64,000 nt of DNA from Bacteroidota bacterium. Its GTDB lineage: Bacteria > Bacteroidota > Rhodothermia > Rhodothermales > UBA10348. Of this stretch, positions 1 to 64,000 are shown in pieces. Each line of letters starts with the position of its first letter. Within the stretch, counting starts at the first letter, position 1. The stretch lies in NCBI GenBank assembly GCA_022567305.1, contig JADFHF010000005.1, positions 62,001 through 126,000 on the forward strand, in the 5' to 3' direction. Below the pieces are notes generated by a model. That model searched no databases, was not told the origin of the DNA, and saw only the letters and a program-made list of their open reading frames with translations. Made by a program: the position numbers and the translations under genes.

Positions 1-50
1 CGGTGTAGTTTGTAGACCAATTCCGAATTCATTCACCGCTACCAAATGAT

Positions 51-602
51 ATGCACGTAATTAGCCGTCGAGCTATCGCACGATTCATCTTCTCATGCCT
101 TGTCGGAATCGGTTATACCGCAAACGCACAGGAATCGAATTTATTGGACCCGGTCACAGTGAGCGATGTCGATGTGTCAGGTGATGCAGTGCATTTCAGC
201 TTTATTGAGAATCGAGTCGTCTCGACCTTGGAGGCCAACGCAGGACTCTGGGATATTCGGTTTGAAGGCACCTCCATATATGTAAATGGAGAGGCCCAAT
301 TGCTTGATCGGACCTTTGACTATATCGCTCGAGCGCCGGAGAGCGGGTACAAAGAAGATGACATTGCAAATGGTCCAGCCGTTCCGGCCGCGAGTGGTTC
401 GGGATGGTTTGACTATGATCCGACCACGCATATCGTAAGCGTAATCCCCGATCGAACGATCGTTGTCCACACATTAAACGATACATACGCAAAGCTGGAG
501 ATTTTGAGCTACTACCTTGGCGGCGTCGAACAAAGTGGGGTGCCTCGCAATTACACGTTCCGATACGTCTACCAGCCAGACGGTTCGAGAAACCTCCGTT
601 AG
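51..602 (+). CDS. secreted protein of unknown function
   Basis: This 183-residue protein has a basic N-terminus, a hydrophobic stretch at about residues 8-22 and a likely cleavage site after the Ala-Gln near residue 27, which fits a Sec signal peptide. The mature part is rich in beta-prone and aromatic residues, with no motif I recognise and no C-terminal sorting domain. It probably sits in the periplasm or outer membrane. The gene stands alone, followed by a broken acetyltransferase gene. Function unknown. Confidence 0.6.
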   Translation: MHVISRRAIARFIFSCLVGIGYTANAQESNLLDPVTVSDVDVSGDAVHFSFIENRVVSTLEANAGLWDIRFEGTSIYVNGEAQLLDRTFDYIARAPESGYKEDDIANGPAVPAASGSGWFDYDPTTHIVSVIPDRTIVVHTLNDTYAKLEILSYYLGGVEQSGVPRNYTFRYVYQPDGSRNLR

Positions 603-656
603 AACACTCAAAATCGTAGCGAAGTGGCTCGACCGCTACAATCTGTCAAAAATTCG

Positions 657-1265
657 ATGGAACGAACGATCCTCGAGGGTGAATATGTTCGCCTCGACCC
701 CTCTCGATGGAACACCTTGATGGTCTCTGTCAATACGGACTTGACGAGAGTCTCTGGACGCTCGTCCCCCAGCCGGTCCAGTCCCGAGAAGACATGGCCG
801 GGTATATTGAGGCGGCACTCGTCGGGCAAGAACGAGGTAAGATGCTTCCGTTTGCAACGATTTCAAAAGAAACTGGAGAGGCCGTGGGTAGCACACGGTA
901 TGGAAATATTGATTTAGCGAATGGTCGACTGGACCTGGATAGTCGGTTGGACCTGGATAGTCGGTTGGACCTGGATAGTTCGCCCCTGGCAGCGAACAGC
1001 GATCAACACGGAGGCGAAACTGCTGATGCTTCAACACGCCTTCGAGAGTGTGGCGTGCAATCGAGTCGAGTTCAAAACGAACACACTGAACGAACCATCA
1101 AGAACAGCTATTCTACGCCTGGGTGCGAAAAAGGAAGGCATTTTTCGAAAGCACATTGTAACCGCCAGCGGGCGTTTGCGTGATACGGTCTGTTACAGGT
1201 TTACAAACGATGAATGGCCGACGGTCAAAGCGGATCTGATGCAAAAGCTAGCGGTGTTCAGCTGA
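657..1265 (+). pseudogene. GNAT acetyltransferase (RimJ/RimL-like), frameshifted
   Basis: Pieces of one GNAT N-acetyltransferase lie in two reading frames. It begins in the frame of an ATG at 657 (MERTILEGEYVRLDP), moves to another frame at the C-run near 700, where SMEHLDGLCQYGLDESLW continues, and returns to the first frame near 928-943 (GWTWIVRPWQRTAINTEAK, then the C-terminal LGAKKEGIFRKH segment). Joined together they give a normal family member of about 200 residues. The second shift falls at an 18-bp tandem repeat, which looks like the lesion that broke the gene. Each shift could be a one-base sequence error, but the repeat expansion inside the fold argues for real inactivation. Confidence 0.75.
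925..978 (+). repeat. 18-bp tandem repeat, three copies, inside the broken acetyltransferase
   Basis: The unit tcggttggacctggatag occurs at 925-942 (two mismatches), 943-960 and 961-978. In the productive frame it encodes Gly-Trp-Thr-Trp-Ile-Val, a conserved strand of the GNAT fold that should occur once. A local slippage duplication is the simplest origin. The expansion is a multiple of three, so it is not itself the frameshift, but it adds about 12 residues in the core. Confidence 0.85.
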
Positions 1266-1279
1266 CTTCTATAAACCCT

Positions 1280-2218
1280 ATGAAACGATTCATCCTGACC
1301 CTACTTGCGTGTGGAATGCTGATCTCCCTGTCGGCTTGCAATTCGGCAACCGATTCAACGGATCACGCCGTCGAAGATCACGACGAGTTTTGGAGTCATC
1401 GGTATTCCATGCAGCCGGATATCGAGTATGGTGATCATCCGTCACAGAAACTGGACCTCTATCTACAGGGATCGTGGAGAGGTGAACCTGACTATTTCGA
1501 GCAGGTACCCGATCCTCGACCCACACTCTTGTTCATTCACGGTGGCGGATGGGTCGCGGGACAGAAAGAAGGGATGGAAATCTTCTTCCTGCATTTTATT
1601 GAGCAAGGCTGGAATGTTGTCAACATGACCTATCGACTGGGGGCCGACACGGCTCCGGAGGCCGTCGATGATGCCGTCTGTGCACTTGCCTGGGTAGCGA
1701 GCGCTTCGCATATCTACGGATTCGATCGAGAAAAGATTGTCGTGAGCGGGGTATCGGCTGGCGGACATTTGGCTCTCGTGACGGGAATTCTGGGATCACG
1801 ACCCGGCCATGACTGCTATGTTGAGGATGATTTCCGGGTCGGGGCTGTGATCAACTGGTTTGGCATCACCGACATTGAAGCCGTCGATACTTTTCTTGAT
1901 CAAACGATGCCCGATCAAAACTATGCGCGAGCCTGGATTGGAGACGAAGAACGCGTTGAGAGCATTTCCAACCAATACTCTCCCGTAGCCATCGTGGATT
2001 CGGGATCACCGCCAGTGATCACCATACATGGAGAAGACGATTCTGTCGTGCCTTACGACCAAGCTGTCACGTTCCATGCCAAGTTGGATGAGCTCGGTAT
2101 TCGAAACAGTCTCCAGTCCATGCCAGGCGGTCGGCACATGGGATTTACCGACGATCAGTTTCAGCAGGCATGGCGGGAGATCTTTCAATTTCTAAGTGAT
2201 GCGGGGATGGAGCCGTAG
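1280..2218 (+). CDS. alpha/beta hydrolase lipoprotein (carboxylesterase-like)
   Basis: This is an esterase/lipase of the hormone-sensitive-lipase-like type. The start at 1280 is chosen because it gives an ideal lipoprotein signal: a Lys-Arg N-terminus, a hydrophobic core and a lipobox ending LISLSAC. The upstream in-frame codons do not fit a signal. Motifs are visible in order: the oxyanion-hole HGGGW, the nucleophile elbow GVSAGG (catalytic Ser), an Asp in GEDDSVVPYDQ and a C-terminal His in GGRHMGF. The substrate cannot be told from sequence; family members hydrolyse short acyl esters. It is a single gene between a pseudogene and the convergent mer cluster. Confidence 0.85.
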   Translation: MKRFILTLLACGMLISLSACNSATDSTDHAVEDHDEFWSHRYSMQPDIEYGDHPSQKLDLYLQGSWRGEPDYFEQVPDPRPTLLFIHGGGWVAGQKEGMEIFFLHFIEQGWNVVNMTYRLGADTAPEAVDDAVCALAWVASASHIYGFDREKIVVSGVSAGGHLALVTGILGSRPGHDCYVEDDFRVGAVINWFGITDIEAVDTFLDQTMPDQNYARAWIGDEERVESISNQYSPVAIVDSGSPPVITIHGEDDSVVPYDQAVTFHAKLDELGIRNSLQSMPGGRHMGFTDDQFQQAWREIFQFLSDAGMEP

Positions 2219-2298
2219 CGGGACGGTTTTTCAGATGACTCGGTTCTCGACTGGAATGGTTATCCCAATAGATCGTAGCCCCCGCTGTCGATATTCGG

Positions 2299-2529
2299 TT
2301 AGCTACAATCCCCACCGTGGCCGCTTTTTCCGCTCATCTGAACCGGGGGACAAGGTTCTGTGCCATAGGAGCAGAAGACACAACAATCGCCGTCAAGGGG
2401 TTTGGCTATCTCGTCGCACAAGGGACACTTCCAGAAGAATTGGCAGGCATCCGTAGGCATCGTCTCCGTCGTCAGTTGTCCACAACTCGGACAAGTTATC
2501 GTCGACTGCAATTTTACTTCTGAAATCAT
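2299..2529 (-). CDS. GDCCVxC domain protein (mer-associated)
   Basis: This is a 76-residue cysteine-rich protein. It has a CPSCG pair, a CPLC pair and the diagnostic GDCCVFCSYGTEPCPPVQ block. NCBI-style annotation knows this family as GDCCVxC domain (seleno)proteins, some of which carry selenocysteine in the motif; here it is plain Cys. The paired cysteines suggest metal binding or thiol chemistry. The start ATG overlaps the merTP stop by 4 bp (ATGA), so it is the last gene of the mer operon and translationally coupled. Its biochemical role is not established. Confidence 0.8.
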   Translation of the reverse strand: MISEVKLQSTITCPSCGQLTTETMPTDACQFFWKCPLCDEIAKPLDGDCCVFCSYGTEPCPPVQMSGKSGHGGDCS

Positions 2530-3146
2530 TTTGAGTCCGGCTGAAGCAGTGATGACGGAAAGCCAACATTTGACGTCGCCCGAGTGAGATCATCAAGCGA
2601 TACCGCGAATCCGTCGAACCGGACCGTCGCTAAAGGCGGTTCGTAGGAAACGTTTGCTTCCAGAACACCATTAATCCGCTCAAGCGCCATTTTTACGGTA
2701 GCCGGGCAGGTTTCACAGGTCATTCCATCCACTTCCAGCACGACCTCGAGAACATGTCCAGACGGATCCACCGAATGCGTTGCGATCGCGCTACTTGGTG
2801 ATACAGCTGAGAGAAACCATGGCGAAATGATTAGAGCAGACGTCGCGATCGTACCGACGAGCAGAAGAACTCTCCCAGATCTGGGATTTTTCGCCGGTTC
2901 GCATGCACAATCGGGGTCATTTGAAGATTTGTATCTCTTCCAAAATGCCATGCCGAGAAACAGGAGCGCCGCGAGAATAAAGATGGGGCGATACGGTTCT
3001 AGTGCCGTCAGATTGCTCAGCCATGCACCACCGAACCCGGCCGACACCAGAACGAACGGGATCGTGCAACAGGCCGAGGATGCTAAAGCTGCGCCGACTG
3101 CTCCCATCATCCCCCATTCGTGCTTGGCTGTTTTTCTGGTCTCCAT
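2526..3146 (-). CDS. merT: MerT-MerP fusion mercuric ion transporter
   Basis: The N-terminal part is MerT-like: a first membrane segment with vicinal cysteines (SSACCTIPF, Cys26-Cys27), further membrane segments, and a cytoplasmic Cys pair (CAC) after a Lys-rich loop. A C-terminal heavy-metal-associated domain carries the MerP signature GMTCETC. The fusion thus joins the periplasmic Hg(II) scavenger to the inner-membrane importer. The start at 3146 is preferred over an upstream in-frame ATG at 3182, because it gives METRKTAK with a purine-rich stretch upstream and leaves a 4-bp gap after merR. No mercuric reductase gene is in the window, so imported Hg(II) would need a reductase elsewhere. 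Confidence 0.85.
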   Translation of the reverse strand: METRKTAKHEWGMMGAVGAALASSACCTIPFVLVSAGFGGAWLSNLTALEPYRPIFILAALLFLGMAFWKRYKSSNDPDCACEPAKNPRSGRVLLLVGTIATSALIISPWFLSAVSPSSAIATHSVDPSGHVLEVVLEVDGMTCETCPATVKMALERINGVLEANVSYEPPLATVRFDGFAVSLDDLTRATSNVGFPSSLLQPDSK

Positions 3147-3150
3147 GATG

Positions 3151-3567
3151 TTATTCTCTTGATATGAGGCCGTCATTGACACTGTCCAACGCCTCGATAA
3201 TTGGGCATTCGCTCACAGGGCCGTCGCCATCGCATCGCGCCACAAGCATCTCTAAGGCCTTCTGCATATGACTGAGTTTGTCAATCTTCCGTTCCACTTC
3301 CGTCCTTTTTGTTTCCGCCCTGATCTTTACATCGGCACAGGTCATCCCTGGATCAATCCTTAGATTTAACAAATCTTCAATCTCGCGAAGCGAGAAGCCC
3401 ATTTCCTGAGCATGTCTAACGAAAAGGATTCTGCGCACGGCCTCGGGGGTATAAACACGATATCCGGAATCCGTCCGCCTCTCGGGTAGAACCAAGCCCT
3501 TCCGTTCGTAAAACCGAACGGTCTGGATATTGACGCCTGCGCGCTTTGCAACTTGCCCGATCGTCAT
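3151..3567 (-). CDS. merR: MerR-type mercury-responsive regulator
   Basis: This 138-residue regulator has an N-terminal winged-helix domain (TIGQVAKRAGVNIQTVRFYERKGL), a dimerisation coiled coil and three cysteines at residues 77, 112 and 121. The 35- and 9-residue spacings between them match the Hg(II)-binding cysteines of classical MerR (82, 117, 126). That argues for Hg(II) rather than copper or zinc sensing. It is the second gene of its own operon, behind the thioredoxin-like gene, so it is probably autoregulated from the promoter at 3896-3927. A MerR encoded inside the operon it controls, rather than divergently, is seen in Gram-positive mer operons. Confidence 0.85.
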   Translation of the reverse strand: MTIGQVAKRAGVNIQTVRFYERKGLVLPERRTDSGYRVYTPEAVRRILFVRHAQEMGFSLREIEDLLNLRIDPGMTCADVKIRAETKRTEVERKIDKLSHMQKALEMLVARCDGDGPVSECPIIEALDSVNDGLISRE

Positions 3568-3579
3568 TTCACTTTGCGG

Positions 3580-3843
3580 TCAAACCCGACCTAAACCGGC
3601 GGCTTGTAACGTGATAAAGTCTGGTCCACCGGTAGAGCAACAACGAGCGAGTGCACCATCGATGGCGATTGCAGGGAGCGAGCGAGCGCCGAGGCGTCGA
3701 GCATAATCAGCTACCGACGTCAGGTGGATATCCAGAACATTCGCTTCGCAAGAAGGACAAGCGTCCGCGCGGATTTGCTCAACGCTATTCTCACAGAGTG
3801 GACATCCTGAACTAAATATCTCAATTGAGCGGAGGGTGGCCAA
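3580..3843 (-). CDS. thioredoxin/glutaredoxin-like small protein of the mer operon
   Basis: This 87-residue protein has a beta-strand followed by a CPLC motif (Cys14, Cys17), a second CPSC pair (Cys29, Cys32), a possible cis-Pro in RSLPAIAIDG, and a CC pair near the C-terminus. The layout is thioredoxin-fold, with three cysteine pairs rather than one. It is the first gene after the MerR-type promoter and lies 12 bp upstream of merR. A role in thiol exchange or metal hand-over in mercury handling is inference from position. Confidence 0.65.
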   Translation of the reverse strand: MATLRSIEIFSSGCPLCENSVEQIRADACPSCEANVLDIHLTSVADYARRLGARSLPAIAIDGALARCCSTGGPDFITLQAAGLGRV

Positions 3844-3895
3844 GGTTGAAAATCCTCATGTTTCTGAGTTCGGTTATTACAACAAGATCAATCCC

Positions 3896-3927
3896 AAGAT
3901 AGACCCTATACCATAGTATAGAGTCAA
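3896..3927 (-). promoter_or_regulatory. MerR-type promoter and operator of the mer operon
   Basis: On the minus strand the -35 box TTGACT (3922-3927) and -10 box TATCTT (3896-3901) are separated by 20 bp instead of the usual 17. The spacer contains the perfect dyad CTATAC-N4-GTATAG (3906-3921). A lengthened spacer with a central dyad is the hallmark of MerR-family promoters, where the activator untwists DNA to bring the two boxes into register. Transcription would start near 3889 and enter the thioredoxin-like gene at 3843. Confidence 0.85.
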
Positions 3928-4218
3928 GAAGTATTCTTTCTAAACGTCCTGATGTGACGCTCAGTTGCAGACCAGGCCGATTCCATTTTTATTCCCTGGG
4001 AAAATGTCGAGCAACTCCATCTCTAGCCCAAGACGATTCCGCTTTCAATCCTAAACTTTCGGCATCCTGGCGCTGATCGCGACCGCAATGAGGGTCAGCC
4101 TACCGGGAGCGCGATTGCTCAGTTCATCGTATAAACCCGTCTAAAACGGCTGGCCTCTGTAGAAGAATGCCAGTGTGGCGATTCCAAAGAGGACGTTCGT
4201 CACGCGAGAGGGAAATAT
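3928..4218. other. stretch without an intact gene between mer and cus regions
   Basis: No intact gene is visible. On the minus strand around 4140-4218 a short hydrophobic reading (FGIATLAFFYRG) resembles one membrane segment but is interrupted by stops, so it may be the tail of a lost small membrane protein. I cannot assign it. Confidence 0.3.
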
Positions 4219-4698
4219 CTACCCTCGCCGCCCGGACGACCAGTGAATGGCCGCGATGACCCAATGTCCATCTGAGCGAATCAGCACGACGGTCTCGACC
4301 GAGTTCGAATCGATTTCGCGGTCGCGGAACGTTCCGTGCAAGCGCGTTTTCGAAACGACCCATGCAGTCTCTCCTCGAATCGTGACTAGGCTTGAGATCG
4401 GCTCCCGCGTCATCGCTCCGAGGTACGCTGAATCACCGTGGAAATGTCCCGACAGATACTCTTCCTTGGACTCGATCTTGCCACCTTCCGATATTGAAAC
4501 GCTTGAGGAGAGTAAGGCCGCAACAGAAACGCTATCTCCCTGCGCCAGTGCCTTGTGAAACGAATCCAAAGCGGCCAATACTTCTGTCGTATCCGCATCC
4601 ACGATCCGGTCCATTCCGGCGGCGGTAGGTGATATCGAAAAGAAGATCCATAACGTGATCGGTAACATAATTATGGCTCTGCAACGGCTGCTTACCAT
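4219..4698 (-). CDS. secreted NTF2-like (DUF4440/SnoaL-type) protein
   Basis: It has an N-terminal signal-like segment (hydrophobic run ending in Ala-Ala-Gly) followed by an NTF2-like cone domain. The pattern is a helix of the type VLAALDSFHKALAQGD, then strands ending in VLIRSDGHWVIAAIHWSS, typical of DUF4440. The start at 4698 is preferred because the extra 26 residues of the longest frame do not look like a signal peptide. It is downstream of the sensor kinase on the same strand and could be co-transcribed. Such proteins often accompany metal-efflux genes, but no function is assigned. Confidence 0.65.
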   Translation of the reverse strand: MVSSRCRAIIMLPITLWIFFSISPTAAGMDRIVDADTTEVLAALDSFHKALAQGDSVSVAALLSSSVSISEGGKIESKEEYLSGHFHGDSAYLGAMTREPISSLVTIRGETAWVVSKTRLHGTFRDREIDSNSVETVVLIRSDGHWVIAAIHWSSGRRG

Positions 4699-4810
4699 TT
4701 TAGCGGTTGGACCCGAGTATCCGGTGTGGTTGTTCACATTTAAAGTTTGAGATACCACGAGCAGAAAACGTTTCATGATTCACACACTGTTTTCGTTGAT
4801 CGATAGAAAA

Positions 4811-6241
4811 TTAGAGGGTCATTCCTCCAGGAAATACAACGCTGAACGAAGCCCCCTGTCCTAAGCCTCGCGAGCTGCCAGTAATATCTCCACCATAGGC
4901 TTGCGCAATAGCTCTAGCGATTGACAATCCCAATCCGCTCCCGGATTCCTTCTGTATCTCCGATTCATCTGCTCGGAAAAACCGATCGAACATTCGTTCG
5001 GCTGTCTCGGCGGTGAATCCATGTCCCGTATTCTCGACGCAAACACGCACGACATTTCCAATTGTATCGGCTCTTACGGTAACCGAGCCCCCATCAGTTG
5101 TGTATTTAAGTGCGTTGTCCAACAGATTGTCCAGTACCGTACCGACGTGCACCGGATCTGCAGCGATGAGAAGATCGCTCTCGCACGTTAATGCCAGATT
5201 AATGCCGCGTATCTCAGCTCTATCCCGGAATCGATCAATGTGTTCGTGACATAGCTCACCTATATCAACTGAAGTACGTGGTGCTACGGTCAGCTTTTCC
5301 GCCCGCGACAAGGTCAGAAGAGAACGAATGATGTGCTCCATTCTGTCGATATCGTTGAGTGCCACGTTCAGTGCGTCTAACGTTTCTTGATCGTTTTGCA
5401 TTCCTCGCGCAAGATCCAACTCGCCCCGTAGCGTCGTCAGAGGCGTAATCAATTCATGGGTGGCATTGGATATGAATCGTTGCTCTCTGTCGATGGAGTC
5501 CTCAAGCCGGCTCAGAAGATCATTGATGGTCTCGGCCAGACGCGTTAATTCGTCGTTAACGCCAAATCGAGTGGGTAGTCGCGCGCTCAGATTCGTTGAC
5601 CGTATGTTCTTTGCCGCATTGGTTATCTCCTCCACGGGACGGAGCGCCCTTTTGGCAAGCACGTACCCGCCGCCAAACGCGAGTAACGTACTGATTACAA
5701 TTCCCGCCAGGTAGGTTCTGATCAGCCAGGTTAATTGTTGATGGACCACCCATTCAATTCCGGAAATTTCCAACCATCCGACAAGTGAGCCGTCCTGATC
5801 AGTCAACGGATTATATAATGTTCTGAGAGGCGAATCATCCCATTCAATGCTCCGGGTCGCTTCCTTTGAGTCAGAAGGGATTTCGACATCCAGCGTGGAA
5901 ATGTTGTCAAAATTAGGACTACTCAACAACACGTCGCCCTTTGCGGACAGCAAGCGCACATATGTGGCATAAATTCCAGTCGTCTGATAGGCTGTCGAAT
6001 TCAGGGCTTCAGGCACTTCGAATACAGGAGTGTCGTTATCAATCGATATCAGAGGTTCGAGAAGGCTGGTCTCGTGCTTCAGATGCTGATCAAAGTCGGC
6101 ATGAATACTCCGATGAAATTGGGCATAGGTAATCACTGCGAACACAAAAAGAAGAATTAGAATAGACAAACTGTACCAAAGAGAGAGCCGACGAGAAATC
6201 GACCAATCTTTAAAAACGAATGAATGACGTGGAATTTTCAT
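4811..6241 (-). CDS. sensor histidine kinase, CusS/CopS-like
   Basis: The order is: membrane segment 1, a periplasmic sensor region of about 130 residues, membrane segment 2, a HAMP linker, a dimerisation domain with phospho-acceptor His in SNATHELITPL, and an ATPase domain with N-box DNLLDNALKY and glycine-rich boxes (GHGF, GSGLGLSIAR). It would phosphorylate the adjacent response regulator in response to a periplasmic signal. Because it is divergent from cusCBA, Cu(I)/Ag(I) is the likely stimulus. A GTG at 6289, 8 bp after the regulator stop, would add 16 residues; the ATG at 6241 is equally plausible. Confidence 0.85.
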   Translation of the reverse strand: MKIPRHSFVFKDWSISRRLSLWYSLSILILLFVFAVITYAQFHRSIHADFDQHLKHETSLLEPLISIDNDTPVFEVPEALNSTAYQTTGIYATYVRLLSAKGDVLLSSPNFDNISTLDVEIPSDSKEATRSIEWDDSPLRTLYNPLTDQDGSLVGWLEISGIEWVVHQQLTWLIRTYLAGIVISTLLAFGGGYVLAKRALRPVEEITNAAKNIRSTNLSARLPTRFGVNDELTRLAETINDLLSRLEDSIDREQRFISNATHELITPLTTLRGELDLARGMQNDQETLDALNVALNDIDRMEHIIRSLLTLSRAEKLTVAPRTSVDIGELCHEHIDRFRDRAEIRGINLALTCESDLLIAADPVHVGTVLDNLLDNALKYTTDGGSVTVRADTIGNVVRVCVENTGHGFTAETAERMFDRFFRADESEIQKESGSGLGLSIARAIAQAYGGDITGSSRGLGQGASFSVVFPGGMTL

Positions 6242-6297
6242 TGCGCTTTCAGGAAACAGTTCTTTAACTCTATACCGGTGCAGAATCACGGTTTTAT

Positions 6298-6996
6298 TTA
6301 TTCAGAATCTGCACCTCGTAACCGGTAGCCTACTCCTCGAACTGTATCGATAGTGATCCCCGTAGTATCGCCGGTTACGATATCCTTAATTTTTTGTCTC
6401 AGACTCGACACGGTGACGTCAATAACGTTGTCGGTTACGTAAACAATACTTCCCCACACTTTTTCTGCTATGGTGGTTCGCGATATAACCAAATCCTTAT
6501 TGCTAAGAAGCAGTTCGAGCAGTGCATATTCCTTCGGACGAAGCCGGAGTATTTCGCCCTTCCACGTCACTTCCCTGCGCTCACGGTTCATCACCAATTC
6601 CCCTTCTCGATATAGGGTAGATCGCTCGAAGCCCTGCGGACGTCGAAGTAGCGCTCGAAGTCGGGCGAGTAGCTCTTCGAACGAGAAAGGCTTGGTAAGA
6701 TAGTCGTCGGCTCCGGCATCGAGACCGGCAACGCGGTGTTCAACGTCATCGAGCGCAGTCAACATAAGTACGGGCGTGGATTTCCCAGAGGCTCTATGAT
6801 GTTCAATAAGAGTTTTTCCGTCTTGCTTCGGTAACCGCCAGTCGACAATAAGCGCATCGTAGGTATTCTCATCGGCCAGCAGTTCGCCTTCAAAACCGTC
6901 CTTTGCCACATCTGTCACGTAGCCTTCAGCCTCAAGACCGCGTCGGAGGAGAGCCGCCAGACGGGCTTCATCTTCAACTATTAATATTCGTGCCAT
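6298..6996 (-). CDS. OmpR-family response regulator, CusR-like
   Basis: The receiver domain begins ARILIVEDE, with phospho-acceptor Asp52 in IVDWRLP and Lys in TKPFSFEELLARL. It is followed by a winged-helix Trans_reg_C domain (RLRPKEYALLELLL through VRGVGYRLR). The start at 6996 is chosen because the 19 extra residues of the longer frame are hydrophobic and foreign to the family. It is the first gene of a regulator-kinase pair divergent from the efflux genes. Its likely binding site is the repeat pair at 7071-7103. Confidence 0.88.
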   Translation of the reverse strand: MARILIVEDEARLAALLRRGLEAEGYVTDVAKDGFEGELLADENTYDALIVDWRLPKQDGKTLIEHHRASGKSTPVLMLTALDDVEHRVAGLDAGADDYLTKPFSFEELLARLRALLRRPQGFERSTLYREGELVMNRERREVTWKGEILRLRPKEYALLELLLSNKDLVISRTTIAEKVWGSIVYVTDNVIDVTVSSLRQKIKDIVTGDTTGITIDTVRGVGYRLRGADSE

Positions 6997-7070
6997 CAGC
7001 CAGACCGAAACCAGGAGTAACTCCGGCAATTGTAGGGCGAAAAGACTGCGCACGCCAAACTCTTAACGAA

Positions 7071-7103
7071 ATTTAAGGTAGCGTTCAGGACTATTTAAGG
7101 TTG
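7071..7103 (+). promoter_or_regulatory. direct repeats between the regulator and the efflux operon
   Basis: Two near-identical 11-bp elements, atttaaggtag (7071-7081) and atttaaggttg (7093-7103), lie 22 bp apart in the 190-bp divergent intergenic region. Two-helical-turn spacing is what a dimeric OmpR-type regulator uses. An imperfect mirror element (cttaaacc / agttaag) follows at about 7140-7158. I infer this is the binding site controlling both directions. Confidence 0.5.
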
Positions 7104-7186
7104 GTCACCGAATATTAGGCCGGTCAAGGATATTCCCTCACTTAAACCATTTAGTTAAGATTTTATACACAATCAAGCCTCGGGTT

Positions 7187-8482
7187 ATGTCGCCACACCT
7201 TCGTCTGGTTTTCCTGATCTGGTTGGGTCCAGGTCTTGCTTTGGGGCAGAAAGCACCTCCGACAGACACTCTCAGGATACTTCACCTGGATCAGATCATC
7301 GAAACCATACAGGTCTCCAATCCAGACATAAAAGCCTCCAAACTGGCATCTGATGCATTAGCCACGAAAGGGATTCAGGTATCGTCCCTGCCCGATCCCA
7401 CGATTATGCTCAATGTGCAACCGTTTCCTGTCTACACGGCACGCGGTACCCAGCGCTCACAGTTTCGCGTTGAACAGGCCGTTCCATTTCCAGGAAAACT
7501 GGGTCTCAAAGGTGAGATTGCAGATCTCGGCGCAGTCATCAGCTCATATGGGACTGACGTACTTGAAGACGACCTCATTCTGCGGGCGAAATTTGCGTTC
7601 TATGAAATCTACCGTCTTCAACGGCATGAAATTCTGATTCATGAGTTCCAGAATAAGCTCCGGGATTTTGAGAGCATCGCCGCTGCGCAATACGAAGTCG
7701 GACGCGGAATGCAGCAGGCGATCCTGAAAGCTCAGCTGGAGCGAAATACGCTCTCCAAAGCACTTCTCGATCTCGCCTGGCAACGAAAATCCGCTGCAGA
7801 AACCGTTGCCAAACTTGTAAATGGTCCGGTTTCACTCAGCACGCCGACAAATATTGAAATCACCGTACCAGAATTGCCTGACCTGGACGAGCTCGTTTTG
7901 CTTTCGATGGCACTAAAAAATCGTCCGGAATCCAACGCACTCGATACATCAGCGGAAAGAGCGGATGTGTCCATAGATCTGGCGAAGAAATTGTTCCTCC
8001 CGGATTTCACATTCAGCGTATCGTATTTCGACGTGGCCAAATCCGACATTCCTCCCAACGCTGACGGGAAAAATGCACTCGCTCTCGGAATTTCGGTAAA
8101 GGTGCCCTTACAGCGTGGGCGATTAAAGGCGAGACTGCAGGAAGCCCGTCTGCAAAGAAACCGCGTGGACCTAGGAATTGAGTCTCTGGTAACGGGTTTC
8201 AGAACTCGAATTTCCGACATCGTTTCTCGAACCCGGGAAGACGTACGACAGTTCGAACTTTATCAGCAGACACTTATTCCCCAGGCTGAAACCACGCTGG
8301 AAGCCACACTGATTGCTTACACGACGGGTCGCACCGATTTCCTCAATTTACTCGACGCAGAACGGGTGCTATTCATGGTCCATACAGGCTATGAAGATGT
8401 CGTCGCACGATATCTCAAAACCATAGCGGTGCTGGAGCGAGAATTGGGAATCATCTCGATCTCCGATCTCATCGACAATTAG
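7187..8482 (+). CDS. TolC-family outer-membrane efflux channel (CusC/CzcC-like)
   Basis: This 431-residue protein has a signal peptide ending around LALGQ and two repeated outer-membrane-efflux domains rich in long amphipathic helices. The FRVEQAVPFPGKLGLKGE segment and the C-terminal YTTGRTDFLNLLDAERVLF segment are typical of CusC/CzcC relatives. It forms the outer-membrane and periplasmic tunnel of a tripartite metal exporter. It is the first gene of the operon; cusB starts 23 bp downstream. Confidence 0.88.
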   Translation: MSPHLRLVFLIWLGPGLALGQKAPPTDTLRILHLDQIIETIQVSNPDIKASKLASDALATKGIQVSSLPDPTIMLNVQPFPVYTARGTQRSQFRVEQAVPFPGKLGLKGEIADLGAVISSYGTDVLEDDLILRAKFAFYEIYRLQRHEILIHEFQNKLRDFESIAAAQYEVGRGMQQAILKAQLERNTLSKALLDLAWQRKSAAETVAKLVNGPVSLSTPTNIEITVPELPDLDELVLLSMALKNRPESNALDTSAERADVSIDLAKKLFLPDFTFSVSYFDVAKSDIPPNADGKNALALGISVKVPLQRGRLKARLQEARLQRNRVDLGIESLVTGFRTRISDIVSRTREDVRQFELYQQTLIPQAETTLEATLIAYTTGRTDFLNLLDAERVLFMVHTGYEDVVARYLKTIAVLERELGIISISDLIDN

Positions 8483-8505
8483 GCTAAACGTTTCTTATAA
8501 CGGTC

Positions 8506-10134
8506 ATGAATACAAAGCGTACACCGCTGACCATCTTCATCCTCATCATCACGGCCGGCGGCGGCTTTTTCCTCGGTCAGCTCTTAAGCAGCAACTCGGA
8601 TGATACCTCGGCCCGTGCTGACTCTGAGCGAAAGATCCTCTACTGGCAATCGCCCATGAACCCGGAGGAGATCTATGATCGCCCGGGAAAATCAACAATG
8701 GGCATGGATCTCGTGGCGGTCTACGAAGACGAGACTCCGGATCAAGAATTGTCTTCTTCAACGACGGAACGAAAAATTCTGTACTGGCAAGCGCCGATGA
8801 ACCCAACAGAGATTTACGACCGGCCCGGTACGTCAGTGATGGGAATGGATCTAATACCTGTGTATGACGACGGAGCCGCCGGCGTCGCGGAAGGAATCGT
8901 CTCAATCGACCCTGTTACCGTCCAGAATATGGGAATTCGGACGGAGAACGTAATAATTAAAGATTTCAGTCGGGTTATTCGCACCGTTGGCGAGGTTAAG
9001 TACGATGAAGAGAGATTGTATCTGGTAAACGCGAAGATATCGGGCTGGATCGAGAAGCTGTATGTCAACTTTGTAGGAGCCGAGGTAACTGAAGGAGATC
9101 CTCTGCTTGAGATCTATTCTCCTGAGCTCGTAACCACCCAGGAAGAGTATCTCCTGGCCGTTCGGAATCACGAGAAGATTTCCGAAACGGATTATCCTGT
9201 GGCCCACTTGGATGCCGCTAAACTTCTGGCGTCAGTACGAAAGCGTCTGGAGTACTGGGACATCCCTGAGTCTGAAATCTTGCGTCTGGAAGAAACCAGA
9301 GAAGTTCGCAAGACGATCGTTCTTCCAGCGCCCGAGACCGGCATTGTGGTTCAAAAGTACGCGATCGAAGGTGCTTTCATAGAGGCCGGAATGGATCTTT
9401 TCCAGATCGCTGACTTACGGACCGTCTGGGTCCATGCCAGCTTCTATGACAACGAAGTTCCGTGGATTAGCGAAGGACAGAGCGTTGAAATGGAGCTGTC
9501 CTATATCCCGGGGAAAACGTACAAAGGCCGGGTATCGTATATCTATCCATTTCTCCGAGAAAAAGCCCGTGACGTGCACGTCCGGTTGATTTTTTCAAAT
9601 CCAAATCTTGATCTGAAGCCGGGCATGTATGCAAACATCAGACTGACTGGACGAACAATCCCAGATGCCCTCATTATTCCGTCAGAGGCAGTCATACGAT
9701 CCGGTGAACGCGCTATCGTTTTCGTGGACCGAGGACAAGGGCGATTTGAACCGCGTGAGATTCGGATAGGTGAAGTTGGGGGCGCCGGCAACGCAAGCAT
9801 CCGCGTTTTATCGGGTTTACTGGAGGGAGAGTCCGTCGTTATTTCTGCTCAATTCATGCTTGACAGCGAAAGCAGGCTTCAGGAAGCCATTCAAAAAATG
9901 CTTGCCGCCAGGCAGTCGTCAACATCCTCCGAGAACAATGGAGATCTACCCACGGAAATGCCTGATATGGATTCCGACGATGCAGCTCGTGACTCTTTGA
10001 ACATGGATATGGAAGCCGACACAACGCGTCCGCCCGAAGAAGCCACTGAAGATGCCACAGCGCCTGACACGATGCCAACCATGGATCACTCTGCTCAACC
10101 CGATACCACCCATTCCGGACAGCAAGTATTGTGA
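8506..10134 (+). CDS. cusB: RND periplasmic adaptor CusB with duplicated metal-binding domain
   Basis: After an N-terminal membrane anchor, two tandem copies of the heavy-metal-binding domain occur at about residues 45-78 and 92-125. Each reads ILYWQ(S/A)PMNP, then YDRPG, then MGMDL, with Met residues available to bind Cu(I)/Ag(I). The membrane-fusion core follows, with lipoyl/barrel-sandwich and beta-barrel parts and an alpha-hairpin around 190-260. The C-terminus is low-complexity and rich in Met, Asp and His, likely a further metal-binding tail. It links CusA to CusC and passes metal to the pump. Confidence 0.9.
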   Translation: MNTKRTPLTIFILIITAGGGFFLGQLLSSNSDDTSARADSERKILYWQSPMNPEEIYDRPGKSTMGMDLVAVYEDETPDQELSSSTTERKILYWQAPMNPTEIYDRPGTSVMGMDLIPVYDDGAAGVAEGIVSIDPVTVQNMGIRTENVIIKDFSRVIRTVGEVKYDEERLYLVNAKISGWIEKLYVNFVGAEVTEGDPLLEIYSPELVTTQEEYLLAVRNHEKISETDYPVAHLDAAKLLASVRKRLEYWDIPESEILRLEETREVRKTIVLPAPETGIVVQKYAIEGAFIEAGMDLFQIADLRTVWVHASFYDNEVPWISEGQSVEMELSYIPGKTYKGRVSYIYPFLREKARDVHVRLIFSNPNLDLKPGMYANIRLTGRTIPDALIIPSEAVIRSGERAIVFVDRGQGRFEPREIRIGEVGGAGNASIRVLSGLLEGESVVISAQFMLDSESRLQEAIQKMLAARQSSTSSENNGDLPTEMPDMDSDDAARDSLNMDMEADTTRPPEEATEDATAPDTMPTMDHSAQPDTTHSGQQVL

Positions 10135-10191
10135 ATTTGCTCCGTGTCTGGAGATCCGTTTATATCCCTGCGCTTCTGAATCGTAAAACCC

Positions 10192-13100
10192 ATGCTAGAA
10201 CGAATCATTGAAGCCTCGATCAACAATCGGTTTCTGGTCCTCCTGTTTACTGCGCTAGTCGGCATGGGGGGCGTTTATGCAATGATGCAGACGCCCGTGG
10301 ATGCGATTCCCGACCTCAGCGACGTTCAGGTAATCATCTTCACTGAATTCCCGGGACAGGCCCCTCAGGTCGTTGAAGATCAGGTAACTTATCCGCTCAC
10401 GACAGCAATGCTTGCCGTGCCGTACGCCAAAGTCGTGCGGGGATATTCATTCTTCGGCCTGTCTTTTGTCTATATCATATTCGACGATGGAACGGATATC
10501 TACTGGGCCCGGAGCAGGGTACTTGAGTATCTGAACTATGTGTCTTCACGCCTGCCGATTGGCGTGACACCAACCCTTGGACCGGATGCTACGGGTGTTG
10601 GCTGGATATATGAATATGTACTCGACGGCGGAGATGATTACGATCTTCAGCAGTTGCGCTCCATTCAGGACTGGTATCTGCGGTATGAGCTGATGAGCGT
10701 ACCGGGTGTTGCGGAAGTCGCCAGCATTGGCGGATTCGTAAAACAATACCAGGTAGAAGTCGACCCTAATAAATTACTCGCCTACAATATCCCGCTATCC
10801 AAAGTCCGAACGGCCATCCAGCGAAGCAACAACGATGTTGGCGGTAGGCTGATTGAAATGGGTGAGACGGAATTCATGGTTCGCGGTCTGGGATATATAA
10901 AATCAATCGAAGACATCAATAACGTCCCAGTAGGAGTTGACAGGAACGGGACGCCCATTCTGATCAAGAACATTGCAGATGTGCATTTGGGACCCGAACT
11001 GCGCCGGGGTCTTGTCGACTGGAACGGAGAGGGAGAAACCGTCGCCGGCATAATCGTCATGCGCTTTGGCGAAAATGCGCTTAAGACGATCGATGCCGTC
11101 AAGGAAAAACTGGAAGAGTTGAAAGCGGGTCTGCCCGAAGGGGTAACCATCAAGACCGCTTACGATCGATCTGGACTTATTAAACGGGCCATCGATAATC
11201 TCAAAGAAAAACTTCTGGTAGAGAGTATCATCGTTGCACTCGTTTTGATGCTTTTCCTTCTTCATTTTCGAAGTGCGTTGGTGGCCATCTTCACGCTGCC
11301 GATGGGCATCTTGATCGCGTTCCTGGTGATGTACTTCCAGGGCCTGGGTGCCAACATCATGTCGCTGAGCGGGATCGCCATTGCGATAGGCGCCATGGTG
11401 GATGCCGCCATCGTCATGATTGAGAATGTCCACAAGCACATCGAACGCGACCGAGGAAAAAAGGACCACTGGCAAATTATAATTGATGCCTCCAAAGAGG
11501 TAGGACCAGCTCTTTTCTATTCTCTTTTGATCATTACTCTTTCTTTTTTACCGGTATTTACGCTTCAGGCTCAGGAAGGACGGTTGTTCCAACCGCTGGC
11601 ATTCACCAAAACATACGCAATGGCGGCCTCCGCTCTCCTTGCCATCACGGTAGTGCCGGTACTGATGGGTTATCTGATCAGAGGTAAAATCGTCCCCGAA
11701 CATCGAAATCCTATCAATCGAATTTTGAGGCGGGTATACAGTCCGTTTATCCACGGAGTCCTACGCTTCAAGTGGGCCACGCTCGCGCTCGCGCTGGTAG
11801 TGTTGGGTGTAACATTTTACCCCTTAGCGCGCCTCGGCTCGGAATTTATGCCGCCGCTGAACGAGGGCGACCTGCTCTATATGCCCACAACCGATCCTGG
11901 GATCAGCATCACAAAAGCCAAGGAACTACTCCAGCAGACGGACAAGATCATTAAAACCTTTCCCGAAGTCGATAACGTACTCGGAAAGATCGGCAGAGCG
12001 GAAACGGCCACGGATGCGGCTCCGCTGTCCATGATGGAAACGATCATCACGCTTAAGCCTGAAAGCGAGTGGCGGGAAGGCATGACCATTGATAAACTCA
12101 TTCAGGAGATGGATGCTGCGATCAATTTCCCGGGTCTCACGAACGCGTGGACCATGCCGATCAAAACCCGCATCGACATGCTCTCGACGGGCATCAAAAC
12201 TCCAGTCGGCATCAAACTGGCAGGGCAAGATCTCAACGTCCTTTCTGATCTGGGTCAACGAATCGCCGCCGTCTTGCAGGGAGTACCGGGGACACTGAGT
12301 GCGTTTCCGGATAAAACGGTCGGTGGCAATTACATTGACTACCACATCAATCGGATAGAAGCTGCTCGGTATGGCCTTACGGTCGGCGACGTACAGGATG
12401 TCATCATGTCGGCCATCGGTGGAATGAATGTGACCTACACCGTGGAAGGTCTTGCAAGGTATCCCGTGAATGTGCGATACAGTCGTGAACTAAGAGATAA
12501 CCTTCCAGCATTGCAGCGGGTCCTGATTCCCACCCCTTCCGGTGCACAGATTCCGCTAAGCTATGTTGCCGCATTCGAAATCGTAAAAGGCCCCCCGCTT
12601 ATCAAGAGCGAAAACGCACGCAACAATGCCTGGATCTATGTAGATCTTCGGGGTATTGATGTGGGAACGTACGTCAAGAACGCCAAGCAGGTGATTGCAG
12701 AAGAAGTCGATATCCCGGACGGATACAGCATCACTTGGAGTGGTCAGTACGAGTATATGGAGAGGGCAAACAAGCGCCTTCAGGTCGTTATTCCAATCAC
12801 CCTGCTCATCATCTTCCTCCTGCTCTTCTTCAATTTCAAAAACGTCCAGGAGAGCCTCATCGTTATGCTCTCTCTTCCGTTCGCTCTTGTCGGCGGCATC
12901 TGGCTGCTGTATCTGCTCGACTACAATCTCAGTGTTGCGGTTGGCGTCGGATTCATTGCTCTGTTTGGCATCGCGGCTGAAATCGGAGTAATCATGCTCA
13001 CCTATCTCGATCAGGCCTATCGGGATCGTGTGTCTAAAGGGGAAATGAGAAGTCTGTCGGATCTCAAAGATGCCATTTATAACGGAACGGCGATGCGCAT

Positions 13101-13329
13101 ACGCCCAATCATCATGACCGTCACGGCAATCATCGTCGGACTCCTCCCCATTATGTGGGGACATGGTGCGGGCTCTCAGGTGATGAAACGGATCGCTGCT
13201 CCAATGATCGGGGGCATGGTGTCGGTCACCATTCTGAGCCTGCTCGTTCTTCCAACGATTTACTTTCTGTGGAAGAGTCTGGAAGTGCGCCGAAATCTGA
13301 AGACGATCGAGTCAGCGGAGGAGTCGTAA
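10192..13329 (+). CDS. cusA: Cu(I)/Ag(I) RND efflux pump CusA
   Basis: This 1045-residue heavy-metal-efflux RND transporter has twelve predicted membrane segments. The fourth carries the proton-relay acidic residue in AIAIGAMVDAAIVMIENVHKH. The copper/silver subtype is indicated by methionines in the three places used by CusA: LLYMP, LSMMETI and RIDMLSTG. These match the Met cluster of Escherichia coli CusA rather than CzcA. It exports monovalent metal from periplasm or cytoplasm through CusC. It is last in the operon and convergent with hisD; no obvious terminator lies in the 126-bp gap. Confidence 0.93.
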   Translation: MLERIIEASINNRFLVLLFTALVGMGGVYAMMQTPVDAIPDLSDVQVIIFTEFPGQAPQVVEDQVTYPLTTAMLAVPYAKVVRGYSFFGLSFVYIIFDDGTDIYWARSRVLEYLNYVSSRLPIGVTPTLGPDATGVGWIYEYVLDGGDDYDLQQLRSIQDWYLRYELMSVPGVAEVASIGGFVKQYQVEVDPNKLLAYNIPLSKVRTAIQRSNNDVGGRLIEMGETEFMVRGLGYIKSIEDINNVPVGVDRNGTPILIKNIADVHLGPELRRGLVDWNGEGETVAGIIVMRFGENALKTIDAVKEKLEELKAGLPEGVTIKTAYDRSGLIKRAIDNLKEKLLVESIIVALVLMLFLLHFRSALVAIFTLPMGILIAFLVMYFQGLGANIMSLSGIAIAIGAMVDAAIVMIENVHKHIERDRGKKDHWQIIIDASKEVGPALFYSLLIITLSFLPVFTLQAQEGRLFQPLAFTKTYAMAASALLAITVVPVLMGYLIRGKIVPEHRNPINRILRRVYSPFIHGVLRFKWATLALALVVLGVTFYPLARLGSEFMPPLNEGDLLYMPTTDPGISITKAKELLQQTDKIIKTFPEVDNVLGKIGRAETATDAAPLSMMETIITLKPESEWREGMTIDKLIQEMDAAINFPGLTNAWTMPIKTRIDMLSTGIKTPVGIKLAGQDLNVLSDLGQRIAAVLQGVPGTLSAFPDKTVGGNYIDYHINRIEAARYGLTVGDVQDVIMSAIGGMNVTYTVEGLARYPVNVRYSRELRDNLPALQRVLIPTPSGAQIPLSYVAAFEIVKGPPLIKSENARNNAWIYVDLRGIDVGTYVKNAKQVIAEEVDIPDGYSITWSGQYEYMERANKRLQVVIPITLLIIFLLLFFNFKNVQESLIVMLSLPFALVGGIWLLYLLDYNLSVAVGVGFIALFGIAAEIGVIMLTYLDQAYRDRVSKGEMRSLSDLKDAIYNGTAMRIRPIIMTVTAIIVGLLPIMWGHGAGSQVMKRIAAPMIGGMVSVTILSLLVLPTIYFLWKSLEVRRNLKTIESAEES

Positions 13330-13455
13330 ATGCGCGATACGGACGCCAGTGGAAAATCAGGCATGACACGAGTGATCCCTCGCTGCCAGAAGATCGAATC
13401 GGTCATCGCTTCTTTAGAGTAAGAAGGCGGCGAGAGACCGACCTTCGGATGGCTG

Positions 13456-14766
13456 TCACTCGAGTCTATATTTTTCCGTCTGAACGGACCCATGGTCGAT
13501 GCGTCGTTCCACCGCCCGCGCATGCGCTTCGAGGCCTTCCAGCCTTGCGAACCAGGCCGATTCGGCCGCTAGTGTATCGAGCTCAAATGATACGTCATTC
13601 AGGGCGAGCCATGTTTGAACTCGCAGAAAAGTGAAAACAGAAAGGCCCGCAGTGGTTCGTGCACTTCGGCCCGTTGGCAGCACATGGTTTGGTCCTGCAC
13701 CATAGTCTCCGAATACCTCAGCCGATTGTTCACCGAGAAAGAGGGCACCGTAGTGCCGAAGAAGAACCGCGGTAGCCTGCGGATTTTTCGTGCAAACCTG
13801 TACGTGCTCCGGAGCCAGGTTATCGCAGAAATGTGCTGCTTCTCGATCATTCGAGGCGAGCAAGGAACCTCCATTTCTGAGTGAGATTCGGGCCGTAGTT
13901 GCAGTGGATAGGGTGTTTAGCTGAATGGCAAGTTCCACTTCGACCGCAGTAACGAGAGACTCGCTGAGCGAAATCAGCACGGGAAAGGCGTCTTCATCGT
14001 GCTCCGCCTGTGCCAGAAGATCGGCCGCCAATCGCCTCGGATCTGCTTCGTCATCCGCAATGATGATTAGTTCGGTTGGCCCGGCCAACATATCAATTCT
14101 TATTTCTCCAGCCAGGACCTTTTTCGCTGCCGTGACATACCGGTTTCCAGGGCCCACGATCACGTCGGAGGGCGGCACAGGCCCGACTCCAAATGCCAGC
14201 GCAGCAATTCCATGCGCTCCACCGGAGGCGAGCAAACCGTCCGCTCCGGCTATCCAGGCAGCAGCCATGATCATGGGATCCGGACGCGGTGTTGCTACCC
14301 AAACGGAATGAACTCCGGCAACGCGAGCAGGAATAACCGTCATCAAAAGGGAAGAAGGGAGCGGGTACCTTCCGCCAGGCACATAGCATCCGGCGTTTTC
14401 GACCGCAATGATGCGGTGCCCAGCCCGACCTCCCGTTATGGCCACGTCCAGGTCAGCGAGACTCCCACGCTGGGCTTCGGCAAACGAACGAATACGTGCA
14501 CCAGCAGCTTGAAAGAGGCCCTGCTCTTCTGTGCTCAATTTTTCAAAAGCTTCTAGCAACTCGCTTTTTCTATAGAAAAGCGGCGCTGAGCTTGAACGAT
14601 TATCGAACGTCTGCGCGAATTGGCGAATTCTCGATTCGCCACCGCTGCGAACCGATTCGACGATTTCTCTTACCTGATCTTCCACGTCTCGATAGAAAGC
14701 CGATCCGCTTCGGCGTTCGAATGCCTCGAGCGAATCGCGTCTGGGGAACAAGGACTCCTTTTTCAT
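13456..14766 (-). CDS. hisD: histidinol dehydrogenase
   Basis: It catalyses the last two oxidations, L-histidinol to L-histidine. At 436 residues it has the normal length. Signatures include VPGGRYPLPSSLLM, GPGNRYVTAAKK, DMLAGPTELIIIAD, the zinc-site QAEHDEDA and NLAPEHVQV. The N-terminal 30 residues are slightly divergent but the catalytic core is complete. The start overlaps the upstream hisA-IE stop by 4 bp (ATGA). It is the last gene of the minus-strand his operon. Confidence 0.95.
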   Translation of the reverse strand: MKKESLFPRRDSLEAFERRSGSAFYRDVEDQVREIVESVRSGGESRIRQFAQTFDNRSSSAPLFYRKSELLEAFEKLSTEEQGLFQAAGARIRSFAEAQRGSLADLDVAITGGRAGHRIIAVENAGCYVPGGRYPLPSSLLMTVIPARVAGVHSVWVATPRPDPMIMAAAWIAGADGLLASGGAHGIAALAFGVGPVPPSDVIVGPGNRYVTAAKKVLAGEIRIDMLAGPTELIIIADDEADPRRLAADLLAQAEHDEDAFPVLISLSESLVTAVEVELAIQLNTLSTATTARISLRNGGSLLASNDREAAHFCDNLAPEHVQVCTKNPQATAVLLRHYGALFLGEQSAEVFGDYGAGPNHVLPTGRSARTTAGLSVFTFLRVQTWLALNDVSFELDTLAAESAWFARLEGLEAHARAVERRIDHGSVQTEKYRLE

Positions 14767-16082
14767 GACGACGAAGCATTTGTTTGCGTGAACGAGGCAT
14801 CGGATACAGCTGCTTCTGACGGCGCCGATACTTTTGAGCGCATGGGCCTGCGTACGACGCGTTTGTTTCGCAGTTCGAGCTCGCTGATGACGTCCTCCAA
14901 CGAGACAGACGAGTTCGCGATGGCAACCGAAAGGAAATAGAGCAAATCAGCCGCTTCGTGAATCACTTCATCTCTCTCTGTAGCTTCACCGAGCTCAATA
15001 GCCTCTTCGATCAGTTTTTCTCTCAGGAGCGAAGGATTTTGAGCGAGTCGTACGGTTCCTGAATCCGGATCTCGCGAAGCGATTCGATCTCTGAGCGTCG
15101 TCACTAACGATGAGAGACTGAACGAATCCGACCAGCAGGACTTCGTTCCCAGGTGGCAAAATCCGCCTCGTTGTTCGATTGTATAACGAAGCGCATCCCG
15201 ATCGCAGTCGAGATCGACTCGCAGAAGTTGCTGCGTATTGCCGGATGTCTCGCCTTTGATCCACAACTCGTCACGCGTGCGGGACCAGTAGATACCACGA
15301 CGCTGCTCGACTGCAGCGCTAATGGATTCAGCGGTGCTCCAAACCAGGCCCAGCGTTCCGCCCTGCTCGTCGCACACGACAGTGGGCCAGAAACGGCCAT
15401 CGATGGGTCGGTTCAGGCAGGCCGCAATCGTTCCTCCAAGAGAGAGACGACCCATATAGAGCGCCATCCCAACCTGGGCGTCGACATCTATGTGATCCAG
15501 ATCGGCGACGTCCTCTGCAGATCGAATGCCTCCTGCTGCGGTAATTCGCGCGCCTGAAGCCACTTCTTGTGCCGAACGGACGAGTTCCTGGTCAAACCCT
15601 GAAAGCCCGCCCTCGAACTCCACTTGAGTAAGAAGAAAACCACCGACAAACGGAGCAAGTCTTCGAATGCGATCAAGCACGGATTCTCCAGTTTGCGTCT
15701 GCCACCCGTCGACAACGACTTCACCTCGCAGGGCGTCGACTGCGGCAATGATGCGATCTTTTGGCAGTGCCGCGCAGAAGGTTTCGCTGGCCATCGTTCC
15801 GATGATGACTTTTTCAGCACCGGCATCCAGCCATTCTTCCGCATCCTCCTGGCTACGTATACCCCCGCCTACACGTATCGGAAAAGCCCGACACATTGTT
15901 TGGATGAGCTCTCTGTTTGACCCGGTGCCGAGTGCGGCATCCAGATCAATCACGGCCACTTCACCGGCAACTGAAAATTCCTCCAGTCGCTCCATGGGGT
16001 CGCCGCCGTCTAAAATAAACTCGCGTCCCTGGCGAAGCTGGACGGCACGACCACCTCTGATATCTACGCTTGGAATAATCAC
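14763..16082 (-). CDS. hisA: trifunctional HisA-HisI-HisE fusion
   Basis: The 439 residues cover three enzymes in one chain. Residues 1-232 are ProFAR isomerase HisA, a TIM barrel with Asp in [19 protein letters not shown] and the phosphate loops GGGIRS and AAGGIRS. Residues 233-330 are PRA cyclohydrolase HisI, with YWSRTRDELWIKGETSGNTQ and the metal cluster LDCDRDA, GFCH and SCW. Residues 335-420 are PRA-ATP pyrophosphohydrolase HisE, with EKLIEEAIELGEA and DLLYFL. These are steps 2, 3 and 4 after HisG. HisIE bifunctional proteins are common; fusion behind HisA is unusual to my knowledge. It is coupled on both sides by 4-bp ATGA overlaps. Confidence 0.92.
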   Translation of the reverse strand: MIIPSVDIRGGRAVQLRQGREFILDGGDPMERLEEFSVAGEVAVIDLDAALGTGSNRELIQTMCRAFPIRVGGGIRSQEDAEEWLDAGAEKVIIGTMASETFCAALPKDRIIAAVDALRGEVVVDGWQTQTGESVLDRIRRLAPFVGGFLLTQVEFEGGLSGFDQELVRSAQEVASGARITAAGGIRSAEDVADLDHIDVDAQVGMALYMGRLSLGGTIAACLNRPIDGRFWPTVVCDEQGGTLGLVWSTAESISAAVEQRRGIYWSRTRDELWIKGETSGNTQQLLRVDLDCDRDALRYTIEQRGGFCHLGTKSCWSDSFSLSSLVTTLRDRIASRDPDSGTVRLAQNPSLLREKLIEEAIELGEATERDEVIHEAADLLYFLSVAIANSSVSLEDVISELELRNKRVVRRPMRSKVSAPSEAAVSDASFTQTNASSS

Positions 16083-17506
16083 ACGCGTACCTCAAATCCT
16101 TCTTGTTGCAAATATTTTTTCAGATCTCCCACCACAAAGTCTTCATCGTGAAAAATGGAGGCAGCCAGAATCGCTGAGGCTCCGGACCTGAGAGCCGCCG
16201 CCGCATCTTTCGCGTTTCCGATTCCGCCTGAAGCGATAACGGGAATGCGTACCGCTGTGGAAACGGCGCTGAGCAATTCCCTATCGGCTCCTGCGCGCGT
16301 TCCATCCCTGTCCCAGCTCGTGAGCAAAATTTCACCGGCTCCGAGGGATTCCGCCTGACGAGACCACGTCACGGCGTTCAGCGCTGTCCGTTCGCGACCA
16401 CCGGTGATAAGCGATACCCAGCCCGAATCCGTTCGTCGGGCGTCGATGGCGCATACGACACACTGTCGCCCAAAAGCATCGGCCAGCTCCGTCAGTAAAA
16501 TCGGATTTCGGATGGCCGCGCTGTTTACACTGATCTTGTCGGCTCCCGCCTCGAGGATGCGGCGGGCGTCCCCCACACTTCTTATCCCTCCTCCAACCGT
16601 CAACGGGATATGCAGCCGACTGCGTACTCGGCGCACGGTCTCAATCCGGGTATTCTGTTTTCGTGGGGCGGCCGCTATATCAAGCACGACGATTTCGTCG
16701 GCCCCCTGCTTCTCGTACCTAGCAGCGAGTTCGCCCGGATCGCCCGCATCTCTGAGGTTTCGGAACTGAATCCCTTTCACCACGCGACCGTCGCGAACAT
16801 CCAGGCATGGAATGATGCGAACCCCAGCTCCACCCGCCAGTGATGACCGAACCGTTTCGATCTCAATGTGAGCGATTTGATTTCCATTCCTGGAAGGCCC
16901 CGTCAAGGTCGTAACGGACGGAGAAAGCCAGTCACGAATGAGATCGAGGCCGAAGTCGCCTGAAAGCTCGGGATGAAATTGACACGCCAGAATGCGGTCG
17001 CGTTCGAGCGCAGCAATAAATCGGCTTCCGTACTCCGTTGTTGCCTCATTCCATCCCGGTGGGGCCGAAAATAAGGCGTATGAATTGGCGTATGCCGCCA
17101 TGCCTGTTCGAATTACCGCACAGGAAGGAGATGCTTTTACCAAATTCCACCCTAATTGAGGCACGCGAACAGAATCAGGGAGTCGTCGGCATCGACCGCG
17201 AATGACTCCGAGCCCGCGGATGCCCGGAGACTCATCGCTTGAGTCGCTGAGCAGCTGCATTCCCAGACAAATGGCCAAGAGGGGTTTTCCGGTGGAGGCG
17301 AGTGCCGTAATGGTTTGTTCCAGTCCGAGTTCTCTTATTCGAGCCATGCCTGCCTCGAACGATCCCACGCCCGGTAGCACTAAATGGCTGGCTTTTTCGA
17401 GATCTCCAGGGGTGTATGCCCGCTCGGTATTGACACCAATTGTCCGGAAGGCATTTTCGACGGAAGCAAGATTGGCTACTCCGGAGTCTACAATGGCTAC
17501 GTTCAT
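16079..17506 (-). CDS. hisF: HisH-HisF imidazole glycerol phosphate synthase fusion
   Basis: The 475-residue chain holds both subunits of IGP synthase. Residues 1-205 are the glutaminase HisH, with nucleophile Cys in [10 protein letters not shown] and the His-Glu pair in CQFHPEL. After a short linker, residues 225-475 are the cyclase HisF, with catalytic Asp in [13 protein letters not shown] and Asp in VCAIDARR, plus phosphate loops GGGIRS and ASGGIG. The single-chain arrangement resembles yeast HIS7 and plant HISN4; most bacteria keep two genes. It starts with a 4-bp overlap with the hisB stop. Confidence 0.93.
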
Positions 17507-18177
17507 GTGGTATTTCCTCCGGATATTTCCGACTCGGAGCTGAGTTCTGTCGATGAATACGGCGACGCAAAGTCCTCTGCATTTACGCTTTCCGATTTTC
17601 CTTTTGTAGATGGAACGTCTCCATATCCGGAGCGTGCAGTCGCTTCACGCATAGCGAGCGCGAATGCCTTGAAGGCAGCTTCTACGCGATGATGGTCGTT
17701 GTCCCCTTTCAGCACGTCAAGGTGAAGCGTGATTCCGGCGCTCGTGGCGACAGACCGAAAAAAGTGTGGAATGTTTTCGCATGAGAGCGCCCCGATTTTT
17801 TCTCTTGTCAGACCAAGGTTGATATTCGCGGACGGCCGTCCGGATATGTCCACAACGGCCCGGGCCAGCGCTTCATCGAGCGCAGCGTAAGCGGTTCCGA
17901 ATCGCACGATACCGGTCCGGTTACCCAAGGCCTGAGCGACGGCTTTCCCTAAGACAATACCGCAATCTTCGACCGTATGATGATCATCAACTTCCAGGTC
18001 CCCCTTGCATGAAATCGAGAGATCAATCCTTGCGTGCAAAGCAAAAGCGATCAGCATGTGATCGAGAAATCCAATTCCAGTCGATATGTCGCTATTGCCG
18101 CGTCCGTCCAGCACCAGTTGGACCGAAATATCTGATTCAGACGTAACGCGATTAACCTCTGCAGTTCTTGTATTCAT
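17503..18177 (-). CDS. hisB: imidazoleglycerol-phosphate dehydratase
   Basis: This is a monofunctional IGP dehydratase of 224 residues. It has the Mn-binding signatures [14 protein letters not shown] and [13 protein letters not shown]. The core ends near residue 197 ([13 protein letters not shown]). The last 25 residues form a Ser/Glu-rich tail with no family counterpart, and the stop lies in the overlap with hisHF. The phosphatase domain found at the N-terminus of enterobacterial HisB is absent; a separate HAD gene directly upstream probably supplies it. Confidence 0.93.
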
Positions 18178-18917
18178 GATGGAAACCGTTCAAGTAGAAT
18201 GCTTTCTAATTCGTTCACGTCTGTGAGGACAATGCAAGCTCCAGCGCTGACGAGGGCGAGCTGCATTGCTTCCTCACCTGAAGGAGCGATGCCGAGCGGC
18301 ACTGCGTTGGCGCCACGGGCAGCTTTCAAATCGTCCGGCGTATCGCCGATCATCCAGGCCTCGGCTACGCCCAGTTCTTGAATCGCTTTTTGTATCCCTT
18401 CCGGATCTGGTTTTACTCGTGCGTCATCCAAACCTATCAGGCATTTGAAAAAATGATCGATGCGGAATCGACGCAGGAACCAGGTCGCCTCGTCGCGCGG
18501 TCGACCGGTGACGATGGCGAGTGGGTAGCGCTCTGCGAGTTTGCTCAACAAGTCAGGTTTAATCAGGAGTCGTTCCTTCAAGCGAAGTCCCGGATAATTA
18601 TCGTATCCCAGGTAGAACTCCTGGAACACGTCCGTCACCTTTTCCAGCTCAACGCGAATGCCCTCAGCTGCCAGCAAATCACGCGTGAGCTCCCAATCGT
18701 TGGTGGCGTTTCCACGCTCCTTCGCTTTTGAAATCATTTGGTTGGTCAACCTGCATCCGAAAACATCCGCCGTTCGAATCACACATACTCGATACGAACC
18801 GCGCACATCGGCGAGAACGCCATCCATATCGAAAACGATCGCATCGGGGCTAGGAGGCTGCAGCCGGGGTCGCCAGTTCGGATTGACAGAGTTGATCTGT
18901 TGAGGTCCAAGATTCAT
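18174..18917 (-). CDS. HAD-superfamily (IA) hydrolase, candidate histidinol-phosphatase
   Basis: This is a HAD phosphatase of 247 residues. The nucleophile motif I is [16 protein letters not shown], motif II Thr in AIVTGRP, motif III Lys in ARVKPDPEG and motif [13 protein letters not shown], so all catalytic residues are present. It sits between hisG and hisB with 4-bp overlap into hisB. No other histidinol-phosphate phosphatase is in the operon, so it is the best candidate for that step. This is inference: family IA also contains general phosphoglycolate-type phosphatases. The first 22 residues are a proline/asparagine-rich extension. Confidence 0.7.
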
Positions 18918-18943
18918 GTAAATCTGTTTCTTCGCTTTCGTGG

Positions 18944-19822
18944 CTATGGGACAATCTGATCGACCGATGACACCACGATGTCCGTACCTCCGGCAGCTTT
19001 CAGGGCCGGAAGAAGAGTAGGAAGATCCGATCGTGGCACGGCGGCGCGAACTGCGAACCCTGCATCTCCAAATAGGGGCGCTACCGTGGCTTCCCGCATG
19101 CAGGGCAATAATGCCACGACAGCGTGGAGTCGGTCACTGGAAGCGTTTATTTCGAGCATCACGCGCCGGCGCGCTTCAAGTACGCTTTGAAGCACGAGTC
19201 CGAGCGCTTCTATACGTTCTCGTTTCCCGGCGTCCGCCATAGCAGCCCGACTGGCAAACAACCGCGTGGAGGAGCGCATGATCGTGTCAATAACGGTGAG
19301 ACGATTGGCGCGTAGCGTCGCTCCTGTTGCAGTAATGTCGATGATGACGTCGGCGTCCTCGGGGGGGAAGACTTCCGTTGCCCCGTAGGAACGAACGAAA
19401 TTAGCGTCGATGTTTTTGTCGCGAATCCAAGTCTGCGCGATTCGTACGTATTCGGACGTCACGATCAGCCGGCCGTCCGAAAGTGAACCGCTCGCCGCGA
19501 TTTCAGGTGGAGCTGCTGCAACCAGTCGCACGGAATCAAGCCGCGTGTCGAGAATTTCAACAACGTCTGCACCAAGTTCTTTTACCCAATCGGCACCGGC
19601 GAATCCGACGTCTCGTCTACCGAGAGCAATCATCTCGATGATATTCTGCGGCTTCATCGATTTGGCAACAGCGTTCGACAATGAAACGAGTGGACGATAG
19701 TCGCGATCGGAGCTCTGGACATTGATTCCAGCATCGGACAGAAGCGTGAGAACGCCCGATTCCATTCTACCTTTCGGCAAGCCGAGCTTGAGCGGCTTTA
19801 CTTTTGATATGATTTCTACCAT
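18944..19822 (-). CDS. hisG: ATP phosphoribosyltransferase, long form
   Basis: This first and committed enzyme joins ATP and PRPP. At 292 residues it is the long HisG(L) form: catalytic domains (KLGLPKGRME, VGFAGADWVKE, DIIDITATGATLRANRL-type phosphate loop) followed from about residue 218 by the ACT-like regulatory domain (RRRVMLEINA through GTDIVVSSVDQIV). That domain makes the enzyme feedback-inhibited by histidine, so the pathway has enzyme-level control in addition to the attenuator upstream. The HAD gene starts 26 bp downstream. Start chosen at the first Met, two codons before the conserved region. Confidence 0.94.
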   Translation of the reverse strand: MVEIISKVKPLKLGLPKGRMESGVLTLLSDAGINVQSSDRDYRPLVSLSNAVAKSMKPQNIIEMIALGRRDVGFAGADWVKELGADVVEILDTRLDSVRLVAAAPPEIAASGSLSDGRLIVTSEYVRIAQTWIRDKNIDANFVRSYGATEVFPPEDADVIIDITATGATLRANRLTVIDTIMRSSTRLFASRAAMADAGKRERIEALGLVLQSVLEARRRVMLEINASSDRLHAVVALLPCMREATVAPLFGDAGFAVRAAVPRSDLPTLLPALKAAGGTDIVVSSVDQIVP

Positions 19823-19867
19823 GAGGTTCGGTTTGTTGGGGGATCCGATACCTCGATGGGGATTCGC

Positions 19868-19901
19868 CTAAACAAGAAACGCCGACCATCGAGGCCGGCG
19901 T
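19868..19901 (-). terminator. attenuator terminator in the his leader
   Basis: On the minus strand a GC-rich hairpin (19901 to 19879; nine pairs including one G-T wobble, 5-nt loop TCGAT) is followed by TTTCTTGTTTAG. It lies 31 nt after the His-rich leader peptide stop and about 57 nt before hisG, where an attenuator should be. Its ascending arm contains GGCCTC (minus strand, + coordinates 19891-19896), exactly complementary to GAGGCC inside the leader reading frame (19953-19958), which gives an alternative antiterminator pairing. Confidence 0.8.
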
Positions 19902-19932
19902 CCGGTATTCTACTGGGATCAGGAGCTTTGAA

Positions 19933-20013
19933 TCAACAAGTCACCCGGGCCAGGCCTCTGTGTAAGAAGTGGCTGTGATGATGCCGAGTGCTATGATGGC
20001 GTCTGTAGCTCAT
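19933..20013 (-). CDS. hisL: his operon leader peptide (26 residues, seven His)
   Basis: A short frame begins ATG at 20013 and ends TGA at 19933. It contains HHSTRHHHSHFLH: seven His codons among 26, with a CAT-CAT pair and a CAT-CAT-CAC triplet. The last His is codon 18, directly before the GAGGCC segment (codons 19-21) that can pair with the terminator arm. Stalling at His codons when charged tRNA-His is scarce would leave that segment free, form the antiterminator and let transcription reach hisG. Translation to the stop would cover it and allow termination. No good Shine-Dalgarno sequence is visible; the promoter may make a nearly leaderless transcript. Confidence 0.85.
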   Translation of the reverse strand: MSYRRHHSTRHHHSHFLHRGLARVTC

Positions 20014-20021
20014 GAACATTC

Positions 20022-20049
20022 AATATACAGCAGAATAGGTGGAATGCAA
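20022..20049 (-). promoter_or_regulatory. candidate promoter of the his operon
   Basis: On the minus strand TTGCAT (20044-20049) and TATATT (20022-20027) are separated by 16 bp. The start point would fall only a few bases before the leader ATG at 20013. The sequence around the downstream box (TATATTG) also partly resembles the Bacteroidota -7 element. Assigned by position and box match only. Confidence 0.45.
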
Positions 20050-20352
20050 TGTGCGCCGTTTCCTATCCATTTTTTTGCCCATTCATTGTGCATAACGAGA
20101 CAGAATACCGGCGGATTTGCCGGGAATTGATAATTCAATTTCTTCATAGGAGGCGTACAGTCTGTCGGAATTCGCGTACGGAAAACTACTACGAGTAGGT
20201 GTGGAGGTCGATTACTTCCAGAACTCGACTTTGATTACACACGGATGCAGAGATTGCTGAACACTAGCAACCGCCACTGTGCGTACATATAGCAGGCACC
20301 AGATTCACGCCATCCCTTAGGCTTCACTACGTGCACACACACCAATCGAGCC
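20050..20352. other. intergenic region between divergent his operon and electron-transfer cluster
   Basis: No coding frame, RNA gene or clear repeat is visible in this 300-bp stretch. It should hold the promoter of the plus-strand cluster starting at 20353, but I cannot point to convincing boxes. Confidence 0.4.
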
Positions 20353-21465
20353 ATGTGTTGCAAACAGCTTTTCTCAATCCTTGCAAGTTTTCTGATCGGT
20401 GTTATTGTTGTCGGGCACTTCTTCGCTCAAGAAGCCGACACAACCGATGTCTTCGGGTTTGATGACATCGAAGAAGAAGCACCTTCCACCATCTCCGCCG
20501 CAAGTTGGACTGACATGATCCACCTCAGTGGTCGGTTCGACGTCGTTATGGAGGTCCAAAGTCCAATGGAGGATGGTGACGTTCGGCAGTCTCGATTTCG
20601 AAACTACCACAAGTTTCTGTTTCTAAAGGTTACAGCTGATGACGGTTTTATCCTCGACGCCGAAGTACTGGATCTGTCCTATTACGAAATCAAATATAAA
20701 TTCACAAAAGCATACAGCGTCCGCGCAGGTAAAATCTGGGTACCCTTTGGTGCTACACCTTTCCACCACTACTACGGCGGTGCTCAAGGTGACCCGTTTG
20801 AGGGTCTTCTTTTGCCCAACGTCTGGTCCGAATTCGGCGCAACCCTCAACGGCCCTCTGTTCACGCGAGGTTCAATTCATGCAGAGGCCGACGCCTACGT
20901 CATTCGAGGCTTCCAGAATGATCCGAATGAGGTGCTGCAGTTTACAGGAGGTGGCGCCGACGACGTATTCGCGGTAGGCGGGCGGACGAAAGTTGGTTTC
21001 GGGTCTCGGTTTACACTCTGGGGCTCGGTGCTCTGCAATCGTTTCGGTCCAAACAACGACGGTGAGGTGCTGCTTTGGGGAGGCGATCTTTTGGCCGATT
21101 ACGGACTCGTCGACCTGCCGGTGCTACGCGATCTGCGCTTGCGCACCGCTTTCGCGCGAGCCGAAATTCGGGATATAATCCTGGTCGATCCACGCGACAG
21201 CAAGGACTATTGGTACTAACGTTATGGCGACTATGCCGAACTGACTTATCGCGGCTTCCGATATGTCCATCCGCGTCTACGTTACGGCACAATCATCGAT
21301 TTTGACGATCGCATCACGAATCGAGATACCCACACATGGGATCTGGCCCTGATGACCCGGCTCGGCCGTCAAGTGATGCTCCTCACCGAATACCAGTTCA
21401 ACCTGGAAGAAGTTAACGAGATCGACAACGACCTCCTCCGATTCCAGGTCATCTTCGAATTCTAA
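20353..21465 (+). pseudogene. outer-membrane beta-barrel protein, interrupted by one stop codon
   Basis: A signal peptide (hydrophobic segment ending near FFAQ) leads into an acidic linker and then repeated amphipathic strands rich in Gly, Tyr and Phe (YSVRAGKIWVPFGATPFHHYYGG). This is typical of a porin-like barrel. The frame is stopped by TAA at 21217-21219 after residue 288, yet continues in the same frame for 81 more codons and ends FQVIFEF, with the terminal Phe expected of a barrel. So one nonsense codon separates the last strands. It is first in a cluster with heme, FMN and cytochrome proteins. Alternatives are a one-base sequence error or stop readthrough. Confidence 0.75.
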
Positions 21466-21521
21466 CGCTAGCGATTAAAAAAATGATCACCTCTATACAT
21501 CAAATCTTAGAGAGGCACGCC

Positions 21522-22698
21522 ATGAAAAAAGCATTCTACACCACTACGGCCCTCGTCGTCCTGGCCTTCTTCGTGCTGCAAGGATGCGACCGTGACGGCA
21601 CGTTGGACGCCCTCGGTGACGAAACGCCCCGTCCCGAAAACCTCATGATCGCCGCTCACGTATCGACGCCTCCAGCCATCGACGGAGTGGCTGGACACCG
21701 CCTGGGATCAGGCGGAGTCGATCCTCATCTCAACCAGCGTAGCAGGCATTCCTGCATTTGCGGGCTACGGTGGACGCCGTTACCAGGTCGAAATGAAGGC
21801 CGTTTACGACGACGGCTTTGTCTACTTCCTGGCGCGTTACAATGATGCTCGCCTCGATACGGACCGCGAACCCTGGTACGTTAATCCGGCGACCGATTCG
21901 TGGAAGCAAGAGTCCCGGTATCCTCAATTCGACGAGACCGGTAAGTTGATACTACAGGGTTTTTACGAAGACAAGTTTTCTCTGATGTGGGAGGCTTCGC
22001 CGGTGGAAGGATTTGCCCAAAGTGGCTGTGCTGTGTCTTGCCACGTCGGCCTCTCTCCATTTGAAAATGACAAGGGCAAGACGGCGCTCAAGTACACCAA
22101 TAATTTTGACGAAGTTCTGGATATGTGGCATCTGAAATTCGTCCACAGCGCCGGTACCTCCATTCCTACAATAGACGACCAGCATACGAACTGGACAAGT
22201 ACGGCAAGCAACGGTGGCCGCCACAGCGACCCTGGTGTCAATTCATACGCCAATAACAAGCAGACACTCGACGGCAAAACAGTGCCTCTCTACGCACTGA
22301 AAAGCCCGAGTGCCCCGTACTTCTGGATCACACCGGAACAGCGTACAACAGGAGAAGCCCTTCAGGTCATAACTGCCCATGACAATGGTGACCTCAGCCT
22401 CTCCGACGGCACACGCATCTCAGCCTCCGATCCTGACTTTCAGCGTGGGGGCGACTTTCAACCACCGAGTGTATATATCCGTATACCTGATGGAGATCGG
22501 GCCGACATCGTGGCCAAGGCTGTTTACGGTAGCGGCTTCTGGACAGTTGAGATCAAGCGGGCACTGACGACCGGTAGCAATGTCGACGTGCAGTTCGATG
22601 ATTTATCGAAGGACCATCCGTTCGGAGTTGCTGTGTTCGACAATGCGGCAATCGCCCACGCGACGTCTTCAGAGTCCGTTTTTCTGCGGTTCAAATAA
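21522..22698 (+). pseudogene. ethylbenzene-dehydrogenase-like heme-binding lipoprotein, frameshifted
   Basis: The gene starts at 21522 with a lipoprotein signal (hydrophobic core, FFVLQGC). The frame runs to PAIDGV near 21684. One extra base then moves it to the frame LDTAWDQAESILISTS, which continues through to 22698. The domain is the DOMON-like heme fold of the ethylbenzene dehydrogenase gamma type, and a CxxxCH motif (GCAVSCHVG) could attach heme. Read without the shift it is a normal surface electron carrier of about 390 residues. Whether the shift is mutation or sequence error cannot be told, but both neighbouring genes of the same set are also interrupted. Confidence 0.75.
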
Positions 22699-22711
22699 TC
22701 CTGATACTGCC

Positions 22712-23332
22712 ATGAATCCTCTGAACGAGCTGAAGTTGGGCACGCTGCGAATGCCGGCCAAGCTGCTTCTTACCGCAGTTCTATTCACCCTGGGGACGGG
22801 TTACCTCTTTGCCCTCTCCAACGTAGCCCTGAAAATCGGCTTCCTACCAGACGATGTGGCGCTTCATTACTTCGGTAACGAAGCTTCTCGCCAGGCATTG
22901 GAGGCTATAGAAGATGACGCGGCAGCGGCGGTTGACTCCGAGGGAGGCATCGTAGAAGATGACGCGGTCAGCTTTGACGATCTTGACCAGGACGCGGGCA
23001 TCTCCGACGAACCCTTCGTTCCGATAAGGACGCTGGAGACGCTCATCTCGGAAGGGCACTTCCATCTCTTTGGCTACACCTCAATCTTCTTCCTGTGCGG
23101 CCTCGTTATTATTTTCGCGGAGCTTCCGCGATGGTTCAAAAACACGCTTATCGTGGCCCCGTTCGCGGCCTCGGTATTAGACATCTGGAGCATGCTGCTT
23201 ACCCGATCCGTCGGGCCCAACTTCTCCTGGATGTTGATCATTTCCGGAACCGTGATGGCGGTGTCATTCTTTTTTGTTTTTGCCATCGGTATGTACCAAC
23301 TGTGGTTCCAGAAACAATCAGTAACCGCCTGA
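22712..23332 (+). CDS. four-helix inner-membrane protein of the electron-transfer cluster
   Basis: This 206-residue protein has a membrane segment near residues 17-40, a long acidic periplasmic loop (rich in Glu/Asp/Ala, about residues 60-100), then three more membrane segments. A conserved-looking EGHFHLFGY at the start of the second segment offers His residues that could bind heme b or quinone. The start at 22712 is the first Met before the first segment. It is intact between two broken genes. Family not recognised; a role in passing electrons to the FMN and heme proteins is inference from position. Confidence 0.6.
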   Translation: MNPLNELKLGTLRMPAKLLLTAVLFTLGTGYLFALSNVALKIGFLPDDVALHYFGNEASRQALEAIEDDAAAAVDSEGGIVEDDAVSFDDLDQDAGISDEPFVPIRTLETLISEGHFHLFGYTSIFFLCGLVIIFAELPRWFKNTLIVAPFAASVLDIWSMLLTRSVGPNFSWMLIISGTVMAVSFFFVFAIGMYQLWFQKQSVTA

Positions 23333-23336
23333 ACCC

Positions 23337-23930
23337 ATGAACCGATTCATATCATCAATTGCGAGAACCCTCAGTGCTCTGCTAGTGAGTTCGTTCCTGT
23401 TATTCACCATCGATGGCGAAGCTGTTGCACAGGTAGCCAGAAAAAGCGAGGTAGTAAGCCTGAAAGAAGGGCTGAAGCAAATGCTTCAGCAAGAGGGGGC
23501 CGTGAAGTTAAAAAGCTCACAGTGACTGTAGACGCGGCGCAGGCCGGCACTCTCAAAAAGCAATACGGCGGTGGAGACGACGGGTACCTACACCATTTAC
23601 CGGGGACTCGATGCTGAGGACGAGGCGATTGGGTCGGTAGTCATTGTCAACGAGCCGGGCAAGGAAGGCCCGCTTCAGATTATCGTGGCGCTTCGACCCG
23701 ATGGAGAGATCTACGACGTGGGGTTCACAATCTTCGGCGAAGATAAAGGAAAACCGGCGCTGTCCTGGGGAAATCTGAAGCAGTACCTCGGGAAAACGCT
23801 CGATGACCAGATTGTGCTGGGTCGCGACATCGATGGTGTCAGCGGGGCCACCTGGACGTCTACATTGGTGGCTGCTGCGGTAAAAAAAGCGTTAGTCGTT
23901 TACAACACCTTCGTACACGAGAGCGAATAG
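23337..23930 (+). pseudogene. FMN-binding domain protein, two compensating frameshifts
   Basis: The N-terminal part (signal peptide, then KEGLKQMLQQEGAVK) is in the frame of the ATG at 23337. The segment KKLTVTVDAAQAGTLKKQYGG follows in a second frame (about 23512-23570). From 23571 the original frame resumes with ETTGTYTIYRG and runs to the conserved DGVSGATWTSTLV, the site where FMN is covalently bound to Thr in FMN_bind proteins. The FMN site is intact. The shifts border short A and G runs, so sequencing error is possible. With both shifts real, about 20 residues would be garbled and a stop would end the product at 62 residues. Confidence 0.75.
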
Positions 23931-23945
23931 ATTCTGGAGAATGCC

Positions 23946-24341
23946 ATGTTAAAACAAATACTCTATAGCGTGATCCTGTCTCTGGCCCTGTTGGGCTGCG
24001 GCACCGAAAACCCGTTCGATCGGGGCGAAGACTTTGACGACGGGACGGCGGTAACGCCGGGTCCCGGTGGAAACGTGTCCTTTGCGACGAACATTAAACC
24101 CGTTCTGAAGAAGTGCACCAGCTGCCACTCCGGAGGCACGGGAGGATGGACCTACGACGGCGGCACGAACGCCTACATGCAAGCCACTTCGGTCGTCGAT
24201 GCGGATAACCCTGAAAACAGTCTGTTGCTGTTAAAGGGAACGGGTAAGAACGGCCACGGCGGCGGCGCGATCTTCAGCATTACCAGCGACGACTACAAGG
24301 CCCTCCTAGCGTGGATCCAAGGCGGTGTCCCTGAGGGATAA
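23946..24341 (+). CDS. monoheme cytochrome c lipoprotein
   Basis: This 131-residue protein has a lipoprotein signal (LALLGC) and one heme c motif CTSCH following a helix of the type FATNIKPVLKKCTSCHSGG. A distal region with few Met residues follows. It resembles the small cytochromes found with surface oxidoreductases. It begins 15 bp after the FMN-binding gene and closes the cluster 20353-24341. It is intact, unlike three of the other members. Confidence 0.8.
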   Translation: MLKQILYSVILSLALLGCGTENPFDRGEDFDDGTAVTPGPGGNVSFATNIKPVLKKCTSCHSGGTGGWTYDGGTNAYMQATSVVDADNPENSLLLLKGTGKNGHGGGAIFSITSDDYKALLAWIQGGVPEG

Positions 24342-24406
24342 CGAAGTCCAGACATCCACTAATGCAGGTCAGAATTCGGAGGTCCGATAACGTTCAGGAG
24401 CTCTCG

Positions 24407-24997
24407 TTATACCCAACCGAAACGGATTAGCGTCTTGTTGGCTCGCCAGGCGAAAAGTGCTGCAAATGCAATCAGAATCAGGTTCATCACCGGGCTATAC
24501 GTGCGATAAACTTGCATACCGAGAATGATCGCGGTGATGACCAGGAACAGGCAAAAGGTTGCCAATTTCTTTCTCCGCACACGCATGGGTTTCAACACTG
24601 CGCTGAACCCCTCTGGGATGGGGCTATCAGGATCGATTTCGGCGATTCGTTCTTCAATGCGTGGTTGCAGATTTAAATGCACATAGGAAAGAAGCCCCAT
24701 CAAAGCGAACACCAGTAGTGTTTTGATCAGTATGGTCCAGTTCTGCCATAATGCTTCAATCCCAAGAGGCCCGAAAACGAGTAGTAACAGGCCCGTTACC
24801 AGTACACTGGATTGGAACACGTAGCAGCGTGCTGCTCCACGGCGTATGATATTTTCCATGTAGCGGTCTGTAGCATAGACGAAATCGGTCCCCATCAATG
24901 CTCGCTCGTTCACGACAATCAGGTTGAAGAGCGGTACGGACATGAAAACAAAGCTGAGGATGTGCAGAAATTTTATTAGGTCAGTAAGATTTTCCAT
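24407..24997 (-). CDS. five-helix integral membrane protein
   Basis: This 196-residue membrane protein has five hydrophobic segments, at about residues 8-30, 57-77, 86-108, 144-165 and 168-185. His residues in the first (FLHILSF) and third (YVHLNL) segments are placed like heme ligands in CopD/PuuD-type membrane proteins. I cannot place it in a named family. It is convergent with the electron-transfer cluster, so co-transcription is excluded. Confidence 0.6.
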   Translation of the reverse strand: MENLTDLIKFLHILSFVFMSVPLFNLIVVNERALMGTDFVYATDRYMENIIRRGAARCYVFQSSVLVTGLLLLVFGPLGIEALWQNWTILIKTLLVFALMGLLSYVHLNLQPRIEERIAEIDPDSPIPEGFSAVLKPMRVRRKKLATFCLFLVITAIILGMQVYRTYSPVMNLILIAFAALFAWRANKTLIRFGWV

Positions 24998-25100
24998 CGT
25001 CTCTCTCCCGATTGTTGCAATAGTGTCGTCTTACAGTGAGCACAAGAATAATTTCGCTGTCCCCCGTATGATTATTTCTTTTTCTGCCACGAGTCGCGGT

Positions 25101-25331
25101 TTAGAATACATTCCAAGCGGAGAAATAAATATTATCGTTCTTGTCAAAGCTCCCGCACCTCGGATAATGTTCATCGGATCCGACAAAGATGTTTCCGCCG
25201 ATCTCTCCCCAAAGGGCGTCTGTGAAAGCGTAGCGAACTGAAGGGATGAGATAGCCATCTTTTTCGGAGACTCCAGAGAAAACGAACAGGTTGAAAAGAA
25301 GCGCTCGGTGAAACAGGGGCTGGGTCTATCT
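25101..25331 (-). pseudogene. C-terminal relic of an outer-membrane protein
   Basis: On the minus strand an open frame without a start codon reads PLFHRALLFNLFVFSGV, then YLIPSVRYAFTDALWGEIG, then FDKNDNIYFSAWNVF and a stop at 25101. Alternating hydrophobic strands and a terminal Phe are the end of a beta-barrel, similar to DUF1302-type outer-membrane proteins. The upstream part of the gene is missing or in other frames with stops. It lies upstream of the membrane protein at 24407-24997 on the same strand. Confidence 0.6.
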
Positions 25332-25389
25332 CAGTGTAGCTGTCCAGCGCAACTCGTCCCGAGCCGTTGCCAGAACTTAAGTCCAATGT

Positions 25390-25698
25390 GCGTTCGGCAG
25401 TAGGTCAAGCTGCCTGGAAACGGATGAAGCACTTTGACCAGGTGACCGACGCCACTCTGCCCCAAACATCGCACCATTTTCTAGGAATGCTCGCCGTTGA
25501 TCCAGCGTACCAGGGAAAGAGTTATGGTACCCGGCTACTTGAGTGAGTTAAGGAGATGAGTAATTCTGAACACTCCTTAGGGGTCACCCTGACCACGGAA
25601 ACCGCACAGAACGTTGAGTACTACATCTGACACGGCTTTGACGTGCGGGGTGAAGTAGATTTTGGTGAACTCACGTCCTGGAGTATGCGCTGGTAGAA
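25390..25698 (+). pseudogene. GNAT acetyltransferase relic with in-frame stops
   Basis: In one plus-strand frame the remnant reads HFLGMLAVDPAYQGKSYGTRLLE, the acetyl-CoA-binding beta4-alpha3 part of a GNAT protein. It continues with GVTLTTETAQNVEYY and HGFDVRGEVDFGELTSWSMRW to a stop at 25696-25698. Stops interrupt it after LLE and after VEYYI, and no N-terminus is present. Two internal stops make sequencing error unlikely. Confidence 0.65.
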
Positions 25699-25780
25699 TC
25701 CCGATTTCCGGGATCTTCCGACCGAATGAATTCGGACGGGGGCGTATTATGGCGGACATCAGTTAAATACTCCCGCAATC

Positions 25781-26158
25781 ATGAAATCCATCTCAACACC
25801 ATCCGCACCCACTCCGGCCGGCCACTATTCACAAGCGATTGTGCACAATGGACTAATCTTCATCTCAGGTCAGCTAGCGGTGGATCCTACAACCGGAGAA
25901 GTCCGGAACGGACCCATAGAAGAACAGACTCGGCTTGTCCTAAAGAATTTGAGTGCGATTTTGAGCGCTGCCGGCAGTGATAAGAATCATGTCATAAAAG
26001 TCACTGTCTATGTGTCTGACATAGATCTGTGGGGCGCAGTCAATGACGTTTATAGCGAATTTTTTGAATCTCATCGCCCGGCACGAGCTGTTGTTCCGAG
26101 CAGGGACCTTCATCACGGTTGTCTGATTGAGCTGGAGGCCATCGCGGCCGTGATCTAA
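25781..26158 (+). CDS. RidA family enamine/imine deaminase
   Basis: This 125-residue Rid protein has the family pattern GHYSQAIVHNGLIFISGQLAVDPTTGE, a C-terminal RPARAVVPS block with the carboxylate-binding Arg, and the terminal LIELEAIAAV. RidA hydrolyses reactive enamines made by PLP enzymes to ketones and ammonia in the cytosol. It is a single gene between two relics. The residues of the archetypal RidA active site are present, but subfamily assignment by eye is uncertain. Confidence 0.88.
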   Translation: MKSISTPSAPTPAGHYSQAIVHNGLIFISGQLAVDPTTGEVRNGPIEEQTRLVLKNLSAILSAAGSDKNHVIKVTVYVSDIDLWGAVNDVYSEFFESHRPARAVVPSRDLHHGCLIELEAIAAVI

Positions 26159-26512
26159 CGATTCGCAAGTACAAGTGGAGAAGCGAGTTGATATGGCTGC
26201 GAATGTCGGTCTAGGTGTAATCGTCACAACCGGATTTGGATATACGAGAGGCGATGGTGTTGCTGTTATTCCAGTCGGCTCACTAGGGCCGTAGTGAATT
26301 ATTCAAGTGCCCGATTCTCCACTTCCGACGGGATGAATCCGCGGGAGGGGGTCAAAGGTGTCCAGTCTTGGTTTGACACAAACCAGTGCCCCCAAGCGGG
26401 CATTCATAATGAAATCGATACGAGGGCCGAGCTAAAGAACTACGACCCTCGGCTGGCGGAATTGATCAAAACAGTTTTTCCTGACACCGAGTGGCGCCCC
26501 ACGTGCCCGACA
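26159..26512 (+). other. 354 bp without a recognisable intact gene
   Basis: A 74-codon frame at 26294-26518 (GTG start) ends with YDPRLAELIKTVFPDTEWRPTC, which looks like real protein sequence. A second frame just upstream carries VGLGVIVTTGFGYTRGDGVAVIPVG. The two do not join into a family I know and the region has stops in all frames. Probably relics; not assigned. Confidence 0.35.
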
Positions 26513-27379
26513 TTATGAGTAGGGCTCATTAAAGTGTGCGATAAGAAAATCAGCGAGTGAATCGACCGCCGAGGACTTTGCATCGGTCCCCCTGTACAGA
26601 ACAATGTTCGCATCGGGAATATCTGGCATGCCCTCTTCCATTCCAACGATTTGCAAGTCATCGGCTAGGGCTGATTCAGAGATCATCCCCACTCCGAGCC
26701 CAGCACGTATGGCGGCCTGCGTGGCAAGTAAAGAGTGACTAGCGAAGGCCACATCCCACCGTCTTCCAGCCTCGTCCAGCTGAGCGAGTGCCTCCTGCAA
26801 GCCGTCGCAGGGAGCATCGATTGGATCTACAATCAACGGAAGTACGTCGTATTCATCCATTTTGAAACCCTGACCGATGGCCCAATAGTACTTCTCCGTC
26901 CAGAGGTCCGTCGACGGCATGGTAGAATAAGCGCTGTTGGCCACCACCAGACAGAGTTCGTTCTTTTGGATTCGTTCGACCAACTCCCAGCTGGTCGAGA
27001 CTTCCAATTCAATTTTAATCCGGGTACAGAGCCGCCCAAAACGGGTAAGGAGTCCAACTAACGGACGAAGCGTGACCTCTTCAAGCACACCGATTCTCAC
27101 CGTGCCCGCTGCTTCGAAAACCGAGAAACGACCTATGGCTTCTTGATTTAAATCGATGATTCGGCGGGCGTATCCCATTAACATTCGCCCTGCCTCTGTC
27201 AATCTGGACTCTCGTCCGACGCGTGCGAACAACGGAGCACCGACCTGTTCTTCAAGGCGCTTCATTTGGAGACTGATAGCCGGCTGTGTTCTGAACAATT
27301 TCTCAGCTGCTTTTGTGTAGCTCCCTTGGTCTGCAATCATGATGAATGACCGCAATTGATCGATAGAGAGTGTATTCAT
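26513..27379 (-). CDS. LysR family transcriptional regulator
   Basis: This 288-residue regulator has an N-terminal winged-helix (LRSFIMIADQGSYTKAAEKLFRTQPAISLQMKRLEEQVGAPLF) and a periplasmic-binding-like effector domain. It is divergent from an EamA exporter, the usual arrangement for a LysR regulator and its target. A CTATA-N11-TATAG element lies immediately before its start codon. Effector unknown; an amino acid or metabolite exported by the EamA protein is the natural guess. Confidence 0.9.
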   Translation of the reverse strand: MNTLSIDQLRSFIMIADQGSYTKAAEKLFRTQPAISLQMKRLEEQVGAPLFARVGRESRLTEAGRMLMGYARRIIDLNQEAIGRFSVFEAAGTVRIGVLEEVTLRPLVGLLTRFGRLCTRIKIELEVSTSWELVERIQKNELCLVVANSAYSTMPSTDLWTEKYYWAIGQGFKMDEYDVLPLIVDPIDAPCDGLQEALAQLDEAGRRWDVAFASHSLLATQAAIRAGLGVGMISESALADDLQIVGMEEGMPDIPDANIVLYRGTDAKSSAVDSLADFLIAHFNEPYS

Positions 27380-27380
27380 T

Positions 27381-27446
27381 CTATATAATCTTTTCTTATA
27401 GTAATTATCAATATTATAAATGAATCTTATTTATAAATGATCCTTA
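27381..27446. promoter_or_regulatory. LysR box and direct repeats between LysR gene and EamA exporter
   Basis: Two kinds of element are seen. An inverted repeat CTATA-N11-TATAG (27381-27401) fits the T-N11-A LysR consensus. A 16-bp direct repeat, ttataaatgaatctta (27414-27429) and ttataaatgatcctta (27431-27446), differs at two positions. They fill the AT-rich divergent spacer and are probably the regulator's binding sites. Confidence 0.5.
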
Positions 27447-27491
27447 TCAGTTCTCAGAAATCACTTTTTTCACCCTGTTACTGAGACGTTT

Positions 27492-28529
27492 ATGAAGCAT
27501 CTGCGTCAACATTCGGCTAGTACCTGGAAGTTGATAGGCGCCTTTACGGCCGTCTATCTCATCTGGGGTTCGACGTATCTGGCCATCCGATTTGCCATTG
27601 AATCGATGCCACCCCTCATCATGCTTGGGGCCCGATTTGGATTTGCGGGGATCCTTCTCTATTGCGTGATGCGTGGACTCGGCGTTGAGAAGCCGGATCG
27701 AGGCATGTGGAAGAGTGGCTTTTTGATAGGCGCGCTAACCCTGGGTGTTGGAACAGGCGCCGTTGCCTGGGCCGAATTTTACATTGCGAGCGGAATAGCC
27801 GCATTGCTTGTCACCACCGTCCCGCTATGGATGGTCTTGCTTCAGTGGAAATGGAAGAAAGGACCGCGCCCAAACGCCGCGGTATTCGGAGGTCTTTTGC
27901 TCGGCGCTCTAGGAATCGTCTTGCTGGTCAACCCAGTCGACTTTGTACGCTCCGCTTCTTGGCACGAAACGCTAGCTATGGTCGCGATTTTAGTGGGTTC
28001 ATTCTCCTGGTCATTTGGGTCATTGCTCTCACGAGACGTAAGGCTGCCCAAAAGTCCTTTCATGTCTACGGCCCTTCAGATGGTCGGGGGAGGACTGTCG
28101 TTGTTGATAGCCGGGTTCGTTCGTGGGGAAGCTGCGCAGTTGGACGTGTTGGCTATCACTCGTAGCTCGTGGCTGGCACTTGGATATCTCTTTATCTTTG
28201 GGTCGATCATTGCATTCAGCTCATACGTCTGGCTGATGAAAAATGCGCCGTCCGAGAAGGTGGCTACGTATGCATACGTAAACCCGGTAGTAGCAGTGTT
28301 ACTTGGTTGGCTACTTGCTGGAGAGTTACTGAGTGGGCGAATTGTATTCGCCATGATCGTTCTGGTCTCCGCCGTGGTCGTAATCTCGCGTTATGGATCG
28401 AGAGCCTTGCAGTCACGAAAACAAGCGCCTGTCTGGTTAAGGAAAGAGAGTTGGATCTATGCTCTCGATAGACCCGCGCAAAGCCTTGATCGAAAGTCGT
28501 GGTCACACGCAAAGAATTCAGACGTTTAA
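27492..28529 (+). CDS. EamA/DMT family exporter (YedA-like)
   Basis: A ten-helix drug/metabolite transporter made of two EamA repeats. It has the typical start of the first repeat (AVYLIWGSTYLAIRFAIESMPPL) and, in the second, the conserved motif near the last helices (VNPVVAVLLGWLLAGE). The family exports amino acids and other metabolites across the inner membrane. It is 345 residues, about 40 longer than usual, because of a C-terminal cytosolic tail after RYGSRAL. It is divergent from the LysR gene. Confidence 0.88.
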   Translation: MKHLRQHSASTWKLIGAFTAVYLIWGSTYLAIRFAIESMPPLIMLGARFGFAGILLYCVMRGLGVEKPDRGMWKSGFLIGALTLGVGTGAVAWAEFYIASGIAALLVTTVPLWMVLLQWKWKKGPRPNAAVFGGLLLGALGIVLLVNPVDFVRSASWHETLAMVAILVGSFSWSFGSLLSRDVRLPKSPFMSTALQMVGGGLSLLIAGFVRGEAAQLDVLAITRSSWLALGYLFIFGSIIAFSSYVWLMKNAPSEKVATYAYVNPVVAVLLGWLLAGELLSGRIVFAMIVLVSAVVVISRYGSRALQSRKQAPVWLRKESWIYALDRPAQSLDRKSWSHAKNSDV

Positions 28530-28530
28530 C

Positions 28531-28857
28531 ATGCAGCCATTAAAAAAAGTAAATCTCGCTGAGAAGTTTGATCTCTTTCACGAAACGTGGTCACCAAAAA
28601 TCGTGGCTGAACTGAATGGTCAACAGGTAAAACTGGCTAAAGTCGAAGGCGAATTCGAATGGCATCACCACGAAGACAAAGACGAACTCTTTCTGGTCGT
28701 GAAAGGGCAACTCACGATCGGGCTCCGCGATCTTACGGCATCCGGATTCTGGTCGAGTCGGATTGGCGTGAACGATCTGGGTTATTCAGGAAATACAGCA
28801 CGGGCATCATGGGACGGGTGCCCACAGGATGCATTGGAGCACCTCGGCTTGTCTTGA
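28531..28857 (+). pseudogene. cupin protein, truncated
   Basis: The first 60 residues are a normal small cupin: an N-terminal WSPKIVAELNGQQVKLAKVEGEF strand pair and the first metal-binding motif HHHEDKDELFLVVKGQL. After KGQLTIGLRD the sequence changes abruptly. The second cupin motif (Gly-x-x-x-Pro-x-x-x-x-His) is missing and the remaining 45 residues match nothing I know. Half of the beta-barrel and one metal ligand are therefore lost. Likely a deletion fusing the N-terminal half to unrelated sequence. Confidence 0.6.
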
Positions 28858-28872
28858 ATGACCAGGCCAGAG

Positions 28873-29745
28873 TTAAATGTGTTGTAGATAACGCCAGATC
28901 GCTTTCAGTTCGAGGTCACTCATTCTCGACATTCTCGGCCACGGCATGATCTCCGAGTCGAGTATTCTACCGTCAGGCGTGGTTCCGCTTCGAAGTGTGA
29001 GTACGAAATCGTCTTCGGTCCATTCCCCTAGATTGCCTTCGGGCGAAAGGTCGGGGCCCGGCGGTGGCCCGGTGAATTCTGGCCCATGCAGAGTGGCACC
29101 GTGACACTCGCCGCATGCAACCAGGTTGACCAAGTATTCTCCGTAGGCAGCATCGACGGCAGCTTCTGGGGCTGAGTCGTGTACCGCTTCATGGTCGAGC
29201 GTTATCGCGGGCGGTTCGTACATACCCGTTCCGATGAGCAAATAAGCCATTGGCCCCAGTTCTCTCTGAGGGAGTTCGTTTTCAACTGCAGGAAGCGTCT
29301 TCAGGAAAGCAATCAAAGATTTAAGATCCTTGTCTCCGTATACCGTAAAAAATTCGGATGGCATTCCCACGAGGACTCTATCGTCCATTCCCACGCCATG
29401 TCGAATGGCTCGTTCCCAGTCAGCATCCTGATAATGTCCTCCGATTCCACCCTTTCCGGATGTGAGATTGGGTGCGGGAATCACTCCGAAGGCGGCATCA
29501 TCAATGAGTATTATTCCTTCAAATTGATCGCTGTGACACCCGGTACAACGACTCACGATATGCGCGAGGTATTCTCCCCTGACCAATTGCGATGAATCCG
29601 CGGCTATGGTACCCAATGAGTGGCCGACGTCGAACGAACCGCCGAGTTTTGACTTTCCATTCATGAATATGGTCAGTCCAATAATCAGCAGGAGCAGGAT
29701 GATGCCCCCGATAATGATTCCGATCCACTTGAGAATTCTTTTCAT
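28873..29745 (-). CDS. membrane-anchored diheme cytochrome c
   Basis: An N-terminal membrane anchor (long Ile/Leu-rich segment, residues 7-28) is followed by two cytochrome c domains, with heme motifs CTGCH and CGECH. Met residues that can act as sixth ligands occur near VGMPSEFF and IMPWPRM. It faces the periplasm and would carry electrons, resembling the cytochrome subunits of periplasmic alcohol or sorbosone dehydrogenases. No dehydrogenase gene is adjacent. Overlapping dyads lie 16 bp upstream of the start. Confidence 0.85.
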   Translation of the reverse strand: MKRILKWIGIIIGGIILLLLIIGLTIFMNGKSKLGGSFDVGHSLGTIAADSSQLVRGEYLAHIVSRCTGCHSDQFEGIILIDDAAFGVIPAPNLTSGKGGIGGHYQDADWERAIRHGVGMDDRVLVGMPSEFFTVYGDKDLKSLIAFLKTLPAVENELPQRELGPMAYLLIGTGMYEPPAITLDHEAVHDSAPEAAVDAAYGEYLVNLVACGECHGATLHGPEFTGPPPGPDLSPEGNLGEWTEDDFVLTLRSGTTPDGRILDSEIMPWPRMSRMSDLELKAIWRYLQHI

Positions 29746-29760
29746 ATCGCATTCGCAGAA

Positions 29761-29789
29761 TTAGTACTAGTTCGTACTAACGATACGAA
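29761..29789 (-). promoter_or_regulatory. two overlapping inverted repeats upstream of the diheme cytochrome gene
   Basis: TTAGTAC-N6-GTACTAA (29761-29780) and TTCGTA-N7-TACGAA (29771-29789) share their centre. Both are perfect. They lie 16-44 bp before the cytochrome start, where a repressor of the TetR or similar dimeric type would bind. No candidate regulator gene is adjacent. Confidence 0.5.
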
Positions 29790-29869
29790 ATAGTACGGAG
29801 GTCATGCCAATTTGCACGACTTGGATGAACGAGATTGAATGGGACACGGAAAAACAGGTGTAGGTCAAA

Positions 29870-30013
29870 ATGGCGGTAGAACTGAGCAAAGGGACTAGAA
29901 AGCGACTACAGATTCTCTTCCACGGGGAGGACCTTGAGCTTGCATCCGATCTTCTCGAATCTGACTGCGCCGATAATCTCCCACTTGGGATGATGCCTCG
30001 CCAACGGGTTTAG
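29870..30013 (+). pseudogene. short relic reading frame
   Basis: A 47-codon frame from ATG 29870 to TAG 30011-30013 contains KRLQILFHGEDLELASDLLES and CADNLPLG, which looks like the N-terminal part of a small cytosolic protein family I have seen but cannot name. It stops abruptly and abuts a permease remnant. Weak call. Confidence 0.3.
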
Positions 30014-30661
30014 AGCGTATCCGGTAACGGCAGAATGGGAGAAGTGGTCGGCGTAATTCGAGACTACAATTTCCTGACGCTTCGAGACGAAATGCATCCG
30101 TTGGCGCTTTTCATCGAACCGTCGTGGACCGTACTCCTTGTTAAAATTTCAACTCAGAACATCCCCAATACACTTCGTCTTCTTGAATCCAGTTGGGATG
30201 GTATCAACGCTGGCAGCCCCTTCAGCTATACTTTTCTGGACGATGATTACGCTGCGTTTTATCAAACAGAACAACGCCTCGGTCAGATTTTTGGGGGCGC
30301 GGCGCTCCTGGCTGTCCTGATCGCATGTCTCGGCCTATTCGGTCTGGCTTCGTTCACAGCCGAACAGCGCACAAAAGAGATCGGTATTCGCAAAGTCATG
30401 GGCGCCAACGTGCCTGGGCTGATCGCCATGCTCAATAAAGATTTCACGATACTCGTACTGATCGGATTTGCAATAGCCGTTCCTTTGGCGTGGTGGACCA
30501 TGACGACGTGGCTAGAAGGATTCGCGTTCCGGATCGATCTGGCCTGGTGGATTTTTGCGATAGCAGGCGGCCTCGCGCTCGTCATTGCATGGATATCGGT
30601 GAGTTTTCAGTCCCTTCGGGTTGCCACGACGAACCCCGTACATGCGCTCAGGTACGAATAA
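30014..30661 (+). pseudogene. C-terminal fragment of an FtsX-type ABC permease
   Basis: Only the last 210 residues or so of a roughly 800-residue permease remain. They comprise the end of the second periplasmic domain (GEVVGVIRDYNFLTLRDEMHPLAL), the final FtsX domain (FGLASFTAEQRTKEIGIRKVMGA) and the family C-terminus ending HALRYE. Two full-length homologues are in this window (36781-39198 and 53797-56193). The frame has no stop inside, but the first 590 residues and a start are missing, so it is a deletion relic. Confidence 0.75.
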
Positions 30662-30773
30662 AGCGATTTAGCAGTCAAATCGACGAAACCTTCAAACTGA
30701 TTCTCATTTTGTTTTAGAATCGGGCCTAAACCGGCGATAATGGTAACTGTCCAAGGTCCATCTTCCCGCTCTT

Positions 30774-31589
30774 ATGAGAGATACTTCCTCTCCACGCAGC
30801 ATATTACGCTCGATTTGGACTCGTCGACCATCCACGTCGAGGAATCGTCCTCTCCGTTCGGATCGGCCGGAATCCACGCTGCCTCGACGCACCGGGAAAG
30901 ATTCGACCAAGCCGTCCCGCCGGCCAGTCAGCTACCCGGTCACATTTGAATCCGGTTCTCTGCCACGAACATTGTTTTTTGTAGGCATCGGACTCCTCGC
31001 AGCTCACGCCATATTGTCCATCATCCACTACGAGTTCCATCGACTACCGTGGCTGTTACGACAACTCTTTGATCTCGATGAAGAGAATAATCTACCCACT
31101 TGGTATTCGAGCCTTGCTCTATTTATCGCTTCGATCTTTCTGTGGCTCTGCGCACTAGAAAAGCAGGCAACGGATGATCTGTGGAAAAGGCACTGGAAAA
31201 TCCTGGCCCTCGGATTCTTTGTTCTATCGATTGATGAAGTCGCCGGGATGCATGAGACGTTTAACAGTGTTGTAGAGATCAATTGGGCGATACCCGGCGG
31301 TCTTCTCGCAGTCGTGATCGGTTTTCTGTTTATGCCTTTCTTGCTAAGCCTCGAACGCCAAACGGCAAAGCTGTTTGTGCTTTCGGGTGTGATTTACGTC
31401 GGTGGGGCGATTGGTGTAGAGCTACTCGCGGCTCCACTTCGGGTCGACAGTCTTCAGTACTATCTGATGACGCTGTGGGAAGAAGGCATGGAGATGATTG
31501 GTGTCGTCCTTTTTCTTTACGCTTTGCTTCGTTATATGAGTGGTCAGCATAGGAATCAGCTCAAGGTTATGGCTACCGTCACGGACTAA
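30774..31589 (+). CDS. multi-pass membrane protein of unknown function
   Basis: This frame of 271 residues begins with an Arg/Ser-rich 50-residue stretch that is probably not translated; the real start may be nearer LPRTLFFVGIGLL. About six membrane segments follow, with conserved-looking charged residues between them (FFVLSIDEVAGMHETF and LWEEGMEMIGVVLF). His and Glu residues near membrane boundaries could bind metal. No family recognised. It stands alone. Confidence 0.55.
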   Translation: MRDTSSPRSILRSIWTRRPSTSRNRPLRSDRPESTLPRRTGKDSTKPSRRPVSYPVTFESGSLPRTLFFVGIGLLAAHAILSIIHYEFHRLPWLLRQLFDLDEENNLPTWYSSLALFIASIFLWLCALEKQATDDLWKRHWKILALGFFVLSIDEVAGMHETFNSVVEINWAIPGGLLAVVIGFLFMPFLLSLERQTAKLFVLSGVIYVGGAIGVELLAAPLRVDSLQYYLMTLWEEGMEMIGVVLFLYALLRYMSGQHRNQLKVMATVTD

Positions 31590-31604
31590 GCTGTCGCCCG
31601 CTGT

Positions 31605-31838
31605 TCAATCGTGAGTCTTGGCCAGCACCCACTCATCCCCCGATCGATAGATGTCCAGCGTTCCACCGCTGGTCGCAACGCGGAAACAAACACGTCGCTC
31701 TTCCTCGGCCCACCACCGGCCCTGAACCACCCACGCATCCACCAGGTTTTGCACGCGGTGCTTCTTTCCGTTCCAATGCACAACGACTGGCCATCCGCGC
31801 GTTACTTCCACTTCCACCGGTTCGAATCGACGTTTCAT
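31605..31838 (-). CDS. DUF6504 family protein
   Basis: This 77-residue basic protein has the family pattern EVEVTRGWPVVVHWNGKKHRVQNLVDAW, then GRWWAEEERRVCFRV. It resembles small DUF6504 proteins that, in actinobacteria, sit with the SOS-induced ImuB/DnaE2 translesion genes. The start at 31838 is chosen because homologues begin with the MKRRFEPVEV-type segment; upstream in-frame Met codons at 31865 and 31883 are possible. The promoter at 31879-31907 carries an SOS-box-like dyad. Function unknown; a DNA-damage link is inference. Confidence 0.65.
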   Translation of the reverse strand: MKRRFEPVEVEVTRGWPVVVHWNGKKHRVQNLVDAWVVQGRWWAEEERRVCFRVATSGGTLDIYRSGDEWVLAKTHD

Positions 31839-31877
31839 ATCCCTCGCAGCTGCAGTTCTTCTCATCCAAAGTATGTG

Positions 31878-31907
31878 CAACATATGTTCAAAGGGAGACG
31901 GTGTCAA
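31878..31907 (-). promoter_or_regulatory. promoter with LexA-box-like operator upstream of DUF6504 gene
   Basis: On the minus strand TTGACA (31902-31907), a 17-bp spacer and TATGTT (31879-31884) form a strong sigma-70-type promoter. The dyad GAACATATGTTG (31878-31889) overlaps the -10 box and matches the Gram-positive/actinobacterial SOS consensus GAAC-N4-GTTC at all but the last position. Confidence 0.55.
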
Positions 31908-31922
31908 TATGTGTATAGAATC

Positions 31923-31961
31923 GGACAATGAAAAAGGACAATGAGAAAGGACCATGAGGAA
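31923..31961 (+). repeat. 13-bp tandem repeat, three copies
   Basis: ggacaatgaaaaa, ggacaatgagaaa and ggaccatgaggaa follow one another without spacing between the divergent DUF6504 and NTF2-like genes. It may be only a slippage product, or part of the regulatory region. Confidence 0.7.
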
Positions 31962-32048
31962 GGCTGGAACATAACCGAGTCCACCTCCTACCGTGACACC
32001 ACCAACCAGAAACCAAACCACAAAACCAAACTACCGCTCCAAACGATC

Positions 32049-32531
32049 ATGAAGACAGCAGGACTCGTTCTTTTTTCAGCTCTGATCCTGACGATAACGG
32101 TGCACCCTGAACCGGTTTCAGCTCAGGACTCGGACCACGATGCAATCGTCGAAACGCTCACCACGTTTTTTGACGGTTTTGCTGAAGGCGATTCAACCAA
32201 AATGTATTCCCAGGTAGATAGCGGTGCACGACTTGTCCTTACGTTCAATGATGCGGACGGAAATCCAGGGATGCAAACATTTGGGATGGAGCAATTTGTC
32301 AGGATGATGTCCGGAGCAAGAGAACAACCCATCAAAGAGACCTTCTGGAATCCGGAAATCAGAGTCGAGGACAATCTGGCGTCGGCCTGGGTCGAATACA
32401 ATCTGTGGGTCGGCGATACGATCGACCATTGCGGAACAGACAATTTTCAACTGTTCCGAAGCGCTGACGGTTGGAAAATCATCGCGATCGCGGATACCCA
32501 GCAACGGACCGGATGCACTGCGCATTACTAA
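32049..32531 (+). CDS. secreted NTF2-like protein (DUF4440/lumazine-binding type)
   Basis: The start at 32049 gives a clean signal peptide (MKTAGLVLFSALILTITV, cleavage after VSAQ). The earlier in-frame Met only adds polar residues. The mature 138 residues form an NTF2-like cone, with helix AIVETLTTFFDGFAEGDSTKM and the final strands NFQLFRSADGWKIIAIADT. No catalytic site is evident. It is unrelated by position to the NTF2-like gene at 4219-4698. Confidence 0.75.
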   Translation: MKTAGLVLFSALILTITVHPEPVSAQDSDHDAIVETLTTFFDGFAEGDSTKMYSQVDSGARLVLTFNDADGNPGMQTFGMEQFVRMMSGAREQPIKETFWNPEIRVEDNLASAWVEYNLWVGDTIDHCGTDNFQLFRSADGWKIIAIADTQQRTGCTAHY

Positions 32532-32679
32532 TCGGCGATTTCGACCCCGAATCGGAGGTTGCACACTTTCCCGATATCATTATCACAGTTTCGTGACATC
32601 ATCTGATTCTGACTCCCGTACTTCCGTTTGAACAAGCCACAATAGGGTCCATTCCTATTGAACAAACGGGTACATAGTC

Positions 32680-33270
32680 ATGAAAGCATTAATCCAATGT
32701 ATTGAAACATTACTGATTGCAGGGCTGATCGCCATACTGATGATGGCGGGCGCGAATACTTCAAATGCCCAGCCTCGAAGAGGCGGCGGGAAGATGGTTC
32801 GCTCGAAAGTGGTCAAGAATCTACCGCGAGGACAGGCAAAGCTTCGCGCTAAAGATGAACGGTACTTCTACAATAAGGGCGTTTTTTACGGGAGATCGAA
32901 AGGTGGATATGCCATTGTTCACGCTCCGATTGGCGCCGTCATTCACAAGCTTCCCCGTAGACATAAAGTTTTCCACACGTGGAATGGAAGGTACTTTCGC
33001 CACAACGGCGTCTTTTACGTCAAGGTGAGGAAGGGATACAGAGTAGTCGCACCACCTTGGAGTCGGACTACATACCGGCGTGGTTTGGGCGTTCCCGGAG
33101 TTTACTTCGGAATGGGTTTAATGGTTCAGTATTCTCATGCCCATAAAACGTATCGTAGGGCATTTAATCATAGATTGAACCGAAAACGGCGGGTATTTCA
33201 GCACAAGCGTCGGCGAGCGAACGCGAAGAAATTCCGGGTTGCAACAAGAAGTCGTAGATGGAATAATTAG
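32680..33270 (+). CDS. DUF6515-like secreted basic protein
   Basis: The signal peptide ends around SNAQ. The mature protein is strongly basic and contains two copies of a Tyr-rich unit: RYFYNKGVFYGRSKGGYAIV followed by APIGAVIHKLP, and RYFRHNGVFYVKVRKGYRVV followed by APPW. This is the DUF6515 pattern of Bacteroidota cell-surface proteins. The last 40 residues are Arg/Lys/His-rich. Function unknown. A GC-rich hairpin follows the stop. Confidence 0.7.
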   Translation: MKALIQCIETLLIAGLIAILMMAGANTSNAQPRRGGGKMVRSKVVKNLPRGQAKLRAKDERYFYNKGVFYGRSKGGYAIVHAPIGAVIHKLPRRHKVFHTWNGRYFRHNGVFYVKVRKGYRVVAPPWSRTTYRRGLGVPGVYFGMGLMVQYSHAHKTYRRAFNHRLNRKRRVFQHKRRRANAKKFRVATRSRRWNN

Positions 33271-33295
33271 AACAGGTTGTTGTTTTATTCCTCGT

Positions 33296-33327
33296 AATCC
33301 GGCTCCTCCTCCGGGGGGAGTCGGATT
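33296..33327 (+). terminator. hairpin after the DUF6515-like gene
   Basis: AATCCGGCTCC (33296-33306) can pair with GGAGTCGGATT (33317-33327) with one G-T wobble, with a 10-nt C/G-rich loop. It lies 26 bp after the stop codon. No T-run follows, so it may be an mRNA 3'-end stabiliser or a weak terminator. Confidence 0.35.
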
Positions 33328-33463
33328 CGTTACTAATAACCGGGTCTCGTTGCGGTCTTTCGTCCTAACTTATCTTTACCCGAATCATTTCCCTGACCCG
33401 CGGATTTTTGAATCGGCGTGGCATTGACCCCAATCAAGCCCATTCGAGCACAATCAAGCTCAA

Positions 33464-34006
33464 ATGCAAATTCTGGAAACAACACGTCTCGTACTGCACC
33501 CATTCACCGATGAGGATTGCGAATTCATCCTTGAGCTCCTAAACGAGGAAGCATTTCTACGGTATGTCGGTGACAAGGGCGTTCGAACGCTCGAAGACGC
33601 GCGTACCTACATCCAAAGAGGTCCTCAAGCGAGTTACAACGAACACGGGTTTGGGCTCTATCGCGTCGATTTGAAAGAAACGGGAGAACCGATTGGAATG
33701 TGCGGACTGCTCCAACGAGATACGCTGGAATACCCTGACATGGGATTCGCCCTGCTCGAGCGCTTCTGGGGAAATGGATATGCGTCTGAATCTGCATCCG
33801 CCGTCCTGAAATTTGGAAGAAACGAACTGGCCCTTGACCGGATCGACGCGATCACATCTCCCGATAATCATCCCTCGATTGGCTTGTTAGAGAAAATTGG
33901 ATTTCAGTTCAAAAAGCGGGTCGTTCTGGCAAATGGCGAGCCGGAGGTAAAACTGTTTTCGTACGAGCACACATTGGGCAGTAACATGACCTCAAGACGC
34001 GCGTGA
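33464..34006 (+). CDS. GNAT N-acetyltransferase (RimJ/RimL-like)
   Basis: This intact 180-residue GNAT has the order typical of ribosomal-protein and small-molecule acetyltransferases: LETTRLVLHPFTDEDCEFILELLNE at the start, GMCGLLQRD, GFALLERFWGNGYASESASAVLKFG as the acetyl-CoA loop, and ITSPDNHPSIGLLEKIGFQFKKR at the end. Substrate unknown. It shows what the two broken GNAT genes elsewhere in the window once looked like. Confidence 0.9.
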   Translation: MQILETTRLVLHPFTDEDCEFILELLNEEAFLRYVGDKGVRTLEDARTYIQRGPQASYNEHGFGLYRVDLKETGEPIGMCGLLQRDTLEYPDMGFALLERFWGNGYASESASAVLKFGRNELALDRIDAITSPDNHPSIGLLEKIGFQFKKRVVLANGEPEVKLFSYEHTLGSNMTSRRA

Positions 34007-34009
34007 CCA

Positions 34010-34930
34010 TTACTCTCTTGCCGGAACCCATCTCGGGTTACTGTCCGCGGTTTCATGGTTACTCAGATTTCTTTCTCCGCTCCCGTCGATGTTGATCACG
34101 TAGACCTCGAACGCACCGTGTCTGGCCGATACGAAAGCGATCATTGATCCGTCGGGAGACCAAGCGGGAGCCAGATCGTCTTCGGCCGATTCAGTGATGC
34201 GTCGTACGTCCGATCCGTCGACTGCACTCATGATATAGATTTCAGCGTCCCCCGAGCGGGTAGAACTAAAAGCGATCTGCGAGCCATCCGGAGACCACGA
34301 CGGATACCGGTCATCCGCTTCATGTTCAGTCAACCGAACGATGTTCGTTCCGTCTGCATTCATGACGTAGACATCCATCGAGTCACTTTCCATGTTGGCC
34401 CGATTGGAGTAGAACACGATGCGGTCCTCTACCGGCGACCAAAACGGGTGACTGTCGATCGCTTCGTGATTGGAAATATTTGTCGGCTCTCCACCCTCAA
34501 GCGAGATCGTAAATATCTCCGTATTTCCGTCTTCTCCCGTTCCGTCGTAAATGATCGTTGCTCCGTCGGGTGAGAACGAGGGATCGATATTGTTGCCCGG
34601 GCCGTCGGTCACTTGCCGCTGATTCGATCCATCCCGGTCCATCACCCATATTTCCCGAAATTCAGATCTCCGGCTGACATACGCGATCATCGATCCATCC
34701 ATCGACCCCGTTGGATGGTAGTCGAGAGAGTCGTGACGCGTCAGGTTTTCGAGCCCGGATCCATCCGGATTCACCAGATAGATCTCCGAATTCCCGTCAC
34801 GCCTGGTCTGAAAAGCGATCTGATGATCGGACGAATCTGTTTGAGCCGAGTAATCCGCATTCTCACACGCCGCGAACACGACGATCAAGCCAGCTACAAT
34901 CGCACACCTGTTCATTAAAGAGTTCATCAT
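34010..34930 (-). CDS. TolB-like PD40 beta-propeller lipoprotein
   Basis: A lipoprotein signal (VVFAAC) precedes about six PD40 repeats of the kind IYLVNPDGSGLENLTRHDSLDYHP and WSPDGSQIAFSSTRSG. Together they fill 306 residues and should fold as a six-bladed propeller anchored in the periplasm. Such proteins bind peptides or sense cell-envelope partners; no enzymatic domain is attached. Its stop lies 3 bp from the convergent acetyltransferase stop. Confidence 0.85.
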   Translation of the reverse strand: MMNSLMNRCAIVAGLIVVFAACENADYSAQTDSSDHQIAFQTRRDGNSEIYLVNPDGSGLENLTRHDSLDYHPTGSMDGSMIAYVSRRSEFREIWVMDRDGSNQRQVTDGPGNNIDPSFSPDGATIIYDGTGEDGNTEIFTISLEGGEPTNISNHEAIDSHPFWSPVEDRIVFYSNRANMESDSMDVYVMNADGTNIVRLTEHEADDRYPSWSPDGSQIAFSSTRSGDAEIYIMSAVDGSDVRRITESAEDDLAPAWSPDGSMIAFVSARHGAFEVYVINIDGSGERNLSNHETADSNPRWVPARE

Positions 34931-35072
34931 GTTTGACGGTCAATGGGAGGTCTTCCGATCTCAATCAAAGGACAATGACAGCCAATAGCAATTTTGCCCA
35001 TCGCAGGCGGTGTGATGGGCGAATGGGTGCAAAGTCGAGCGCTCTGCGTTATCGGTAATTCCATTCTATGCG

Positions 35073-35960
35073 CTAGACGGAGACTTTCTGTTCGATCGTC
35101 TGGGCATCCACCCATGATTTCAGATCCACCCAGGACACGTCTGGGAATTCATCTCTCAACGCAGAGGTGTCTGTTGAATACCCGGTTTCAATAAACCAGT
35201 CGAACATGATGGCAAAATCTTCATTTTCCTCTCGGAGCGCATCCGGCGAAAAGCCTGCATAGCCGATGGTTCGGCCCAATTTCTCCGATAGAATTTGTGC
35301 GACTTCCTCTCCTGTCTTCTCGTCGGAGGCAATATCAAATCGCTGACCGAAAACTGATTCCCTCCGCTCGATGATTGACGCCACAAATTGACCAATGGTT
35401 TCGACAGCGATTTGTTGAAGAGCGGTATCAGCGGGCATGGGCATCGCCAACGTGCCGTCAAGAATTCCAGGTAGATACCATGGGCTCGTAATGTTCTCCA
35501 TGAAAAAAACCGGAGCGACGATGGTGTAAGAAATTCCTGACGCAGTAATGGCTTCTTCCACTTTAAATTTGCTATCAAAGTGGGGAATTCCCGTCGCCTT
35601 GTCCGCGCTGGCGACCGAAGTGAAAACCAGATGGCCGACGTTCGCCTGATTGGCCGCCTCAACCATAGCCAGACCCTGCTCGATCTCCGCGTCGATTCCC
35701 GCTTCCATAAATGTCGTCATGAGAAAAATTGTATCAACGCCGGTGGCCGCGCGAACTAAAGATTCCTGATCGGTAAAATCACCGGCGACGACCTCCACCC
35801 CTCTTGATGCAACTGATGCAGCCCATTCAGAGTCGGGTTTTCGAGTCAGTGCTCGAACCTGATGACCGCGAGCCAGGAGTGCGTTCAGTACAGCACCCCC
35901 TTGTTGGCCTGATGCGCCCGTTACGAGCACCTTTCTTTTTGTTGTTCCTTCAATAGACAT
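35073..35960 (-). CDS. NmrA-like NAD(P)-binding oxidoreductase
   Basis: This is an atypical short-chain dehydrogenase with the Rossmann motif VLVTGASGQQGGAVLNALLARGHQVRALTR and the NmrA-type interior (VEVVAGDFTDQESLVRAATGVDTIFLMT). Members are NADPH-dependent quinone reductases or redox sensors. It lies 36 bp downstream of the MarR-type gene on the same strand, so the two are probably one operon with the MarR protein regulating this enzyme. Confidence 0.87.
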   Translation of the reverse strand: MSIEGTTKRKVLVTGASGQQGGAVLNALLARGHQVRALTRKPDSEWAASVASRGVEVVAGDFTDQESLVRAATGVDTIFLMTTFMEAGIDAEIEQGLAMVEAANQANVGHLVFTSVASADKATGIPHFDSKFKVEEAITASGISYTIVAPVFFMENITSPWYLPGILDGTLAMPMPADTALQQIAVETIGQFVASIIERRESVFGQRFDIASDEKTGEEVAQILSEKLGRTIGYAGFSPDALREENEDFAIMFDWFIETGYSTDTSALRDEFPDVSWVDLKSWVDAQTIEQKVSV

Positions 35961-35996
35961 GATCTTTTCCTTTTAGTGTATGGTGAGAATAAATAT

Positions 35997-36374
35997 TTAT
36001 CCGCGCATCTTATCGAGGAGACGATTCAGTTCTTTCGTTTCCTTGACGGTAAGGTTTCTCATTTGATGGTTGGATGCGTCCATAATCGGATCCAGTTCCT
36101 CTAATAAAGCGAGCCCTTGCTTTGTTATTAAAATATCTACCCGCCTCCGGTTCTCTTCGCACTGATTTCTCTCCACCATTTTTTTCTGCCGCAGTTTCTC
36201 AACGAGCCGCGTCGCGTTTGATGTTTTGCTGATCATGCGATCAGCAATCAGTGAAAGAGTCGACGGTTTCGGGTATTGACCGCGTAAAATCCGGAGCACA
36301 TTGTATTGCTCCTTTGAGATCCCGAAAGGTTTAAAAATGGTGTTGACAGCACTCGAAAGTCGGTCAGCGGTCAC
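35997..36374 (-). CDS. MarR family regulator, start uncertain
   Basis: A winged-helix MarR regulator (GISKEQYNVLRILRGQYPKP, RRRVDILITKQGLALLEEL). From the GTG at 36374 it has 125 residues, but the same frame upstream encodes the family N-terminus KLEDEIKQERFKDEFGKAVINILV (shown in part: residues -24 to -1). In homologues that segment starts with Met-Lys-Leu; here the codon at 36444-36446 is ATC, not ATG. Either an unusual start is used or the gene has lost its start and makes a shortened protein missing the first dimerisation helix. Confidence 0.75.
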   Translation of the reverse strand: MTADRLSSAVNTIFKPFGISKEQYNVLRILRGQYPKPSTLSLIADRMISKTSNATRLVEKLRQKKMVERNQCEENRRRVDILITKQGLALLEELDPIMDASNHQMRNLTVKETKELNRLLDKMRG

Positions 36375-36446
36375 CAGAATATTAATTACAGCCTTTCCGA
36401 ATTCGTCTTTGAACCGCTCCTGTTTTATTTCGTCTTCGAGTTTGAT

Positions 36447-36780
36447 AACGACCGAAAAGAATGTTTGATGTATATACGTTTGTTGTACTGACGACTAATA
36501 TAATTACAACGATTCCAAAGTCCAAATCCAATTAATATTTTTCCCGCCAACCAACCTGAAATTATCTCAGCTCAACTTTCTGCTCAACTTTCTGCTCAAT
36601 TTTCTGCTTAACTCCAGGCGTAACTCTCTACCTCCTTCCCCGTACCTCCTGAATCGGAAAATTGACGCCCTTCCCAGTATTCTTTTCGGATCGACGTTTA
36701 ATCCGTTCTTCCATCAATCAGTGTCGCCTTCTTCTCAATCTCCGTACTACCGGATTGGCTAGGCCGAATTCGTCTGTTCA
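36447..36780. other. divergent intergenic region with a short tandem repeat
   Basis: It contains the palindrome gtatatac near 36470, a possible MarR half-operator, and a 12-bp tandem repeat at 36571-36606 (ctcaactttctg twice, ctcaattttctg once). No gene is visible. It should hold the promoters of the MarR and FtsX-permease genes. Confidence 0.4.
36571..36606 (+). repeat. 12-bp tandem repeat, three copies
   Basis: Units ctcaactttctg (36571-36582), ctcaactttctg (36583-36594) and ctcaattttctg (36595-36606), followed by a partial copy cttaact. The location is the 5' side of the FtsX permease gene. Confidence 0.75.
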
Positions 36781-39198
36781 ATGCTGAAAAATTATCTGTT
36801 CGTCGCGCTTCGAAATCTTTCAAAACGAAAGGTTCACTCATTTATCAACATAACAGGTTTGGCAATCGGTCTTGCCTCTTTCATCCTCATATTTTTGTAT
36901 GTCCAGGATGAAGTGTCATATGACCAGTACCACGCCAAATCCGACCGAATTTACCGTGTCAATTCAGATGTAAAGGGCGCAGAATATTCATCCAGTATGG
37001 CGTTCCCGGTCGGCGAAACGCTGGTATCGGATTACGATAATTTTGTTGAGGCATCCGTTCGATTTTTCAATTTTCAAGCGCCTACTGTTGCGATTTCGTA
37101 CCTCCCCGATGGTGGTGACATGGTCAGGTATAATGAACCTCAATTCTTCTTTACGGACTCGACTCTTTTTGACGTATTCGATTTCGAGCTCCTGGTAGGC
37201 GACAAGGCGACAGCGCTATCAAGGCCCAATTCGCTATTGATCACGGAGTCTACTGCGACCAAATATTTTGGCGCTCAGGATCCGATTGGGAAGTCAATCC
37301 GATTTGAGAACGGGTTAACCATCGACTTTGAGATCGTGGGTATTCTCGCCGACACACCAAAGAATTCTCATTTCGAGTTCGACTTTCTGGCGTCTATGAG
37401 CTCCGTATTTGCAGCATTTCCAAACGCTAATTTTCTTAGTGGCTGGTATTGGAATCCGTGCTGGACCTATATCCTCTTGCACGAAAATGCTAACGTTGAG
37501 ACGTTTAAGAGCTTTTTTCCTGACTTTGTTGAGAAGTATTGGCCTCCGCAAGTCAAAGATCAGTCGGAAATGTACCTGCAGCGCCTGACTGATATCCACC
37601 TCACGTCGCATCTGGATTTTGAGATCGGACCGAATAGTGATATCGCGTATGTCTACATATTCTCCGGGATTGCGATCTTCATTCTGATCATTGCGTGCAT
37701 CAATTTCATGAATCTCGCAATCGCGCAATCGGGACAGCGTTCGCGGGAAGTGGGCATGCGGAAAGTACTGGGCGCAGCTCGGCCACAACTCATCCGACAG
37801 TTTTTGAGCGAGTCAGTGCTGACGGCCTTTACCTCAGTTATCGTGGCTTTGCCGTTGGTTTATATGACGTTGCCGGTTCTGAATACCTTCTCCGGAAAAG
37901 AATTGTCCTTTCACGTCGCGACAAATCCGATCCTGTTTGGTGGACTATTGGGAATTGGGATATTTGTGGGTGTTGTCGCAGGACTGTACCCGGCCATTTT
38001 TCTTTCGGCGTTCCAGCCGGTCAAAATCCTGAAGGGCACGCTGACGGTCGGTAAAACGGATATCGCAGCGTATTTGAGAAAGAGCCTTGTGATTACTCAG
38101 TTCGGAATCTCGATCATGCTGATTGTTGGCACATTTGTGGCATACAGTCAGCTCGACTACCTGCGTAACAAAGACCTCGGATTCAATAAAGAGCAAGTAA
38201 TACTCGTCTCAATTCTCGGAACTCCTATGACTGCGCAGTACCCGGCCTTCAAAAGGCAGTTGTTGCAGGACGCCCGTATTTCAAATGTGACGGCACTAGA
38301 AGATGTCCCCGGCAGTAAGTATCAAACGGATAGTTTTCAACTTGCCGGCCAACCGGAAGCACAGCAGTTTCCAAAGCTCGCAGCTCATGATGACTTCGTG
38401 GCAACACTCGGATTGGAACTAGCTGCCGGCCGAGATTTTTCAGAGGAGTTTCCGTCCGATTCCGCTACAGCAATAATGATCAACGAGGCAATGCTTCCGA
38501 TGATGAACCTTGCAACCGCGGAAGAAGCGCTGGGGACTAAAATCATCTTTCGCAGGCAGGAAAGAGAAATCATTGGAGTGACAAAGAATTTTCACTACGC
38601 CTCGCTTCACCATTCAATCGGACCTTTTGTAATAGAAAGATTTTTCAACCTTAACTTTTTCGCTAGATATGTCGCCGTCCGAATTCCCTCCGACGACGTA
38701 TCGGGAACGCTTGCTTCTATTGAGAACTTATGGGGACAGTTTGTACCAGATCGGGAGTTTCAATACCTCTTTCTTGACGACGAGCTCGATGCACTGTATG
38801 AGTCGGAGGCTACGCTCGGAAGAATAGCAACCTCTTTTTCAATCCTCGCAATCTTTGTCGCGTGCCTTGGTCTATTTGGTATGGCGTCATTTAGCGCAGA
38901 ACGAAGAACAAAAGAGATTGGAATTCGGAAAGTAATGGGTGCATCAATTCTAGGAATCGTCTCTCTACTCTCGAAGGAATCGGCGTTACTCGTGTTCATC
39001 TCGTTCATCCTTTTCTCACCGATCGCGTACTTCGCGATCGGGAAATGGCTTCAGAGTTTTACTTATGCAACAGAGATCAATCTGCTTTCGTTTGTTGCAG
39101 CCGGCCTAATTGTGTTGATGGTCTCCTTGTTGACGGTGAGTCTACAATCTCTTCGCTCGGCCGCGGCTGACCCGGTTAAAAGTCTTAGATACGAATAG
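36781..39198 (+). CDS. MacB/FtsX-type ABC transporter permease
   Basis: This 805-residue permease has duplicated architecture: a first membrane helix (VHSFINITGLAIGLASFILIFLYV), a MacB periplasmic core domain, an FtsX domain (SGQRSREVGMRKVLGA), a second periplasmic domain and a second FtsX domain (FGMASFSAERRTKEIGIRKVMGA), ending SLRYE. These proteins couple ATP hydrolysis to periplasmic mechanical work, for example efflux or signalling. No ATP-binding gene is adjacent, which is common for this family in Bacteroidota-type genomes. Confidence 0.9.
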   Translation: MLKNYLFVALRNLSKRKVHSFINITGLAIGLASFILIFLYVQDEVSYDQYHAKSDRIYRVNSDVKGAEYSSSMAFPVGETLVSDYDNFVEASVRFFNFQAPTVAISYLPDGGDMVRYNEPQFFFTDSTLFDVFDFELLVGDKATALSRPNSLLITESTATKYFGAQDPIGKSIRFENGLTIDFEIVGILADTPKNSHFEFDFLASMSSVFAAFPNANFLSGWYWNPCWTYILLHENANVETFKSFFPDFVEKYWPPQVKDQSEMYLQRLTDIHLTSHLDFEIGPNSDIAYVYIFSGIAIFILIIACINFMNLAIAQSGQRSREVGMRKVLGAARPQLIRQFLSESVLTAFTSVIVALPLVYMTLPVLNTFSGKELSFHVATNPILFGGLLGIGIFVGVVAGLYPAIFLSAFQPVKILKGTLTVGKTDIAAYLRKSLVITQFGISIMLIVGTFVAYSQLDYLRNKDLGFNKEQVILVSILGTPMTAQYPAFKRQLLQDARISNVTALEDVPGSKYQTDSFQLAGQPEAQQFPKLAAHDDFVATLGLELAAGRDFSEEFPSDSATAIMINEAMLPMMNLATAEEALGTKIIFRRQEREIIGVTKNFHYASLHHSIGPFVIERFFNLNFFARYVAVRIPSDDVSGTLASIENLWGQFVPDREFQYLFLDDELDALYESEATLGRIATSFSILAIFVACLGLFGMASFSAERRTKEIGIRKVMGASILGIVSLLSKESALLVFISFILFSPIAYFAIGKWLQSFTYATEINLLSFVAAGLIVLMVSLLTVSLQSLRSAAADPVKSLRYE

Positions 39199-39249
39199 AA
39201 CACCGTTCGTCTATCGGGCTTCTTTACGGGTCAAATCCAGAGTCCATAT

Positions 39250-40080
39250 GTGATTCGCTCTCTGCGATTCAGGCGATTTTGTATCATGCGAACGGGTACC
39301 GTTTATGAGCAACGGAGTGATGTCATGGACCAGAACGCCGAATCTGAGACAGGCATGGACCTTACAGGGCGAGAATTTATTCGAACATCGGGCGTAATCG
39401 GAGCTGGATTCACCGTGCGTCGGGCCGCGGCTATCGTCGCCGCTGAATCCGTGACCAACTCTCAGACACCTACAGCCGCGCAATCCTTGGGCAAGAATAG
39501 GTTCGCACTCGGTGGCACGGGGTTCATTGGGCCTAACCTGGTTCGATACGCAGTCGCACGCGGACACCACGTGCCCATATTTACAAGTGGAAGAACTGAG
39601 GCGGATCTTCCAGAAAGTGTTGAACGCCTCGTCGGCGATCGAAACGAAAACTTGAGTGCTCTCGAAGGACGCACGTGGGACGTGGTGCTAGACCACAACA
39701 CCTATGATTATAGATGGGTTGAACGGAGCACGGACCTGCTGAAAAACGCAGCCGGCCAATGCATTTTCGTTTCGTCTATTTCGGCATACGACACTTCTTC
39801 GGAGACCAAAACGGATACGTCTACCGTTATTGAGAAGCCGAAAGTTGACGGGGAATACACGCGATTCTCGCCTGGTCCAAATTGGAATAATGGAGACGAA
39901 GCCCACTACGGTCTCATAAAGCGGCTGAACGAAGATATTGCAAGCACAGCGTTTCCGGGAAGAGCTACGATCGTGCGGCCCGGACTCATAGTCGAACCCT
40001 GCGATAAGACAGAACGATATACGTATTGGCCGCGCCGGATTGAGAACGGCAGCGAAGTTTTGGCGGCCTGTCACAATTAG
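39250..40080 (+). pseudogene. NAD-dependent epimerase/reductase, truncated C-terminus
   Basis: The frame starts with a Tat-like segment (LTGREFIRTSGVIGAGF, with one Arg of the twin pair replaced by Gly). An epimerase Rossmann domain follows: GGTGFIGPNLVRYAVARGHHVPIF, DHNTYDY and VSSISAYD, then the sugar-nucleotide-type YGLIKRLNEDI. It stops soon after VRPGLIVEPCDKTERYTYWPRRI, where family members continue for roughly 130 residues. A substrate-binding domain is therefore missing and the gene is probably non-functional. The SRPBCC gene starts 23 bp later. Confidence 0.65.
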
Positions 40081-40103
40081 GAAATATAAAAAGCTACTCA
40101 GAT

Positions 40104-40550
40104 ATGGAGACCCGATCCCACATCCACGAAGAACAATTTACAGCGTCACCTGAGACGGTATTCAAGCTTCTGCACACACCCAGCGCTATTCGAGCCTGGT
40201 GGGGTGCCGCACAAGCCATCATCATGGCAGTGCCTGGAGGAAGTTGGTCGGCGACCTGGGGAGAAGACGAAGATGATCCAGACTATGTTACCACGGCGAC
40301 CATCAGGGATTTTGAACCTCCTGTTCGCCTGACATTGATCGATTATCGATACACGTCAAAGTTCGGTGATCTACCCTTTCAGGCGAATTTCGTAACCGAA
40401 TTTTTAATTACGCCCGGAGATAATGGTACAACGCTTCGGGTCACTCAGGAAGGATTCCCCGCGGATTCAATGGCCGACGAATATTATGCCGCTTGCCAAC
40501 AGGGATGGACAGATACGTTTGCAGGGATTCGGCGATATCTGGAGGGCTGA
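40104..40550 (+). CDS. SRPBCC/AHSA1 domain protein
   Basis: This 148-residue START-like protein has the pattern FTASPETVFKLLHTPSAIRAWWGA at the N-terminus, VPGGSWSATWGEDEDDPDYV and EFLITPGDNGTTLRVTQEGF, and the C-terminal helix QQGWTDTFAGIRRYLEG. It forms a hydrophobic ligand cavity. The ligand is unknown. It is convergent with the purine operon. Confidence 0.87.
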   Translation: METRSHIHEEQFTASPETVFKLLHTPSAIRAWWGAAQAIIMAVPGGSWSATWGEDEDDPDYVTTATIRDFEPPVRLTLIDYRYTSKFGDLPFQANFVTEFLITPGDNGTTLRVTQEGFPADSMADEYYAACQQGWTDTFAGIRRYLEG

Positions 40551-40592
40551 AATGGTTGAACGCGGAGTGATCGGCTCACTCGCGAAACGAAC

Positions 40593-40940
40593 TCAGCTTC
40601 CCCGATACGTGGTGTACCCGAAGGGATTCAGCAGAAGCGGGACGTGATAGTGCTGGTTTTCATCGTCGACTGAAAAAACGATCGTAACACTGGGATGAAG
40701 AGTCTTCCGGCCGGTTGATGCGTGGTACGTCCCAGTATCGAATACAAGTCGATACGTACCGATCTCAAGCTTGACGTCGGACGACATGAGATCGCCAATA
40801 CGGCCGTCCGAGTCCGTTGTCCCCACTCCGATGGGCTGCCAACCATGATCAGGGGATTGAAATTCGAGTGTCGCATACACGCCCGCTGCCGGATGCCCTT
40901 GGGCTGTGTCCAGGACGTGAGTGGTAATAGGGCTGCTCAT
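40593..40940 (-). CDS. uraH: 5-hydroxyisourate hydrolase
   Basis: A transthyretin-related protein of 115 residues with the N-terminal ITTHVLDTAQGHPAAGV, a Gly-Arg loop and the diagnostic C-terminus YRGS. It hydrolyses 5-hydroxyisourate to OHCU, the second step of urate degradation. The start overlaps the upstream aldolase-like stop by 4 bp. It is the last gene of the purine operon. Confidence 0.95.
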   Translation of the reverse strand: MSSPITTHVLDTAQGHPAAGVYATLEFQSPDHGWQPIGVGTTDSDGRIGDLMSSDVKLEIGTYRLVFDTGTYHASTGRKTLHPSVTIVFSVDDENQHYHVPLLLNPFGYTTYRGS

Positions 40941-42379
40941 GGGGACGATCCTCCGTTGGCACGTTGCTCTAAAATATGAACGAACGAACGACTACTGATT
41001 TCTTCGATACTCAGGCCTGTTTCTGCAACCTCATCCTCACTTATTGCTCCACAATTTATGCCCCGGAGGAAGAAATTCAATAGGCCTTGTCCGGTTGCGG
41101 CATCGTCAAATATATCACCAACCAGTGTGGCCTGAGCCGCTTTTTCCACGAAGGTCCGTAGTCGAAGGGCCGCCACATCAAACGCATTCAGAAAAAACGA
41201 GTAGATCGCCGCATATCGAGTAGGTAGTTGACCCGGATGAAGGTCCCATCCCTGGTAATATCCATGCTTCAGGGAATGCATATTATCGTAAAAGCCAATT
41301 CGCCACGCTCGATGAACGGCAGCTTGGTTTTCGGTTTCCTGCTCGGCCGTTAGGGGAGTACCCCCGGGCTTCACCCTGTGAACCGGTACGGGAAGAATAT
41401 TGGTGGCGCCGTCCGACAACCATATTCCTGTCCCTGCCAGGGCCACCTGCATCATGTGGCGGGCAAAATCACAAGCAGGATGCTGCATCCGTTGGTGTTC
41501 GGCCGTGATTTCAAGGGATGCCGTGTAATCATAAACGCCAAAGTGAACTCCAGTACAACGATCTCGCGCCGCGTTGACCAGGCCGGATAAGGCCACGCCT
41601 CCTGTTCCGTCGAGAATCGAAGTGGGTGTCTCGATCATAAGCTCCAGACCAATAATCCCTCTTTCAAGACCTGCGCGGTCTTCGATAGAATCGAGAATGT
41701 TGGATAGGGCTGCCACCTGTTCCGGGATCGTCACCTTGGGAAGCGTGACAACAAAATTTTCAGGTAGTTTTCCATGACTGTGTACCAGCAGCGTGCTCAC
41801 GAACTGATTGAGCGTATCGAGTGCGCGTTCTCCGTTTATCTCATTCAGCGCCTTTATTCGAATCCCGATAAATGGAGGGAGCGTTTTTTTCCGCATTCCC
41901 TCAGCGACCTCTTTGGCGGTCTTGACGGCGGTCTGAGTCTCTTCCTCTTTGGGGCGAATCCCGAACCCGTCTTCGAAGTCAATTCGAAAATCCTCGACTG
42001 GCTCGTTCTTCAGCTTTGCTACGACGCGTTCGTAAACCGTTGAAGCCAGCCAAGCGGCCCGGTTTTCATTGCGATTCGGAGTTGTGTTAAGAAGAAGCTC
42101 TGCTTCCGGGCCATTTCGGGGAAGAGTTTCGAAACCCGCGAGCTCAAAGGCATGCGCAAATTCAATATAATCACGCGCATACGCGTCTATGTATTTGAGA
42201 GCAACGCGACCCATCTTTTGGGCAGAATCGGATGCGAATAGCTGAGCCCCTCCGTACACCGTGTGGACGGGTTGCCGGTTCAGACGAGGTCCTGGACGTT
42301 CGTTTTCGAAGATTCGATTCGCCTCGTTTAGAGGCCCCAGTATGCCGGAAATCTTCTTACGGTTTAAAACGTCTGTCAT
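40937..42379 (-). CDS. aldolase/malate-synthase-like protein (DUF6986-like) in the purine operon
   Basis: This protein of about 480 residues belongs to the HpcH/HpaI aldolase and malate synthase fold. Acidic metal-site residues are visible in FRIDFEDGFG and GLELMIETPTSILD, with a further block VHFGVYDYTASLEI. It resembles uncharacterised DUF6986 proteins. The start at 42379 (MTDVLNRKK) is preferred over 42472. It overlaps uraD by 23 bp and uraH by 4 bp, so it is an integral part of the operon. Ureidoglycolate breakdown yields glyoxylate, and a glyoxylate-condensing or ureidoglycolate-processing role would fit. That is inference. Confidence 0.75.
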   Translation of the reverse strand: MTDVLNRKKISGILGPLNEANRIFENERPGPRLNRQPVHTVYGGAQLFASDSAQKMGRVALKYIDAYARDYIEFAHAFELAGFETLPRNGPEAELLLNTTPNRNENRAAWLASTVYERVVAKLKNEPVEDFRIDFEDGFGIRPKEEETQTAVKTAKEVAEGMRKKTLPPFIGIRIKALNEINGERALDTLNQFVSTLLVHSHGKLPENFVVTLPKVTIPEQVAALSNILDSIEDRAGLERGIIGLELMIETPTSILDGTGGVALSGLVNAARDRCTGVHFGVYDYTASLEITAEHQRMQHPACDFARHMMQVALAGTGIWLSDGATNILPVPVHRVKPGGTPLTAEQETENQAAVHRAWRIGFYDNMHSLKHGYYQGWDLHPGQLPTRYAAIYSFFLNAFDVAALRLRTFVEKAAQATLVGDIFDDAATGQGLLNFFLRGINCGAISEDEVAETGLSIEEISSRSFVHILEQRANGGSSP

Positions 42380-42899
42380 TGGCTCCCAATTTTGTGAGCA
42401 TCTTGGCCAGGCGTAGATGCATAATCTGTCGCTGTTGTTCACTCGCCTCACGCAGCTCGACAATGGGATCATTCGCTATCCGTCGGTTCAACTCCTGAAC
42501 CATCTCGTCGGCGTTTTTCCCTGAGGCACAAATAATAAATATGTACCCGAATCGCTCTTCGTAGGCAGAATTCCCTTCAGCCAGGGCACGCAGAACGTCC
42601 TCCGAAGCCGTACTGGCCGCGCTCTGCTCTTCAGAAGCCCACTCGGTTCCCGTTAAACCAGATCGAACGGAACCGCTGTCACCAATCTTGGGATGTGCAG
42701 CGAATGCCTCCAAACGATCCTCATCTCTAACCCGCCCCCAGAGACGATCTGCGGAGTGATGTAACTCGGCTGCTTCCAGGAAAGGCCGCTCTCGCGTCAT
42801 CGATGAGGCCCACCGGATCGATCCACAACACTCATTGAAAGCGCCCTGCGCCTCTTCGGAGCGCATATCGTTGATGGCCCGAAGTCCCGTTTCACTCAT
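42357..42899 (-). CDS. uraD: 2-oxo-4-hydroxy-4-carboxy-5-ureidoimidazoline decarboxylase
   Basis: OHCU decarboxylase converts OHCU to S-allantoin. The diagnostic HPKIGD motif, a preceding basic segment and GYIFIICASGKNADEMVQELNRR are present. The start at 42899 gives MSETGLRAINDMR and overlaps the allantoicase stop by 8 bp (ATGAGTGA). The upstream in-frame codons belong to the allantoicase gene in another frame. The length of 180 residues is normal. Confidence 0.93.
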   Translation of the reverse strand: MSETGLRAINDMRSEEAQGAFNECCGSIRWASSMTRERPFLEAAELHHSADRLWGRVRDEDRLEAFAAHPKIGDSGSVRSGLTGTEWASEEQSAASTASEDVLRALAEGNSAYEERFGYIFIICASGKNADEMVQELNRRIANDPIVELREASEQQRQIMHLRLAKMLTKLGANDRRFKP

Positions 42900-43893
42900 G
42901 GGTTTCTTCCGCTGGTTTCCTACCGAAAATCCGAACTCTGGCCACGCCACCATCGGGTATAATATTCATTCGTACGTGAGAAAACGGGCCCTCTTCGACG
43001 AAATCTGTGAAAGAATGGCTGGAATCAGGCCGAAGTTTTTGCTCCGGAAGAACTTCACTCCAGTTCGTGTCCTCTGACTTCGCCTCGTCGTAGTCAAGGC
43101 ATCCATCCATCGAGCATCGATCCGGATAGTTTCCTTTGAAGTGTGTCGTATCCAACTCCATGCGTGTGAGAATTCCGACGGATCCAAGCTGTAGAATAAC
43201 CCAATCGTGTCCGGGTCCGCGTCGACGCTTCGTTTCCCAGCCACCGCCCATATTCTCCGGGGCATCTGGAAGAAGGAGATTCCCGACGCTTCCAAAATGT
43301 TGATCGGAGCAGGCAACGACTCTCCCCCCATTCCGAATTGCGCTCAACTCGACATCACCGCCGGCCCCCGAATCGGCCTCGGCCGACGTTTCAGGTACGA
43401 CGGTTCCGAAGACTCGGAGCCTTGCCACGCCGCCATCCGGATAAATATTGAGTCGAACGTACTCCCAACACTCTTCGCTCGCCACAGACAAATAGTTGTG
43501 GCTGTTCTCATCGATAGGCGTCTTCGGGATGATCTCAGTCCAATCCGATTCTCGTACGTCTGCCGCTTGAGCCGCTTCGATGGAAATATGCGGCGGATGA
43601 TTGCCAATGAAGTGGCTGGTATCGACATCCACGCCCCTTATCACGCCTGGAACAGCCAGCTGAAGGATGCACCAATCGTGCCCCGGACTTCGCCGCCGCC
43701 TCGTCTCCCAACCATCCATCCACTTGCCTCGATCCGTATACTCATCGGGTTTGAAGATCGGATCACGGGTTGATATCAGCCCCTCCTTTCGAGCAAAGAA
43801 TTCGTCGTTGGCCTCAAGGACTTTCCCGCCGAGTACTTCGGAGGCTAGATCTATCAGATGCGTATAGGCAGGCGTGCCGTTATGATCATTCAT
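42892..43893 (-). CDS. alc: allantoicase
   Basis: It splits allantoate into ureidoglycolate and urea. At 333 residues it has two similar allantoicase domains, each with WETRRRRSPGHDW or WETKRRRGPGHDW, a VDTSHFIGN/LDTTHFKGN loop and a PDGGVAR(L/V)R(V/I)FG end. It begins 13 bp after allB. A ureidoglycolate lyase to follow it is not in the window. Confidence 0.95.
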   Translation of the reverse strand: MNDHNGTPAYTHLIDLASEVLGGKVLEANDEFFARKEGLISTRDPIFKPDEYTDRGKWMDGWETRRRRSPGHDWCILQLAVPGVIRGVDVDTSHFIGNHPPHISIEAAQAADVRESDWTEIIPKTPIDENSHNYLSVASEECWEYVRLNIYPDGGVARLRVFGTVVPETSAEADSGAGGDVELSAIRNGGRVVACSDQHFGSVGNLLLPDAPENMGGGWETKRRRGPGHDWVILQLGSVGILTRMELDTTHFKGNYPDRCSMDGCLDYDEAKSEDTNWSEVLPEQKLRPDSSHSFTDFVEEGPFSHVRMNIIPDGGVARVRIFGRKPAEETHE

Positions 43894-43906
43894 CGAGCGG
43901 AACGAT

Positions 43907-45283
43907 TCAATCGTCGTGTCTCAGCAGGATGCTTCCGCGAGGAGCATCGCTGAAAGAATGGTCTTCGTAGACCCTGTGGCCACCAAGAAACGTAATTTTC
44001 ACCTCTCCTGAAAGCATATGACCGGTGTATGGGGTCAGTTTGTGTCGCGAGAAGAGTTCGTCTGTCCTGACTTCTTTTGTCGCATCCGGGTTGAAGACCA
44101 CCAGATCTGCATCAAGGCCGGGAGCGATCGAGCCCTTTGACGATTCAAGACCCAGGAACCGCGCCGGATGGGTACACATCCATCGCGTAACGTCCTCAAT
44201 CGTATATCCGCGTCGTTGCGCGAGAGTCCACACAACGGACAATCCCAACTGTAACGAAGAAATACCTCCCCAGGCCTTTGAAAAATTACCCTCGTCCAGG
44301 CATTTTAATGCAGGGAGCGAAGGAGAGTGATCACTCACAACGAAGTCAATCTGTCCATCAACGAGCCCCTGCCACAATGCCTCGGCATTCTCCCGGTCCC
44401 GAATGGGGGGAGCACATTTATGGATCGTACTTCCATCAGAAATCGAATCCAGATCGAAATACAAATAGTGTGGGCACGTTTCCACGGTAATGGGCAAACC
44501 CGAGGCCCTGGCATCATGTAGCTTTTCAAGACAGACAGACGCCGCAAGATGTACAATATGAACAGGGCACGAGTGGACCAAGCACAATGCCACGAGAAGA
44601 TCAATCGCATTGGCTTCCCACTCTGCGGGGCGTGATCGGGCAAATTGAGCGGGGCTCCGGACATCCACGACGGCCGGTGTTGAGGAATTCGTAGGCAACT
44701 CGGCGTGGACAAGAAGATGCACTCCGTGCCTTGCCAGGATGGGCATCGCAAGCTGAAGTTCATCTTTGCCGACGGGCCGGAATTCGTCGATGCCCGAATC
44801 GATAAGAAATGCCTTGATCCCCAGAACACCCCGTTCGATAAGCGCTTCGAGATGGTCTTGATTGTCCGGTACCAGACCCCCGTAAAACCCGCAATCAACG
44901 AACAGCTGATCCTTCGCCGCCTCCAGTTTTTGTTCGAGCGCCTCAACGGATGTCGTGACCGGAGAAGAATTGAGGGGCATGTCTACGAGCGTGGTCACCC
45001 CTCCGGCGGCGGCGGCCTGGGTTGCCGCCCTGAACCCCTCCCATTCAGTCCGCCCCGGCTCATTGATGTGCACATGTGAGTCGACCAGTCCAGGCATGAC
45101 GACCCAATCTCCGACGTCCTCCATCTCTCGATCGAATTCCTTTTCTCGATCGGAATCCATTTCTCCTGAATTCACGATCGCGACGATTTTCCCCTTCTCG
45201 AAAATCACGCAGCCGTCTACAACGCCTGAGGGTGTGACAATTCGTCGGCTCTTTATCGCGTTGATCGGGCGAGTTGGAGTCAT
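43907..45283 (-). CDS. allB: allantoinase
   Basis: A cyclic amidohydrolase of 458 residues that opens allantoin to allantoate. The binuclear metal-site residues are visible as DSHVHINEPGRTEWEGF, an invariant Lys in LGIKAFLIDSG, His in LLVHAEL, CPHYLYFD and the Asp in DFVVSDHSPS. The start overlaps the xdhC stop by 4 bp. The family also includes dihydropyrimidinases, but the operon settles the substrate. Confidence 0.93.
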   Translation of the reverse strand: MTPTRPINAIKSRRIVTPSGVVDGCVIFEKGKIVAIVNSGEMDSDREKEFDREMEDVGDWVVMPGLVDSHVHINEPGRTEWEGFRAATQAAAAGGVTTLVDMPLNSSPVTTSVEALEQKLEAAKDQLFVDCGFYGGLVPDNQDHLEALIERGVLGIKAFLIDSGIDEFRPVGKDELQLAMPILARHGVHLLVHAELPTNSSTPAVVDVRSPAQFARSRPAEWEANAIDLLVALCLVHSCPVHIVHLAASVCLEKLHDARASGLPITVETCPHYLYFDLDSISDGSTIHKCAPPIRDRENAEALWQGLVDGQIDFVVSDHSPSLPALKCLDEGNFSKAWGGISSLQLGLSVVWTLAQRRGYTIEDVTRWMCTHPARFLGLESSKGSIAPGLDADLVVFNPDATKEVRTDELFSRHKLTPYTGHMLSGEVKITFLGGHRVYEDHSFSDAPRGSILLRHDD

Positions 45284-46248
45284 GCGCTACGTCCACGTCT
45301 TTCAAGAAGCTGCGCCGCCACGCTGATCGCTATCTCGTCGGGCGTTTGACTTTGAATAGGAAGACCGATAGGTCCGGTGAGTCTAGCGAGTTGATCATCC
45401 AAAATTCCTTCGCCTCGAAGGGCTTTCTTGATATTTCCGATCTTCGCCTTACTGCCCATAATTCCAATAAACGGAAACGGTCTGGCCAGGGCTCCTTTCA
45501 AAGCAAGAAGGTCCGATCTTACATCGGTCGTCATCACGAACACCTGTGTAATTTCAGGATAGTCGAGCCGAGACGCTGCCTCTTCCATATCAGATACAGT
45601 CACCTTTTTATCCGCAAATGTATTACGTTCCATCGTCGTGAGTTCAACCCGGTCGTCTACAATGCTCACATGATAACCCAGTTGACCGAGCGTTCTGGAT
45701 AGTGCCAAACCACAGTGACCACCACCCAGAATTCCGACACGCCGGAGATTTAAAAGCTGTTCGGAGTAGATCCAAGCGTCGGATGAAGTGTTTAGATGAT
45801 ACTGACCGATTTGCGAGTCCATGAAGCCCGGTTCGAACTCAATATTCGACGAAGAAAATCGGAGCACACCGGCATGCCCTTTTTCCTCTGACTCGGCAAC
45901 AGCTTGAAACACGTTCAGATGCGTCCGAGGATCGAATAAGTAGTATAGATTTGTCTGTTCACCAGCGCACATCATTCCGGATTTCTCGCCTTCCCCATCT
46001 TCGCGATGGACCAACGCACGAAGTGTCGGTTCGTAGCGGCCCGTCCGAAGAGCTTCGGCCGCCACGCCCACAAGATTGCGTTCCATCACCCCTCCGCCGA
46101 TGGTCCCGATGATCTCCTCCGACTCGAAAACCGCCAATCTTGCACCCGTCGTCCCCGGTGAATGAATGGTGTGTTTTACGACAAGAGCGACAAATACATT
46201 CTCACCTGAACGCAATCTCTCGTGCACGCGACGCCAGAAGAATTTCAC
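45280..46248 (-). CDS. xdhC: XdhC/CoxI family protein
   Basis: A maturation chaperone for molybdenum hydroxylases. It binds sulfurated molybdenum cofactor and loads it into the large subunit. It has the N-terminal XdhC domain (FVALVVKHTIHSPGTTGARL, IIGTIGGGVMERNL) and the C-terminal Rossmann-like XdhC_C domain (RVGILGGGHCGLALSRTLGQLG, IGIMGSKAKIGNIKKAL). The length of 322 residues is normal. It overlaps both neighbours by 4 bp. Confidence 0.92.
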   Translation of the reverse strand: MKFFWRRVHERLRSGENVFVALVVKHTIHSPGTTGARLAVFESEEIIGTIGGGVMERNLVGVAAEALRTGRYEPTLRALVHREDGEGEKSGMMCAGEQTNLYYLFDPRTHLNVFQAVAESEEKGHAGVLRFSSSNIEFEPGFMDSQIGQYHLNTSSDAWIYSEQLLNLRRVGILGGGHCGLALSRTLGQLGYHVSIVDDRVELTTMERNTFADKKVTVSDMEEAASRLDYPEITQVFVMTTDVRSDLLALKGALARPFPFIGIMGSKAKIGNIKKALRGEGILDDQLARLTGPIGLPIQSQTPDEIAISVAAQLLERRGRSA

Positions 46249-48593
46249 GACATACCTCGAACAGATTCCTGAGTCTCGGCGCTCAAAGGCACCATATCTT
46301 CTGTTTCGCTACTGAAATCTTGCCTGAAATCTTTCTTGATATCAGAGTACAACCCGAGAAGAACCCGTTCAGGCGTCAGCGGCGACTCAAAGGGTAGATC
46401 CGAATCTGGTCGAAACGCCTGCATGGCATGCCGAATCGCGAAGAAAACGCCGATCCCGTACATGAGCGGAGGCTCTCCCACCGCCTTGCTGCCGTATGGG
46501 CCCAGTTCCTCATCTGCATTTTCCAGAAATTCCACTTGTATATCGTCTGGCATGAAATACGTGTCCGGCACCTTGTACGATGCCAACGCTGACGACAGCA
46601 GCTTACCAGCAGGATCATACTGGAGGTCTTCCATCGTCATCCAACCGAGTCCCTGGGCCAGGCCTCCTTCGACTTGTCCAAGATCCACGTCGCGGTTGAG
46701 AGACCTTCCCACGTCGTGTACAATCTTTACTGAGTCAACGTCATACCGTCCGCGAAGACAATCAAGTGTGACTTCCACGACCGCTGTACCGCACGAGTGA
46801 TAGGCAAACGGCCTCCCCTTCTCTTGATCCTTATCGAAATGAATATCGGGTGTCGCGAAAAATCCGTGTCCGGATAAGTCAACCCGTCCCACGTGGGCTT
46901 TTAGTACGAGATCGTTCCAGGAAAGCCCTGTCTCCTTGCCGTTCTTGAGGACCTCATTGTCCCTGATAGTGATTTCATCCGGTTCAACTGCGCCAACTTC
47001 CACTGCAGCTACGGCCAACAGTCGATTTCGGATTTGCCGGGAAGCCAACATGGCAGCATTCCCGTTTAGAAGCGTCGAGGAACTGGCAGCGGTTGGAGAC
47101 ATGTTCGCCACCCGAGTTGTATTCGTGCTCTCTACGTTGACCCGGTCAGTGCCTATCCCGAACGTATCGGCTACAATTTTCGCAATGTTTGTCGATAGGC
47201 CCTGACCCATCTCGATTCCACCGGTCGAGACACTGACCGAACCGTCGGTATACACGTGGACCAGCGCGCCGGCCTGATTCATAAACGTGTTTGTAAATGA
47301 AATGCCGAAACAGATGGGCATCATGGCCATCCCTTTCTTACGAAGGAAGTTGGAATTATTGAATGCTGCGATCTCCGAAATAATTCTTTCTAAATCGTAT
47401 TGAGATCGAGCCTGCTCCCAGGTCTGCCTGGAACGAGAGTTCGTAACCTTTTGGCCGTATGGAAATAGATCACCTTCGGATAGAAGGTTTCGTTCCTGAA
47501 CCACATGCCGATCCAGATCCAACTCATCTGCGATTTTGGCGATGGCGCTCTCGATCACGAACATCCCCTGTGGTCCCCCAAACCCCCGAAAAGCTGTATT
47601 CGGGGGCAGGTTGGTCCTGCACGAGGCGGCGAATATTTTAACATTTGGAATGAAATAGCTGTTCGTGGCGTGAAAAAGTGTACGCTCAAGCACCGCCGGG
47701 GACAAATCAGCAACCGCGCCCGCATTCTGATACAGATTGGATTCGTACGCGAGTATTTGACCGTCCGATTTTGCACCAATCTTAAAGTCCGCGACGTATG
47801 GGTGGCGCTTCCCGGTCATTCGCATGTCTTCTCCACGCCGGAGCACGATTTCAACGGCCCTTCCGGTATACCATGCTCCCAGTGCCGCGATGCACGCCCA
47901 GTGAGTGGCCTGATCTTCCTTGCCACCGAATCCACCTCCCAGGCGCTTGACGTCTACCTCCACATCGTGATTCTGGATGCCCAGGATTTTGGCCACATGT
48001 TTCTGCACGGCATACGGACTCTGGGTTGAGCTGAAAATCCGTATACGTCGACCCTCCAACGGAATGGCCCGGGCCCGCTGCGTTTCCAGATAAACGTGAT
48101 CCTGCCCACCCATGTCACACACCCCCTCGAGCACGACGTCGCATTCTTCCCAGGCAGCATCAACATCACCCATCGCAAACGTCCGCGTCGGCCCGATAAT
48201 CTGGCCGTTTGCAAACGCCTCCCGCGGATCTGTGACGACTGGAAGTTCTTCTACGTCCAGCCGAATGGACAGGGCGGCATCACGCGCCCTCTGCGCGGAA
48301 TTTGCGATTACAATCGCCACCGGCTGCCCCTGAAAGTGAACCGTGTCGTCGGCGAGCAGAGGTTCATCCTGAATGATCGGACCGAGCTCATTTTCACCCG
48401 GTATGTCTGAGGCCGTCAGAACCGATTCAACACCGGGAGTCGTACGAGCTACCGAAACATCGAGTGAAATCACCCGTGCGTGAGCAACGTGAGATGAAAA
48501 AACGGTTGCGAAGAGCATGCCGTCCTGCCTGTTTACATCGTCGACAAATTCGGCGGATCCACGCGTATGATGGAAAGCATCAATATTATGCAT
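46245..48593 (-). CDS. xdhB: xanthine dehydrogenase molybdopterin-binding subunit
   Basis: The large catalytic subunit hydroxylates hypoxanthine and xanthine to urate. Molybdenum-cofactor motifs are GGFGGKEDQATHWA, FRGFGGPQGMFVIE with the substrate Arg, GGIEMGQGL, and the catalytic Glu in KAVGEPPLMYG. The start at 48593 (MHNIDAFHHTRGSAEFV) matches family starts and overlaps the xdhA stop by 8 bp; the longer frame adds 17 foreign residues. About 782 residues. Confidence 0.94.
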   Translation of the reverse strand: MHNIDAFHHTRGSAEFVDDVNRQDGMLFATVFSSHVAHARVISLDVSVARTTPGVESVLTASDIPGENELGPIIQDEPLLADDTVHFQGQPVAIVIANSAQRARDAALSIRLDVEELPVVTDPREAFANGQIIGPTRTFAMGDVDAAWEECDVVLEGVCDMGGQDHVYLETQRARAIPLEGRRIRIFSSTQSPYAVQKHVAKILGIQNHDVEVDVKRLGGGFGGKEDQATHWACIAALGAWYTGRAVEIVLRRGEDMRMTGKRHPYVADFKIGAKSDGQILAYESNLYQNAGAVADLSPAVLERTLFHATNSYFIPNVKIFAASCRTNLPPNTAFRGFGGPQGMFVIESAIAKIADELDLDRHVVQERNLLSEGDLFPYGQKVTNSRSRQTWEQARSQYDLERIISEIAAFNNSNFLRKKGMAMMPICFGISFTNTFMNQAGALVHVYTDGSVSVSTGGIEMGQGLSTNIAKIVADTFGIGTDRVNVESTNTTRVANMSPTAASSSTLLNGNAAMLASRQIRNRLLAVAAVEVGAVEPDEITIRDNEVLKNGKETGLSWNDLVLKAHVGRVDLSGHGFFATPDIHFDKDQEKGRPFAYHSCGTAVVEVTLDCLRGRYDVDSVKIVHDVGRSLNRDVDLGQVEGGLAQGLGWMTMEDLQYDPAGKLLSSALASYKVPDTYFMPDDIQVEFLENADEELGPYGSKAVGEPPLMYGIGVFFAIRHAMQAFRPDSDLPFESPLTPERVLLGLYSDIKKDFRQDFSSETEDMVPLSAETQESVRGMS

Positions 48594-49998
48594 AGAGTAT
48601 CTCCGCCGATATAAATTCCGGATACAGGCGCACGAAATGTGCAAATATCAGTTGCCGGAGCAGCAATCGCTTGTATTCGGCACTTCCTCGAACATCACTG
48701 ATGGGAGCGATTTCGTCCTGCGCGACGGCAGCCGCATTCCGAATGACCTCTGCGGAAATGTTCTTTCCCGTTAGAAATGACCCAGTCGCGTCAAGAATGA
48801 GAGGAACGGGAGCCACGCCTCCCGCGGTCAACGTCACGTCACAAATCTGTTCCCCTTCCGTGCGGATAACGGCCGCACTGTTCACAGAAGCAATATCCAG
48901 ATATTTCCGTTTGGAGACCTTCTCCCAATTGATTTTTGAAGTGGACGGTAGAGCGGGAATACGGATCTCAGTCAGAATTTCCCCGGGTGTTTTTGCGAGC
49001 TCTTTGTACCCGTCGTAAAATTCAGATAGCAGGACGGTTCGCTCGATCTCGCCTTCCTTCAAGAGCAGCTCGGCACGTAGAGCCAGAAGAAGAATGGTCA
49101 TATCCCCGACCGGAGATGCGTTAATAAGATTCCCGGCCAACGTGGCACGATTTCGGATCTGTATCGAGGCGATTTCCATCATGTACTCCCGGATCTCAGG
49201 AATATATTTCAGAACCGAGGGGCTGTTCGAGAACTCCTCGAACGTCGTGAGCGCACCAATACTCAGGTGCGTTTCCAGATCTCGTATGCCTCGAAGCTCA
49301 GGGTACCGATTGAGAAGTACGGCATTGGAATCCGGTATTTCATCCCCCTGCTGCACGTAAATGTCCGTACCTCCGGCAACGATAACGTTCGTACCGGATG
49401 GCAAAGATGGAGCGCTCGTGAGATGAATGGCTTGGAGTTCCCGACGGATGTTCGAAAAATAGTCTGGAAGAATTCCGCAGTCGACCAGTTCATTTACACC
49501 CGACGCTGATCCGGCATCCCGATTCAAGTGGTGATGGCAGGCTTTCAGAGAACGATATCCGGTGCATCTACACAGGTGGCCACCAAGTGCCTCCTTAACC
49601 CCCTCGATGTCGATATCGCCCTCTCTCTCCATTAAGTATCCGGTCAGCGATACGACAATCCCTGGGGTACAGAAACCGCACTGCGATGCGCCCTCGTCGA
49701 CGATCGCTTGCTGCACGGCTGAAAGCGCGGCCATATTCAAACCTTCGATGGACACGAGGTGCTTGCCTTGTAACTCACCAACAGGCATCAGACACGACGT
49801 GATTGACTTGTAGTGAACTTCATCCCCCACGAGTTCACCAATCAGTACGGCACAGGCGCCACAATCTCCCTCCCGGCAGCCTTCCTTGGTTCCGGTCAGT
49901 CGCTTCGATTCTCTTAGAAAATCGAGAACGAGCAAACCCGGGCGAGCGGATACCTGTATCTCGCTATCGTTCAGAATAAAATGAAGATCCGTTACCAT
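48586..49998 (-). CDS. xdhA: xanthine dehydrogenase small subunit (2Fe-2S and FAD)
   Basis: This 470-residue subunit carries a plant-type 2Fe-2S domain (KEGCREGDCGACAV), the second cluster domain (QCGFCTPGIV and CRCTGYRSL) and an FAD-binding domain with NVIVAGGTDIYVQ and NRATLAGNLINASPVGDM. It passes electrons from the molybdenum site to NAD or another acceptor. Bacteria often split this into two genes; the fused form resembles XdhA of Rhodobacter. It follows the PuuD-like gene by 32 bp. Confidence 0.94.
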   Translation of the reverse strand: MVTDLHFILNDSEIQVSARPGLLVLDFLRESKRLTGTKEGCREGDCGACAVLIGELVGDEVHYKSITSCLMPVGELQGKHLVSIEGLNMAALSAVQQAIVDEGASQCGFCTPGIVVSLTGYLMEREGDIDIEGVKEALGGHLCRCTGYRSLKACHHHLNRDAGSASGVNELVDCGILPDYFSNIRRELQAIHLTSAPSLPSGTNVIVAGGTDIYVQQGDEIPDSNAVLLNRYPELRGIRDLETHLSIGALTTFEEFSNSPSVLKYIPEIREYMMEIASIQIRNRATLAGNLINASPVGDMTILLLALRAELLLKEGEIERTVLLSEFYDGYKELAKTPGEILTEIRIPALPSTSKINWEKVSKRKYLDIASVNSAAVIRTEGEQICDVTLTAGGVAPVPLILDATGSFLTGKNISAEVIRNAAAVAQDEIAPISDVRGSAEYKRLLLRQLIFAHFVRLYPEFISAEILYA

Positions 49999-50030
49999 GG
50001 GCGATAACCAGTCGGGAATTCTCTTCCGAA

Positions 50031-50840
50031 CTACTTTCTTAACGGGCCACTAAACATTCTAGCCGCAATCCACCCGATTACCACAACCAATCCCAAAATA
50101 AGGGTGCTGTACCGACTACCGTATGAAATAGTAGGATAGTGATTGCCAATCATGATCAGCACCAGCGCGATAACTGTGTACGAGTTGTGCTTCGAACGCA
50201 TGGGACCCATGTCTGCGACCCCTGCGTCGAATGCCTCTCCTTTTTTTGCCGCTACCAACATCTGGCGCTGCACCGGCAATATTCGTATCCAAACATTTGC
50301 GGCCATGATGGTACCGAGTACGGCCCCTACATGAATCCACGCGGCGCGACTACTCATAACAACGGAAAAACCGTAATGAAGTGCAAGAATCAGGAGGAGC
50401 GTAACCAGCGCAAACAGAATGGGATGCTTCCCAAGCGGTGAGCGAACCAACCCATCATAAACAAACCAAGTGATAATTAGAGAGCCAATACCGACGGATG
50501 CCGCGAGACCAAAACTCAATTCAGGAGTGACCAGGAGACCATCCACGTAATAGGCCAGGCCAAGAAGAATGGCGCCGCTTATCCACGTAGTGGCGGCTTC
50601 CCACTTGAACCAATGGAGCTTTAGCGGAAGGATTTCTGGAAGTTTTTGTTTTTGAACGAAATAAAATCCTCCTCCATGCACCATCCAGAGATTCCCGACG
50701 ACGTTCTCTTCATCGGTCGCCTCGAGGCTTCGTTCCATGAAATTGAACAGATAGGTTTGTCCTATCCATAGAATCGCCGCAAAGACATGGACCCAGCGGA
50801 CAACCATCTGAACAATCGCACTAAGGTCGTATGCGTCCAT
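50031..50840 (-). CDS. puuD: PuuD-like membrane urate oxidase domain without cytochrome c
   Basis: This 269-residue integral membrane protein has about eight helices and the PuuD signatures VRWVHVFAAILWIGQTYLFNF, MVHGGGFYFVQKQKL and LHWFKWEAATTWISGA. PuuD proteins are membrane urate oxidases that oxidise urate to 5-hydroxyisourate and usually end in a C-terminal cytochrome c domain. Here the chain ends right after the last helix (ARMFSGPLRK) and no CxxCH is present. It is first in an operon that has no other urate oxidase (no UOX, HpxO or HpyO type), so it must supply that step or the pathway is incomplete. Electrons would need a separate cytochrome. Confidence 0.85.
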   Translation of the reverse strand: MDAYDLSAIVQMVVRWVHVFAAILWIGQTYLFNFMERSLEATDEENVVGNLWMVHGGGFYFVQKQKLPEILPLKLHWFKWEAATTWISGAILLGLAYYVDGLLVTPELSFGLAASVGIGSLIITWFVYDGLVRSPLGKHPILFALVTLLLILALHYGFSVVMSSRAAWIHVGAVLGTIMAANVWIRILPVQRQMLVAAKKGEAFDAGVADMGPMRSKHNSYTVIALVLIMIGNHYPTISYGSRYSTLILGLVVVIGWIAARMFSGPLRK

Positions 50841-50991
50841 GGCTATGGTTGGAGGCTAAGTCCGAAAGGATCACAAAAGTCTCTAAAAAGGTCATTAAAG
50901 AGATTAAGTTACCGATCAAGCCGCGGTAATGTGTTCTGAATCTGTTGGGTGAAACCCTTATGGTTCATTTGAACGGCTGTCCGTAACAGGC
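50841..50991 (-). other. upstream region of the purine operon
   Basis: A 150-bp AT-rich stretch before the PuuD-like start. I see no strong promoter boxes or dyad that I would assign, and no regulator gene adjoins it. Confidence 0.3.
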
Positions 50992-51461
50992 GTGTTTCAA
51001 AAAAATTCGCTCAGACTTAAAAGCATAGCTATGACGGTTCTGTTTCCGGGGACGGTTACGGGATATCTCCCGTATCAGCTCTTGACTCCCGGTGAAATTC
51101 CCGGACCGGCGGTGTCGACTCCGGAACACATCCTTGCCCTCCTCCTGGGAATCACAGGCCTGGCAATTCTGATAGGGAGTATCCGGGAATTTGAACATCG
51201 CGGTCGCGGAACTCTCGCGCCGTTTGATGAACCCGGATTACTCGTCATCAACGGTCTGTACTGATTGTTCGCAACCCTTTGTACGTCGGTAGGGTGCTCA
51301 TCCAGCTTTCCGAATGCCTGTTTTTTGGGTCCACCACACTGCTGATTTAAACGGGAGTGTTTTTCGTTGTCGTGAGCGCATTGATCATGGGTTATGAGGA
51401 GGTTCTTTTTCGTTCCAATTTCGGAGAACAGTGTGTGCACTACTGCGAACATGTTGAGTGA
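50992..51461 (+). pseudogene. isoprenylcysteine/phosphatidylethanolamine methyltransferase-like relic
   Basis: The first 90 residues form one frame (two membrane segments, then GRGTLAPFDEPGLLVINGLY) and end at a stop. A second frame continues with the family's VRNPLYVGRVLIQLSECLFFGS, an internal stop, and ALIMGYEEVLFRSNFGEQCVHYCEHV. Together they recover the normal ICMT/PEMT order. A frameshift plus two stops make this a relic rather than a sequencing slip. Confidence 0.7.
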
Positions 51462-51632
51462 TGGATCCCCTCGAAGCGATATTGAGGATATTCGATGCAA
51501 GAGAGCAACGGCGCTTCCCACGAGAAAATGGCGCGCTGAATCGAGTGCATTAGGAATTGGATTGCGTGGGTGCCGGCAACGATCCGATTTTTACGGCTCT
51601 AGGACACTCGTCTACTTACTTACTGGGATTGA
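51462..51632. other. short non-coding spacer
   Basis: Nothing recognisable; it lies between the methyltransferase relic and the peptidase gene and may hold the latter's promoter. Confidence 0.3.
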
Positions 51633-53474
51633 ATGCGCCGCACTCAAATTGCTCTAATTACCCTCTCTTTTGTCCTTTTCGTTCCCTGCGCGGCTCAAAT
51701 TCTGACGTCTACCCCTGGATCCATTTTTTCTTGGGAGGCGAAGTATGGAAAGAAAACCGTTGACTTTACAGCCCAGGATTGGCTAAATGTTATAGACACC
51801 CGTTGGGGAGCAGGGCTCTCTACAGAAGACAACCTTAAGATCTTCGATATATGGTGGCGTGCGGTCGACGAAAAGTCAGGGGTCTTTACCAACGCGGATA
51901 TTGACATTGACGCGATTCGTGATCGATATCGACCAGAAATAGAAGCCGGTGTGAGCCGAGGTCGATTTGCAGCAATCATGAATCATTTCGGGTACCAGCT
52001 GCAGGATCTTCATACGTATATCTGGGACACACCGGTTCGAAATTCGGCTCTCGTCAAGGGTGTACCCATGCTTGTCATTGGTCAGTATGGGGTAAACCGT
52101 CGCTTTGGTGCCGTTCTCTCACCTCTACCGGATTCAACACTTGTGGTATATCGCTCTAAGCCGAATCATCCCCTGGGCCTTGTACCCGGTGACGTCGTTC
52201 TTGGCTATGACGGTGTGCTGTGGAAAGATATCTACCCAACGCTAATAGAAGCAGAGCTGCCTCTGTTTCTTAATATCGTCAGTGGCAGCAACGAGGCTAC
52301 CAACGAATATTACTTGCTACAGGCCGCCGGACTGAACTGGCATCTCTTCGACACCATAGATATCCTAAGATATTCGACGGGACAGGTCCAACACTTCAGT
52401 ACAAATGCCCTAGCTGGTCAGACCACGACGATCTGGGGATCCGATCATGTCAATGTGCCGGGTGTAACCTGGCCAAATCGATCGGCGAATGCCAGGGTCG
52501 GATGGGGCGTGGTGGACGGTACAAATATAGGCTACGTCTTCGTAACCTCGTGGAGTTTCAATGCCCAATACAACGTATTTAGTCAGTTCAGACAGGCGAT
52601 CGACGAACTGGTTAATCAGCGAAACGTCGACGGCCTCATTATCGATCAGCGTTTCAACACGGGTGGTGGCGCCCTGGGCTCGGGAGGGTGGTCGATTCTT
52701 TTCAACACGTCCTTCCCAACCATCGGATTCGATATTCGTAGCGAGGCCAACGTGGAGGATCACCTGGCTATGCAGCCGGACCCATTGCGGCGCGAAGAGA
52801 ATTTGTTCATCATCGGTAATCCCAACTCTTACTTCGATAAACCCATTGCCGGGTTAATCGGGCCGGGCGCCATTAGCGCGGGTGAGTTGGAAACGATTCG
52901 CTTGCGTATGCACCCGAGAGCGAGATTGTTTGGAAAAGGCACGGCTGGCGGGAACTCTCCTTCATACAATCAGGGGTTGGGAGACGCAAATTGGTTCTCA
53001 TCACTCACTTCTGGGAGCTTGTACCGGGTTGAAGGACACGAATACATGATTCATAAATCCATCGAACCGGATTATCCAGTGTGGTTGGAGAAAGTCGATG
53101 TCGCCAACGGAATAGATACGGTCGTCCAGGCCGCCATCGCATGGATCCAGGCAGGTGGCCCGTTGGTCACGGATACGGAGTTGCCTTATGAGAACGAATA
53201 CGTGTTTTCTGACGTCAAGAGCTTTCCAAATCCATTCCGAGATTCGTTCTCGATTTCCGTGAATCTCCAGCACCCAGCAGATATTGAACTGGAAGTCTAT
53301 GATCTTCTTGGACGGCGAATGGGCCACCAATCCTTCCCGGGTCAATCGGCCGGCCCGTTTCAATTAACCTGGAATAGTCGTTCTGCGATCTATGAGATTG
53401 CACCAGGGCTTTACTTTTTCCGTCTGTCCGATGGCAAGAATGAGTATCGTGGCACGGTGGTGAAGGTCAACTAG
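51633..53474 (+). CDS. S41-like peptidase with type IX secretion sorting domain
   Basis: This 613-residue secreted protein has a signal peptide (MRRTQIALITLSFVLFVPC), a tail-specific-protease domain and a C-terminal sorting domain. In the peptidase part IIDQRFNTGGG is the oxyanion strand and GPGAISAGELETIRLRM is where S41 enzymes place the catalytic Ser. A PDZ-like loop precedes them (GLVPGDVVLGYDGV). Residues 533-613 (KSFPNPFRDSFSISV to RGTVVKVN) match the type A sorting domain recognised by the type IX system, so the protein should be exported across the outer membrane. Substrate unknown. Confidence 0.8.
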   Translation: MRRTQIALITLSFVLFVPCAAQILTSTPGSIFSWEAKYGKKTVDFTAQDWLNVIDTRWGAGLSTEDNLKIFDIWWRAVDEKSGVFTNADIDIDAIRDRYRPEIEAGVSRGRFAAIMNHFGYQLQDLHTYIWDTPVRNSALVKGVPMLVIGQYGVNRRFGAVLSPLPDSTLVVYRSKPNHPLGLVPGDVVLGYDGVLWKDIYPTLIEAELPLFLNIVSGSNEATNEYYLLQAAGLNWHLFDTIDILRYSTGQVQHFSTNALAGQTTTIWGSDHVNVPGVTWPNRSANARVGWGVVDGTNIGYVFVTSWSFNAQYNVFSQFRQAIDELVNQRNVDGLIIDQRFNTGGGALGSGGWSILFNTSFPTIGFDIRSEANVEDHLAMQPDPLRREENLFIIGNPNSYFDKPIAGLIGPGAISAGELETIRLRMHPRARLFGKGTAGGNSPSYNQGLGDANWFSSLTSGSLYRVEGHEYMIHKSIEPDYPVWLEKVDVANGIDTVVQAAIAWIQAGGPLVTDTELPYENEYVFSDVKSFPNPFRDSFSISVNLQHPADIELEVYDLLGRRMGHQSFPGQSAGPFQLTWNSRSAIYEIAPGLYFFRLSDGKNEYRGTVVKVN

Positions 53475-53540
53475 CAACTTGTCATCCGGCCAACGCGCAG
53501 CGCGAATTCCCAATTCACTGAGACATGGTAGCCCCTAAGA

Positions 53541-53678
53541 CCAACCTGGGTGCATTCTGCGCTAGCGGACATGGTAGCAGGAGATAGCGAATCGGCGATC
53601 CAATATTATTCCAAGTCGCTTGAGCTGAATCCCGATAATGATAATGCAAAGGCGAAACTGGAAGACCTTCGCGAGTGA
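53541..53678 (+). pseudogene. TPR-tail relic of a hydrolase or similar protein
   Basis: A frame ending TGA at 53676-53678 reads VHSALADMVAGDSESAIQYY and SKSLELNPDNDNAKAKLEDL. This is the terminal tetratricopeptide often found at the C-terminus of beta-lactamase-type serine hydrolases. The rest of the gene is missing. Confidence 0.5.
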
Positions 53679-53796
53679 AATATCAAGAATCGCCACTCTG
53701 CCGTACACCTCGTTTCCATTCGAGATTAACTCCGCTTATAGCACTTCCGAATCTTTTGGGTCAGGGACATGTATATGCTAATAAATTAGCAGTTAA

Positions 53797-56193
53797 ATGT
53801 TACGAAGCTATCTTTCGGTCTTCTTTCGGAATCTGGTCAGGCAGAAAGGGTTTTCCTCTATCAATATCCTGGGATTGGCTTTAGGATTTGCCTGCTTTAC
53901 GCTCATCACCGTCTACCTGTCGCACGAACAGGGATTTGACCGAATTCACGAGGGCTCAGATCGACTTTACCGAATAAACAAGGTTGTTACGACAGCAGAC
54001 GGTCGTCTAGAGCGTCATGCGCTTACGCCGGGACTTCTGGCGCCTTCATTGTCTGATGCTTTTCCAGAGATTGAAGCCATCACTCGCGTACAACCCTGGT
54101 TTGACGACATTCTTCTCTCCTATGAGAACAGGGCGTTCATGACATCAGACGTCGCCATTGTCGACTCGAATTTCTTTAACATCTTTGGATTCGAGTTGCT
54201 TCGGGGAGAAAAAGAATCCGTTCTCTCTAACCCTTTATCGATTGTGCTCACGGAATCCGTTGCCGCTCGTTTGTTCGGCGAGACAGATCCCATCGGGCTA
54301 CCCGTGCTCGCCCTGGAAAACCTTGAATATGTGGTCACGGGAATTGCCGCTGATCCAGATCCCAGATCGCATCTTCGATTTACGGCCCTCATCTCCTGGT
54401 CCTCGACCGTGCCGGGCGGAGGCGGTCTTGATTTTGCGTGGCTAAATCGCTGGATCACTCAAGCTCCGTTTACCTACACGAGGCTGGTCCGGGGCACGAA
54501 TCTGGATGCTTTTGAATCGAAGCTGCCTGGGTTCTACGCTGCAAATGACCCGGAAAGAGCTTCACGTTACAAGCTGTACCTGCAACCGATACACGAGACT
54601 TATCTGGACTCGACGGATCTCCTCTATGCTGGAAGTACGAATCGAGGAAGCGCCAGGAATGTCTCGACGTTTTCCGTACTTCGATACCTCATTCTTCTCA
54701 TCGCCGGAATCAACTTTATGAATCTGTCGACGGCTCGGGGATCCATTCGATCGAAGGAAGTGGGCATTCGAAAAGCTCTGGGAGCCCAGCGACAACAGCT
54801 CAGTCGGCAGTTTCTACTGGAGTCTGTTGCCTACAGTCTGCTTGCGTTGATCATTGCCTTGCTATTGGTCGTAGGCATCATACCCGTTCTTGGAGACATC
54901 TCAGGTGTCGCCGCTTTCGAGTCGTTGTCTTTCAGTGAATTGCCGATCGGACAGATACTACTCATTGCCGGCGCGCTCGGTGTACTCTCTGGCGCCTACC
55001 CTGCCGTGTCACTGTCTCGATATCATCTCACCCGTCAGCTAACGAGGAACACATCCGGTAGCAGTCCCGTGCTTTCTCGAAATGTCTTCGTACTGGTGCA
55101 GTTTGTGATTTCAATGATCCTTGTCGCTGGGACGATGGTGGTACTTCGACAATTGGATTACATCCAGTCCCGAGACAAGGGATTTAATCAGGACCAATTG
55201 ATCGTTCTTTCGACGGACGATACGAGTATTCAGAATCGTTTCAGCGCCTTCTCGGCTGAAGTAGTGCGCCATCCAGCGATTCTCAGTGCTGCGGGTAGCA
55301 ACGCCGTCCCCGGTACGGCGACCATGACTACGGAAGTGATCCCAGACGGGGTTAAGACCGAAGCCACATATATCGCCAATATCGTTCGGCTGGAAGACTA
55401 CTCACTCCTGGATACCTACGGATTCGAACTTGCTGACGGTCGGTTTTTTGAAGAGAATCGGCCAATGGACGCGACCAACGGCATTGTCATCAATGAATCG
55501 ATGATGCGTTCACTGGGATGGCAGGAAGCGGTTGGCCGGCGACTGGACATCAGCGGAGAGTTGCAGGAAGGTGTGGTTATCGGAGTCGTCAAGGATTTTC
55601 ATTTTCAGTCCATGCACCGGGCCATCGACCCGCTTGCATTCTACTTCGCGCCAAGAGGGGAATTTCTAACCATACGCATTGCTGCCGGAACCACTACCGA
55701 AGCCATCGAACACCTGGAGTCGACCTGGAAATCATTCGAGTCGCTCTATCCGTTCACGTACATGTTTCTCGATGAAAGCTTCGCGCGGTTTTATGAGAAC
55801 GAAAATCGGTTGATGATGCTGCTCAGCTTCTTTGCCGCTCTAGCCATGCTCATTGCCTGCCTGGGCCTCTATGGACTGGCCACTCATTTGACCATGGTCC
55901 GAACGAAAGAAATCGGTGTTCGCAAAGTGTTAGGGGCAAGTATTGTTCAAATCGTTCTTCTTTTCGTCACAGACATCGCGAGACTGGTCAGTTTAGCGAT
56001 TGTCCTCGGCTCTCCACTCGTATTTCTCGGCGCCAAGATGTGGATGGAGAATTTTGCTTTCCAGGCTCCGATTGGAATCGATCTATACCTTTTGTCGGGA
56101 GGAGTTGTCCTCGGTATCGCCCTCCTTTCAGTCAGCTATCAACCGATCCGTTCAGCCCTCACGAACCCCGTCGAAGCGCTGCGATACGAATAA
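53797..56193 (+). CDS. MacB/FtsX-type ABC transporter permease
   Basis: This 798-residue permease has the same two-copy layout as the one at 36781: first helix (GFSSINILGLALGFACFTLITVYL), periplasmic domain, FtsX domain (RGSIRSKEVGIRKALGA), second periplasmic domain, and second FtsX domain (THLTMVRTKEIGVRKVLGA), ending ALRYE. No ATPase is adjacent. The sequence is clearly divergent from its paralogue, so this is not a recent duplication. Confidence 0.9.
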   Translation: MLRSYLSVFFRNLVRQKGFSSINILGLALGFACFTLITVYLSHEQGFDRIHEGSDRLYRINKVVTTADGRLERHALTPGLLAPSLSDAFPEIEAITRVQPWFDDILLSYENRAFMTSDVAIVDSNFFNIFGFELLRGEKESVLSNPLSIVLTESVAARLFGETDPIGLPVLALENLEYVVTGIAADPDPRSHLRFTALISWSSTVPGGGGLDFAWLNRWITQAPFTYTRLVRGTNLDAFESKLPGFYAANDPERASRYKLYLQPIHETYLDSTDLLYAGSTNRGSARNVSTFSVLRYLILLIAGINFMNLSTARGSIRSKEVGIRKALGAQRQQLSRQFLLESVAYSLLALIIALLLVVGIIPVLGDISGVAAFESLSFSELPIGQILLIAGALGVLSGAYPAVSLSRYHLTRQLTRNTSGSSPVLSRNVFVLVQFVISMILVAGTMVVLRQLDYIQSRDKGFNQDQLIVLSTDDTSIQNRFSAFSAEVVRHPAILSAAGSNAVPGTATMTTEVIPDGVKTEATYIANIVRLEDYSLLDTYGFELADGRFFEENRPMDATNGIVINESMMRSLGWQEAVGRRLDISGELQEGVVIGVVKDFHFQSMHRAIDPLAFYFAPRGEFLTIRIAAGTTTEAIEHLESTWKSFESLYPFTYMFLDESFARFYENENRLMMLLSFFAALAMLIACLGLYGLATHLTMVRTKEIGVRKVLGASIVQIVLLFVTDIARLVSLAIVLGSPLVFLGAKMWMENFAFQAPIGIDLYLLSGGVVLGIALLSVSYQPIRSALTNPVEALRYE

Positions 56194-56262
56194 TCTTTGA
56201 GTGACGATCGGGTTTGTCGTTCCTTCAAACGATTTATGGTTCCTCAGACATAACCCGTGTTC

Positions 56263-56687
56263 ATGTCCGATCTGAAAACAACGCCCACCCATTCCAGCGT
56301 TGAGGTCTTTTTTAAGAGCGTTAATGACGAAGAAAAACGCGCGGATTGCTTTGCGATCCTCAACCTCATGAAGAAAGTCACCGGAGACGAACCGCGGATG
56401 TTGGATCCCGGCATGGGGGGTTCGGGAGTTAGCCTTACAAGTACGATAGCGGGCGCGAAGGGGACGGGTTCAACACCGGATTCGCTCCCTGAATAAAGGA
56501 CTTGTCCCTGTACATCATGCCGGGATTGACGAGGTATGATGACCTGATGCTGAAGCTCGGGAAATACCGGAACGGAAAGGCCTGTCTGTACCTGATTCGT
56601 CTCGAAAATGTTGATTTGGATGTCCTGAGCGAGCTGGTTGAACAGTCGGTGCCTCATTTTCGAAGCAAATACGGATGGGGCCGCTAA
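56263..56687 (+). pseudogene. DUF1801 (YdhG-like) protein, frameshifted with stops
   Basis: The start at 56263 gives the DUF1801 N-terminus (VEVFFKSVNDEEKRADCFAI). At the G-run near 56415 the frame shifts; YKYDSGREGDGFNTGFAP follows in another frame with stops before and after it. The C-terminal part LYIMPGLTRYDDLMLKLGKY through SVPHFRSKYGW is then in frame to 56687. A G-run shift plus two stops indicate a true pseudogene. Confidence 0.75.
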
Positions 56688-56829
56688 AACTCCTGTTTTG
56701 TCACACTTAGGCAGATTCCAGCATTTTCTCCCATTTCGTACGACAACTGATCGCCTGTTGTCGGGTCATATACATGTTAATCAAGCATTCATATGGCCAA
56801 TGGGTCTAGATCTTAATGGGAGGGTCGCC

Positions 56830-57867
56830 ATGCATTCAAGAATCAGTTCATCATTCATCCTTATCGCCGGAAAACTCTTTGCTCTGTTCATCCTACTGTC
56901 TGTTAGTCTCTTTGTGGGATGTAGCAGCGACACCGGGCAGCTGAACACCATTGATCCTGAATCGGATCCGGTCGCGCTAGCAACTCCGGGGGTCGAAACG
57001 TCAACAGCAACCGTCGTCACGCCACTACCCGAACCGCGAGTCGTTACGTACGAGGAGGCAGAAACCGCGTACAAAAAGGGCCGCTATTCCGAAGCCGTCG
57101 AGCTTTTTGCTCTGTATTCCGAACAGAAACCGGAAAATCCGTGGGGACAGTACATGCTGGGGTTATCGGCGTTCAAGATCGGGGAATTCGACCTGTCTGA
57201 AGACGCACTCAAGCGATCACTCGAACTGGATCCGAACCATCAGAAAAGCCTTCTGAACCTGGCTCGCGTTTTTCTCAGCACGGATAGAGCCGACGAGGCG
57301 CTTGGCCTGATTGAAGCGGCCAGGGAAATCGACCGGACGAGACCGGACGTATACCGGTTAGAGGGGCGAGCTCTTCATGCTCTCGGTCAACTCACCGAAG
57401 CTGAGGACGCCTATCGAGAAGCCATTCGGATTGACAACCAGGATGTCTGGTCCATGAACAATCTGGCGCTGGTGTTGATCGATGAGGGGTATCACAACCT
57501 GGCCGTTCCGCCGCTTGCCCGAGCCGTAGAGCTGAATCCAAACGTGGCGACGTTTTTAAACAACCTCGGCATGGCCCTCGAACACACGGGGCAGTTTCGA
57601 GAAGCGGAAACTGCGTACTCCTCAGCGCTGAACGTCGATGCGTCGTACGGAAAAGCACTCGCCAACCTTGCCCGAATCGAGATGGTAGAACAGCTCACGG
57701 ACGTCGTGGATGTCGACATGCTAGCGATGGCTGAGGATTTTGTAGCTGAGATCGCGTCGTGGAGTGATGAAGCGATTGCCCGCGAGATTCCGGTCGCCAT
57801 AGTGGTCCAGGATTCTTCCGCCGTGTTCACGGCTCAGTCAGATTCAACCACGACTCAAGATCAGTAA
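56830..57867 (+). CDS. tetratricopeptide-repeat lipoprotein
   Basis: The start at 56830 is chosen because GGGAGGG lies 5-6 bases upstream and because it gives a lipoprotein signal ending LFVGC; the longer frame overlaps the relic upstream. After a low-complexity Thr/Pro linker, about five TPR units follow from residue 80 (YEEAETAYKKGRYSEAVELF; WGQYMLGLSAFKIGEFDLSE and others). A non-repeat C-terminal tail is rich in Ser/Thr. It is a periplasmic scaffold with no enzymatic domain. A strong terminator follows. Confidence 0.85.
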   Translation: MHSRISSSFILIAGKLFALFILLSVSLFVGCSSDTGQLNTIDPESDPVALATPGVETSTATVVTPLPEPRVVTYEEAETAYKKGRYSEAVELFALYSEQKPENPWGQYMLGLSAFKIGEFDLSEDALKRSLELDPNHQKSLLNLARVFLSTDRADEALGLIEAAREIDRTRPDVYRLEGRALHALGQLTEAEDAYREAIRIDNQDVWSMNNLALVLIDEGYHNLAVPPLARAVELNPNVATFLNNLGMALEHTGQFREAETAYSSALNVDASYGKALANLARIEMVEQLTDVVDVDMLAMAEDFVAEIASWSDEAIAREIPVAIVVQDSSAVFTAQSDSTTTQDQ

Positions 57868-57913
57868 TAAAACCCGAATTCATCGGAATAAGAGCGGATA
57901 GCGCTCGTCGGGT

Positions 57914-57949
57914 AAATGCCCCGTCCGGTTGACCGGACGGGGCATTTTT
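57914..57949 (+). terminator. perfect-stem intrinsic terminator after the TPR lipoprotein gene
   Basis: AAATGCCCCGTCCGGT (57914-57929) pairs perfectly with ACCGGACGGGGCATTT (57932-57947) across a 2-nt centre, and a T-run follows. It lies 47 bp after the stop. A textbook Rho-independent terminator. Confidence 0.9.
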
Positions 57950-58052
57950 CGGAATTCCCTTTTTTTGGCTCCTGATTACGCACCTCTTCAGTCCGAAGTG
58001 TCACACGTTTGAGCCCAATAAAGCCCATGACGTATAGCATTCGCACTCCGAA

Positions 58053-60386
58053 ATGATCTCCCGATATCTATCCGTGCGCGCCGCCCTGTGCGTTATTCCA
58101 GCCATGATTCCGGTCATTTTATTCCTTGCTACCGATTCGCTGGGACAAGCGTTCACGATTAGCGGAATTGTCCGTGACGCTGATTCGGGTGAAGTACTCA
58201 TTGGAGCGAATATCCACGCGCTTTCTTTCGGAACCGGGACCGTCTCCAATCGATATGGCTTCTACTCACTGACCCTCCCTCAAGCGGACAGTACGACCAT
58301 CGCATATACGTTCATCGGATTTGAGCCTCAGGTGAAAAAGGTATATCTGGATGAAAACCTTCGACTGGATATCGAATTAATCTCGACGGCCACGCTTTTG
58401 GACGGCATCGTCGTGACGGCCGAATCCGCCGCTGAAAACATGGCTGAAAGAAATGTTCGAAGCACACGAATGAGTGTAGTTGACGTCCCGATCCGATTTG
58501 TTGAGGCATTACCCGCCATTCTCGGAGAACAGGATGTCTTGAAAGTCATCCAGCTGTTACCCGGTGTTCAATCCGCCCAGGAAGGCACAACCGGATTTCA
58601 CGTTCGCGGGGGAAACCTGGATCAGAACCTGGTTGAACTTGATGAGGCCACGGTTTATAACCCGAATCACCTCTTTGGTCTGTTCAGCACATTCAACTCG
58701 CGAGCGCTCAACCATATTGAACTCGTGAAGGGAGGTTTCCCGGCCCAATACGGGGGCCGACTTTCCTCCGTTGTACGGATAAGTATGCGTGAGGGAAACC
58801 GAAAAGAGTTCGTGGGCCGCGCCGGCGTTGGCCTCATCTCGGCACAGTTGTCACTTGAAGGCCCGCTGATCAAGAATCGGACGTCGTATATCATCTCGGG
58901 GCGAAGAAGCTATATCGATATTGTTGCGAAGCCGTTTCAAACGGGACAAAACGACAATACATACTTCTTCTATGACCTGAATGCGAAGGTCAATCACCAA
59001 TTGTCCGCGAACGATCGTCTCTACGGAAGCTTTTTTACCGGGCGCGACAACGCAGAGTACGTGGATTCCGGCGGACTGGGTTATGGCATTCGGTTTGGGA
59101 ATTCAACAGGTACGTTTCGGTGGAACCACCTCTTCGGTCCGAAGCTGTTCTCAAACATGTCTCTCATATTCAATCAGTATTTTATCCGGGTGAATACGAT
59201 TCAGGGTCAGTTTTACTCGCAGAACTACTCCGGAATTCGAGATGCAACCGCCAAAACGACACTCGAGTATTATCCGTCTCCGCGACACACGATTCAGCTA
59301 GGTGGTGTCGCAACAAAGCACGTGTTCAAGTCGACAGGGACGGGTGGTCAGCTGCCTACCGGACAGGTGGTAACCACCATCGATCCAGAGCGAATTCCCG
59401 AACGAAAGACGTCGGAATACGCGTTTTTCATCCAGGATGACTGGAATGTGAATGACCGCGCGGGAATCAGTGCGGGTTTGAGAGTCCCCTTTTACGTGGC
59501 GTCCGACGCAAACTACAGCGCGCTTGAGCCCCGCATTTCTGTTCGTGTGGCGGTCGATTCCGCGTCTTCAATCAAGGCTTCGTACACGCGGATGAACCAG
59601 TTCGTTCATCTTGTGCCCAGCTCCACCGCATCTCTCCCAACCGACATTTGGACCCCGTCGAGTAAGATCACCAAGCCCCAGGTTGCCACTCAGTATGCAC
59701 TGGGATATTTCAGAAATTTCAAAGAAGGCAAATATGAAACCAGCCTGGAGCTTTACTACAAAGAGATGGAGCGACAGGTACTGTTTCGCGAAGGAACACA
59801 GCTTCTTGCTTACGAGGATATTGATGACGTTTTGACATTCGGCCGTGGATGGTCCTACGGAGCGGAGCTGTTTATAAGACGGCAACTTGGTCGCCTAACG
59901 GGTTGGTTATCCTATACCCTGTCTTGGACGCGGCAAAAGTTTGATGCCCTTAACCGTGGTGCCTCCTTCCCCTTCAAGTATGATCGCCGACACAATCTGG
60001 CAGTCGTGGGCACGTACCGACTTAATCGTCGGTGGTCTTTGTCGTCAAATTTCATTTTTCAGACCGGACCGGCCTATACACTTCCTGTAGGAAGACTCTT
60101 TTCCAATCTGGGAGGCGATCTTTATCAGGGCCTCTTCTATGACTACGACCGGTTTAACAACTACCGGTTGGGATCCTACCATCGATTGGATGTCGCGGCC
60201 ACCTTCAAGACACATCCTCGCTGGGTGAAAGAGGGCGAATTAGTCATCAGCGTGTACAACATTTACAGCCGGTTAAATCCGTATTACGTCTTTCTGGATC
60301 TAGACACGACCTCTGGCGAACCGGTTGGCAAACAGGTTTCGCTCTTGCCCATCGTTCCGAGTGTGAGCTACAACGTTCGATTCTAA
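58053..60386 (+). CDS. TonB-dependent receptor with carboxypeptidase-like N-terminal domain
   Basis: This 777-residue outer-membrane receptor has a signal peptide, a CarboxypepD_reg-like domain (ISGIVRDADSGEVLIGANI), a plug domain (QDVLKVIQLLPGVQSAQEGTTGFHVRGG and GGFPAQYGGRLSSVV) and a barrel ending in Phe. It imports an unknown substrate by TonB energy. It is followed 20 bp later by a DUF4249 lipoprotein gene, the conserved pairing in Bacteroidota-type genomes. No SusD partner is present, so a sugar substrate is not suggested. Confidence 0.9.
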   Translation: MISRYLSVRAALCVIPAMIPVILFLATDSLGQAFTISGIVRDADSGEVLIGANIHALSFGTGTVSNRYGFYSLTLPQADSTTIAYTFIGFEPQVKKVYLDENLRLDIELISTATLLDGIVVTAESAAENMAERNVRSTRMSVVDVPIRFVEALPAILGEQDVLKVIQLLPGVQSAQEGTTGFHVRGGNLDQNLVELDEATVYNPNHLFGLFSTFNSRALNHIELVKGGFPAQYGGRLSSVVRISMREGNRKEFVGRAGVGLISAQLSLEGPLIKNRTSYIISGRRSYIDIVAKPFQTGQNDNTYFFYDLNAKVNHQLSANDRLYGSFFTGRDNAEYVDSGGLGYGIRFGNSTGTFRWNHLFGPKLFSNMSLIFNQYFIRVNTIQGQFYSQNYSGIRDATAKTTLEYYPSPRHTIQLGGVATKHVFKSTGTGGQLPTGQVVTTIDPERIPERKTSEYAFFIQDDWNVNDRAGISAGLRVPFYVASDANYSALEPRISVRVAVDSASSIKASYTRMNQFVHLVPSSTASLPTDIWTPSSKITKPQVATQYALGYFRNFKEGKYETSLELYYKEMERQVLFREGTQLLAYEDIDDVLTFGRGWSYGAELFIRRQLGRLTGWLSYTLSWTRQKFDALNRGASFPFKYDRRHNLAVVGTYRLNRRWSLSSNFIFQTGPAYTLPVGRLFSNLGGDLYQGLFYDYDRFNNYRLGSYHRLDVAATFKTHPRWVKEGELVISVYNIYSRLNPYYVFLDLDTTSGEPVGKQVSLLPIVPSVSYNVRF

Positions 60387-60406
60387 CCTTATTACTGCGA
60401 CCTACC

Positions 60407-61318
60407 ATGAAGCGTCAGATGATCCGACTATTGCTGGTCCTGCTTTTTGCGACTGTTGCCGTTGGTTGCACAAAGACGATAAACGTCGAACAGCAACCCT
60501 ACGAGTCTCGACTTGCTCTCGAAGGATTGCTGATGCCGGGTTCGACCCCCCAGATTTTTTTAACCAAAACAGTTCCTTTTTTCACGTCCGACCAGACCCC
60601 TTCAACACTCTTCGTTCGAGATGCAGACCTTTCGATCGAAGGACCGGATGGCGTCGACCTGCTGGTCGTTGACTCTACGTACAATCAGTTTTACTGCCGG
60701 TATGAGCCGTTTTATAGGGGGAGTATTCCGATCCGATTCGATGCCACGTATCACCTCCGGTTGACCCATTCGGAACGGCTTTATGAGGCCAGTACAGTCA
60801 CCAACATCCCTGCCGTAACGATTACCCATACGGAATATGTGTCTGAGTTCGTGGATATCTACGGTGGGCACGAGGGTGTGATCGTGGACTTCGACGACAT
60901 CCCGGGTCGTGCGGATCAGTATCGGTTTGAGATGACTCGCCTGTTGGACAATACCCACGAGACCGTTGACGAACGGGAATACTCAAGTGCTTGCCTTCCA
61001 GATGGAGAAATCATCGAAGTGCGTGATATCGGCAGGTTTATCTACTTCGATGATCGTTTGGATGGTGCACCGGTTCGATTTGTGGTTGAGCCGGCCCACA
61101 CTCACCGAAAAGGTGACGTGGCGTTTCTCTACATCCAGAGCCTGGATCGAGCGGCAGCGGACTATTACGATCGTCTTGATCGCCAACGTGAGGCGAACGT
61201 CAATCCTTTTATCGAACCGGTCTTTCTCAGCTCATCTATTGACGGCCTCATCGGCGTTTTTGGAGCGATGAATCGATCGCCGGTCGTCGAGTTCATCTTT
61301 CCAGAAGATGCCCTTTAG
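60407..61318 (+). CDS. DUF4249 family lipoprotein, receptor partner
   Basis: This 303-residue protein with lipobox VAVGC fits the DUF4249 family: an N-terminal fold with ESRLALEGLLMPGSTPQIFLTKT, a beta-rich middle (RFDATYHLRLTHSERLYEAST) and a C-terminal segment ending in IDGLIGVFGAMNRSPVVEFIF. It sits with the TonB receptor 20 bp upstream and presumably associates with it at the outer membrane. Biochemical role unknown. Confidence 0.82.
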   Translation: MKRQMIRLLLVLLFATVAVGCTKTINVEQQPYESRLALEGLLMPGSTPQIFLTKTVPFFTSDQTPSTLFVRDADLSIEGPDGVDLLVVDSTYNQFYCRYEPFYRGSIPIRFDATYHLRLTHSERLYEASTVTNIPAVTITHTEYVSEFVDIYGGHEGVIVDFDDIPGRADQYRFEMTRLLDNTHETVDEREYSSACLPDGEIIEVRDIGRFIYFDDRLDGAPVRFVVEPAHTHRKGDVAFLYIQSLDRAAADYYDRLDRQREANVNPFIEPVFLSSSIDGLIGVFGAMNRSPVVEFIFPEDAL

Positions 61319-61348
61319 TGGATATTTCTTCTCAAAACATGTGGTTAA

Positions 61349-62095
61349 ATGAATACGTTGCAATCGATTATGTCAATAGGCACGGTTCTACTGGTGGGAT
61401 CGTTCGCATTGATTTCCGGATGCGATTCAGCAGGCTCGGTGTTTGAGCTCAAGTCTCCCGACATTCCGAAGGTGATTGACGCTTCAAACTTTGTTCAGAA
61501 CGTCGACCATCCTCTATGGCCACTCTTGGTCGGAATGACGTGGCGATACGAATCCAATACAATCGATGGTCTCGAGGTAACCGAGGTCGAAGTGTTGTCG
61601 GATCGACGGATCGTTCAAGGCGTGTCCGCGATGGTGGTACGAGACCAGGTTTTTCTGGAAGGTGAGCTCATTGAAGACACTTTCGACTGGTACGCCCAGG
61701 ACAAAAGCGGCAATGTGTGGTACGTGGGCGAGGACTCGAAAGAATACCGAAATGGCGTGGTCGTGAGCACGGCTGGATCATGGGAATCGGGCGTATCCGG
61801 CGCCAGAGCCGGTATCTACATGTACGCAAGCCCTAAAGTCGGCGACTTGTACTACCAGGAATACTTCGAAGGAGAAGCGGAGGACGTCGGGGAGGTGCTT
61901 GCGATCAATCAATCCGTGACCGTACCGTCCGGCTCGTTCATGGAATGCGTACAGATTCGAGATACGACCCCACTGCAACCGGACGTTTTGGAGCACAAAT
62001 ACTTTTGTCCGGGAGTCGGTACCGTATTGACGATCGATTTGAAGGCCAACAACCTTCGCGACGAGCTCGTACTGTTTGCGACACCTCAACCCTAG
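61349..62095 (+). CDS. conserved lipoprotein of unknown function
   Basis: This 248-residue lipoprotein (LISGC) has repeated aromatic-rich strands. It contains VGMTWRYESNTIDG near residue 70, DWYAQDKSGNVWYVGEDSKEY in the middle and SVTVPSGSFMECVQIRDTTPL followed by PGVGTVL at the end. This matches a family of secreted proteins seen in many environmental genomes, with no known function. It is 30 bp downstream of the DUF4249 gene and is probably in the same transcript. Confidence 0.7.
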   Translation: MNTLQSIMSIGTVLLVGSFALISGCDSAGSVFELKSPDIPKVIDASNFVQNVDHPLWPLLVGMTWRYESNTIDGLEVTEVEVLSDRRIVQGVSAMVVRDQVFLEGELIEDTFDWYAQDKSGNVWYVGEDSKEYRNGVVVSTAGSWESGVSGARAGIYMYASPKVGDLYYQEYFEGEAEDVGEVLAINQSVTVPSGSFMECVQIRDTTPLQPDVLEHKYFCPGVGTVLTIDLKANNLRDELVLFATPQP

Positions 62096-62101
62096 CCCGC
62101 G

Positions 62102-64000
62102 CTAAACACCGAGCCTGATCGACAACATCGGCAGGAACGGAATCCCGGATCGAGTGGCTAGTTCAAACGCACCGCGGGGCTCCCGCTCGACCAGACTCCA
62201 ATCTCTGACATTCCTGCGGCCGAGAATATTTATTGCGTAGATGCGAACCTGCAGATCAACCGCTCCAACCGGGGCCGAATACGTAATTCCAGCATCAAAC
62301 TGGATGAATTCCGACATTTCATGAGATTCTGGAGTCGAGAAATCAAATGAGCCAAACTGTGAGGAGATTGAGGATGGTTCGACATAGTCGTAGTACGCAC
62401 TTCTAAATCCCCAGGCTCGACCAAACATTGCGTGTCCTCGAATACTGAGGACCACCTGATTCGAAGGCACAATTTCGAGGAGGCTAAAGACGCTATGAGG
62501 AATATTCCATGGTACGACCAGCCTCGCATTCTTGAAGCGGTTTCTTATTCGCCGTGTCGCGTGCCCGTATTCGTACCGAATCATCAGACTGTGCCGGCGA
62601 GACCGATGATTGGCCGCTATTGAGAACCCGGCTGCGTTTCCAGATGCCTTTTGCATGAGTGGGATTTTCAGTGTACCAGAGCCTGTCGTCCGGACCGAAA
62701 CATGGTCGCCATAGTTCAGGACGAGTAGATGAGGCTGGTGTTTGAAATACGTGCCTGCGGTGAATGACCAGTTGACCGAAGGCTGAATCACGATCTTTCC
62801 AGCTAAGTGAAGGGCCTTGGGTGGATTTTCCCTACGGTCCAATGGGAACCAGAATCGGACACTCGGAAAAAGTGCGTTTATATTGTAGGTCGATACATCC
62901 ACCTGATGGGTGAACTGCCTATAGAGTCCTGCAGAAATGCTGGCGGCAAGAAATCCGGTGCTCCGAACCGATTCGTCGTAGTTGATGGAGAATCGTGGCT
63001 CAGCGTACACCGACTGCTGTTCGGGTAAATACGTGAAGCGTAGCCCAGATCTAAGCGTAGTCGCTGTTCCGAGGGACCAGATCTCCTCAACGAAGCCGCC
63101 AATCCGCCACCTGTTCGGTTTTCTTGTACCTGACGAACTGATAGAATTCAGAAACGGACTGAGTGTGATCGTAAAATCGTTCTCGGACTTCACGACTTCT
63201 ATTCGGGCCAGAGCTGAGTGCCTGAGAGAAAGTGCGTAGCTCGCGCCTGCACTGATCCCTATTTCATTCACTTCATTGAAGTCATCCGTAAGCACCGGTT
63301 CAGCGCACGAGCTGTCGCACAAAGAATCTGTCGTAAGACCCAGGGGGAAATCGCCGAATGTATCGAGAAGCCTATAGCCGCTCAACCAGAAAGAGGCATC
63401 AGCCAACAACCGACCCGAAAGGATTCCCTCGTACCTGACTTGAAGCACCGTGTTTTCCCACTTGAAACGGTCTTCCGAAGAAGGTTCATTAGGAATGAGT
63501 TCGCCCAGGCTATCCTGGTTTTCCCCAAAAAGATTTCGATTCCGGTAAATCGACGCTTGAATGGTATGAAAGAGACCGAAATTTAGCCTGACAGCCGCAT
63601 GAACATCTGAGAATCCCACGTTGAAATCATTCCTTTCCGATCTGATTATCTCCTTGATGGCCGGGTCCAGCTCATCGAGGCCGCTTTCCTTTCTCAGAAG
63701 ATCCAGCAAGAAAAAATCCGGCTGGCTCCAAGATTGCATGATATCATCGATCTGTTTGAAGTACGGGCTATACTGGAGATCCTGGCGAGCGGCGATCGTC
63801 CAGGAGGCCCGGAAACCCGAAGGATCACCGGACCGACCGCTTACCCTCGCATTCAGACTTACAGGATCGATCAACACCTCGACTCGACGCCTGGAAGGGG
63901 GAGCAATTTGTTGTTTGATATCAACGATGCCTGCAAGTTGACTCCCGTGGGAGGCGCCAAATCCGGCTTTTCGAATTCTAATTTCGCTCACAGCGAACGG
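62102..64000 (-). CDS. TonB-dependent receptor, partial (N-terminus beyond window)
   Basis: The last 630 residues or so of a TonB-dependent receptor. The visible start is mid-plug (KAGFGASHGSQLAGIVDIK, the equivalent of the plug end), so the gene continues beyond base 64000 and the in-frame GTG at 63991 is not the real start. The rest is beta-barrel, ending PMLSIRLGV at the stop at 62102. It is convergent with the lipoprotein gene 7 bp away. Substrate unknown. Confidence 0.82.
   Translation of the reverse strand, partial: PFAVSEIRIRKAGFGASHGSQLAGIVDIKQQIAPPSRRRVEVLIDPVSLNARVSGRSGDPSGFRASWTIAARQDLQYSPYFKQIDDIMQSWSQPDFFLLDLLRKESGLDELDPAIKEIIRSERNDFNVGFSDVHAAVRLNFGLFHTIQASIYRNRNLFGENQDSLGELIPNEPSSEDRFKWENTVLQVRYEGILSGRLLADASFWLSGYRLLDTFGDFPLGLTTDSLCDSSCAEPVLTDDFNEVNEIGISAGASYALSLRHSALARIEVVKSENDFTITLSPFLNSISSSGTRKPNRWRIGGFVEEIWSLGTATTLRSGLRFTYLPEQQSVYAEPRFSINYDESVRSTGFLAASISAGLYRQFTHQVDVSTYNINALFPSVRFWFPLDRRENPPKALHLAGKIVIQPSVNWSFTAGTYFKHQPHLLVLNYGDHVSVRTTGSGTLKIPLMQKASGNAAGFSIAANHRSRRHSLMIRYEYGHATRRIRNRFKNARLVVPWNIPHSVFSLLEIVPSNQVVLSIRGHAMFGRAWGFRSAYYDYVEPSSISSQFGSFDFSTPESHEMSEFIQFDAGITYSAPVGAVDLQVRIYAINILGRRNVRDWSLVEREPRGAFELATRSGIPFLPMLSIRLGV

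Follow-up and report, generated by a model that had tools for sequence, protein, structure and literature searches.

On the minus strand of the window (the whole stretch of 64,000 nucleotides analysed), the region directly upstream of hisG is, judged from sequence and with high confidence, a ribosome-mediated, His-tRNA-dependent transcription attenuator of the his operon. A frame with His runs before hisG, an intrinsic terminator, a pairing that would exclude this terminator (with folds favouring the terminator), and conservation are all found. It is very likely that an ordinary mechanism is encountered here in an unreported setting, as a real his attenuator that is probably leaderless and has an extra arm before hisG. 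The parts of the attenuator and the genes of the operon are listed in Table 1.

Table 1. Features of the his attenuator and its operon in the window.
Feature	Position	Strand	Remarks
-35 hexamer TTGCAT	20044..20049	-	best sigma70-like pair upstream of leader start; spacer 16
-10 hexamer TATATT	20022..20027	-	8 nt before leader ATG
Leader peptide ORF MSYRRHHSTRHHHSHFLHRGLARVTC*	19933..20013	-	26 codons, seven His codons, no Shine-Dalgarno
Segment 1, main predicted stall site CATCATCACAGCCAC	19969..19983	-	His codons 11-13 and 15
Segment 2, antiterminator strand GAGGCCTGGC	19949..19958	-	leader codons 19-22; complementary to 5' arm GCCGGCCTC
Segments 3 and 4, intrinsic terminator hairpin	19877..19903	-	11 pairs including G-T wobbles; loop TCGAT
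Segment-5 partner CCTCGATGG	19894-19886	-	terminator 5' arm plus loop
T-rich tail of terminator	19876-19867	-	directly after hairpin
Segment 5 CCATCGAGGTATCGG	19845..19859	-	complementary to terminator 5' arm and loop and to hisG start region
Segment 6 CCGAACCTCATGG	19819..19831	-	hisG start region including hisG ATG; 3' arm of hairpin with segment 5
hisG, ATP phosphoribosyltransferase, 292 aa	18944..19822	-	first operon gene; TIGR00070 and TIGR03455 above cut-off
Rest of regulated operon	13456..18917	-	HAD phosphatase to hisD
HAD-family phosphatase	18174-18917	-	adjoins hisG; TIGR01548 just below cut-off
hisB	17503-18177	-	operon gene
HisH-HisF fusion, 475 aa	16079-17506	-	operon gene
HisA-HisIE fusion, 439 aa	14763-16082	-	operon gene
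hisD	13456-14766	-	operon gene
CusA-like efflux gene	10192-13329		downstream of operon; from reading the sequence

The short His-rich frame proposed in an earlier note on this DNA is confirmed by translation of positions 20013-19933, which places His at codons 6, 7, 11, 12, 13, 15, and 18, and by a control in which the upstream region was dinucleotide-shuffled 3000 times and seven His in 26 codons were reached in 2 shuffles. Within the window, CAYCAYCAYNNNCAY has a single match against 0.1 expected and is near-invariant in the family alignment, and the His runs are almost base-for-base the same in the family members L002, L003, and L018. Using leader and promoter detection rules custom-made for this analysis, and among relatives that share ancestry, a His leader is found in 57 of the 63 loci of the window's HisG type with at least 300 nt upstream (from public records and genome searches) at a permissive cut-off of three or more His. 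Leader and terminator occur together in 52 of these 63, with the stem mostly 20-45 nt past the leader stop, so that the His runs and the hairpin pass the test of conservation in relatives that the earlier note had set for itself. With a stricter cut-off (five or more His, at least 20%), such dense leaders are seen in 37 of 62 real hisG upstream regions, compared to 1 of 1240 shuffles. In nearly all HisG relatives named in public records, a GCCGGC...GTCGGCG terminator comes after the His-rich frame and directly before hisG.

In the window, the terminator reads GGACGCCGGCC-TCGAT-GGTCGGCGTTT with the tail CTTGTTTAGG. The GC hairpin with a T-rich tail that had been described is present, and in the described order after the leader stop, but it has 11 pairs with wobbles instead of nine and starts 29 nt past the stop instead of 31 nt, the latter distance having been counted from GACGCC. 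The exact complement noticed between GAGGCC (19958-19953, codons 19-21) and GGCCTC of the terminator 5' arm is correct and extends, with one bulged U, to GAGGCC-U-GGC against GCCGGCCTC. This antiterminator pairing, as defined by complementarity, lies within the reach of a ribosome at the stop codon. For 25 clade representatives, each compared with its own shuffles, the complementarity of the whole leader to the terminator 5' arm is above that of the shuffles (p<0.05 in 7 of 25, Fisher 6e-8). The excess is modest for the leader tail past the last His (Fisher 3e-4, median z about -0.7 to -0.9), and there is none for the stretch from the stop to the terminator in the same 25 representatives (Fisher 0.91). 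The claim that all parts of classical ribosome-mediated attenuation are present and correctly ordered is upheld by these results and by their conservation in relatives.

Minimum-energy folds with the ribosome at differing stall positions prefer the terminator every time, and the shift to the antiterminator sought by the fold check suggested earlier, with a stalled ribosome, is not seen at minimum energy. The antiterminator would therefore have to win kinetically; folds of minimum energy that favour the terminator are usual for kinetic switches. Simple folding by stall position, which always returns the terminator, was dropped as a test of antitermination.

In the proposed mechanism, the message would start at or a few bases before the leader AUG, where a ribosome would begin the seven-His peptide; owing to leaderless initiation, coupling would start once the RNA emerges. 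When charged His-tRNA is ample, the ribosome would reach the stop codon and cover codons 19-22, allowing the terminator to form and transcription to end near 19870. When His-tRNA is short, the ribosome would stall at codons 6-7 or 11-15, leaving GAGGCCTGGC free to trap the terminator 5' arm, and RNA polymerase would read on into hisG. We infer the deciding role of the ribosome position from established attenuation.

The predicted transcription start near 20015 (+/-2) leaves a predicted 5' UTR of 0-4 nt before the leader ATG. The -35 box in the window is weak, falling below the threshold of a stricter consensus scan, where it went unflagged, and the promoter call owes its weight to the spacing conserved among relatives rather than to the hexamer score in the window. 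The best sigma70-like promoter per 180-nt stretch was determined for 44 loci, near-identical ones excluded, and for shuffled versions of these stretches. In 37 of the 44 loci, against 4.9% in shuffles, the distance from the end of the -10 box to the leader start is 5-10 nt, with median promoter scores of 10.0 and 3.8, respectively. A Shine-Dalgarno-like motif precedes the leader in a single locus of the 44 and hisG in 25. Leaderless mRNAs are recognised by a -10 box about 6-9 nt from the start codon and the lack of a Shine-Dalgarno sequence, and both traits are found in the window, where the distance is 8 nt. With promoter and start codon so placed, translation of the leader probably begins in the leaderless manner, at a 5'-terminal AUG; the earlier suspicion of an almost leaderless transcript is borne out by the spacing in the relatives.

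The accompanying remark that such a start would be unusual needs correcting, as leaderless leader peptides have precedent in Streptomyces, Sinorhizobium, and mycobacteria, and as a principle they are not new. Examples are leuL, trpL, and ilvL of Streptomyces lividans, known from RNA-seq (PMC8079986), trpL of Sinorhizobium meliloti (PMC7298713), and the mycobacterial Cys leaders (Canestrari 2020, cited in PMC13236596). Like the leader described here, these ORFs begin where the transcript begins and contain a run of codons specific to an amino acid, but they concern other amino acids and other phyla, and the mycobacterial Cys type is cited as translational (PMC8079986, PMC7298713, PMC13236596). 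A leaderless his leader was not found in the open-access papers searched.

The arm between the terminator and hisG offers a concrete prediction of a second layer of control. Complementarity between segments 3 and 5 is significant in 12 of the 25 representatives (p<0.05, Fisher 6e-12), compared to 0 of 25 in a reversed-sequence control, with other regions near null, and is thus conserved across lineages. The position of segment 5 before hisG is conserved as well: in 15 of 25 cases the 3:5 pairing is centred at -34..-22 from hisG, compared to 28% for shuffles (p = 0.001). In 17 of 29 loci, some of the paired bases also take part in a hairpin that covers the hisG start. The 3:5 pairing has no counterpart in the other attenuator type of the family (Fisher 0.62). 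These features tentatively suggest a two-level attenuator, with a lock on hisG translation in addition to, and not in place of, transcription termination. Once the terminator has formed, segment 5 would pair with segment 6 and lock the hisG start, and in its absence segment 5 would pair with segment 3 and free hisG.

Against such a lock, equilibrium folding barely alters the accessibility of the hisG start, which is 0.30 in all states in the window and shifts slightly, from 0.39 to 0.41, over 40 loci (Wilcoxon p = 0.018). In the window, the 3:5 and 5:6 pairings become isoenergetic (-24.6 and -25.0) only with the terminator 3' arm blocked, and even then neither prevails; in the starved state, segment 2 would moreover compete for segment 3. 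The 5:6 hairpin has fold z values of -1.84 in the window and -3.36 in L019 but is weak, and not significant, when all loci are taken together (median z -0.64), and was rejected as a universal feature, being clear only in the window's own family and in L004 and L009. It shows two-sided (compensatory) changes in three columns among five family members, counted in a small hand alignment of these five. Equilibrium accessibility, which does not change in the window and changes little overall, was discarded as a demonstration of a translational switch, which is retained only as a rival. In the B. subtilis trp operon, TRAP controls a terminator plus a hairpin that sequesters the trpE Shine-Dalgarno sequence, a precedent for one leader acting on both the transcription and the translation of the first gene; there the sensor is the TRAP protein and not the ribosome, and here the translational half is hypothetical. 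Similarly tentative is a wider proposal, that these elements form a class of leaderless ribosome-mediated his attenuators, which would have moved horizontally with the operon among several phyla and in which the terminator 5' arm would double as the strand that keeps hisG from being sequestered, so that one ribosome-sensing event would act on both transcription and translation.

The 3:5:6 pairings, long and conserved, would also leave space for another ligand, and the terminator could then be controlled by a T-box, a riboswitch, or an RNA-binding protein, with the His frame as a relic. This is very improbable, since the His runs are retained despite strong divergence and no Rfam family matches at the gathering threshold; a relaxed search gave one implausible plus-strand match (E 1.2), and the window has no T-box riboswitch covariance match. 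The Rfam His_leader model RF00514 has no match at the gathering threshold in the window or in eight relatives, nor at E up to 5 in 19780-20120, and the attenuator is not a member of this gamma-proteobacterial family.

Short His-rich peptides are capable of metal binding, and downstream of the operon there is a CusA-like efflux gene. That the frame encodes a small metal-binding protein that stands before hisG by chance, with the terminator ending its own transcript, is nevertheless very improbable: peptide length and non-His residues vary freely among relatives while His runs, hisG linkage, and terminator persist, some relatives have mixed Phe/Tyr/His runs, and the linkage to hisG is nearly exclusive. 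In fact, among 158 long-frame upstream regions (the window and long loci), 10 have a dense leader, and 9 of those 10 belong to hisG. This reading was rejected on conservation and linkage, as was the pairing of an ordinary terminator with a chance His-rich frame, whose probability is negligible given the conservation in relatives and the shuffle controls.

Histidine attenuation belongs to the textbook mechanisms; most known cases are from gamma-proteobacteria, scattered ones are from Firmicutes, and Vitreschak in 2004 is said to have named his attenuators in Bacteroidetes/Chlorobi as well. The attenuator upstream of hisG in the window resembles hisL of E. coli and Salmonella in its short leader ORF with His runs, its alternative antiterminator and terminator, and its location directly upstream of hisG. 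Unlike hisL, it has no match to RF00514, no Shine-Dalgarno sequence, apparently no 5' UTR, and an extra arm between terminator and hisG. To the earlier statement that such attenuation is best known from Proteobacteria it must be added that his attenuators also occur in Firmicutes, where they are described for hisZ/hisS* of the B. cereus group, for C. difficile, and for Erysipelotrichales (PMC9413887, PMC2965389). These share with the present element a His-run leader plus terminator outside Proteobacteria but belong to different lineages, and the excerpts consulted report no leaderless start for them (PMC9413887, PMC2965389). The Firmicutes his leaders are described there as having no similarity to the proteobacterial ones (PMC2965389).

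The relatives come from genomes labelled Bacteroidota, Gemmatimonadota, Planctomycetota, Acidobacteriota, Spirochaetota, and others, which would place ribosome-sensing his attenuation, apparently via leaderless initiation, in genomes under each of the named labels. The labels are record titles of metagenome-assembled genomes and single ones may be wrong, as is possibly the case for a Dehalococcoidia-labelled relative that groups with Gemmatimonadetes in the tree. For this attenuator in several phyla, no Rfam match and no report in the open-access papers searched were found.

In a quick HisG tree with SH-aLRT support only, a clade with full support unites the window HisG with those of four family members; it is nested in a group whose labels are mainly Gemmatimonadota (next node 86). 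In most of the family's remaining genomes HisG is only ~28% identical, and a second attenuator type, with a His leader and a GGCATTCCGG...CCGGGATGCC terminator, precedes this other HisG in L021, L022, L026, L030, L031, L033, and L092-L096. The Gemmatimonadetes locus L004 has the HAD gene, the HisHF fusion, and the gene order in common with the window, plus hisC. Since a different HisG prevails in the family and is often preceded by a His attenuator of another kind, the operon and its attenuator appear to have been gained by horizontal transfer; joint transfer, in either direction, is the simplest reading of these comparisons. With two his-operon types and two unrelated-looking attenuators in one family, transfer versus repeated origin of leader-peptide regulation becomes directly testable.

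Several relatives depart from the common pattern. Upstream of hisG, L057, L058, L060-L063, L065, and L068 have mixed Phe/Tyr/His leaders such as MTNTHPFFGHYYYHRVRGGR. In L117, the one case examined, hisG is followed by an aminotransferase gene (hisC), and the operon may therefore also answer to aromatic amino acids. The hisG of L014 (Phycisphaerae) keeps a terminator-like GCCGGC...GTCGGCG hairpin; the leader finder saw no His-rich frame there, and a short frame with only few His codons is present.

In the same class, L105-L108 and L110-L114, which have another HisG type, carry leaders with 8-11 His codons before hisG, several of which start 4-6 nt past a TATATTTG/TATCTTTG box. Between these leaders and hisG no credible intrinsic terminator was found, and the gap is C-rich and G-poor (C/G about 2-20); attenuation in these loci is possibly Rho-dependent.

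The window's operon has no hisC; this gene is located at another site in the genome, and no His leader was seen upstream of it. The HAD phosphatase, which the Gemmatimonadota operon encodes as well, is a possible source of histidinol-phosphate phosphatase. In L117, the HisA, HisI, HisE, and HisD domains are joined in a single open frame of 1158 aa (L117:3520-6996).
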